Notes under the pieces: generated by a model
What the model saw: only the letters and a program-made list of their open reading frames with translations
Database searches by the model: none
Told to the model about the DNA's origin: nothing
Made by a program: the position numbers and the translations under genes
Origin: Klenkia terrae
GTDB taxonomy: Bacteria > Actinomycetota > Actinomycetes > Mycobacteriales > Geodermatophilaceae
Assembly: GCF_900491935.1 (NCBI RefSeq)
Contig: NZ_UEXK01000004.1
Coordinates: forward strand, 1,176,774-1,209,104
Length of the DNA: 32,331 nucleotides
Reading direction: 5' to 3'
Shown here: positions 1-32,331 of the stretch, piece by piece
Position numbering within the stretch: the first letter of the stretch is position 1
Layout: the number at the start of each line of letters is the position of its first letter

Positions 1-2
1 CG

Positions 3-173
3 GCCCCGGGGGCCGCCGGGCGGGCCGGCGCCGCCGCGCCGGCGCTGGCCGGCCTGGGCTCCGGCACCGTCACCGGGGCCGCCGCCGCGACGGGTGCCGA
101 GGGGGGCGCCGTCGCGGCGGATCCGGCGCCCGACGGCGGCCACAGCTTCGACACCTCCACCTGCATCGACTGA
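3..173 (+). CDS. C-terminal end of an unknown Ala/Gly-rich protein (partial)
   Basis: An open reading frame enters from the left edge and ends at TGA 171-173, giving 56 visible residues. The stretch is low-complexity Ala/Gly/Pro with a more ordered tail ending GHSFDTSTCID. The single late cysteine and the acidic end are the only distinguishing features. It converges on the penicillin-binding protein gene with only 12 bases between the stops, which supports a real gene end. No family can be named because the body of the protein lies outside the window. Confidence 0.55.
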   Translation, partial: APGAAGRAGAAAPALAGLGSGTVTGAAAATGAEGGAVAADPAPDGGHSFDTSTCID

Positions 174-189
174 GCGCGGCTGCGCTCAG
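170..189. terminator. Compact palindrome spanning two convergent stop codons
   Basis: CTGAGCGC (170-177) pairs perfectly with GCGCTCAG (182-189) around the four-base loop GGCT. The stem contains the TGA of the leftmost gene and, on the other strand, the TGA of the penicillin-binding protein gene. There is no T-tract, as is common in actinobacteria, so a bidirectional terminator role is inferred from structure and position only. Confidence 0.45.
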
Positions 190-2261
190 CAGACCAGCGC
201 CAGGTCGCCCTCCCGGAACGGGCAGTCCCCGCCCGCCGGCACGCCGAGCACCGTCCGGTCGGCCGCCGGGAAGTCCGGGGTCGGTCCCTGGGCGAGCACC
301 GGGGCCATCGCGTCGTGCCAGATCTGGGCGCTCTTCCCCCCGCCGAAGCCACCGACGTCGACGTTCTGGTCCGGGTCGAACACCAGCACGCTCGCGGTGT
401 AGTCGGGAGTGGACCCCACGAAGGCGACCGACACGTTGCCCTGGGTGGTGCCGGTCTTGCCGGCGATGTCGTGCCCGGAGACCCGCGCCCGGGAGGCGGT
501 GCCGATGTCGGACTCGACGTCACCGCGCATGACCTGGGCGAGGGTGTGGGCCACCGGCGCCGGCAGCGCCCCGGGCGTGCAGTGGTCCCCGGTGTCCAGG
601 GCTCCCCCGCTGCCGGCCAGCTGGGTGCCGCCGGGCCCGAGGACGGCGGTCACCGGGGTGGGGTCGCACCGGGTGCCGCCGGAGAACACCGTGGCGTAGG
701 CGTCGGCCAGGTCCAGCGGGCTGGTCGCCTGCGGTCCCAGGGTGAACGAGCCCTGCTCGCCGTCGACGATCTGCTGGGCGTCGTCGTCGGTCAGCGACGC
801 CAGGCCGAGGGTCTGCGCCTCGTGCACCGGTCCCGCCACGCTGCCGAGGTGGTCCTCCAGGCCGACGAAGAAGGTGTTGGAGGACTCGACGAGTGCGTCG
901 GCCAGGTCGAGCGTCGCCGGGTAGTGCCCGGCGTTGCCCACCGTGTACGGCACGCCCCGGGTGCCGCCGTCCCGCTTGTAGACCGTGGACGTGTACGGGT
1001 CCGAGGTGGTCTGGGTGAACGATGCGGTGTAGCCGTGCTGGAGGGCGTACGCCGCGGTGAACAGCTTGTAGGTCGATCCCGACCCGCGGGCGGCCGCCGT
1101 CGGCAGGTCCACCGAGGTGCACCCGTCCCCGGTGCAGCCGTAGGTCCGGTTCACGCTCATCGCCAGCACGTGCCCGGTGCCGGGCTGCACGACGTCGTAG
1201 ACCGCGGCCAACGAGCTGTCCCGCGGCACCGTGCGGACGACGGCGGCGTCGCCGGCCTGCTGGACGCCCGGCGCCAGCGTCGTGCGGATGGTCAGCCCAC
1301 CGCCGTCGAGCTCGGCGTCGGTCAGGCCGAGCGTGCCGGTGAGGTAGGTGCGGAGGTAGCTGCAGAAGAACCCGCCGCCCAGCGCCTGTGCGCAGCCCTG
1401 CGGCGGCGCTGCGGTCGGCGTGGTCGCCACCGGGGCGGCCGTGTCGGCGGCCAGGTCGGCGTCGTCCAGGTCGCCGTGGTCGTGCATCCGCTGCAGGACG
1501 ACGTCCCGGCGGGCCTGCGCCGCGTCCGGGTGGGCGATCGGGTCGTCGGCCGACGGGTTCTGCACCAGCCCGGCCAGGGTGGCCGCCTGCAGCGGCGTCA
1601 GGGCCGATGCATCGACCGAGAAGTAGGTCCGCGCGGCGGCCTGCACGCCGTAGGCCCCGTGCCCGAAGTAGACCGTGTTGAGGTAGCGGGTGAGGATCTC
1701 GGACTTGCTGAGCCGGGCGTCCACCGCCAGGGCCAGCCGGGCCTCGGTCAGCTTGCGGGCGACCGTGTCGGCGGTGGCCGCCTGCTGCCCGGCGGTCGTG
1801 GTCGCGTCCTGCAGCAGCACTTGCTTGACCAGCTGCTGGGTCAGCGTCGACCCACCCTGGGCGGCCCCGCCCGAGGACAGGTCGGCCACCAGGGCCCGCA
1901 GCGTGCCGATCGGGTCCACGCCGCCGTGGGAGTAGAAGCGGGAGTCCTCCACGTCGACCAGCGCGGTGCCCATGACCGGCGCGATCGCGTCGGCGGCGAC
2001 CGGCACCCGGTCGCGGTCGTAGAAGTCCGTGATCAGCGAGCCGTCCGCGGCGAGCACCTGGGTCACCGCCGGCAGGGGCTGCTCGGTCACCTCAGCCACG
2101 GTGGCCGCCGACAGCGGCCCCTGGCGGTCACCGACCGCCTGCCCGGCCGCGTCGGCCACCAGCACCCAGGGCACCACACCGGCGGCGACCAGCACCCCGG
2201 CGACCACCACCGCACCGACCAGTCCACCCCACGTCCGCACCCGCACCGCAGCAGGCTGCAC
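186..2261 (-). CDS. Class A penicillin-binding protein (glycosyltransferase/transpeptidase)
   Basis: Bifunctional peptidoglycan synthase of 691 residues that polymerises lipid II into glycan strands and cross-links stem peptides outside the membrane. One membrane segment lies at residues 12-37. The GT51 glycosyltransferase domain follows, with the catalytic-Glu motif EDSRFYSHGG (E105) and QGGSTLTQQLVKQ (135-147). The transpeptidase domain shows SxxK as STYK (S396, K399), SxN as SSN (460-462) and KTG at 602-604, so all catalytic motifs are intact. The length is usual for the family. The start chosen is GTG at 2261 with AGGA upstream. The gene is divergent from xseA (68-base gap) and converges on the leftmost gene. 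Which PBP orthologue it is cannot be told from sequence alone. Confidence 0.93.
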   Translation of the reverse strand: MQPAAVRVRTWGGLVGAVVVAGVLVAAGVVPWVLVADAAGQAVGDRQGPLSAATVAEVTEQPLPAVTQVLAADGSLITDFYDRDRVPVAADAIAPVMGTALVDVEDSRFYSHGGVDPIGTLRALVADLSSGGAAQGGSTLTQQLVKQVLLQDATTTAGQQAATADTVARKLTEARLALAVDARLSKSEILTRYLNTVYFGHGAYGVQAAARTYFSVDASALTPLQAATLAGLVQNPSADDPIAHPDAAQARRDVVLQRMHDHGDLDDADLAADTAAPVATTPTAAPPQGCAQALGGGFFCSYLRTYLTGTLGLTDAELDGGGLTIRTTLAPGVQQAGDAAVVRTVPRDSSLAAVYDVVQPGTGHVLAMSVNRTYGCTGDGCTSVDLPTAAARGSGSTYKLFTAAYALQHGYTASFTQTTSDPYTSTVYKRDGGTRGVPYTVGNAGHYPATLDLADALVESSNTFFVGLEDHLGSVAGPVHEAQTLGLASLTDDDAQQIVDGEQGSFTLGPQATSPLDLADAYATVFSGGTRCDPTPVTAVLGPGGTQLAGSGGALDTGDHCTPGALPAPVAHTLAQVMRGDVESDIGTASRARVSGHDIAGKTGTTQGNVSVAFVGSTPDYTASVLVFDPDQNVDVGGFGGGKSAQIWHDAMAPVLAQGPTPDFPAADRTVLGVPAGGDCPFREGDLALVC

Positions 2262-2329
2262 CCCGGTCCTGGCCGGGGCCTGGGAGCGGGCTGGCAGCCG
2301 CCGCGGCCGGCACCTGGCAGGCTCGACCC

Positions 2330-3550
2330 GTGACCGCCCCCTCCTCCGCCGAGCAGCCGTGGCCGGTCCGCACGGTGGCCCGCAAGGTCGCCGAGTACAT
2401 CGGCCGGCTCGGCGAGGTGTGGGTGGAGGGCCAGGTCGCCCAGCTCTCCCGGCGGGGCGCGGCGACGGTCTTCCTCACCCTGCGGGACACCGCGGCCGAC
2501 CTGTCGGTCCCGGTCACCTGCCCGCGCGACGTCGCCGACCGGCCGGGGCTGGCGCTCACCGAGGGTGCCCGGGTGCTCGTGCGGGCCCGGCCGGACTACT
2601 ACATCGCCCGCGGGTCGTTCTCGCTGCGGGCCACCGAGATCCGGGCGGTCGGCCTGGGCGAGCTGCTGGCCCGGATCGAGCGGATCCGCGGGCTGCTGGC
2701 CGCCGAGGGGCTCTTCGACGCCGTCCGCAAGCGACCGCTGCCCTTCGCGCCGGCCGTCGTCGGGCTGGTGACCGGCAAGGACAGCGCCGCCGAGCGCGAC
2801 GTCCTGGTCACCGCGCGGCGGCGCTGGCCGGCCGTCCGGTTCGCCGTCCAGCACTGCGTCGTGCAGGGGCCCTCGGCCGCCGGCGAGGTCATGGCGGCGC
2901 TGCAGCGGCTGGACCGCGACCCCGAGGTGGCCGTCATCGTGCTGGCCCGCGGGGGTGGGTCGGTGGAGGACCTGCTGCCCTTCTCCGACGAGGGCCTGGT
3001 GCGGGCGATCGCCGCCTGCCGCACGCCCGTGGTCACCGCCGTCGGGCACGAGACCGACACGACGCTGGTCGACCACGTGGCCGACGTCCGGGCGGCCACC
3101 CCCACGGATGCCGCGCACCGGGTGGTCCCGGAGATCGGCGAGCAGCGCCGACTGGTCGACGGGTTGCGCGCCCGGGCGCTGGCCCTGGTGACCGGCCGGC
3201 TGGACCAGCAGCAGCGCTGGCTGGACCAGGTGCGCAGCAGGCCGGCGATCGCCGAGCCCCGGCGGCTGCTGGCCGGCCGGGACGACGACGTCGCGGCACT
3301 CCGGCTCCGGGCCACCCGGACGCTGGTCCACCGGGTCGACCTGGCCGTCCGGGACCTGGAGCACGCCCGGGCCCGGGTCACCGCGCTGTCCCCGCAGGCC
3401 ACCCTGGAGCGCGGCTACGCCCTGGTGCAGACCGCGGACGGCGGGCTCGTCCGCGACCCCGACGACGTGGCCGACGGCCAGGCGCTCGCGGTGCGGGTGG
3501 CCGGCGGTCGCATCCCGGTGCGCGTCGACCGGCAGGATGGGCAACCGTGA
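2330..3550 (+). CDS. xseA: Exodeoxyribonuclease VII large subunit
   Basis: Catalytic subunit (406 residues) of exonuclease VII, which degrades single-stranded DNA from both ends into oligonucleotides in the cytoplasm. The N-terminal OB-fold covers roughly residues 10-105 (YIGRLGEVWVEGQVAQLSRR region). The catalytic domain carries GLVTGKDSAAERDV, ARGGGSVEDLLPFSDE near residue 207 and GHETDTTLVDHVADVRAATP near 240, all family hallmarks. A helical region follows and binds XseB. The start is GTG at 2330. The stop overlaps the xseB start (GTGA), so the two subunits are translationally coupled. Confidence 0.97.
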   Translation: MTAPSSAEQPWPVRTVARKVAEYIGRLGEVWVEGQVAQLSRRGAATVFLTLRDTAADLSVPVTCPRDVADRPGLALTEGARVLVRARPDYYIARGSFSLRATEIRAVGLGELLARIERIRGLLAAEGLFDAVRKRPLPFAPAVVGLVTGKDSAAERDVLVTARRRWPAVRFAVQHCVVQGPSAAGEVMAALQRLDRDPEVAVIVLARGGGSVEDLLPFSDEGLVRAIAACRTPVVTAVGHETDTTLVDHVADVRAATPTDAAHRVVPEIGEQRRLVDGLRARALALVTGRLDQQQRWLDQVRSRPAIAEPRRLLAGRDDDVAALRLRATRTLVHRVDLAVRDLEHARARVTALSPQATLERGYALVQTADGGLVRDPDDVADGQALAVRVAGGRIPVRVDRQDGQP

Positions 3551-3768
3551 GCACGCCCGGGACACCTGACGACGCACCGCCGACCCAGAGCTACGAGGAC
3601 GCCCGCGAGGAGCTCGCCGACGTCGTCCGGAAGCTGGAGGGCGGCGGGCTGACCCTCGAGGAGTCCCTGGCCCTGTGGGAGCGCGGCGAGGAGCTGGCCG
3701 GGGTCTGCCAGCACTGGCTGGACGCCGCCCGCGAGCGGCTGCAGAGAGCCAGTCCGCAGGACGACTGA
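3547..3768 (+). CDS. xseB: Exodeoxyribonuclease VII small subunit
   Basis: Small helical subunit (73 residues) that binds the large subunit to form active exonuclease VII. The motif SYEDAREELADVVRKLEGG followed by LTLEESLALWERGEEL is the classic XseB signature. The GTG start at 3547 overlaps the xseA stop by four bases, as is usual for this pair. A terminator-like hairpin follows. Confidence 0.97.
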   Translation: MSTPGTPDDAPPTQSYEDAREELADVVRKLEGGGLTLEESLALWERGEELAGVCQHWLDAARERLQRASPQDD

Positions 3769-3777
3769 CGCCTGTGC

Positions 3778-3830
3778 GGCCCCGTCCCGGGTTCCCTCGC
3801 GAGCCTGCGGGCGGAGGGCTGGACGGGGTC
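3778..3830. terminator. Bidirectional terminator-like structure between xseB and the DUF4245 gene
   Basis: GGCCCCGTCC (3778-3787) pairs with GGACGGGGTC (3821-3830), including one G-T wobble. An inner CCCTC/GAGGG stem (3794-3798 with 3814-3818) lies inside. It occupies almost all of the gap between two convergent genes, so it can serve both strands. There is no T-tract. Confidence 0.5.
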
Positions 3831-3836
3831 CTTCCG

Positions 3837-4457
3837 TCAGCCGGCGGAGTAGACGGCCACCGCTGCGGCCAGGGTGCGCAGCTCGTCGTCCGACGCCGAG
3901 CCGGTGACCACCGCGACGACGTCGTCGCCGGCGTCCAGCCGGTAGGCGGTCTCCTCCCGCTGGGTGGTCAGCTGCGTCCAGTCCCGGCCGCCGATCTGCA
4001 CGGTGCCGACCTCGTCGGCACCGCTGAGCACGGTGTCCAGGTCGTCGGCCCGGGGGTCGTCCCCGACGACGTAGCCGGCGTACTCCTCGTCGGGGGTGAC
4101 CCAGCCGATGGCCAGGGTCACGGGGTCGCCGTCCTCGGTGGCGGCGCCGGCGTCGGTGCGGATGCTGGTGGGCCGCCAGTCCTCGGGCAGGTCCAGCGGC
4201 ACCAGCAGCGGGTAGCTCGCGCGTGCGGCGGCCAGCTGGATGCCGGACTGGATCTCGACGGGGCGGACGGGGTCGGCGGAGTTCTGCCGCAGCGCCACCA
4301 GACCCACCAGGGCCAGCACGATCACGGTCAGCGGGAGCAGCGAGCGGACCATGTTGGCGGCGGTGAACTTGGCCGCGCGCTCGTCGGCCGAGGTGCGGAC
4401 GACCGCGGCCTGGGTGGCGTCGGGAGCCTGCTGACCCTGGGGTGCGGTGTCGGCCAT
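3837..4457 (-). CDS. DUF4245 single-pass membrane protein
   Basis: Protein of 206 residues of unknown function. A charged cytoplasmic N-terminus (about 40 residues) is followed by one hydrophobic segment, LLPLTVIVLALVGLVALRQN, then an extracytoplasmic domain of about 150 residues with the pattern YPLLVPLDLPEDWRPTSIR typical of DUF4245. The family is actinobacterial and is commonly found beside xseB and glpX, as here. The start chosen is ATG 4457 (MADTAPQGQQ). An in-frame GTG at 4487 would add ten residues that look non-coding. The gene is divergent from glpX. Confidence 0.85.
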   Translation of the reverse strand: MADTAPQGQQAPDATQAAVVRTSADERAAKFTAANMVRSLLPLTVIVLALVGLVALRQNSADPVRPVEIQSGIQLAAARASYPLLVPLDLPEDWRPTSIRTDAGAATEDGDPVTLAIGWVTPDEEYAGYVVGDDPRADDLDTVLSGADEVGTVQIGGRDWTQLTTQREETAYRLDAGDDVVAVVTGSASDDELRTLAAAVAVYSAG

Positions 4458-4540
4458 GCACCTAGGATCGCAGCAGCGCTCCCCCATCCCGTCGCCCGGC
4501 GGTGCTCCACCGGCGCGGCGGCCTCCCGAGGAGGTCCTCG

Positions 4541-5596
4541 TTGTCCCTGCCCGTCCCGGACGGTCCGGTCCCGACCTACCACTCCGCCTTCCACGAGCAG
4601 ACGCCGCCCACGGGCATCCGCCCCGACCGCAACCTCGCCATGGAGCTGGTCCGGGTGACCGAGGCCGGCGCGATGGCCGCCGGTCGCTGGGTGGGCCGCG
4701 GTGACAAGAACGGCGGGGACGGCGCGGCGGTGGACGCCATGCGGGCGCTGATCCAGACCGTCAGCATGCGCGGCACCGTCGTCATCGGGGAGGGCGAGAA
4801 GGACGAGGCCCCGATGCTGTTCAACGGCGAGGAGGTCGGCGACGGCACCGGGGCCGAGTGCGACGTCGCCGTCGACCCGGTGGACGGCACGACGCTGATG
4901 GCCAAGGGCATGCCCAACGCCGTCTCGGTGCTCGCGGTGGCCGACCGGGGCGCGATGTACGACCCGTCGGCCGTGTTCTACATGGACAAGATCGCCACCG
5001 GCGCGATCGCCGCCGACGTGGTCGACATCCGCTTGCCGGTGAAGGAGAACATCCGCCGCGTGGCCAAGGCGAAGAAAGCCTGGCCGGCCGACGTCACCGT
5101 GGTCATCCTCGACCGCCCCCGGCACGAGAAGCTGGCCCAGGAGGTCCGCGACGCCGGGGCCCGGATCAAGTTCATCTCCGACGGCGACGTCGCCGGCGCC
5201 ATCGCCGCGGCCCGCGAGGGCACCGGCGTGGACCTGCTGCTGGGCATCGGCGGCACGCCCGAGGGCATCATCACCGCCTGCGCGCTCAAGTGCATGGGCG
5301 GCGCCCTGCAGGGCCGGCTCATGCCCAAGGACGACGAGGAGAAGCAGAAGGCCATCGACGCCGGCCACGACCTGGACCGGGTGCTCGACATCGACGACCT
5401 GGTCCGCGGCGACGTGTTCTTCGTGGCCACCGGCATCACCGACGGCGAGCTGCTGCGCGGCGTGCAGTACCGCTCGGGCGGGTGCACCACGCAGTCGCTG
5501 GTCATGCGCTCCCGGTCGGGCACCATCCGGGCCATCGAGAGCCTGCACTCCCTCGAGAAGCTCAACCAGCTCTCGGCGGGCGACCCGCCCTACTGA
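4541..5596 (+). CDS. glpX: Class II fructose-1,6-bisphosphatase
   Basis: Gluconeogenic enzyme (351 residues) that hydrolyses fructose 1,6-bisphosphate to fructose 6-phosphate in the cytosol. In many actinobacteria GlpX is the main FBPase. Diagnostic metal and phosphate motifs are [33 protein letters not shown] (83-100) and [11 protein letters not shown] (108-118), with [20 protein letters not shown] later. The start chosen is TTG at 4541, preceded by a strong GAGGAGG (4528-4534). An upstream in-frame start at 4502 would place this Shine-Dalgarno inside the gene. A very stable hairpin follows the stop. Confidence 0.95.
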
Positions 5597-5608
5597 TCGA
5601 CGGCGACG

Positions 5609-5651
5609 CGACGACGGCCGGGCCCCCACGCGGGGGACCCGGCCGTCGTCG
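5609..5651. terminator. Strong bidirectional terminator hairpin after glpX
   Basis: Positions 5609-5627 pair with 5632-5651 through 19 base pairs with one bulged A (5637) and a four-base loop ACGC. It fills the gap between the convergent glpX and the interrupted tyrosine-repeat gene. No T-tract follows on either strand, but the stem is one of the two most stable in the window. Confidence 0.75.
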
Positions 5652-5662
5652 GTCGTGGGGGG

Positions 5663-6364
5663 TCAGAAGTCCGAGCAGTCGAACACCGAGGACTGCTCGG
5701 TGTAGGGCACCCGCCCGCCGCAGCTCTCGGCGTACATCTCGTAGACCGAGCCGATGTCCGAGCTGAAGTACAGGTCGTAGCACCCCTCGACGTCGCCGTC
5801 GAAGCACTGCTGCGCGTACCCGTCGAGCTCGGGGTCGTCGCCGAGACCGTCCGGCGAGGTGGGCGTGCCCTCGACGATGGTGCCGTAGATGTCGCCGTCG
5901 TCCGACGAGCTGCTCGCCGACGAGGAGCTGGAGGACGACGAGCTGGAGGACGACGAGCCGGAGGACGACGAGCTGGAGGACGACGAGCTGGTCGACGCCG
6001 CGGTGCTCGTGGGCGCCGTGGTCGTGGTGTCGTCGTCGTCCCCGCCGAGGAAGACCACCAGGCCGACCACGATCGCCGCGATCACCACGACGGCGGCGAT
6101 CGACGCGGCGATGATCGTGTTCTTGTTGTCCTTGGGCGGCTGGCCGTAGGGCGCCTGACCGTAGGCCGGCTGCTGTCCGTACTGCTGCTGCCCGTACTGC
6201 TGCTGCCCGTACTGGTCCTGCCCGTACTGCGGCTACTGCCCGTACTGGGGATGGCCGTACCCGGGCTGCCCGTACTGCGGCTGGCCGTACCGGGGCTGCT
6301 GCCCGTACTGGTCACCACCCCACGGCTGCTGACCGTCGGCGGGCGGGTAGGGGGGCTGCGACAT
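5663..6364 (-). pseudogene. YGQ-repeat membrane protein gene interrupted by an in-frame amber codon
   Basis: Reading from ATG 6364 (GAGGAG at 6373-6378) gives a start, MSQPPYPPADGQQPWGG, and YGQ repeats nearly identical in style to the neighbouring paralogue. Codon 44 (6233-6235) is TAG. The frame then resumes with PQYGQDQYGQQ, more repeats, a membrane segment (IAAVVVIAAIVVGLVVFLGG), a poly-Ser linker and one cysteine domain (CFDGDVEGCYDLYF, ending SCGGR). The repeat context shows that CAG (Gln) is expected, so a single C-to-T change explains the stop. The downstream part keeps the frame intact for 190 codons, so the event is recent, a sequencing error, or tolerated by readthrough or an internal restart. 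Function unknown. It lies downstream of its paralogue on the same strand. Confidence 0.75.
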
Positions 6365-6384
6365 GCGGTGGACTCCTCGGTTCC

Positions 6385-6419
6385 GGTGGCCAGCGGATCC
6401 TAGGGATCCGCTGGCCACC
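6385..6419 (-). terminator. Perfect 16-bp inverted repeat between the two YGQ-repeat genes
   Basis: GGTGGCCAGCGGATCC (6385-6400) and its exact complement (6404-6419) are separated by TAG. On the minus strand it lies 63 bases after the stop of the upstream paralogue and only six bases before the GAGGAG Shine-Dalgarno of the interrupted gene. It may end the first transcript or control initiation of the second gene. No T-tract is present. Confidence 0.6.
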
Positions 6420-6482
6420 AGGCCACTTCCCGTGACCGTCCGGTGACCTACCGACGGCGACGGAGCCCGCGCGCGGCCGGGG

Positions 6483-7427
6483 TCAGCCGGGGAACGCCGT
6501 CCGGCAGGTGACGCCGGTCCCGACTGCCTGCCGGCCGGCGCAGGAGTCGCCGTAGTCCCGGTAGACCTGCTGCTCGGGCGCGGAGGCGGCGAAGTAGAGC
6601 GAGTCGCAGTCGCTCATCGAGCCGCCGTAGCAGCTGCTGGCCAGCGCGTTCAGCGACGTATCGGTGCCGAGTCCGTCCGGGCTCGCGCCGGGGGGCGGGA
6701 TGTCCCCGCCGGACGAGCCGCCGCTGCCGTCCCCGTAGGTGGACGCGCACTGTCCCGCGGACGGGTCGTTGCGCCCGCCGCAGGTCTCGCCGTAGGTCTC
6801 GTAGTCCGAGCCGACGTCGGAGGTCAGCCACAGCGTGTCGCAGGCCGCCCAGTCCTCCGCGAAGCACTGCTCCGCCAGCTGGTCGAGCTCCGCGTCGTCC
6901 CCGAGGCCGCTGGGGGCGGTCCCCTCGGGCACCGACCCGGACCCGCCGCCGGACCCGCCGCCGGACGACGAGCTGGACGACGACCCGGACGAGCTCGAGG
7001 ACGAGGCAGCCGACGACGAGGCCGAGGTCGAGGTGGGTGCGGCGGTGGTGCCGGAGTCGTCGTCGTCACCGAGGAACAGCACGAGCCCGACGACGATCGC
7101 CGCCACGACCACGACCGCGCCGATGGCCAGGGCGATCAGCGGGCCCTTGCTCTTCGGCGGCTGCTGGCCGTAGGGCTGCTGGCCGAACTGCTGGTCGGGC
7201 TGGCCGTACTGCGGCTGCCCGTACTGCGGCTGCCCGTACTGGCCCTGCTGGCCGTACTGGTCGGGCTGGCCGAACTGGGGCTGCTGCCCGTACTGGCCCT
7301 GCTGCCCGTACTGGTCGGGCTGGCCGTACTGCGGCTGCCCGTACTGGCCCTGCTGCCCGTACGGGTCGGGCTGCTGCCCGTAGGGCGGCTGGGATCCGTC
7401 GTTCGGGGGGTACGGGGGCTGGGACAT
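6483..7427 (-). CDS. YGQ-repeat, single-pass membrane protein with two cysteine domains
   Basis: Protein of about 314 residues, function unknown. The N-terminal ~90 residues are a disordered cytoplasmic tail with eleven YGQ and two FGQ units. One hydrophobic segment follows near residues 96-119 (LIALAIGAVVVVAAIVVGLV region), then DDDD and a Ser/Gly linker to about 165. Two copies of a ~46-residue domain follow (about 174-218 and 251-298). Each starts GLG.D..L, has C at the end of helix one, C-D-.-L-.. next, and ends .YGD/ETC.GR, so three cysteines each. The architecture (Gln/Tyr-rich tail, membrane anchor, extracellular repeats) is common in actinobacterial proteins of unknown role. Start ATG 7427 with GAGGAG at 7435-7440. 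It is a tandem paralogue of the interrupted gene downstream. Confidence 0.85.
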   Translation of the reverse strand: MSQPPYPPNDGSQPPYGQQPDPYGQQGQYGQPQYGQPDQYGQQGQYGQQPQFGQPDQYGQQGQYGQPQYGQPQYGQPDQQFGQQPYGQQPPKSKGPLIALAIGAVVVVAAIVVGLVLFLGDDDDSGTTAAPTSTSASSSAASSSSSSGSSSSSSSGGGSGGGSGSVPEGTAPSGLGDDAELDQLAEQCFAEDWAACDTLWLTSDVGSDYETYGETCGGRNDPSAGQCASTYGDGSGGSSGGDIPPPGASPDGLGTDTSLNALASSCYGGSMSDCDSLYFAASAPEQQVYRDYGDSCAGRQAVGTGVTCRTAFPG

Positions 7428-7563
7428 GGCGGTGCTCCTCGATCGGCGTCGCCGCGCAGCGTAGGCAACCGGTGACCGGTCCACCAGTGCCTGCGGCACG
7501 GGTACCCCGGCCGGTTGTCTAGGGTCGGTGCCGAACCGACCGACGTTCCCCCGGGAGAGCAGC

Positions 7564-8958
7564 GTGGCCACCGAGCAGGACTTCCGCATCGAGCACGACT
7601 CCATGGGCGAGGTCCGGGTGCCGGCCCACGCCAAGTGGCGTGCGCAGACCCAGCGCGCCGTGGAGAACTTCCCGATCAGCGGCACCCCGATCGAGCGCGA
7701 GCTGATCGGTGCGCTGGCCGCCATCAAGGGGGCCGCCGCTGCGGTGAACGCCTCGCTCGGTGTGCTGCCCGACGACGTGGCCGCCGCCATCGGCACCGCC
7801 GCGGCCGAGGTGGCCCGCGGGGACTGGGACGACCACTTCCCGATCGACGTGTTCCAGACCGGGTCGGGGACCTCGTCGAACATGAACACCAACGAGGTCA
7901 TCGCGACGCTGGCGTCGGAGGCCTCCGGGCTGTCGGTGCACCCCAACGACCACGTCAACGCGTCGCAGTCCTCCAACGACGTGTTCCCCTCCGCGATCCA
8001 CATCGCCACGACCCGGGCCGTCGTCGTCGTCCTGGTGCCGGCGCTGGAGCACCTGGCCGCCTCCCTCGAGCGCAAGGCGACCGAGTTCGCCACCGTGGTG
8101 AAGAGCGGCCGCACGCACCTGATGGACGCCACCCCGGTCACCCTCGGCCAGGAGTTCGGCGGGTACGCCGCGGCGATCCGGTACGGCGTGGAGCGGCTGC
8201 AGGCCTCCCTCCCCCGCATCGGCGAGCTGCCGCTGGGCGGCACCGCGGTCGGCACCGGGATCAACACCCCGCCCGGGTTCGCCGCGGCGATCATCGAGCG
8301 GCTGGCCACCGAGATGGAGCTGCCGCTGACCGAGGCGCGCGACCACTTCGAGGCGCAGAGCTCCCGCGACGGCCTGGTCGAGGCCTCCGGCCAGCTCAAG
8401 ACCATCGCCGTCGGGCTGGTCAAGATCTGCAACGACCTGCGCTGGATGGGCTCGGGCCCCCGGACCGGCCTGGGCGAGATCGCGCTGCCCGACCTGCAGC
8501 CCGGCTCCTCGATCATGCCCGGCAAGGTGAACCCGGTCCTGCCCGAGGCCGCGATCCAGGTCGCCGCCCAGGTCATCGGCAACGACGCCGCGGTCACCTT
8601 CGCCGGCACGACCGGCTCCTTCGAGCTGAACGTGACGCTGCCGCTGATGGCCCGCAACGTGCTGGAGTCCATCCGGCTGCTGGCCAACGTCTCCCGGCTG
8701 CTGGCCGACCGCTGCGTCGACGGCATCACCGCCGACGTCGAGCAGTGCCGCACCTACGCCGAGAGCTCGCCGTCCATCGTCACGCCGCTGAACAAGTACA
8801 TCGGCTACGAGGAGGCGGCGATCGTGGCCAAGACCTCGCTCAAGGAGCAGAAGACGATCCGCCAGGTCGTGGTGGAGCGTGGCTACGTCGAGCAGGGGAA
8901 GCTCACCGAGGAGCAGCTGGACGCCGCCCTCGACGTGCTGTCGATGACCCACCCGTGA
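7564..8958 (+). CDS. fumC: Class II fumarate hydratase
   Basis: TCA-cycle enzyme (464 residues) that interconverts fumarate and L-malate in the cytosol, iron-independent and homotetrameric. It carries the superfamily signature [10 protein letters not shown] at 314-323, [15 protein letters not shown] and [20 protein letters not shown], which hold substrate-binding and catalytic residues. The length is normal. The start chosen is GTG 7564, after a GGGAGAG-like ribosome site. An in-frame start at 7528 would add twelve unsupported residues. It is next to citrate synthase, giving two TCA enzymes in a row, separated by 58 bases with a hairpin. Confidence 0.96.
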
Positions 8959-8967
8959 CACCCGCTG

Positions 8968-9001
8968 CCGACTCGGTGGTGCCGCGGCATCCCCGAGTCG
9001 G
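8968..9001 (+). terminator. Small hairpin between fumC and citrate synthase
   Basis: CCGACTCGG (8968-8976) pairs with CCGAGTCGG (8993-9001) around a 16-base loop. It lies 15 bases before the citrate synthase start, so it could be a weak fumC terminator or part of the citrate synthase leader. Structure only. Confidence 0.35.
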
Positions 9002-9016
9002 TAGCGTCCTGACTCA

Positions 9017-10327
<1,311 letters not shown>

Positions 10328-10345
10328 GCCGGCCCCGGAGGACAG

Positions 10346-10528
10346 ATGGACGACGGGGACACCTTCCGCGTGCCGCCCGTGCCGCTGGCCTCCGGGCGCC
10401 TGCTGCCCGACCCGGACGGACGCACCGTCGTCGCGGTGGAGCTGGTCGTGACCACCGCGGACGGCGGCACCGTCCGGATCGCGCTGCACGACCGGCACGG
10501 TGCGTGGTGGGCTCCCCCGGACGGGTGA
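10346..10528 (+). CDS. Small hypothetical protein downstream of citrate synthase
   Basis: Protein of 60 residues with no recognised family. It starts MDDGDTFRVPPVPLASGRLL, has a beta-strand-like alternating stretch (VVAVELVVTT, GTVRIALHD) and ends WWAPPDG. A GGAGGA Shine-Dalgarno (10337-10342) sits three bases before the ATG. The gap to citrate synthase is 18 bases, so it is probably co-transcribed. Codon third positions are G/C-biased as in real genes here. The function is not inferable. Confidence 0.65.
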   Translation: MDDGDTFRVPPVPLASGRLLPDPDGRTVVAVELVVTTADGGTVRIALHDRHGAWWAPPDG

Positions 10529-10654
10529 GAGCGGGCTCCCGGGCGGGGTAGCTGCCTCAACCGGTGCCGTCGACGTCCCGATCCCCTCCGTGGACACCGG
10601 TCGACCGACTGCCCGCCACCGGCGCGGGCGCGACCGGGTGCCGGGGGGAGCACC

Positions 10655-12514
10655 GTGCCAGCGCGCTCGCCTGCCCCTGCCCGGCGACCGGCCGCCCCGC
10701 GGCCGGCGACCCGGACACCCGAGGAGCTCGCCCGGGCCCGCGCCCGCGCGCGGGCGGCGGCCCGTCGGCAGGCACTGGCCGCCCGGGCGCAGCGCAAGGC
10801 CGACGCCCGCGCCCGGCGCCTGGCCGCGGTCGTCCGCTGGACCCATCGCACCGGCGCGATCGGCGGCGCCCTGGCCGTCGTCCTCGTCGCCGCCGTCGTG
10901 ATGTCCGGCGTGCAGCCGGAGACCCCGGCCGCCGCCTCCATCGCCCTGGACCCCGCGGCCGCCGCGACCCAGCTGCGGGACGACCTGACCGCCACCACCA
11001 CCGACCTGCACGCCGCCCGGGTCGCCGTGTCCGCAGCCGAGAACGAGCTGGCCGCCGCGCGCGCCGCGCAGACCACCGCGCAGGCCGACCTGGCCGCCGC
11101 CCGGACCGCCGTCGGCACCGGTGCCGGCGCGCTGTACCAGGGCACCCCCGTCGACCGGGCGGTAGCCGCCGGTTACCCGGCGGGCACCGACCCCGCCGTC
11201 GCCGGCTCCCTCGCCGTCGCGGCGCAGCGGACCGGGCAGCAGCTGGCCGGGCTGACCGTCACGGCGCAGTCCACCGCGCGCACCGCAGAGGCCGCCGCCG
11301 GGCGCGTCGCCACCGCCGAGGCGGTCCTCGCGGCCGCACGCCGGCAGGTCGCCGAGGTCACCACCGCTGCCCGCGACCGGGCCACCGCGCTCGACCCGGT
11401 GGTGACCGTCGCCCTGGCCGGGCTGACCGTCGGCCCCTCGTCGGCCGACCAGCAGGCCACCGACGGCGCCGCCCGCGCCGCCTGGCAGGCCCGGCTGGCC
11501 GCGCTCACCGCGGCCGGCATCACCCTGCCCACGGCCCAGCAGCTGCGCGCCGGCGACCTGCCCGGTGGTCTGACCCCGGCCCGCGACGCCTCCGGCGCCC
11601 CGGTGCCCGGCGTGGCCGCGGGCGTCGTCGACGGCGCCGTCGTCCCCGTGCCCTCCGCCGAGGCCGCCGCGGCGGTCAGCTTCGCCTTCGCCCAGCTGGG
11701 CACGCCCTACCTGGCCGGCGGCACCAGCACGACCGGCGTGGACTGCGCCGGCCTCGCCGACACCGTCTGGACCGCCGCCGGGACCGCCCTGGGCGCCGAC
11801 CTGGCCACCCAGTGGACCGGCGGGTCCGTCGTGCCCGGCGACCGGCTGCAGGCCGGCGACCTGGTCTTCGGGGTCGACGACCTCACCGGGCTGGACGACG
11901 TCGGCATCTCGGTGGGCGCCGGTCTCGTCGTCACGGCCTCGGCCGCCGCGCACCAGGTCGTCGTGTCGACCCTCCCCGAGGGCGCCACCGGCATCCGGGT
12001 CACCGTGCCCGCGGCCACCCCCAACGCCCTGCCCCCGGGCACCGGCACCCTGCCGGCGACCTGCGGGGGGCCCTCGACCCCGGTCACGGCCGCACCGGTC
12101 GACCCGGCCTGGGGCGGGTGGTCCAACGGCCGCATCCCGACCTCGACGTTGTGCCCGATCGGCGGCGGGCAGCTGCTGCGGTGCGACGCGGCCGCGCCCT
12201 ACACCGCGCTGTCGCAGGCCTACCAGCGCGCCTTCGGCACCCCGCTGTGCATCACCGACTCCTACCGCTCCTTCGGCGCGCAGCAGGACGCGCACCGCCG
12301 CAAGCCCGGCATCACCGCGGTCCCCGGCACCTCGAACCACGGCTGGGGCCTGGCGGTGGACCTCTGCGGCGGGGTCAACGGGTTCGGGACCGCCCAGCAC
12401 CAGTGGATGGCGACCTACGCCGGCTACTTCGGCTGGGTGCAGCCGGACTGGGCGCAGGCGACCGGGGAGAACCCGGAGCCCTGGCACTGGGAGTTCGGCG
12501 CCCTCCGCAGCTGA
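10655..12514 (+). CDS. Secreted peptidoglycan hydrolase: NlpC/P60-like domain plus VanY-type D,D-carboxypeptidase
   Basis: Protein of 619 residues, probably cell-wall acting. An Arg/Ala-rich N-terminus (about 65 residues) precedes a membrane anchor or signal near 68-87 (GAIGGALAVVLVAAVVMSGV), followed by an Ala-rich coiled coil (about 100-155 and 200-260). An NlpC/P60-like domain has GTPYLAGGTSTTGVDCAGLA with Cys364. The usual catalytic His position reads LDDVGISVG, with Asp415 instead of His. The C-terminal M15/VanY domain carries SNHGWGLAVDL (H562, D569 as zinc ligands), DSYRSFGAQ and WHWEF (H611). The zinc peptidase is therefore likely active, and the NlpC/P60 module is possibly a binding-only relic. 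Start GTG 10655 with GGGGGAG before it. It is convergent with the next gene, 14 bases away. Confidence 0.88.
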   Translation: MPARSPAPARRPAAPRPATRTPEELARARARARAAARRQALAARAQRKADARARRLAAVVRWTHRTGAIGGALAVVLVAAVVMSGVQPETPAAASIALDPAAAATQLRDDLTATTTDLHAARVAVSAAENELAAARAAQTTAQADLAAARTAVGTGAGALYQGTPVDRAVAAGYPAGTDPAVAGSLAVAAQRTGQQLAGLTVTAQSTARTAEAAAGRVATAEAVLAAARRQVAEVTTAARDRATALDPVVTVALAGLTVGPSSADQQATDGAARAAWQARLAALTAAGITLPTAQQLRAGDLPGGLTPARDASGAPVPGVAAGVVDGAVVPVPSAEAAAAVSFAFAQLGTPYLAGGTSTTGVDCAGLADTVWTAAGTALGADLATQWTGGSVVPGDRLQAGDLVFGVDDLTGLDDVGISVGAGLVVTASAAAHQVVVSTLPEGATGIRVTVPAATPNALPPGTGTLPATCGGPSTPVTAAPVDPAWGGWSNGRIPTSTLCPIGGGQLLRCDAAAPYTALSQAYQRAFGTPLCITDSYRSFGAQQDAHRRKPGITAVPGTSNHGWGLAVDLCGGVNGFGTAQHQWMATYAGYFGWVQPDWAQATGENPEPWHWEFGALRS

Positions 12515-12528
12515 GCGGAGGCCCTAGC

Positions 12529-13278
12529 TCAGGACCAGGGGAGGTCCGAGAGCTCGCGCCAGCGCAGGACGGCGCACGGCTCGACCGTCTCGCCGGCCAA
12601 CCGCCGGGCGACGGCCTGACCGGCCCAGGCGACCGGCCGGCCGGGGGTGATGACGACGCTGCCGTCGGACAGCCGCAGGCCCAGCGCCGCGGCCCGGGCC
12701 AGGACCTGCTCAGGGGCGCTGAGCGCAGCTGTGGCCAGGTGCGGCTGGTCGGCGTCCAGCAGGAGGACGGGGCCCTCCGCCGTGCAGCGGACCACCACGT
12801 CGGCAGCCCGCGCGCGGGCCGCCTCCTGCACGGAGAGCACGTCGAGGACGGCGGTGAACGGGTGCGGGGTCCAGGCCATCAGGCCGGTGCGCCGCTGCAC
12901 GGCCACCTGCCAGGCGAGCTCGTCACCGGCCGGACCGGCCCACCCGAGGACGGCGATGCCGCGGCGGGCGGCCTCGGCGTCGGTGACCGGGCGCTCGTCG
13001 AGCCAGCGGTCGAGCGCGGCCGCGAGGCCGGCGGGGCCCAGGTCGAGCTGGCTGCCGACGATCCCGCCGGCCAGGTCGCCCAGGTCGGTGCGCCGGGAGC
13101 GCTCCTCCTCCTCGACCACCAGCTCGGGGTGGCGCGGGTCGTCCTCGTCGAGGACCAGCCGCAGGCCCGGGCGACCGGCCGCGACCAGCAGCCGGGCGGC
13201 GTCCACCAGGTCGCCGAGGTCGCAGGTCCGGCGGTCCAGCCGGGGCAGCAACCGGAGGGCCGCGCCCAGGGTCGACAT
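12529..13278 (-). CDS. Hypothetical protein at the end of the sigma-like gene group
   Basis: Protein of 249 residues (ATG 13278), no family recognised. It is acidic and Ala/Leu-rich, with LVLDEDDPRHPELVVEEEER near the N-terminus, a central GWAGPAGDELAWQVAVQRRTG and a C-terminus SDGSVVITPGRPVAWAGQAV. It looks soluble and alpha/beta; no signal or membrane segment is seen. An in-frame GTG at 13305 would overlap the upstream gene by 17 bases, and neither start has a clear Shine-Dalgarno. Its stop codon and that of the convergent hydrolase gene both sit in a CTGAGC/GCTCAG palindrome (12511-12532). It follows the 13289-13633 gene on the same strand and may be co-transcribed with the sigma-like gene. 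Confidence 0.65.
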   Translation of the reverse strand: MSTLGAALRLLPRLDRRTCDLGDLVDAARLLVAAGRPGLRLVLDEDDPRHPELVVEEEERSRRTDLGDLAGGIVGSQLDLGPAGLAAALDRWLDERPVTDAEAARRGIAVLGWAGPAGDELAWQVAVQRRTGLMAWTPHPFTAVLDVLSVQEAARARAADVVVRCTAEGPVLLLDADQPHLATAALSAPEQVLARAAALGLRLSDGSVVITPGRPVAWAGQAVARRLAGETVEPCAVLRWRELSDLPWS

Positions 13279-13288
13279 CGAGCGGGGG

Positions 13289-13633
13289 TCAGACGCTGCG
13301 GCCACCGGTGAGCGCAGCGCGCACCGGTGCCGGCAGCTCGGGCAGGCTGAGGGTGCAGGCGAGCTCCATGGCCGACAGCCGCACGGGGAGGGTGTCGGGG
13401 TCCCAGCCGGTCACCAGGCGCACGCGGGCGGCCGACGACGGCCAGACCACGTCGCGGGCCCGGGCCACGTGCAGCTCGGTGAGGACGTCGACGAGGCGGT
13501 CCGCGGTGCTCGAGGGCAGGTCGGCCCGCTCGAGCGCGGTCTCCAGCGCAGCGGCGAGGGCGTCGCGGTCGGCCGCCGACAGCCAGTGCGGCACCAGGAC
13601 GACCCGGGTCTCCTGCTCGAACACCATCGACAT
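13289..13633 (-). CDS. Small hypothetical protein downstream of the sigma-like gene
   Basis: Protein of 114 residues (ATG 13633; GGGAG ten bases upstream), no recognised family. The predicted fold is mixed: VVLVPHWLSAADRDALAAAL, a helical ALERADLPSSTADRLVDVLTEL, then ARVRLVTGWDPDTLPVRLSA and LPELPAPVRAALTGG. A longer version from GTG 13735 would overlap the sigma-like stop (GTGA), but its first 34 codons have many A/T third bases, unlike every other gene here, so that stretch is probably intergenic. The function is unknown. Confidence 0.65.
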   Translation of the reverse strand: MSMVFEQETRVVLVPHWLSAADRDALAAALETALERADLPSSTADRLVDVLTELHVARARDVVWPSSAARVRLVTGWDPDTLPVRLSAMELACTLSLPELPAPVRAALTGGRSV

Positions 13634-13690
13634 CGCGGCCACGCTCCCGTTGCGTCCCTGGACGGCCCCTCGCGGCGCTTCCGTCCCACT

Positions 13691-13723
13691 GACCTCATCT
13701 ATCGGCAGCAGGAGGACCTCATC
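13691..13723. repeat. Direct repeat of GACCTCATC in the gap after the sigma-like gene
   Basis: GACCTCATC occurs at 13691-13699 and 13715-13723, 24 bases apart (about two helical turns). The gap is less GC-rich than its surroundings and on the minus strand contains GCCGATAG, which resembles a sigma-28-type -10. It may be a promoter/operator for the small gene at 13289-13633. This is structural evidence only. Confidence 0.35.
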
Positions 13724-13731
13724 AATCCGAG

Positions 13732-14802
13732 TCACCCGGCCAGTTCGAGCAGGCGGTCCTTGAGGACCCGCTCGGCCCGGTCGGCGTGCACGTTCATGTT
13801 GCGCACCGACGTGCCGAGGTCGGCCGACAGCTGCGTCTTGGTCTGCCCGCCCCACGTCGTCAGGTACCAGGTGACCCAGCCCAGGACGTTGGGCTGGCCG
13901 GCACGCTGGTCGGGCCGGGCGGTGACGTCGGGCGCGCAGGCCGCCGTCAGCGCGTGGGACAGCAGCGTCTGCTCGGCCTCCCCGAGGATCTCGTCGGGTG
14001 CCTGGGCGGTGTCGGGGAGCAGGTGGTCGGCGCCGTCGGGCACGCCGTCCAGCGACTGCAGGTTGCGCAACCCGTTGAGGGTCGCCACGGACTGGGCGTT
14101 CTTGCGCAGGACCGCCACGCTCTGGCCCAGGATCTCGGCCAGCTCCCGCTCGGTGGGGCGGCGCTGGTGCTCGGTGGTGAAGGAGGCGATGGCCTTCTGC
14201 TGCTTGTTCTCCGTGTCCGTGGCGGTCCGGCCGAAGGCGGCCCGGCCCAGGTCGTGCACCCACTTGGACAGCTGGGTGGCCAGGAACGCCCCGAACGGCA
14301 CGCCCTTGGTCTCGTCGTACTGCGCGACGGCCTTGAGGACCCACTCGCTGACCTGCTGGACGACGTCGTCGTTGTCCGGGATGTGCAGCCGGATCGTGCT
14401 CATGTTGCGCTGCAGCCGCTTGAGGCTGACCGGTCCGTAGTGCCGGCACAGGTCGGCGAGGAACTGCGGCGGCAGGTCGCGCGGCGCCCGGCGGCGCACG
14501 CCGCTCTCGGCCCGCAGCCCGACCGTGCGGTGCCCGTGGACGGCGCACCAGTTCTTCACCAGCGCCGACAGCGTGGCCGCGTCGCCCGCGTCGCCGTCCA
14601 CGCGGTACAGCCCCTCGCCCTCGTCGAGGGTCACCGTGGTGCCGGCGGGCAGCGCCTGGCGGAACTCGGCCAGCGGCAGCTCCCGCTCGGTGCGGAAGTG
14701 CACCCGGTCCCGCAGCGTGATGGGGGTCGAGGCCCACGCCTCGTCCTCGGTCATGCCCCCGAAGACCAGTGGGGGGTGGGACCTGCGCAACGGCTCGGAC
14801 AC
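13732..14802 (-). CDS. Atypical sigma-70-family protein with a novel N-terminal region
   Basis: Protein of 356 residues. Residues 143-192 resemble sigma region 2 (VLKAVAQYDETKGVPFGAFL, then SKWVHDLGRAAFG). Residues 199-250 look like region 3 (FTTEHQRRPTERELAEILG), and 302-354 form a region 4-like helix-turn-helix (TKTQLSADLGTSVRNMNVHA). The first ~130 residues match no sigma region I know and contain an ASTPITLRDRVHF stretch and a small alpha/beta segment. It differs clearly from the FliA-type sigma at 18955. Start GTG 14802 with AGGAG seven bases upstream. It lies between the csrA side of the flagellar cluster and two unknown genes. An alternative sigma factor or sigma-mimic regulator of motility is an inference; the promoter it reads is unknown. 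Confidence 0.75.
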   Translation of the reverse strand: MSEPLRRSHPPLVFGGMTEDEAWASTPITLRDRVHFRTERELPLAEFRQALPAGTTVTLDEGEGLYRVDGDAGDAATLSALVKNWCAVHGHRTVGLRAESGVRRRAPRDLPPQFLADLCRHYGPVSLKRLQRNMSTIRLHIPDNDDVVQQVSEWVLKAVAQYDETKGVPFGAFLATQLSKWVHDLGRAAFGRTATDTENKQQKAIASFTTEHQRRPTERELAEILGQSVAVLRKNAQSVATLNGLRNLQSLDGVPDGADHLLPDTAQAPDEILGEAEQTLLSHALTAACAPDVTARPDQRAGQPNVLGWVTWYLTTWGGQTKTQLSADLGTSVRNMNVHADRAERVLKDRLLELAG

Positions 14803-14928
14803 CGGGTGACTCCTGTCGTCGGGTCGGGATCTCGGGGAAGACGGACTGCGCCGGTGCGCCGGTGCGGTCCGCGGGATCGCGACTCGGTGAGAGGACGAGT
14901 GCGACGGTCGATCGGGGTCGTGCTGGGG

Positions 14929-15456
14929 TCAGGCGCTGACGGCGCCGAGCACCTCGGTCTGCCAGACGGGCGCGGCCGTCCAGGACGACCGGTCGCCGGC
15001 CCGCAGGAAGGGGGCCACGACGGCGCTCTCCTCGGCGGTGGGCTCGGTGGCGTACACCGGCATGTGGTCGTAGAGGACCGTGAACAGGTCCGAGACGAAG
15101 CCGTAGGCGGCCTGGGCGGCCGGGCTGAACCGGGCCACCTCGAGCCGCGGACCGAGGTCGACGGCGACGGTGATGCGCAGGACGCGGTCGTCCTTGCTCA
15201 GGCCGGCCAGGGCGACCGGCACCCCGGCGTGCTCGGTGGCCAGCTGGGCCAGGGCCACGAGGCACTTGCGCGCGGCCGCCCGACGCGGGCGGAGCTGGAC
15301 GTGCACGACCAGGTGGTCGGCACCGTCCGGCTCGGCCGCGTCGTCCTCGGGCGCACCCTGCTCGGGCGCGAGGCCCAGCACGGTGCCGTGGATGGTGCCC
15401 TCGCCGGCGTCGTCCCGCGGTGCGGTCGCTGCGGTGTCGGTTGCGCTGTGTCGCAT
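14929..15456 (-). CDS. Hypothetical protein between csrA and the sigma-like gene
   Basis: Protein of 175 residues, no family recognised. A disordered, acidic N-terminal ~45 residues is followed by HLVVHVQLRPRRAAARKCLV, a helical ALAQLATEHAGVPVALAGLS, then ITVAVDLGPRLEVARFSPAAQ and a helix AYGFVSDLFTVLYDHMPVYA, suggesting a small alpha/beta domain. No signal or membrane segment is seen. It does not look like FliW, which would be the expected neighbour of csrA. The ATG at 15456 is preceded by a short GGGG ribosome site. A sigma-28-like promoter lies 36 bases upstream, so it may belong to the flagellar regulon. The gap to the sigma-like gene is 126 bases. Confidence 0.7.
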   Translation of the reverse strand: MRHSATDTAATAPRDDAGEGTIHGTVLGLAPEQGAPEDDAAEPDGADHLVVHVQLRPRRAAARKCLVALAQLATEHAGVPVALAGLSKDDRVLRITVAVDLGPRLEVARFSPAAQAAYGFVSDLFTVLYDHMPVYATEPTAEESAVVAPFLRAGDRSSWTAAPVWQTEVLGAVSA

Positions 15457-15491
15457 GTCCGTTGCCCCCTGTCACGTGCTTGAGGCAAGGA

Positions 15492-15517
15492 TTGCGCACC
15501 GGGGGGCCGGACTTGAG
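15492..15517 (-). promoter_or_regulatory. Weak sigma-28-like promoter before the 175-residue gene
   Basis: On the minus strand TTTGGCTCAAG (with CTCA at 15514-15517) is followed after 16 bases by GCGCAA (15492-15497). The -35 side matches the other flagellar promoters of this window well; the -10 differs from GCCGAA at two bases. The predicted transcript start would be about 30 bases before the ATG. Confidence 0.4.
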
Positions 15518-15565
15518 CCAAATCGGGGTTCGTGTCGCCCAACTACGGACGATTTCGTGGGCAGA

Positions 15566-15859
15566 TCACGCCAAGGAAACGGCCGCCGTGTCGCCGGTGT
15601 CGGCAGGCTTCGGTGTGCCGGTCGCCGAACGGGTGCCGCCGAGGGCCGCGGTCAGCGCGCCGACCGCGTCGGCGGCCACGCGCACCGCCAGACGGCGGGC
15701 CGCCGCGATCTGCTCGTAGACCTCCTCGCGGTGGATCGACACCTCGCGGGGGGCCTTGAAACCCAGCCGGACGGTGTTGCCGCGGACCTCGACGACGTGG
15801 ACCTCGATGTCGTCGCCGATGCGGATGGTCTCGCCGATGTTTCGGGTGAGCGTGAGCAC
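15566..15859 (-). CDS. csrA: Carbon storage regulator / flagellin translational repressor CsrA
   Basis: RNA-binding dimer that binds GGA in hairpin loops and blocks translation. In Bacillus it represses flagellin until FliW removes it. Residues 1-60 match CsrA closely: LTLTRNIGETIRIGDDIEVH, then GNTVRLGFKAPREVSIHREE, with the RNA-contacting L4, R6 and R44 all present. The protein is 97 residues, so it has about 35 extra C-terminal residues (Ala/Thr/Gly-rich). Start GTG 15859 with GGAGGGG (15865-15871) five bases upstream; GTG as Met gives the canonical ML.LTR start. No fliW is seen in the window. A sigma-28-like promoter lies just upstream, separate from flgL. Confidence 0.93.
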   Translation of the reverse strand: MLTLTRNIGETIRIGDDIEVHVVEVRGNTVRLGFKAPREVSIHREEVYEQIAAARRLAVRVAADAVGALTAALGGTRSATGTPKPADTGDTAAVSLA

Positions 15860-15884
15860 CTGGACCCCTCCATGGGTGTCGGTG

Positions 15885-15911
15885 GTCGGCCGGCGTCCTG
15901 CCAGCCGTGAG
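15885..15911 (-). promoter_or_regulatory. Sigma-28-like promoter of csrA
   Basis: On the minus strand CTCA (15908-15911), 17 bases and GCCGAC (15885-15890) match the CTCA-N16/17-GCCG pattern found before fliA, fliC, fliD and flgB. It begins directly after the flgL-csrA inverted repeat and lies 26 bases before the csrA start, leaving room for the Shine-Dalgarno. Confidence 0.55.
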
Positions 15912-15975
15912 CCAGTCGTCCCACCACCATGATCGGCAGTGGCGCAACCCCCGGCGGGACCGGTGGGACGACTGG
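15912..15975 (-). terminator. Inverted repeat between flgL and csrA
   Basis: CCAGTCGTCCCACC (15912-15925) is the exact complement of 15962-15975, a perfect 14-bp stem with a 36-base loop. It lies 26 bases after the flgL stop and immediately before the csrA promoter, so it probably ends the flgN-flgK-flgL transcript and insulates csrA. Confidence 0.55.
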
Positions 15976-16001
15976 GGCGTGCGGGGACGATGAGGCGTCG
16001 A

Positions 16002-16886
16002 TCAGCGGATGTAGTCCACCAGCGACGTCTGCACCGACTGCGAGCTGGCCGCCAGGGCGGCCTGGTAGGCGTTCTGCCGGAGGGTGAGCTCCAGGTAGGC
16101 CTTGGCCGGGTCGATGTCCTCGACATCGGCCAGCTGGGACTTCAGCGCCAGCACGTTGTCCGCGTTGACCGACTTCACCGTGTCGACCCGGTTCACCCGG
16201 ACACCCACCTCCGTGCGTGCCGTCGTCAGCCGCGCGAGTGCGGTGTCGATGTCGGCTAGGCGGCCGGTCAGGTCGCCGGTGGGTGTGAAAGTCATCTCCC
16301 TGGAGATGTTGCCGACCAGGGCGAACAGGTCGTCGCCGCCGACACCGAAGGCGCTCGGCCCGTCGATGTCGGTCCGCACGCTCTCCGTCGTGGAGATCCG
16401 GATGTTCTGGGGGACGCCGGTCCGGCCCGTGAAGGTGCCCGCCGCGCTGTAGGCGTCCGTCCCCGACGTCGCCCCGCCGAACACCGGCCGGCCGTTCACG
16501 GTGCGGTTGGCCATGGCCAGCAACCCGTCACGGAGGCCGGCGACCTCGGTGGACAGCGCCTGCAGCGACTGCGGGCTCTGCGAGCCGGTGCTGGCGGCCT
16601 GCGTGGTGAGGTCGCGGACGCGCCGGAGCATGTCGCCCATCGTGCCCAGCGCACCGTCGGCGGCGGCCAGCGTGGTGGAGGCCTGCGAGATGTTGGACGT
16701 GTACTGGTCGTTGGCGGCCAGGTCCGTCCGGGTGCGCATGGCCGTGGACGTCCCGCTCGGGGAGTCCGAGGGCCGGGTGAGCGCCTTGCCCGACGAGATC
16801 TGGTCGTTGAGCTTGGCGATGGCAGAGAGGTTCTGGCCCATGTTGCGGATGTTGATGTCCGCCAGGGTCCGCTGCGTGATGCGCAT
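16002..16886 (-). CDS. flgL: Flagellar hook-filament junction protein FlgL (HAP3)
   Basis: Protein of 294 residues that joins the hook-associated FlgK ring to the filament. The flagellin-like N-terminus MRITQRTLADINIRNMGQNL and heptad region LAKLNDQISSGK...RPSDSPSGTSTAM are the FlgL signature. The C-terminal helix (YLELTLRQNAYQAALAASSQ) is the D0 partner. It is secreted by the flagellar type III system without a cleaved signal. The ATG lies four bases after the flgK stop and is translationally coupled. Confidence 0.93.
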   Translation of the reverse strand: MRITQRTLADINIRNMGQNLSAIAKLNDQISSGKALTRPSDSPSGTSTAMRTRTDLAANDQYTSNISQASTTLAAADGALGTMGDMLRRVRDLTTQAASTGSQSPQSLQALSTEVAGLRDGLLAMANRTVNGRPVFGGATSGTDAYSAAGTFTGRTGVPQNIRISTTESVRTDIDGPSAFGVGGDDLFALVGNISREMTFTPTGDLTGRLADIDTALARLTTARTEVGVRVNRVDTVKSVNADNVLALKSQLADVEDIDPAKAYLELTLRQNAYQAALAASSQSVQTSLVDYIR

Positions 16887-16890
16887 CAGG

Positions 16891-18300
16891 TCACCTTCCG
16901 ACCAATCCGGTCTTGTTGATCAGGACGTCGAGCATCTCGTCGATGGCGGTCACGACCCGGGCGGCCGCGGCGTAGGACTGCTTGAAGACGAGCAGGTTGG
17001 TCATCTCCTCGTCGAGGGAGACCCCGCTGACCGACAGGCGGGACTGGTCCACCTGCTTGAGGACGCTGGCTGCGGTGGTGCTCAGGCTGATCGCGCTCCG
17101 GGACTCGATGCCCAGGGTCGTGATCATCGAGCGGTAGGTGGCGTCCGCACTGTTCGTCTGCTTGGCGAGCTGGGCGACCTTGTCCGCGAGGTCCCCGTCG
17201 GCCGAGGCATCCTTCACGGCAAGACCATCCATGACGGGCATCTTGGCGGCCGCTGCGACCTTGGCCGGGTCGGTAAGGAGGACGCTGATGTCCCGTGCGT
17301 TCGTGCCGTCGTAGAGCTTCCTGCCGCCGATGCCGTCCTGGTCGTACCCAGTGGTGACCAGGTCGTTGACGCCCTTGATCACGGCGCTCGCTACGCCGTC
17401 GAGCTTGGCCTGGTAGCCCGGCAGCACGGTGTTCATCGCGGCGAGCTGGCCGCCGACCGTGCCGCCGGGCTGCAGGACGGATCCACCGGGGACGATGGAC
17501 AGCCGCACCGGAGTCGTGCTCATCGTGTCCGGCGACGTGCCACCGGTCAGCGCTATGCGGGACACCCCGGAGCCGCTCACCAGGGTGTTGCCGCCGACGA
17601 CCACGTCGACCATCCCGTCGGTGGTGTCCGTCGCCGTGGCCCCGAGGCTCTGGGAGAGGGAGGCCACCAGGACGTCGCGCTGGTCCATCAGCTCGTTCGC
17701 CGGGTTGCCGCGGGAGACCGTGGCCTGGATGACCCGGTTCAGGTCGGCGATCTGGGTCAGGGTGGCGTTCGCCTCGGCGATGACGTCGTCCGCGTTGGTG
17801 CGGGTGCTGGTCCACTGGTCGCTGATGGCCGAGCTTGCCGTCCGCAGACCGTTGGCCAGGTCCTTGGCGGAGGCGAGGACGGCGATCCGCGACGTGGTGT
17901 CGGTGGGGCGGGTGGACAGCTGACTCCACGCCGTGGACGACGCGGTCAGCAGGCTCTGGATGCCGGTGGTGCCCGGCTCGCCGAAGGAGGTCTCGAGCTG
18001 GTCGAAGGCGGCGGCGGTGGTCGCGGCCTGGGCGGCCCGGCCGGACTCCTGCTGGGTGCGCCGCTCGAGGAAGGCGTCCCGGACCCGGATGACCTTGTCC
18101 GCGCTGACGCCGTTGCCCAGGCTGTCCTCGCGGGCCTGCAGCCCGTAGGCCGAGGCGCTGGACAGCGACTGCATCTCCACCCGCTGCCGGGTGTAGCCGA
18201 CGGTGTTGGCGTTGGCCACGTTCTGGCTGGTGACCTCGATGGCCTTCTGCTGGGCGGCGAGCGCCCGGGAGGCCACATTCAGCGTGGAGAAGCCGCTCAC
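16891..18300 (-). CDS. flgK: Flagellar hook-associated protein FlgK (HAP1)
   Basis: First hook-filament junction protein, 469 residues, typical of short Gram-positive FlgK. The rod/hook-family N-terminal motif is LNVASRALAAQQKAIEVTSQ followed by NVANANTVGYTRQRV (about 7-42). The C-terminal FlgK signature is LDEEMTNLLVFKQSYAAAAR followed by VVTAIDEMLDVLINKTG. The GTG start at 18300 overlaps the flgN stop (GTGA), so chaperone and substrate are coupled. flgL follows directly. Confidence 0.94.
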   Translation of the reverse strand: MSGFSTLNVASRALAAQQKAIEVTSQNVANANTVGYTRQRVEMQSLSSASAYGLQAREDSLGNGVSADKVIRVRDAFLERRTQQESGRAAQAATTAAAFDQLETSFGEPGTTGIQSLLTASSTAWSQLSTRPTDTTSRIAVLASAKDLANGLRTASSAISDQWTSTRTNADDVIAEANATLTQIADLNRVIQATVSRGNPANELMDQRDVLVASLSQSLGATATDTTDGMVDVVVGGNTLVSGSGVSRIALTGGTSPDTMSTTPVRLSIVPGGSVLQPGGTVGGQLAAMNTVLPGYQAKLDGVASAVIKGVNDLVTTGYDQDGIGGRKLYDGTNARDISVLLTDPAKVAAAAKMPVMDGLAVKDASADGDLADKVAQLAKQTNSADATYRSMITTLGIESRSAISLSTTAASVLKQVDQSRLSVSGVSLDEEMTNLLVFKQSYAAAARVVTAIDEMLDVLINKTGLVGR

Positions 18301-18782
18301 AGCGCGCCGTCCAGGCTGACGGAGCGGTTGGCGCCGGCGGTGGTACGCCCGGAGGCCGAGTAGGTCCGGACGTCGTTGGGCCGGACGCTGAGCAGTGCCT
18401 CGTCGATGGCGGCCAGGCCGTTCGCGATCAGGTCGCGGTTGGCGTCGGAGAGCCCGCGCAGCTCGCTGACCAGGACCAGCAGCGTCTCGTGGTGCTTGAT
18501 GAGCAGCTCGTCCCAGGGAGCGCCGGCGTGCTCGGCGAGGGTGCGCAGCGAGGGGTTGGCGGGCAGGCCCAAACGCTCGGCCAGCACCTCGCCGACCGCG
18601 GCGCGCTCGACCTCCAGGGTGCGCAGCTGCTCCAGCACCACCTCGATCTCGTGGGCGATGCGGGGCAGCCAGCGGTTCTTGCCGGAGACGATGAGGTACT
18701 GCTTCTCCTCCGCCTTGAACAGCAGCAGGTCCAGGAGTTCCTGTTCCCGCCAGAGCAGGGTCGACAGGTGCTGGTAGTCCAC
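18297..18782 (-). CDS. flgN: FlgN-family export chaperone for FlgK/FlgL
   Basis: Small helical cytoplasmic chaperone (161 residues) that protects FlgK and FlgL and delivers them to the export gate. The start DYQHLSTLLWREQELLDLLL followed by FKAEEKQYLIVSGKNRWLPR and later ELRGLSDANRDLIANGLAAI fit the FlgN family. The start chosen is GTG 18782 with AGGAG six bases upstream; upstream in-frame sequence runs through the promoter region and is not coding. It is first in the flgN-flgK-flgL operon, divergent from fliA. Confidence 0.88.
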   Translation of the reverse strand: MDYQHLSTLLWREQELLDLLLFKAEEKQYLIVSGKNRWLPRIAHEIEVVLEQLRTLEVERAAVGEVLAERLGLPANPSLRTLAEHAGAPWDELLIKHHETLLVLVSELRGLSDANRDLIANGLAAIDEALLSVRPNDVRTYSASGRTTAGANRSVSLDGAL

Positions 18783-18854
18783 CGGGAGCTCCTCTCGTCG
18801 TCGGGGTGGTGCGGCGCCGGGCTGCGTCACCGCGGACCGGTCTCGAGGGCTGTC

Positions 18855-18880
18855 TTCGGCAGAACCCGACGACGGTTCAG
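18855..18880 (-). promoter_or_regulatory. Sigma-28-like promoter of the flgN-flgK-flgL operon
   Basis: On the minus strand CTGA (18877-18880), 16 bases and GCCGAA (18855-18860) sit in the left-facing arm of a near-perfect inverted repeat (18854-18886). The -10 equals the best flagellar consensus; the -35 has G for C at the third base. The leader before flgN would be about 65 bases. Confidence 0.55.
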
Positions 18881-18885
18881 CCGAA
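18860..18885 (+). promoter_or_regulatory. Mirror promoter (P1) facing fliA
   Basis: The same palindrome read on the plus strand gives CAGA (18860-18863), 16 bases and GCCGAA (18880-18885). The -10 is perfect and the -35 weak. It overlaps the flgN promoter base for base, so polymerase could occupy only one direction at a time. Confidence 0.4.
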
Positions 18886-18887
18886 GT

Positions 18888-18914
18888 CTCAAGTTCGGTG
18901 ACGGAGTTGCCGAG
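18888..18914 (+). promoter_or_regulatory. Sigma-28-like promoter (P2) of fliA
   Basis: CTCA (18888-18891), 17 bases and GCCGAG (18909-18914) match the fliC promoter spacing exactly. The start of transcription would fall near 18921, so translation should begin downstream, which favours GTG 18955 as the fliA start. It suggests autoregulation of fliA. Confidence 0.55.
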
Positions 18915-18954
18915 GAGGGTCAGGTGTGACTCGTGGGGCGCCGAGATAGGGGAC

Positions 18955-19899
18955 GTGAACACGTCCCGCCCGTCGCCTCCCCAGGCGGGCCCCTCCCGGT
19001 CGAGCCGCCCCCCGGTCGCAGCCGGGGCCGGTGTCGACGCGCTCGTCACCGAGCACCTGGCCCTCGCCCAGTACGCGGTGAACGCCGTCGCGGCCCGCAT
19101 CTCCCTGCCGGCGCACGTGAGCCGGGAGGACCTGCTGTCCTGCGCGCAGGTCGCGCTGGTGGAGGTGGCCCGTCGCTACGACGAAGCCGCCGGCGCCACC
19201 TTCGCCACCTATGCCCTCCCCCGCCTCCAGGGCGCGGTGCTCGACGAGCTGCGCTCCGGTGACTGGGCGAGCCGCTCCGTGCGGGCCGCCGCCCGGCGCA
19301 GCGACAGCGCCGCCGACGCGCTGTCGGCGAAGCTCGGCCGACCGCCGACCCGCGCGGAGCTGGCCGCCGAGCTGCAGGTGTCCCCCACCGAGCTGTCCGC
19401 GCTGCAGGTCGACGTGCACCGGGCCGTGATGGTGAGCATCGACGCCAGCACCGGCGAGGACGGGACCGGCTTCGACGTCCCCGGGACCGGCGACTCCCCC
19501 GAGCGCGCGGTGGTCAAGCGCGAGCGGGCCCGGCACCTGCACGAGGCGATGGCCGCCCTCCCCGACCGGTTGGGCGAGGTGGTCGAGCGCAGTTTCTTCG
19601 GTGACGAATCACTGACCGACATCGCGGTCGACCTCGGGGTCACCCTCTCCCGGGTCTCGCAGATGCGTGCCCGCGCCCTGACGCTGCTGCACGCCGCGAT
19701 GAGCGAGGCGTGGGAGGAGCGACCGGTGGCGCCGCAGGGCGGCGTCCGCGCCCGCACCCAGCAGGTCGGCTACGTCGCCCAGGTCGTCGCCCGCACCGGT
19801 GCCGGCGCCGAGCGCAGCCGTCCCGTCGGCGCGCGGGCGTTCTACCCCCCGCCGCGGACGGCGGCCGGGGTGCGCAGCGCCTTCGGCCAGCCGGCCTGA
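18955..19899 (+). CDS. fliA: FliA/WhiG-type flagellar sigma factor
   Basis: Sigma factor of 314 residues that directs RNA polymerase to late flagellar promoters. Region 2 spans about residues 30-105 (CAQVALVEVARRYDEAAGAT, then ATYALPRLQGAVLDELRSGD, the FliA/WhiG pattern). Region 3 is near 118-150 (KLGRPPTRAELAAELQVSP) and region 4 near 190-250 (LTDIAVDLGVTLSRVSQMRA helix-turn-helix). About 60 residues after region 4 are an extra Arg/Pro/Ala-rich tail. The start chosen is GTG 18955. GTG 18898 would lie upstream of the P2 -10 box. Neighbours are the flgN operon (divergent) and fliC downstream. An anti-sigma FlgM is not evident in the window. Confidence 0.9.
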   Translation: MNTSRPSPPQAGPSRSSRPPVAAGAGVDALVTEHLALAQYAVNAVAARISLPAHVSREDLLSCAQVALVEVARRYDEAAGATFATYALPRLQGAVLDELRSGDWASRSVRAAARRSDSAADALSAKLGRPPTRAELAAELQVSPTELSALQVDVHRAVMVSIDASTGEDGTGFDVPGTGDSPERAVVKRERARHLHEAMAALPDRLGEVVERSFFGDESLTDIAVDLGVTLSRVSQMRARALTLLHAAMSEAWEERPVAPQGGVRARTQQVGYVAQVVARTGAGAERSRPVGARAFYPPPRTAAGVRSAFGQPA

Positions 19900-19939
19900 C
19901 CCCTCCGGGCCGGACCGGCGAAGTTCTTGCCCGGTTCGG

Positions 19940-19966
19940 CTCAAGCACCACCGCACTCCAGCCGTA
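19940..19966 (+). promoter_or_regulatory. Sigma-28-like promoter of fliC
   Basis: CTCA (19940-19943), 17 bases and GCCGTA (19961-19966) lie 41 bases after the fliA stop. The extended -35 reads TTCGGCTCAAG, shared with other sites in this window. Transcription would start near 19973, giving a leader of about 67 bases that contains both CsrA-like hairpins. Confidence 0.65.
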
Positions 19967-19984
19967 AACACATCCGTACCACCC

Positions 19985-20000
19985 GCAGCACGGATGCAGC
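19985..20000 (+). promoter_or_regulatory. Putative CsrA site 1 in the fliC leader
   Basis: GCAGCA and TGCAGC pair (five pairs with one A-A mismatch) around the loop CGGA. This gives ACGGA with GGA (19992-19994) exposed in the loop, the arrangement CsrA recognises. It lies 46 bases before the fliC ATG. Confidence 0.55.
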
Positions 20001-20023
20001 GGGAATCATCCAGCACCGCCCCC

Positions 20024-20035
20024 ATCCAGGAGGAT
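20024..20035 (+). promoter_or_regulatory. Putative CsrA site 2 covering the fliC Shine-Dalgarno
   Basis: ATCC (20024-20027) pairs with GGAT (20032-20035), leaving AGGA in the loop. The same bases form the AGGAGG ribosome site of fliC, five bases before the ATG. Bound CsrA would block initiation, as known for the hag leader of Bacillus. Its GGA is 37 bases from that of site 1, within reach of one dimer. Confidence 0.6.
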
Positions 20036-20039
20036 CACC

Positions 20040-21167
20040 ATGGGCATGCGCATCAACACCAACACCGCCGCGATGAACGCCTACCGCAACCTGTCGGTCA
20101 ACGACTCGGCGATGAGCAAGTCGCTGGAGAAGCTGTCCTCGGGTTTCCGCATCAACCGCGCTGCGGACGACGCTGCGGGCCTGGCCATCTCCGAGGGCAT
20201 GAAGTCCCAGATCGGTGGCCTCAAGGTCGCCGTCCGCAACACCCAGGACGGCGTCAGCGTCGTGCAGACCGCGGAAGGCGCGCTGGCCACCACCCAGGGC
20301 ATCCTTCAGCGCATGCGCGACCTGTCCGTCCAGGCCGCGAACGACGGCGGTCTGTCGACCGAGGCCAAGGGCAACATCCAGTCCGAGATCACCCAGCTGA
20401 ACTCCGAGCTGACCCGCATCGCCGGCACCACCAAGTTCAACGGTAAGGCGCTGCTGGACGGCACGTACAGCGGTACCTTCCAGGTCGGCGCTAACGCCGC
20501 CGAGACCATCTCGGCCAGCGTTAAGTCGACGGGTGTCTCCGGCGCCGTCAGCAACTGGGCCAACGGCGCTGCCGCCACCACGGCGGCGGCTGCCACGTTC
20601 ACTCTCAACGGCGTCACGACCACGACCGCTGTGTTGACGGCATCCACCAACGCCAACACCATCGCCACGCAGCTGAACAACGACAACCAGTTCAAGCTGG
20701 CCTACACCGCGACGGTCGACAGCCTCGGCGGTCTCCAGGTCAAGGCCAAGGACGCCGCGGCGACCGGTGCCATCACCGCAGGCGGTGGAATCAACGCGGC
20801 GGGCACGAACACCGCGGCGGCTGCAGCGGCCGGCGGGTTCTCCGCCGCCGACCTGGGCGTGGCAGCGATCGACGTCACGGCCGTCGGCGGCCCGGATGCT
20901 GCTCTCGGCCTGCTCGACAAGGCCATCAGCGCCGTCTCGACCTCGCGTGCCAGCCTGGGTGCCATCCAGAACCGGCTCGAGCAGACCACGGCCAACCTGA
21001 ACATCGCCGTGGAGAACCTGACCGCCAGCCGCTCGCGCATCGTCGACGTCGACATGGCGTCGGAGATGACCGAGTTCAGCAAGAACCAGATCCTGGTCCA
21101 GGCCGGCACCTCCATGCTGGCCCAGGCCAACCAGTCCGCCCAGTCGGTCCTCAAGCTCCTGCAGTGA
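20040..21167 (+). CDS. fliC: Flagellin
   Basis: Filament subunit of 375 residues, exported by the flagellar type III system. The conserved N-terminal D0/D1 (about 1-150) begins MRINTNTAAMNAYRNLSVND and includes LSSGFRINRAADDAAGLAIS. The C-terminal D1/D0 (about 285-375) includes NRLEQTTANLNIAVENLTAS and ends QANQSAQSVLKLLQ. The central Ala/Thr-rich region (about 150-280) is the surface-exposed variable part and uses more A/T-ending codons than its neighbours. The ATG at 20040 follows AGGAGG. A very stable terminator follows. It is likely driven by FliA and repressed by CsrA, as argued from the leader. Confidence 0.96.
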   Translation: MGMRINTNTAAMNAYRNLSVNDSAMSKSLEKLSSGFRINRAADDAAGLAISEGMKSQIGGLKVAVRNTQDGVSVVQTAEGALATTQGILQRMRDLSVQAANDGGLSTEAKGNIQSEITQLNSELTRIAGTTKFNGKALLDGTYSGTFQVGANAAETISASVKSTGVSGAVSNWANGAAATTAAAATFTLNGVTTTTAVLTASTNANTIATQLNNDNQFKLAYTATVDSLGGLQVKAKDAAATGAITAGGGINAAGTNTAAAAAAGGFSAADLGVAAIDVTAVGGPDAALGLLDKAISAVSTSRASLGAIQNRLEQTTANLNIAVENLTASRSRIVDVDMASEMTEFSKNQILVQAGTSMLAQANQSAQSVLKLLQ

Positions 21168-21191
21168 GCTGAGGCGGGGTAGACACCCGCA

Positions 21192-21247
21192 GCACAGCAC
21201 TCCCGGTGAGGGGGGTGGCCACCTGGCCGCCCCCCTCACTGCTGTGC
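21192..21247 (+). terminator. Strong terminator after fliC
   Basis: GTGAGGGGGGTGGCCA (21206-21221) pairs with 21224-21239 (15 Watson-Crick pairs and one wobble). Outer arms GCACAGCA (21192-21199) and TGCTGTGC (21240-21247) extend the stem after a six-base bulge. It lies 24 bases after the flagellin stop and upstream of a separate fliD promoter. Confidence 0.8.
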
Positions 21248-21282
21248 CGGGCTCCCCCGAACGGGTGGACGCCGGCCCTCGG

Positions 21283-21308
21283 CTCAACTCCCGCCCGCGG
21301 CAGCCGAT
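21283..21308 (+). promoter_or_regulatory. Sigma-28-like promoter of fliD
   Basis: CTCA (21283-21286), 16 bases and GCCGAT (21303-21308), with the extended -35 CTCGGCTCAAC, lie between the fliC terminator and fliD. The predicted leader is about 45 bases with GAGGAGG at 21344-21350. Confidence 0.6.
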
Positions 21309-21358
21309 GTAGAGGGAGAACCACCGACCGCGACACGATCCACGAGGAGGACAGCGCC

Positions 21359-22792
21359 ATGGTGACACTGGGAGTCGACGGTCTGGTCTCCGGACTGGAC
21401 ACGACGTCGATCATCACGAACCTGATGAAGGTCGAGGCCAAGCCGCAGGACCTGCTGAAGACGCAGCTGTCCGCGACCCAGGCCAAGGCCGCCGCCTACC
21501 GGGCGGTGAACACCCGCTTCGACGCGATCCGCACCGCCGCCGAGGCCCTGACCAGCGCCGGGCTCGCCGCGGCCCGCACCGCGACCACCACCTCATCGAC
21601 GGTGACGGCCAGCGCATCGGCCACCGCCATCGAGGGCTCGAGCGTGAGCTTCCGCGTCGAGCAGCTGGCCACGAACAAGCAGATCCGCAGCACCACGACG
21701 TGGTCGTCCCCGACGGCGCAGGTGCAGCGTCCCGACGCCAAGCCGGCCTGGCCCATCAAGGTGCTCGACAGCAGCGGCGCCACCGTCGGCCGGATCGACC
21801 TGCCCTCGGACGCAACGCTCGCCGACGCGGTCACCGCCATCAACGCCAGCGGCTACGGCGTCCGCGCCACGATCATCCAGCTCGGCGCCAACGAGTTCCG
21901 CCTCCAGGTGAGCAGCGAGGGCACCGGGGCGGCCGGGGCCCGGACCCTGCTCGGCGACGGCGAGACGGCCGCGGCGGGGAACGATCCGGGCACCGCCGAG
22001 TCGGGGTTCTCGGTCATCCGCGAGGCCACCAACGCGATGATCTCCCTCGACGGCCCCGACGGCCTCCGCATCGAGTCCGCCACCAACACCTTCACCAACG
22101 TGCCCAACGGCGTCTCCCTGACCGTGAGCAAGGTCGACACGTCGTCCGCAGGGCTCACGACCGTCACCGTCGGGTCCGACAGCTCCGCGATCACCGCGAA
22201 GGTCAAGGCGCTCGTCGACGCCGCCAACGGCGCACTGGGCGTCATCAAGGGCTACACCGTCTCCACCGCCGGCGCTGCGACCGCCACCCTGCAGGGCGAC
22301 AGCACGCTGGTACAGCTGTCCAGCCAGCTGCTGACCTCGATCTCCTCGGCCATCGGCGGGAAGAGCGCCAGCACGGTCGGCCTGCAGCTGGCCAAGGACG
22401 GCACCATCACCTTCGACGCCTCGGTCTTCGCCGCCAAACTGGCCAGCGACCCGACGACCGTCGCCAAGCTGATCAGCGGCACCGGGGCGACCACGGTCAA
22501 CGGCGTCAGCACGCCGGCCGTCACCGGCATCGCCGGCCAGCTCGCCGCGCTGGCGAAGACCGCGAGCGACTCCTCCACCGGCACCCTGGTCGCGCTGGCG
22601 AAGGGTCGGGACTCCCTGGCCACGACGCTGCAGACGCGGATCGACGCCTTCGACATCCGGCTCGAGGCCCGCCGGACGACGCTGACCAAGCAGTTCACCA
22701 CGCTCGAGACGGCGCTGAACACCATCAAGAACCAGTCCTCCTGGCTCAGCTCGCAGATCGGCCAGCTGTACAACCCCAACAAGTCGTCCTGA
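21359..22792 (+). CDS. fliD: Flagellar filament cap protein FliD (HAP2)
   Basis: Cap protein of 477 residues that folds exported flagellin at the filament tip. The N-terminus LGVDGLVSGLDTTSIITNLM is the FliD_N signature. The C-terminal domain (FDIRLEARRTTLTKQFTTLE, then NTIKNQSSWLSSQIGQLY) is the coiled D0/D1 return. The ATG at 21359 is chosen over an upstream in-frame GTG at 21206 because GAGGAGG lies eight bases before it and the upstream stretch is the fliC terminator. fliS follows after 35 bases, the usual order. Confidence 0.94.
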   Translation: MVTLGVDGLVSGLDTTSIITNLMKVEAKPQDLLKTQLSATQAKAAAYRAVNTRFDAIRTAAEALTSAGLAAARTATTTSSTVTASASATAIEGSSVSFRVEQLATNKQIRSTTTWSSPTAQVQRPDAKPAWPIKVLDSSGATVGRIDLPSDATLADAVTAINASGYGVRATIIQLGANEFRLQVSSEGTGAAGARTLLGDGETAAAGNDPGTAESGFSVIREATNAMISLDGPDGLRIESATNTFTNVPNGVSLTVSKVDTSSAGLTTVTVGSDSSAITAKVKALVDAANGALGVIKGYTVSTAGAATATLQGDSTLVQLSSQLLTSISSAIGGKSASTVGLQLAKDGTITFDASVFAAKLASDPTTVAKLISGTGATTVNGVSTPAVTGIAGQLAALAKTASDSSTGTLVALAKGRDSLATTLQTRIDAFDIRLEARRTTLTKQFTTLETALNTIKNQSSWLSSQIGQLYNPNKSS

Positions 22793-22827
22793 CGCCCCCG
22801 CTCCCCCGAAGCCCAGGAGAACCCCGA

Positions 22828-23211
22828 ATGACCGCCGCGCTGCGCTCCCGCTACCAGTCCTCCGCCGTCGAGACCGCTTCCCCGCAGCGTCTGCTCGTCA
22901 TGCTGTACGACCGCCTGGCCCTGGACCTGGTCCGGGCCGAGGCCGCCCTCGCCGCGGGTGACCGCATCGAGGCCAGCTCACAGCTGATGCACGCCCAGGA
23001 CATCGTCCTGGAGCTGCACAGCACGCTGAACCCCGAGGTCTGGGAGGGAGCCGGCGCGCTCAGCTCCCTCTACACCTGGCTCTACAGCGAGATGGTGCTC
23101 GCGAACGTCAAGGGCGACGCCCGCCGCGTGGCCGACTGCCGCACCGTCGTCGAGCCGCTCCGCGACGCCTGGGCAGAGGCCGCGGCCACCCTCGCCTCGA
23201 GCGCCGGGTGA
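22828..23211 (+). CDS. fliS: Flagellin export chaperone FliS
   Basis: Four-helix chaperone (127 residues) that binds the flagellin C-terminus and keeps it unpolymerised until export. The signatures RYQSSAVETASPQRLLVMLY (with YDRLALDL) and HAQDIVLELHSTLNPEVWEG are characteristic. ATG 22828 follows AGGAGA. Its stop overlaps the next start (GTGA). Confidence 0.94.
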   Translation: MTAALRSRYQSSAVETASPQRLLVMLYDRLALDLVRAEAALAAGDRIEASSQLMHAQDIVLELHSTLNPEVWEGAGALSSLYTWLYSEMVLANVKGDARRVADCRTVVEPLRDAWAEAAATLASSAG

Positions 23212-23633
23212 GCCTGCCCGCGCTGCGGGCCGTGAGCGCGTACGACCCCTGGCCGGCGACGGCGGCGAACCGGGCCGACGACCAGCAGGACGGGCACCGG
23301 CGCCGCTCGGACACACCCCCGCGCACCTGGGCCGAGGCGCTGGACCACCTCGACGAGGACACCGAGTCCGCGGCACGCACGCTGGCCGGGGCCTCGCCCG
23401 AGGAGATCGCCGCCTGGGGACGCCGGTCCACCGACTGGGTGCCGCCGACCGGCCTGGGCCCGTTGCCGGCCGACCTGCGCGAGCGCGCCGCCCGGCTCCT
23501 GCAGCACCAGCTGGCCGTCGCCGAGGCCCTCGTCGAGGGCATCACGCAGTCCCGCCGGCAGCGGGACCTGGCGGCCCGCATGTCGCAGAGCCCCCGCCGT
23601 CCGGAGTCCTCCTTCATCGACCGGCCGGTCTGA
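23208..23633 (+). CDS. Unknown helical protein in the FliT position
   Basis: Protein of 141 residues with no clear family match. The N-terminal ~40 residues are disordered and charged. RTWAEALDHLDEDTESAART and LPADLRERAARLLQHQLAVA are helical, and the end is SFIDRPV. It starts four bases inside fliS (GTGA), so the two are coupled. In many flagellar clusters this slot holds the FliD chaperone FliT, but sequence similarity is not evident, so the role is a positional inference. A strong terminator follows. Confidence 0.7.
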   Translation: MSLPALRAVSAYDPWPATAANRADDQQDGHRRRSDTPPRTWAEALDHLDEDTESAARTLAGASPEEIAAWGRRSTDWVPPTGLGPLPADLRERAARLLQHQLAVAEALVEGITQSRRQRDLAARMSQSPRRPESSFIDRPV

Positions 23634-23657
23634 CCCGCCGACCGCAGATCACCACAG

Positions 23658-23693
23658 GACCCCCCACCGACGACCCCGTCGGACTGGGGGGTC
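23658..23693 (+). terminator. Strong terminator ending the fliD-fliS unit
   Basis: GACCCCCCA (23658-23666) pairs with TGGGGGGTC (23685-23693), and an inner CCGACG/CGTCGG stem encloses the loop ACCC. It lies 24 bases after the stop of the FliT-position gene and before the flgB promoter. Confidence 0.75.
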
Positions 23694-23724
23694 TCGTGCG
23701 TCCGGGCCCGGTCCTTCGGCAGAA

Positions 23725-23750
23725 CTCACCATCTCTACGGTGACGCCGGC
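23725..23750 (+). promoter_or_regulatory. Sigma-28-like promoter of the flgB operon
   Basis: CTCA (23725-23728), 16 bases and GCCGGC (23745-23750), with upstream CTTCGGCAGAACTC. The -10 ends GC instead of AA, so it is weaker than the others. Predicted start near 23757 gives a leader of about 190 bases. The 313-base gap 23634-23946 holds this promoter, the preceding terminator, a leader hairpin and a short ORF, and nothing else I can identify. Confidence 0.45.
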
Positions 23751-23857
23751 GACGAGGACACCGCACCAGCGCCCACCCCCGACCGTCCCGCACCGACAGT
23801 CACACACGTCGCCACGGCCACGATGGTCACGACCGGCTCGCGGGCTGCCGATGACGA

Positions 23858-23897
23858 GTGCACAGGCGGACCTGCCTCCCCACGGTCCGCGCAGCAC
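23858..23897 (+). promoter_or_regulatory. Leader hairpin upstream of the flgB short ORF
   Basis: GCGGACC (23866-23872) pairs with GGTCCGC (23884-23890), and GTGC (23858-23861) with GCAC (23894-23897). The structure ends one base before the CGGAGGT ribosome site of the 12-codon ORF, so folding could affect its access. No known riboswitch consensus is met. Confidence 0.4.
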
Positions 23898-23911
23898 CCG
23901 GAGGTAGTCAG

Positions 23912-23950
23912 ATGGAGCGCGTGACGCCCGAGCGGACGGTCGTCCGGTGA
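23912..23950 (+). CDS. 12-codon upstream ORF coupled to flgB
   Basis: ATG 23912 with CGGAGGT (23899-23905) six bases upstream encodes MERVTPERTVVR and stops at TGA 23948-23950, overlapping the flgB GTG start (23947) as GTGA. flgB itself has no good ribosome site. The likely function is translational coupling or leader-peptide control of the operon rather than the peptide itself. This is a structural inference. Confidence 0.5.
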   Translation: MERVTPERTVVR

Positions 23951-24300
23951 TCGGCATCTCCGACACCACCATGACCACGCTGCACGCGGCCCTGACCGGG
24001 CTCGCCCAGCGCCAGCGGGCCAGCAACGACAACATCGCCAACATCAACACCCCCGGGTTCCTGGCCGGCCGGACGGACTTCGAGTCCTCCCTCCGCACCC
24101 AGGTCGCCGACGGCGACACCCCCGCGATCACGGGAGGCTCGGTCAGCCGGTCCCTGGCGGCGACCCGGACCGACGGCAACAACGTCGACCTGGACTCCGA
24201 GACCGTCATCGCGACCGAGACCGGCCTGCGCTACCAGCTGGCCCTCCAGGCCCTCAACGGCAAGTACGACCTGCTGAGCTCGGCGATGAGGACCCAGTGA
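23947..24300 (+). CDS. flgB: Flagellar proximal rod protein FlgB
   Basis: Rod subunit of 117 residues at the base of the axial structure. The N-terminus ISDTTMTTLHAALTGLAQRQ followed by ASNDNIANINTPGFLAGRTD is the FlgB motif. The end ETGLRYQLALQALNGKYDLL is the matching C-terminal helix. The GTG start overlaps the stop of a short upstream ORF. An internal ATG at 23971 is less likely because the ISDTT residues are conserved in the family. The stop overlaps flgC (GTGA). Confidence 0.93.
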   Translation: MIGISDTTMTTLHAALTGLAQRQRASNDNIANINTPGFLAGRTDFESSLRTQVADGDTPAITGGSVSRSLAATRTDGNNVDLDSETVIATETGLRYQLALQALNGKYDLLSSAMRTQ

Positions 24301-24704
24301 GTGCTTTCGACGCCCTCCGCATCGCGGGGTCGGGCATGACGCTGCACCGCAAGTACCTGGACGCGGTCTCGGACAACATCGCCAACATCAACACCGCCGC
24401 CGCCCCCGACCAGGAGGCGTTCAAGGAGCGGTTCATCGTCGCCCAGGCCGTGGACTACGGCTCGGGCACCGGCGGGGTGCGAGTGGCCGGTGCGGCCTTC
24501 GGCAGCAGCGAGGGCAAGCTCGTCTACTCCCCCGACAACCCGCTCGCCGACGAGGGCGGCTACGTCCGGATGCCCGACATCGACCTCGGCACCCAGATGA
24601 CCAACCTGCTCATCGCCCAGCGCGGTTACCAGGCCAACATCAGCGCGATCTCGCGTGCCACCGACGCCTACAACGCGGCCCTCTCCCTCGGGAAGAACCT
24701 GTGA
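24297..24704 (+). CDS. flgC: Flagellar proximal rod protein FlgC
   Basis: Rod subunit of 135 residues. The motifs ALRIAGSGMTLHRKYLDAVS, DNIANINTAAAPD and the C-terminal YVRMPDIDLGTQMTNLLIAQ followed by RGYQANISAISRATDAYNAA are diagnostic for FlgC. The GTG start overlaps flgB, with GAGGA inside the end of flgB. It forms the proximal rod with FlgB and FliE. Confidence 0.95.
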   Translation: MSAFDALRIAGSGMTLHRKYLDAVSDNIANINTAAAPDQEAFKERFIVAQAVDYGSGTGGVRVAGAAFGSSEGKLVYSPDNPLADEGGYVRMPDIDLGTQMTNLLIAQRGYQANISAISRATDAYNAALSLGKNL

Positions 24705-25111
24705 CCCTCAGCCCGCTCGCGATGACCACCGGGTACGGGACCGGTGTCACCTCCGGCTACTACAACAACGGCGCCAGCAACAGCGTCCCGCCCTCGGACA
24801 TCAGCGGCATGCTCACCAGCGGCCTCGGGTCCATCGGGTCCACCGGCACCACGGGCACCGCGGCGACCCAGGTCCCGACGACGGCCGACGGCAGCTCCTT
24901 CGCCGACATCCTGACCCAGTCCATCGGGCAGCTGCAGGGTCTGCAGGGCACCGCGGACACCTACGCGAAGCAGGCCGCCACCGGTGACCTGCAGAACGTG
25001 CACGACTACATGATCGCGGCCAACGAGGCCAAGCTCGCCACGACCGCCGTCGTGACCATCAAGAACAAGGCCGTCGAGGCCTTCAACGACATCATGCGGA
25101 TGCCGGTCTGA
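24701..25111 (+). CDS. fliE: Flagellar hook-basal body protein FliE
   Basis: Protein of 136 residues linking the MS ring to the rod. The C-terminal region SFADILTQSIGQLQGLQGTA, DLQNVHDYMIAANEAKLATT and VVTIKNKAVEAFNDIMRMPV matches FliE. The first ~65 residues are a Gly/Thr/Ser-rich extension longer than in enterobacteria. GTG start overlaps flgC; the stop shares a base with the fliF ATG (TGATG). Confidence 0.93.
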   Translation: MTLSPLAMTTGYGTGVTSGYYNNGASNSVPPSDISGMLTSGLGSIGSTGTTGTAATQVPTTADGSSFADILTQSIGQLQGLQGTADTYAKQAATGDLQNVHDYMIAANEAKLATTAVVTIKNKAVEAFNDIMRMPV

Positions 25112-26682
25112 TGCCCGCTGCCCTGGCCGGTCAGCTCGACCGGGTGCGCACCACGCTGGCCACGATGACCTTCCAGCAGAAGGCGCTCGCCGGCGTCCTG
25201 GTGCTCGGTCTCGCGCTCGGCTCCTTCTTCTTCGTGCGCTGGGTGACCACGCCGACCTACGAGCCGCTGTTCTCCAACCTGTCCTCGACCGACGCCGCGG
25301 CCATCACCGAGGAGCTCACCGCCGAGGGCGTGACCTACGAGCTGCAGGGCGCCGACACGATCCTGGTGCCCAAGGAGCAGGTCTACAGCCTGCGCCTGGC
25401 CATCGCCGGCAAGGGCCTCACGCCCAGCGCCGGCAGCGACAGCGGGTACGCGCTGCTCGACGAGCAGGGCATCACCACCAGCGAGTTCGAGCAGCAGACC
25501 ACCTACCAGCGGGCGCTCGAGGGCGAGCTCAACAACACCCTCGAGTCGATCAACGGGGTGAAGACCGCCTCGGTGCACATCGCGATGCCCAAGGACGAGG
25601 TCTTCGTGACCGACACCAGCGACCCGACGGCCGCCGTCCTGCTGGAGCTCACCCCTGGCACCGAGCTGTCCGGGGAGCAGGTGACCTCGGTGGTCAACCT
25701 GGTCTCCAGCAGCATCAGCGGGATGCAGCCCTCCGGGGTGACGGTGACCGACCAGAACGGCACGCAGCTGTCCGCCGGGACCGGCGGGGCCAGCACCGGT
25801 AGCCAGGCCGACGACACCGCCACCTTCCAGACCACCCTGCAGGCCAACGCGCAGCGGCTGCTGGACCAGGTGCTCGGCGCGGGCAACGCGATCGTCACCG
25901 TCGCCGCGACGATGAACTTCGACCAGAGCCAGAGCACCGCGACGACCTACACCTACCCCACCGAGATCCCGGCGTTGTCGGAGTCCAGCCAGACCGAGAC
26001 CTACACCGGGTCCGGCGGCGGCGCGGCCGGCGTCCTGGGCACCGACGGCACCACCGGTGCGACCACCGGCGGCGGGGACGGGTCCTACAACAAGGACAAC
26101 ACCACCACCAACAACCCGGTCAACACCGAGGTCACGAACACCATCGCGGCCCCGGGACAGGTCGAGCGGCTCACCGTGGCCGTGGCCGTCAACTCGGCCG
26201 ACGGCAGCGCCGTCCCCAACGGGACCATCCAGGACCTGGTCAGCCAGGCCGTCTCGCTCGACCCGGCCCGCGGCGACCAGATCACCGTCGCCTCCATGGC
26301 CTTCAACACCAGCGCCGCGGAGGCCGCCCAGGCCGGTCTCGCCGCCGCCGACGCGGCAGCGGCCAGTGAGCGGATGTGGTCGCTGGCCAAGACCGGCGCG
26401 ATCGTGGGCGGCCTGCTGCTCCTCGTCGTCCTGGTGTGGCTGCGCAACCGCAAGAAGAAGGGCGACCTGGACGACTACGAGGAGTACGACGCCGACCTGG
26501 ACGACGTCGACGCCCTCCAGATCCCCAGCACCCGGGACGCCCGTCACGACCTGCGGACCTCGGACGCGATCGAGGCCCTCGAGCGGCAGCGGCTGCGCGG
26601 TGAGATCACCACCATGATCGAGGCTCAGCCCGACCAGGTGGCCTCCACCCTGCGCGGTTGGCTGGCCGAGAGCCGCACATGA
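25111..26682 (+). CDS. fliF: Flagellar MS-ring protein FliF
   Basis: Membrane ring protein of 523 residues on which the basal body and export apparatus assemble. The first membrane segment is near residues 25-43 (AGVLVLGLALGSFFFVRW). Periplasmic ring domains carry YEPLFSNLSSTDAAAITEEL and the YscJ/FliF motif ASVHIAMPKDEVFV. A Gly/Thr-rich loop lies near 310-345. The second membrane segment is near 430-446 (GGLLLLVVLVWLRNR), and a C-terminal tail binds FliG. The ATGA overlap with fliG couples the partners. Confidence 0.96.
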   Translation: MPAALAGQLDRVRTTLATMTFQQKALAGVLVLGLALGSFFFVRWVTTPTYEPLFSNLSSTDAAAITEELTAEGVTYELQGADTILVPKEQVYSLRLAIAGKGLTPSAGSDSGYALLDEQGITTSEFEQQTTYQRALEGELNNTLESINGVKTASVHIAMPKDEVFVTDTSDPTAAVLLELTPGTELSGEQVTSVVNLVSSSISGMQPSGVTVTDQNGTQLSAGTGGASTGSQADDTATFQTTLQANAQRLLDQVLGAGNAIVTVAATMNFDQSQSTATTYTYPTEIPALSESSQTETYTGSGGGAAGVLGTDGTTGATTGGGDGSYNKDNTTTNNPVNTEVTNTIAAPGQVERLTVAVAVNSADGSAVPNGTIQDLVSQAVSLDPARGDQITVASMAFNTSAAEAAQAGLAAADAAAASERMWSLAKTGAIVGGLLLLVVLVWLRNRKKKGDLDDYEEYDADLDDVDALQIPSTRDARHDLRTSDAIEALERQRLRGEITTMIEAQPDQVASTLRGWLAESRT

Positions 26683-27761
26683 GCCTGGTCAGCGTCGAGC
26701 AGATGGTGGGCCTGGAGCCCGGGGGCGACCCCGACCGGGCTCCCGTCCGCCTGCCCCGGCGCGACATGTCCGGCCTGCGCAAGGCCGCGCTCTTCCTCGC
26801 CCAGATGTCCCGCGAGGAGGCCGGCGCCGTCATGGCCCAGCTCACCCCGGACGAGATCGACGCGCTCACCGGCGAGCTCATGCGCCTCAAGGACGTCGCC
26901 CCCGACGACGTCCAGGACGTGCTCTACGAGTTCCACGAGCGGATGATCAACCCGCCGGCGCTGGGCGCGGGCGGCATCGACTTCGCGCGCCAGGCCCTCA
27001 CCGCCGGCCTGGGCGACGCCGAGGCCGAGGCCGTCCTCGGCCGGCTGCAGACCATCTACGTCGACCCGCCGTTCACCAGCCTCCGCAACGCCGACACCCG
27101 GCAGCTGCTGTCCTTCCTCCGGGAGGAGCACCCGCAGATCATCGCGCTGGTGCTCGCGCACCTGCCGGCCGCGCAGGCCGCGGAGCTGATGAGCCGGCTG
27201 CTGCCCGAGCGGCAGGCCGACGTGGCGCTGCGGATCGCCATGATGGACCGCACCTCCCCCGAGGTGGTCCGTCTGGTCGAGGACGAGATCAGCCGTCGCA
27301 TGGGCTCCCTGCTGGCCAGCGCCGAGCTGACCTCCGCGGGCGGCGTCGAGACCCTGGTCGAGATCATCAACCGCGCCTCCCGGCCGACCGAGAAGTCGAT
27401 CCTGGAGTCGCTGGCCACCACCGACCCGGACCTCGCCGAGCGCGTGCGCTCGCAGATGTTCCTCTTCGAGGACATCGTCGTCGTCGACGACCGCTCCATG
27501 CAGCTGGTGCTGCGGGAGGTCGCCGCCGCCGACCTGGCCTCCGCGCTCAAGGGCGTGCGGGACGACGTCCGCGACAAGGTCATGCGCAACCTCTCCGAGC
27601 GCGCCGCGCTCGACCTGCAGGACGAGATCGAGCTGCTCGGCCCGGTCCGCGCAGCCGCCGTCGGCGAGGCGCAGGCCCGGGTGGTCGCGGTCCTCCGCAC
27701 CATGGAGGAGTCCGGTCAGATCACGATCGACAGAGGGGGTGACGACGATCTCATCGCCTGA
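26679..27761 (+). CDS. fliG: Flagellar motor switch protein FliG
   Basis: Rotor protein of 360 residues that contacts FliF, FliM and the MotA stator. The N-terminal domain (GLRKAALFLAQMSREEAGAV), the middle-domain EHPQ motif (150-153, in EEHPQIIALVLAHLP) and the C-terminal torque helix (MFLFEDIVVVDDRSMQLVLR, with charged residues) are all present. ATG 26679 is chosen because it gives the ATGA overlap with fliF; an in-frame start at 26658 is less likely. fliH overlaps the 3' end by 23 bases. Confidence 0.96.
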   Translation: MSLVSVEQMVGLEPGGDPDRAPVRLPRRDMSGLRKAALFLAQMSREEAGAVMAQLTPDEIDALTGELMRLKDVAPDDVQDVLYEFHERMINPPALGAGGIDFARQALTAGLGDAEAEAVLGRLQTIYVDPPFTSLRNADTRQLLSFLREEHPQIIALVLAHLPAAQAAELMSRLLPERQADVALRIAMMDRTSPEVVRLVEDEISRRMGSLLASAELTSAGGVETLVEIINRASRPTEKSILESLATTDPDLAERVRSQMFLFEDIVVVDDRSMQLVLREVAAADLASALKGVRDDVRDKVMRNLSERAALDLQDEIELLGPVRAAAVGEAQARVVAVLRTMEESGQITIDRGGDDDLIA

Positions 27762-28578
27762 GGGAGCCGTGCTGCGCGGGGAGTCCACCGCCCGCGCCGT
27801 GGCCTGGGACCGCACCGCGGGACCGGGCCGGCCGGGCCGCGTCCTGCCGCCGCCGGTGGAGCGGCCCGTGCTGTCCCGCACCGACCCCGACGGGTCGTCG
27901 GCGGTCCTGCGGGCCGGCGAGGCCTCGGTCGCCGTGCCGCACGTCGCCGAGCGGCGCAGCGGTGCGCGGATCGGCCGGCGGGCCGGCGACGTGCCCGCGC
28001 CGCGGCTGGAGGACGTCTACGCCGACGAGCTGCACCGGCTGCGCGAGCAGGCCCGGACCGACGGGTGGGCCGCCGGGCACGCCGAGGGGCTGGCCGTCGC
28101 CGCGGACGCGGTCGCCCGGGTCGAGGCCGAGGCGGCGCAGCGGCTGGCGCAGACCCAGCAGCGCTGGGAGGCCCGGATCGCCTCGACCGTCGCCGCGCTC
28201 ACCGCGGCCTGCGCCCAGGTCGACGCCGCGCCCCCGCTGGGCGGCGAGACCTTCGACCAGCTCGTGCTCGGCGCCACCCTGACCCTGGTCGAGGAGGTGT
28301 TCGCCCGGGAGCTCGCGGTCAGCGCGCAGCCCGGCACCGACGCCCTCCACCGCGCCCTGGCGCTGAGCCCCGAGGACGGACCGACCGTGGTGCGGCTGAA
28401 CCCCGACGACCTGCAGCGCATCCCGGCGCCCGTCCTGGCCGGCCTGCCGGCGTCGGTCCGCCTGCTGGCCGACCCCCGGGTCGAGCCGGCCGGGGCCGTC
28501 GCCGAGACCGGCGTCTGCCGGGTGGACGCCCAGCTGGGCCCGGCGCTCGCGCGGGTCACCGAGGTGCTGCGCTCGTGA
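27739..28578 (+). CDS. fliH: FliH-type regulator of the flagellar export ATPase
   Basis: Protein of 279 residues that binds FliI and the C-ring. A disordered N-terminal ~90 residues is followed by DELHRLREQARTDGWAAGHA with the GxxxG-like pattern of FliH, a coiled coil (VARVEAEAAQRLAQTQQRWE), and a C-terminal domain (GATLTLVEEVFARELAV, VVRLNPDDL). The start at GTG 27739 overlaps fliG; GTG 27769 with AGGGAG before it is a possible alternative giving 269 residues. Weak primary similarity is normal for FliH; position between fliG and fliI supports the call. Confidence 0.85.
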   Translation: MTTISSPEGAVLRGESTARAVAWDRTAGPGRPGRVLPPPVERPVLSRTDPDGSSAVLRAGEASVAVPHVAERRSGARIGRRAGDVPAPRLEDVYADELHRLREQARTDGWAAGHAEGLAVAADAVARVEAEAAQRLAQTQQRWEARIASTVAALTAACAQVDAAPPLGGETFDQLVLGATLTLVEEVFARELAVSAQPGTDALHRALALSPEDGPTVVRLNPDDLQRIPAPVLAGLPASVRLLADPRVEPAGAVAETGVCRVDAQLGPALARVTEVLRS

Positions 28579-29894
28579 GCGTCGCCGACGTCGTCGCCCG
28601 CGCCCGCACCGCGGCCCGTCCGCTGTGCACCGGCACGGTCACCGGCGCCATGGGCCTGACCATCTCCGTCGAGGGCGTCACCGCCGCGGTGGGCGACATC
28701 GTGGAGATCGGCGGCGACCCCGCGGCCCGGACCGAGCCGCTGCGCGCGGAGGTCGTCGCGCTGCACCGCGACCGGTTGACCTGCATGCCCCTCGGCGAGG
28801 TCGCCGGGGTGCACGTCGGCTCCCGGGTGCGCCCCACCGGCGCCCCCCTGCAGGTGCCGGTCGGCGAGGCCCTCCTCGGCCGGGTGCTCGACGGGCTGGG
28901 CCGACCGGTGGACGGCGGTCCCCCGCTGGCCGGCCGGGCCCGCTGGGTCGACCTGGCCACCCAGACCCCGCACGCGCTCACCCGCACCCGCGTGCAGGAC
29001 CCGCTGTCCTTCGGCGTCCGCGCCCTGGACACCCTGGTCCCGGCCGGGCGCGGGCAGCGGCTGGGCATCTTCGCCGGGTCCGGCGTCGGCAAGTCCACGC
29101 TGCTGGCCCAGATCACCCGGGGCACCGACGCCGACGTCCGGGTCATCGGGCTGATCGGCGAGCGTGGCCGCGAGGTCCGGGAGTTCCTGGAGGAGAACCT
29201 CGGCGCCGAGGGCATGGCCAACACCGTGGTGGTGGTGGCCACCTCCGACGAGCCGCCGCTGGTGCGGTTGCGCGCCGCGTTCGTGGCCACCCGGATCGCC
29301 GAGGACTTCCGTGACTCCGGCCGCGACGTCCTGCTGCTGATGGACTCGATCACCCGCACCGCCATGGCCCAGCGCGAGGTCGGCCTGTCCGCCGGGGAGC
29401 CCCCGGCCACCCGCGGGTACCCGCCCAGCGTCTTCGCGATGATGCCCAAGCTGCTGGAGAAGGCGGGCACCGGCACGGTCGGCTCCATCACCGGGCTGTA
29501 CACCGTGCTGGTCGAGGGCGACGACCACAACGAGCCGATCGCCGACACCGCCCGGTCGATCCTGGACGGCCACGTCGTGCTCACCCGGCAGATGGCGACC
29601 GCCGGGCACTTCCCGGCGATCGACGTGCTGGAGTCGATCTCGCGCGTCGCCTCCGCGGTGACCCCTCCGCACCGGATGGCCGACGCCCGCGAGGCACGCC
29701 GGCTGCTCGGCGCCCTGCGGGACGCCCGCGAGCTCATCGAGATCGGCGCGTACACCGCCGGCAGCGACCCGCTCGTGGACCGCGCCCGCGTGCTGGAGCC
29801 CCAGCTCACCGGCTTCCTGCGCCAGTCCGTGGAGGACAGCACCTCGCCCGACGAGGCCTGGGCCCAGCTGCACCGCATCGTGTCGGGCACGTGA
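28575..29894 (+). CDS. fliI: Flagellum-specific export ATPase FliI
   Basis: ATPase of 439 residues that energises type III export of flagellar proteins. The Walker A motif is GSGVGKST at 168-175, and RGREVREFLEENLGAEG and LLMDSITRTAMAQREVGL (Walker B region) follow the F1-beta-like pattern of FliI. EPPATRGYPPSVFAMMPKLL is the family signature. The start is GTG 28575 in a GTGA overlap with fliH; earlier in-frame starts lie inside fliH. fliJ starts in the last four bases. Confidence 0.96.
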   Translation: MSVADVVARARTAARPLCTGTVTGAMGLTISVEGVTAAVGDIVEIGGDPAARTEPLRAEVVALHRDRLTCMPLGEVAGVHVGSRVRPTGAPLQVPVGEALLGRVLDGLGRPVDGGPPLAGRARWVDLATQTPHALTRTRVQDPLSFGVRALDTLVPAGRGQRLGIFAGSGVGKSTLLAQITRGTDADVRVIGLIGERGREVREFLEENLGAEGMANTVVVVATSDEPPLVRLRAAFVATRIAEDFRDSGRDVLLLMDSITRTAMAQREVGLSAGEPPATRGYPPSVFAMMPKLLEKAGTGTVGSITGLYTVLVEGDDHNEPIADTARSILDGHVVLTRQMATAGHFPAIDVLESISRVASAVTPPHRMADAREARRLLGALRDARELIEIGAYTAGSDPLVDRARVLEPQLTGFLRQSVEDSTSPDEAWAQLHRIVSGT

Positions 29895-30346
29895 GCCGCA
29901 GCTCCTCGTTCCGCCTGCAGTCGGTGCTCGAGCTGCGGCGCGCCCAGGAGCGCGCCGCGGGGGTCGCGGCCGCCGAGGCCGCCCGCGCGGCGGCCCGGCA
30001 CGAGCAGCAGGCCGCCGACGTCGCCCGCGCGCTGGGCACCGCGGCGGTTCCCCAGCACCTGGACGGCGCCGCCTTCGTGGCGACCATGGTCGGGTTGTCC
30101 GCCCTGGCCGCCGATGAGGTGGGTGCACGGGCGACCGCCCGGGCCACCGCCGAGCAGGCCGCGGCGGTGCGCGCCGCCTGGACGTCCGCGGCCCAGGCCA
30201 CCAAGGCCCTGGAGCGGCTGGCCGAGCGGCACCGCCTGGCGACCGTCCGCGCGGAGCTGGCGGCCGAGGAGCGCGCGGTCGACGACATCGTCACCGGGCG
30301 GTACCGACCCCGCACCGACGGAGAGGAGGGCACGTGGAGGGACTGA
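29891..30346 (+). CDS. fliJ: FliJ-type export protein
   Basis: Coiled-coil protein of 151 residues, the gamma-subunit-like stalk of the FliI hexamer. FRLQSVLELRRAQERAAGVA at the start is the FliJ signature, and the rest is almost continuously helical with Ala/Arg heptads (VRAELAAEERAVDDIV). GTG 29891 overlaps fliI. The next gene starts 13 bases before its stop. Confidence 0.88.
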   Translation: MSRSSSFRLQSVLELRRAQERAAGVAAAEAARAAARHEQQAADVARALGTAAVPQHLDGAAFVATMVGLSALAADEVGARATARATAEQAAAVRAAWTSAAQATKALERLAERHRLATVRAELAAEERAVDDIVTGRYRPRTDGEEGTWRD

Positions 30347-31293
30347 CCGCGGTCCAGAACCGGATCGCCGAGATCCAGAGCCGCATGGCCTCCTTCGCCG
30401 CCGGTGGACCCAACGCCGCCTGGCTGTCCGCGGCGTCGGCCGCCGGGCTGACCGGCCCTACCGCGGCGACCGCCACCACGGGCACCAGCAGCACCGCCGC
30501 CGGGCCCACCGCCGAGACCGCGGTCGTGGACGCGGCCACCAACTACCTCGGGGTGCCCTACCTCTGGGGCGGGACCGACCCGACGAAGGGCCTGGACTGC
30601 TCCGGGTTCACCCAGCGGGTCTTCGCCGACGTGGGCATCACCATCCCCCGGACGTCGAGCCAGCAGGCGACCGCGGGCACCGCCGTCCCCAGCCTGGCCG
30701 ACGCCCGTCCCGGCGACCTCGTGTTCTTCGACTACACCTCGTCCCGCCCCGGCATCGACCACGTGGGCGTCTACCTGGGGAACGGAAAGATGATCTCCTC
30801 GCCGCAGGAGGGTGACGTCGTCAAGGTGCAGGACGTCGGCACCCCCACCGTCATCCGTCGTGTGCTGCCGACCGCCGCACCGGCCGCACCGACCGCGAGT
30901 CCCTCGGCGCTGTCCGGGGTGCCCTACAGCGACCTGTTCACCGCGGCCGCCGCGAAGTACGACGTCCCGGCCTCCCTGCTCGCCGGGGTGGCCAAGGTGG
31001 AGTCCGGCTTCGACTCCACCGCGGTCAGCCCCGCCGGCGCCCAGGGCCTCATGCAGTTCATGCCGGCCACCGCCGCCGGCCTCGGCGTCCGCCCGATGGA
31101 CCCCGCCTCCGCCATCGACGGCGCGGCCAAGTACCTCAGCCAGCTCACCGCCCGCTTCGGCTCCACCGACCTGGCGCTGGCCGCCTACAACGCCGGGCCC
31201 GGCGCGGTCGCCTCGGCCGGCGGCATCCCGCCCTACCCGGAGACGCAGAACTACGTCCGCAAGGTCACCGCGGCCGCGGCGGCGTACGCATGA
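30334..31293 (+). CDS. Flagellar dual peptidoglycan hydrolase (NlpC/P60 plus SLT)
   Basis: Protein of 319 residues. The N-terminus LTAVQNRIAEIQSRMASF is an amphipathic helix without a cleaved signal, as in flagellar export substrates. The NlpC/P60 domain (about 62-178) has Cys89 in GLDCSGFTQ and His143 in DHVGVYLGNGKM. The SLT lytic transglycosylase domain (about 198-318) has Glu223 in KVESGFDSTAVSPAGAQGLM and AAYNAGPGAV. Both active sites look complete. Located between fliJ and fliK, it is the likely functional stand-in for FlgJ, opening the thick wall for the rod. GAGGAGGG lies before the GTG. Confidence 0.9.
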   Translation: MEGLTAVQNRIAEIQSRMASFAAGGPNAAWLSAASAAGLTGPTAATATTGTSSTAAGPTAETAVVDAATNYLGVPYLWGGTDPTKGLDCSGFTQRVFADVGITIPRTSSQQATAGTAVPSLADARPGDLVFFDYTSSRPGIDHVGVYLGNGKMISSPQEGDVVKVQDVGTPTVIRRVLPTAAPAAPTASPSALSGVPYSDLFTAAAAKYDVPASLLAGVAKVESGFDSTAVSPAGAQGLMQFMPATAAGLGVRPMDPASAIDGAAKYLSQLTARFGSTDLALAAYNAGPGAVASAGGIPPYPETQNYVRKVTAAAAAYA

Positions 31294-32331
31294 CCGCCGC
31301 CCTCGGCCCGTCCACCGCGCCGGTCACGGCCGGCCCGACCGGGTCGGCGCCCGTGGGCGACCCCGCGTCCGGCGCCGCCTTCGCCGGTCTCCTGCAGGGC
31401 GAGGTCACCGCGCAGCGCGGTCCCGCCGGCGACGCCGACGCCCGGCCCGATGCGTCCGCCGGGGACCCGGACGACACCGCCACCCCCGACACGGCTGCCG
31501 CGCCCACGCTCGTCCCCCCGGCCTGGTTCCTGCTCGCCGTGCAGTCGTCGGTGACCGCCACGCCGGCCCCGGTCGTCGAGGCCACCCCGACCGCAGGCCT
31601 CGCCGCCGTCCCGGCCGCGGTGCTCCCGTCGGGTGCGGCGGTGCCGGTCCCGACGCCCCCGGGCGACGGGACGGCGACGTCGACCGCCGCGTTCCCGTCC
31701 CTGGCCGCCACCCCCGTGGTGGCCGGCGGCGCGCCGGTGCCCGCAGCGCAGCAGCAGGTGGCCGCCGGTGCGGCCCTCCTCGCTGCGCCCACCAGCGGCT
31801 CGGCCGACCCAGCCGTCGGCGTCCCGGCAGCACCGGAGGCAGCCCTGCCGCCCACGGCCGTGCCGCTCGGCACCACGCCGCTCACCACCGGGCCGCTCAG
31901 CACCGCTCCGCCCACCGCCTCGCCGGCCGCCGCGCTGCGCGCCGCCGGTCCGCCGCCTCCCGCGCCGACCGTCACCACCGGCCCGGCGACTGCCGACGCC
32001 GCTCTGCCCACCACCGGCACGACGGTCACCACCGGCGTCGTCACCTCCATCGGACCGGCCGCAGCGGTCACCGCGGCCACCGGTCTGCCCACCATCGGCC
32101 GGCCCCTCCCCGGGATCCCGACCTCCGGCGACCCCGCGCCCGAGGTCCCCGGCCCCGCAGCGGCACCGGTCGACGGTGCGCCGGTCCCGGCGACCCCCGA
32201 CGCCGCGGCGGACTCCCCCGCAGCCCTGCTCCCGGGCCAGGGCCTCCCCGCCGCCCAGCCGCCGGGAGACCGGGGACCGGCGACCGGTGACGGCGGCGTC
32301 GACGCAGCCGCGGTGACCCCGGGCACCGCAG
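31290..32331 (+). CDS. fliK: N-terminal part of a FliK-like hook-length control protein (partial)
   Basis: The reading frame opens at ATG 31290, overlapping the previous stop (ATGA), and stays open to the window end, 347 codons. The visible part is almost entirely Ala/Pro/Thr/Gly with a short ordered start (GAAFAGLLQGEVTAQRGP). This matches the disordered, exported ruler region of FliK in composition and position (after fliJ, before the expected flgD/flgE). The diagnostic C-terminal FliK domain is outside the window, so the call rests on context. Confidence 0.7.
   Translation, partial: MTAALGPSTAPVTAGPTGSAPVGDPASGAAFAGLLQGEVTAQRGPAGDADARPDASAGDPDDTATPDTAAAPTLVPPAWFLLAVQSSVTATPAPVVEATPTAGLAAVPAAVLPSGAAVPVPTPPGDGTATSTAAFPSLAATPVVAGGAPVPAAQQQVAAGAALLAAPTSGSADPAVGVPAAPEAALPPTAVPLGTTPLTTGPLSTAPPTASPAAALRAAGPPPPAPTVTTGPATADAALPTTGTTVTTGVVTSIGPAAAVTAATGLPTIGRPLPGIPTSGDPAPEVPGPAAAPVDGAPVPATPDAAADSPAALLPGQGLPAAQPPGDRGPATGDGGVDAAAVTPGTA

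Follow-up and report, generated by a model that had tools for sequence, protein, structure and literature searches.

The flagellar locus of Klenkia terrae raises the question of whether CsrA controls flagellin translation through the fliC leader, and how such control would be set in a genus in which FliW, the known antagonist of CsrA, is not found. Within the window (the whole 32,331-nt stretch of DNA analysed here), the gene order is csrA, flgL, flgK, flgN (-), a gene of the sigma-70 family, fliC, fliD and fliS (Table 1). Going by its position, we read the sigma-70-family gene as FliA. Between it and fliC lie, in order, promoter-like elements, a hairpin and a Shine–Dalgarno sequence with a GGA. 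The promoter, CTCAAG-N15-GCCGTAAA, is presumably of the FliA type, judged by the consensus for such promoters. We consider it probable, at about 0.87, that CsrA represses fliC through two sites in this leader, a reading drawn from sequence comparison.

Table 1. Features of the csrA–fliC region, in window coordinates
Feature	Position	Strand	Remark
csrA, 97 aa, C-terminal extension	15566-15859	-	PF02599
flgL–csrA gap, 142 nt	15860-16001	-	fliW position in relatives that have FliW
Predicted CsrA site on the csrA Shine–Dalgarno, ACCC[ATGGAG]GGGT	15864-15877	-	
Predicted upstream CsrA site of csrA, CGGCTGGC[AGGAC]GCCGGCCG	15887-15907	-	
Sigma-70-family gene	18898-19899	+	just 5' of fliC
Promoter, presumably FliA-type	19940-19968	+	CTCAAG (19940-19945), 15 nt, GCCGTAAA (19961-19968)
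CsrA site 1 (predicted), CCCGC-A-GC[ACGGAT]GC-A-GCGGG	19982-20003	+	CCCGC 19982-19986; loop ACGGAT 19990-19995; GCGGG 19999-20003; GGA 19992-19994
CsrA site 2 (predicted), ATCC[AGGA]GGAT over the Shine–Dalgarno	20024-20035	+	GGA 20029-20031
fliC (flagellin), predicted regulated gene	20040-21167	+	Pfam Flagellin_N, Flagellin_C

Two GGA sites in the Klenkia fliC leader

The upstream hairpin (site 1) has a stem of seven pairs with one A–A mismatch and carries its GGA in the loop, upstream of the Shine–Dalgarno sequence. The original prediction had placed a CGGA loop on a short stem at 19985-20000; this loop is recovered by RNAfold, in which an extra A–U pair reduces the loop to CGGA, and the hairpin proved to extend beyond the stated ends on both sides. 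Site 2, ATCC-AGGA-GGAT, lies where it had been predicted and covers the AGGAGG Shine–Dalgarno of fliC, the ATG of which is at 20040. The predicted spacing of 37 nt between the two GGAs (starts at 19992 and 20029) is likewise correct, and csrA, said to lie about 4 kb away, has its start codon 4.2 kb from that of fliC.

Both hairpins are present in the minimum free energy (MFE) and centroid structures of the leader. Compared with its shuffles, the 80-nt Klenkia leader has no excess stability (z = -0.55, with 58 of 200 shuffles at least as stable), so the lone sequence is no proof and the case rests on comparison. Rfam returned two matches for 19900-20200, both on the opposite strand and far below the cut-offs (best E 0.39).

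For the comparison, a hairpin was scored as present if it had a loop ANGGAN, two closing pairs and at least six of eight symmetric pairs. On the two strands of the window, four places have such a hairpin, and that of fliC is the only one with a second GGA site after it. Taken by itself, the hairpin is one of several in the genome, with at least 17 model matches at E <= 10 among the 150 of 2882 candidates scored, one of them above fliC (28.7 versus 27.8 bits). Across the nine Klenkia genomes, with 150 candidates scored in each, the model R1 gave at least 114 matches at E <= 10 and matched fliC in 9/9; among 20 of the 105 non-fliC matches that were inspected, one recurs in three genomes and another in two. 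We claim none of these matches as a further CsrA target. A hairpin of the form GCCGCCC[ACGGAY]GGGCGGC is found in three Klenkia genomes (L296, L304 and L308), and the L296 copy (G000:C4:4307833-4307858, - strand) lies antisense, just upstream of a gene labelled rpoD-like by eye.

Conservation across actinobacterial leaders

Three sets of leaders were compared. The family scan covered 112 Geodermatophilaceae genomes, 100 of which had a fliC match; 100 stretches from 98 genomes were taken and, together with the window, provided 115 flagellin-type starts. The class set comprised 50 leaders from 394 genomes, of which 53 gave a flagellin-type match that in some cases is probably FlgL, and a further 13 leaders came from other actinobacteria outside Geodermatophilaceae. 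The hairpin is present in 108/115 family, 41/50 class and 10/13 other leaders. By chance, it is found in 42 of 8900 dinucleotide shuffles (0.47%) and in 0.69% of windows placed at random in these loci (n = 20200). A scorer that demanded a contiguous stem passed 7/115, 40/50 and 9/13 leaders, respectively; the A–A mismatch interrupts the stem of the family fliC hairpin, which this scorer therefore rejects, and the symmetric scorer was used instead.

The seven family leaders without a scored hairpin are a spurious start (G036), a divergent paralogue (G091) and five third flagellins. Among the nine class leaders, four (G292, G300, G391 and G437) retain the loop on a stem of 4–5 bp by eye; the complete genomes G403 and G512, which match flagellin weakly, lack both csrA and the hairpin, in favour of the CsrA reading; and it is also missing from leaders L242, L249 and L280, the last from a 63%-complete genome with no csrA. 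The csrA-negative, 80%-complete genome G157 has the hairpin nonetheless. The five third flagellins are divergent and belong to a genus designated g9 here (L199:4725, L208, L209, L210 and L211); they keep the stem and have the loop ACGGCT. We predict that they would escape CsrA, as natural losses of the GGA, and because the stem is kept, a further function of the hairpin is possible.

Within Klenkia, site 1 is identical base for base in 9/9 genomes, whose flanking bases diverge. The stem shows no variation among these nine genomes, so the covariation signal derives from other genera. In 40 hairpins hand-picked for diversity, one of them from a csrA leader, 84.6% of cells are paired (51.8% when shuffled) and the covariation score is 0.705 (0.190 when shuffled); none of 500 shuffles was as high for either measure. 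Paired cells, double-change cells and the covariation score exceed all 500 shuffles and all six slides, and further pair types exceed 499 of the 500. The number of pairs changed on both sides does not discriminate in these 40 hairpins (7 versus 7.0 shuffled, with 491/500 shuffles as high). In a set of 116 distinct hairpins, selected by pairing from 173 of 178 leaders, the share paired at the eight positions is 85%, as against 30–36% when slid. Between genera, the loop stays a near-invariant ANGGAN while the stems change on both sides, and the hairpin is kept by compensatory change. This alignment of relatives bears out the original prediction, which had looked for conserved loops and compensatory stem changes, and the spacing is kept as well.

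These patterns bear on two readings in which CsrA has no part. An inverted repeat between promoter and gene could serve as an operator at which a transcription factor binds the DNA, as its perfect outer arms and its position just downstream of the -10 would allow. The letters of the arms would then be expected to be kept, whereas the stem sequence changes with compensation; the strand-specific ANGGAN loop at the centre of symmetry and the second strand-specific GGA at the Shine–Dalgarno also argue against an operator, which we regard as very improbable. Alternatively, the hairpin could cap the 5' end of the mRNA against decay or keep the ribosome site open, with no protein reading the loop. 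A promoter pattern of the type TCAAG-N12..18-CCG was found in 103/115 family, 21/50 class and 1/13 other leaders; the spacer is exactly 15 nt in all but two of the family matches (101/103), and in 89 of these 103 the loop falls 21–25 nt after the -10. This placement, the very GC-rich stem and the third flagellins that preserve the stem with a changed loop would suit a cap. However, the loop of a pure stem should vary, yet here the stem varies and most leaders keep ANGGAN in the loop, and we consider a cap improbable.

At site 2, the other genera mostly have TCCA(A/C)GGAGGA, which fits CANGGANG; under a strict match, this motif is present at site 2 in 104/115 family leaders. The distance from the hairpin GGA to the Shine–Dalgarno GGA is 33–37 nt in 99/115. 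In contrast to the form in its relatives (CCAAGGAGG), Klenkia has CCAGGAGG in 9/9 genomes: it is one base shorter, with no base between the A and the GGA and a loop of four bases. The proposal that site 2 is a CsrA site thus keeps its GGA over the Shine–Dalgarno and loses, in Klenkia, the ANGGA form (0/9). The arms are TT/AA, AT/AT or GT/AT in 78 of the 113 family leaders with the pattern, and the outer pair is broken in 27 (24 G–A and 3 A–A); given these outer mismatches, the second stem is supported in part only. It also counts against repression by CsrA that the GGA of site 2 is needed as a Shine–Dalgarno sequence in any case. By eye, the fliC leaders L053, L070, L114 and L092 (Firmicute and deltaproteobacterial) follow the same plan, with, for example, CCACAAGGATGTGG or CCGGCAAGGATGCCGG, then CAAGGAGGA.

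The gene for the proposed repressor accompanies the flagellin gene downstream of these leaders: csrA is present in 100/112 family genomes, including 9/9 Klenkia. One family genome (G069) has a flagellin match and no csrA found, and its contig breaks off at the FliW match, after which csrA would come next. Among the 394 class genomes, 49 have a flagellin-type match and csrA, four a flagellin-type match only and seven csrA only. A near-flank tblastn search (57/79 loci) found no csrA at the Naasia, Specibacter, Arthrobacter and Paeniglutamicibacter loci. Absence of csrA from other actinobacteria was considered as an objection to CsrA and dropped, as whole-genome searches located the gene in 21/23 genomes, the two without it being the metagenome-assembled genomes G117 and G133. 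Leader control of flagellin by CsrA would be widespread among the flagellated Actinomycetes examined, and the class-wide evidence gives a CsrA–flagellin leader that would belong to actinobacterial flagella generally.

We propose that the fliC mRNA starts a few nucleotides before the strong site 1 hairpin, which would present ACGGAU to CsrA as a high-affinity site. A CsrA dimer tethered there could reach the GGA on the Shine–Dalgarno, and occupancy of this second site would block ribosome binding and hold flagellin translation down. The leader would correspond to the repressor half of the flagellin control known from hag in Bacillus and flaA in Campylobacter. The ANGGAN hexaloop fits the published SELEX consensus for CsrA, RUACARGGAUGU, which occurs mostly in six-nucleotide loops (PMC7652899).

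The hag leader of Bacillus subtilis has two CsrA sites, BS1 and BS2 (Yakhnin 2007, as cited in PMC7652899 and PMC2587704); its mechanism, with FliW, is described in PMC7652899 and the Hag–FliW–CsrA module in PMC6529632. The resemblance to hag that had been predicted holds for a flagellin leader with two sites, one of them over the Shine–Dalgarno, and fails for FliW, which is not detectable in Klenkia; phylum and stem sequence also differ. In Campylobacter jejuni flaA, a layout with a pair of ANGGA hairpins, of which the second covers the ribosome-binding site, has been tested experimentally (PMC4894983). The Klenkia leader shares with flaA the two GGA stem-loops, the position of the second and compensatory changes among relatives, but the species are distant, FliW is present in C. 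jejuni and site 2 of Klenkia is not ANGGA. For actinobacteria, a 2008 genome paper proposed CsrA control of flagellin in Kineococcus radiotolerans from a BS2-like Shine–Dalgarno site matching at 9/12 bases (PMC2587704). An actinobacterial flagellin as a CsrA target through its Shine–Dalgarno site is therefore not new, and the original prediction, which knew of no such description for actinobacteria, was not quite right on this point; the upstream hairpin is unmentioned in the parts of that paper drawn on here, which also hold no conservation test. In the portions used of two further papers, CsrA and FliW appear solely as search queries (PMC10746217) and csrA is noted among the starvation genes of a Modestobacter core genome (PMC8602919). 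A literature search of titles and abstract openings, with few subscription journals, returned nothing on an actinobacterial upstream hairpin or on FliW-less Geodermatophilaceae.

CsrA in genomes without detectable FliW

FliW was identified by Pfam in 70/112 family genomes and in none from Klenkia (nine genomes), a genus designated g5 (one) or g9 (23), that is, the window genome, G001-G008, G074 and G084-G106. A FliW profile built from ten family proteins reached a best E of 0.16 in 31 genomes of these FliW-less genera and found 4/4 controls. By comparison, FliW occurs in 60/68 class and outside genomes tested, among them all 47 non-family class genomes that carry csrA together with a flagellin-type match. 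The gap between flgL and csrA is 132–151 nt in the 31 FliW-less genomes versus 466–619 nt in the 66 FliW-bearing genomes measured. Thirty genomes (9 + 1 + 20) have fliC and csrA and no detectable FliW, and the Hag–FliW–CsrA homeostasis module lacks its FliW in all nine Klenkia. On a FlgK + FlgL tree (65 of 96 rows used), three changes of FliW state are needed, with losses and gains not separable. As a substitute checkpoint, FlgM was above the Pfam cut-off in 0/34 genomes, FliW-bearing genomes included, which does not set the FliW-less genomes apart. A near-perfect inverted repeat occupies 15912-15975 (- strand) in the flgL–csrA gap of the window, with 15 pairs in the MFE structure and GCCGAT between its arms.

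CsrA without FliW is known elsewhere, for example from Gammaproteobacteria and from single Betaproteobacteria (PMC7652899 and PMC7366521). In PMC4682653, 340/346 csrA genomes have BarA–UvrY or FliW but not both; its reference phylogeny includes a genome only if one or both are present, so we take no count of FliW-less cases from it. Deletion of fliW in C. jejuni strongly reduces flagellin (PMC4894983).

CsrA itself differs in these genera. We located residue 55 from the 5dmb match, which pairs query 2-68 with chain 3-69, and from PMC7829508, according to which N56 of the Geobacillus thermodenitrificans protein equals N55 of C. jejuni, N55A abolishes complex formation and N55 is present in every FliW-bearing species examined. 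This residue is Asn in 66/66 FliW-bearing relatives, Arg in 9/9 Klenkia and Gln in g5, so the FliW contact is changed in the CsrA of Klenkia. In g9 (n = 21), it is Asn in 14, Gln in six and Arg in one; as two thirds of g9 retain Asn although FliW was not found, the link between residue 55 and FliW is not strict. Residue 60 is Gln in 66/66 FliW-bearing genomes; in the rest, Arg, Ala or Glu takes its place.

The Klenkia leader could accordingly be a vestige, in a lineage that has lost CsrA control of fliC; this would concern Klenkia only and is compatible with CsrA control across the class. The missing FliW, the altered C-terminal helix of Klenkia CsrA and a site 2 that has drifted from ANGGA and is one base shorter in 9/9 are all consistent with such a loss. 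Site 1, however, is unchanged in 9/9 Klenkia though its flanks diverge, and csrA is retained in all nine. We consider a vestige unlikely and retain repression of fliC by CsrA as the preferred reading.

The csrA leader and possible control without FliW

In Klenkia, where FliW was not found, repression must be set or lifted otherwise. The leader of csrA carries GGA sites of its own, with weaker stems than that of fliC. The motif ACCCANGGARGGG lies on the csrA Shine–Dalgarno in 96/97 family csrA leaders. At the upstream site, most other genera have GCC[ANGGAN]GGC, a 3-bp stem, and by a 3-bp criterion this hairpin is present in 92/97 family leaders, 5/9 Klenkia and 1% of shuffles; the fliC-type criterion relaxed to 5/8 pairs finds it in 15/97. 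Upstream of csrA, 9/9 Klenkia have a hairpin of one kind or another with GGA in the loop and a stem of 4 bp or more, a count without a shuffle control. In the Klenkia csrA leader, the MFE structure pairs the Shine–Dalgarno stretch otherwise than in the predicted site, and because the corresponding stretch lies near or within the 3' end of fliW in FliW-bearing genomes, part of its conservation may come from coding constraint. We predict from these sites that csrA is autoregulated. Escherichia coli CsrA reportedly represses csrA through sites on its own leader; the arrangement here is similar, with sites predicted from short stems.

Our guess is that CsrA would repress its own mRNA, would thereby stay scarce and would then be out-titrated by abundant fliC mRNA. 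Tentatively, and with less than even confidence, we suggest that Klenkia and the two other genera control flagellin by CsrA without FliW, by an intact hairpin site on fliC and a CsrA that is restrained by GGA sites on its own mRNA and, in Klenkia, lacks the FliW contact. The Klenkia leader joins those of the hag and flaA type, and its FliW-less form is the part worth the attention of specialists. If this suggestion is right, the level of fliC mRNA relative to an autoregulated CsrA, rather than flagellin secretion coupled through FliW, would set flagellin output. The genomes that retain CsrA and its site with no detectable FliW offer a natural system for studying the effect of CsrA on flagellin after the loss of FliW.
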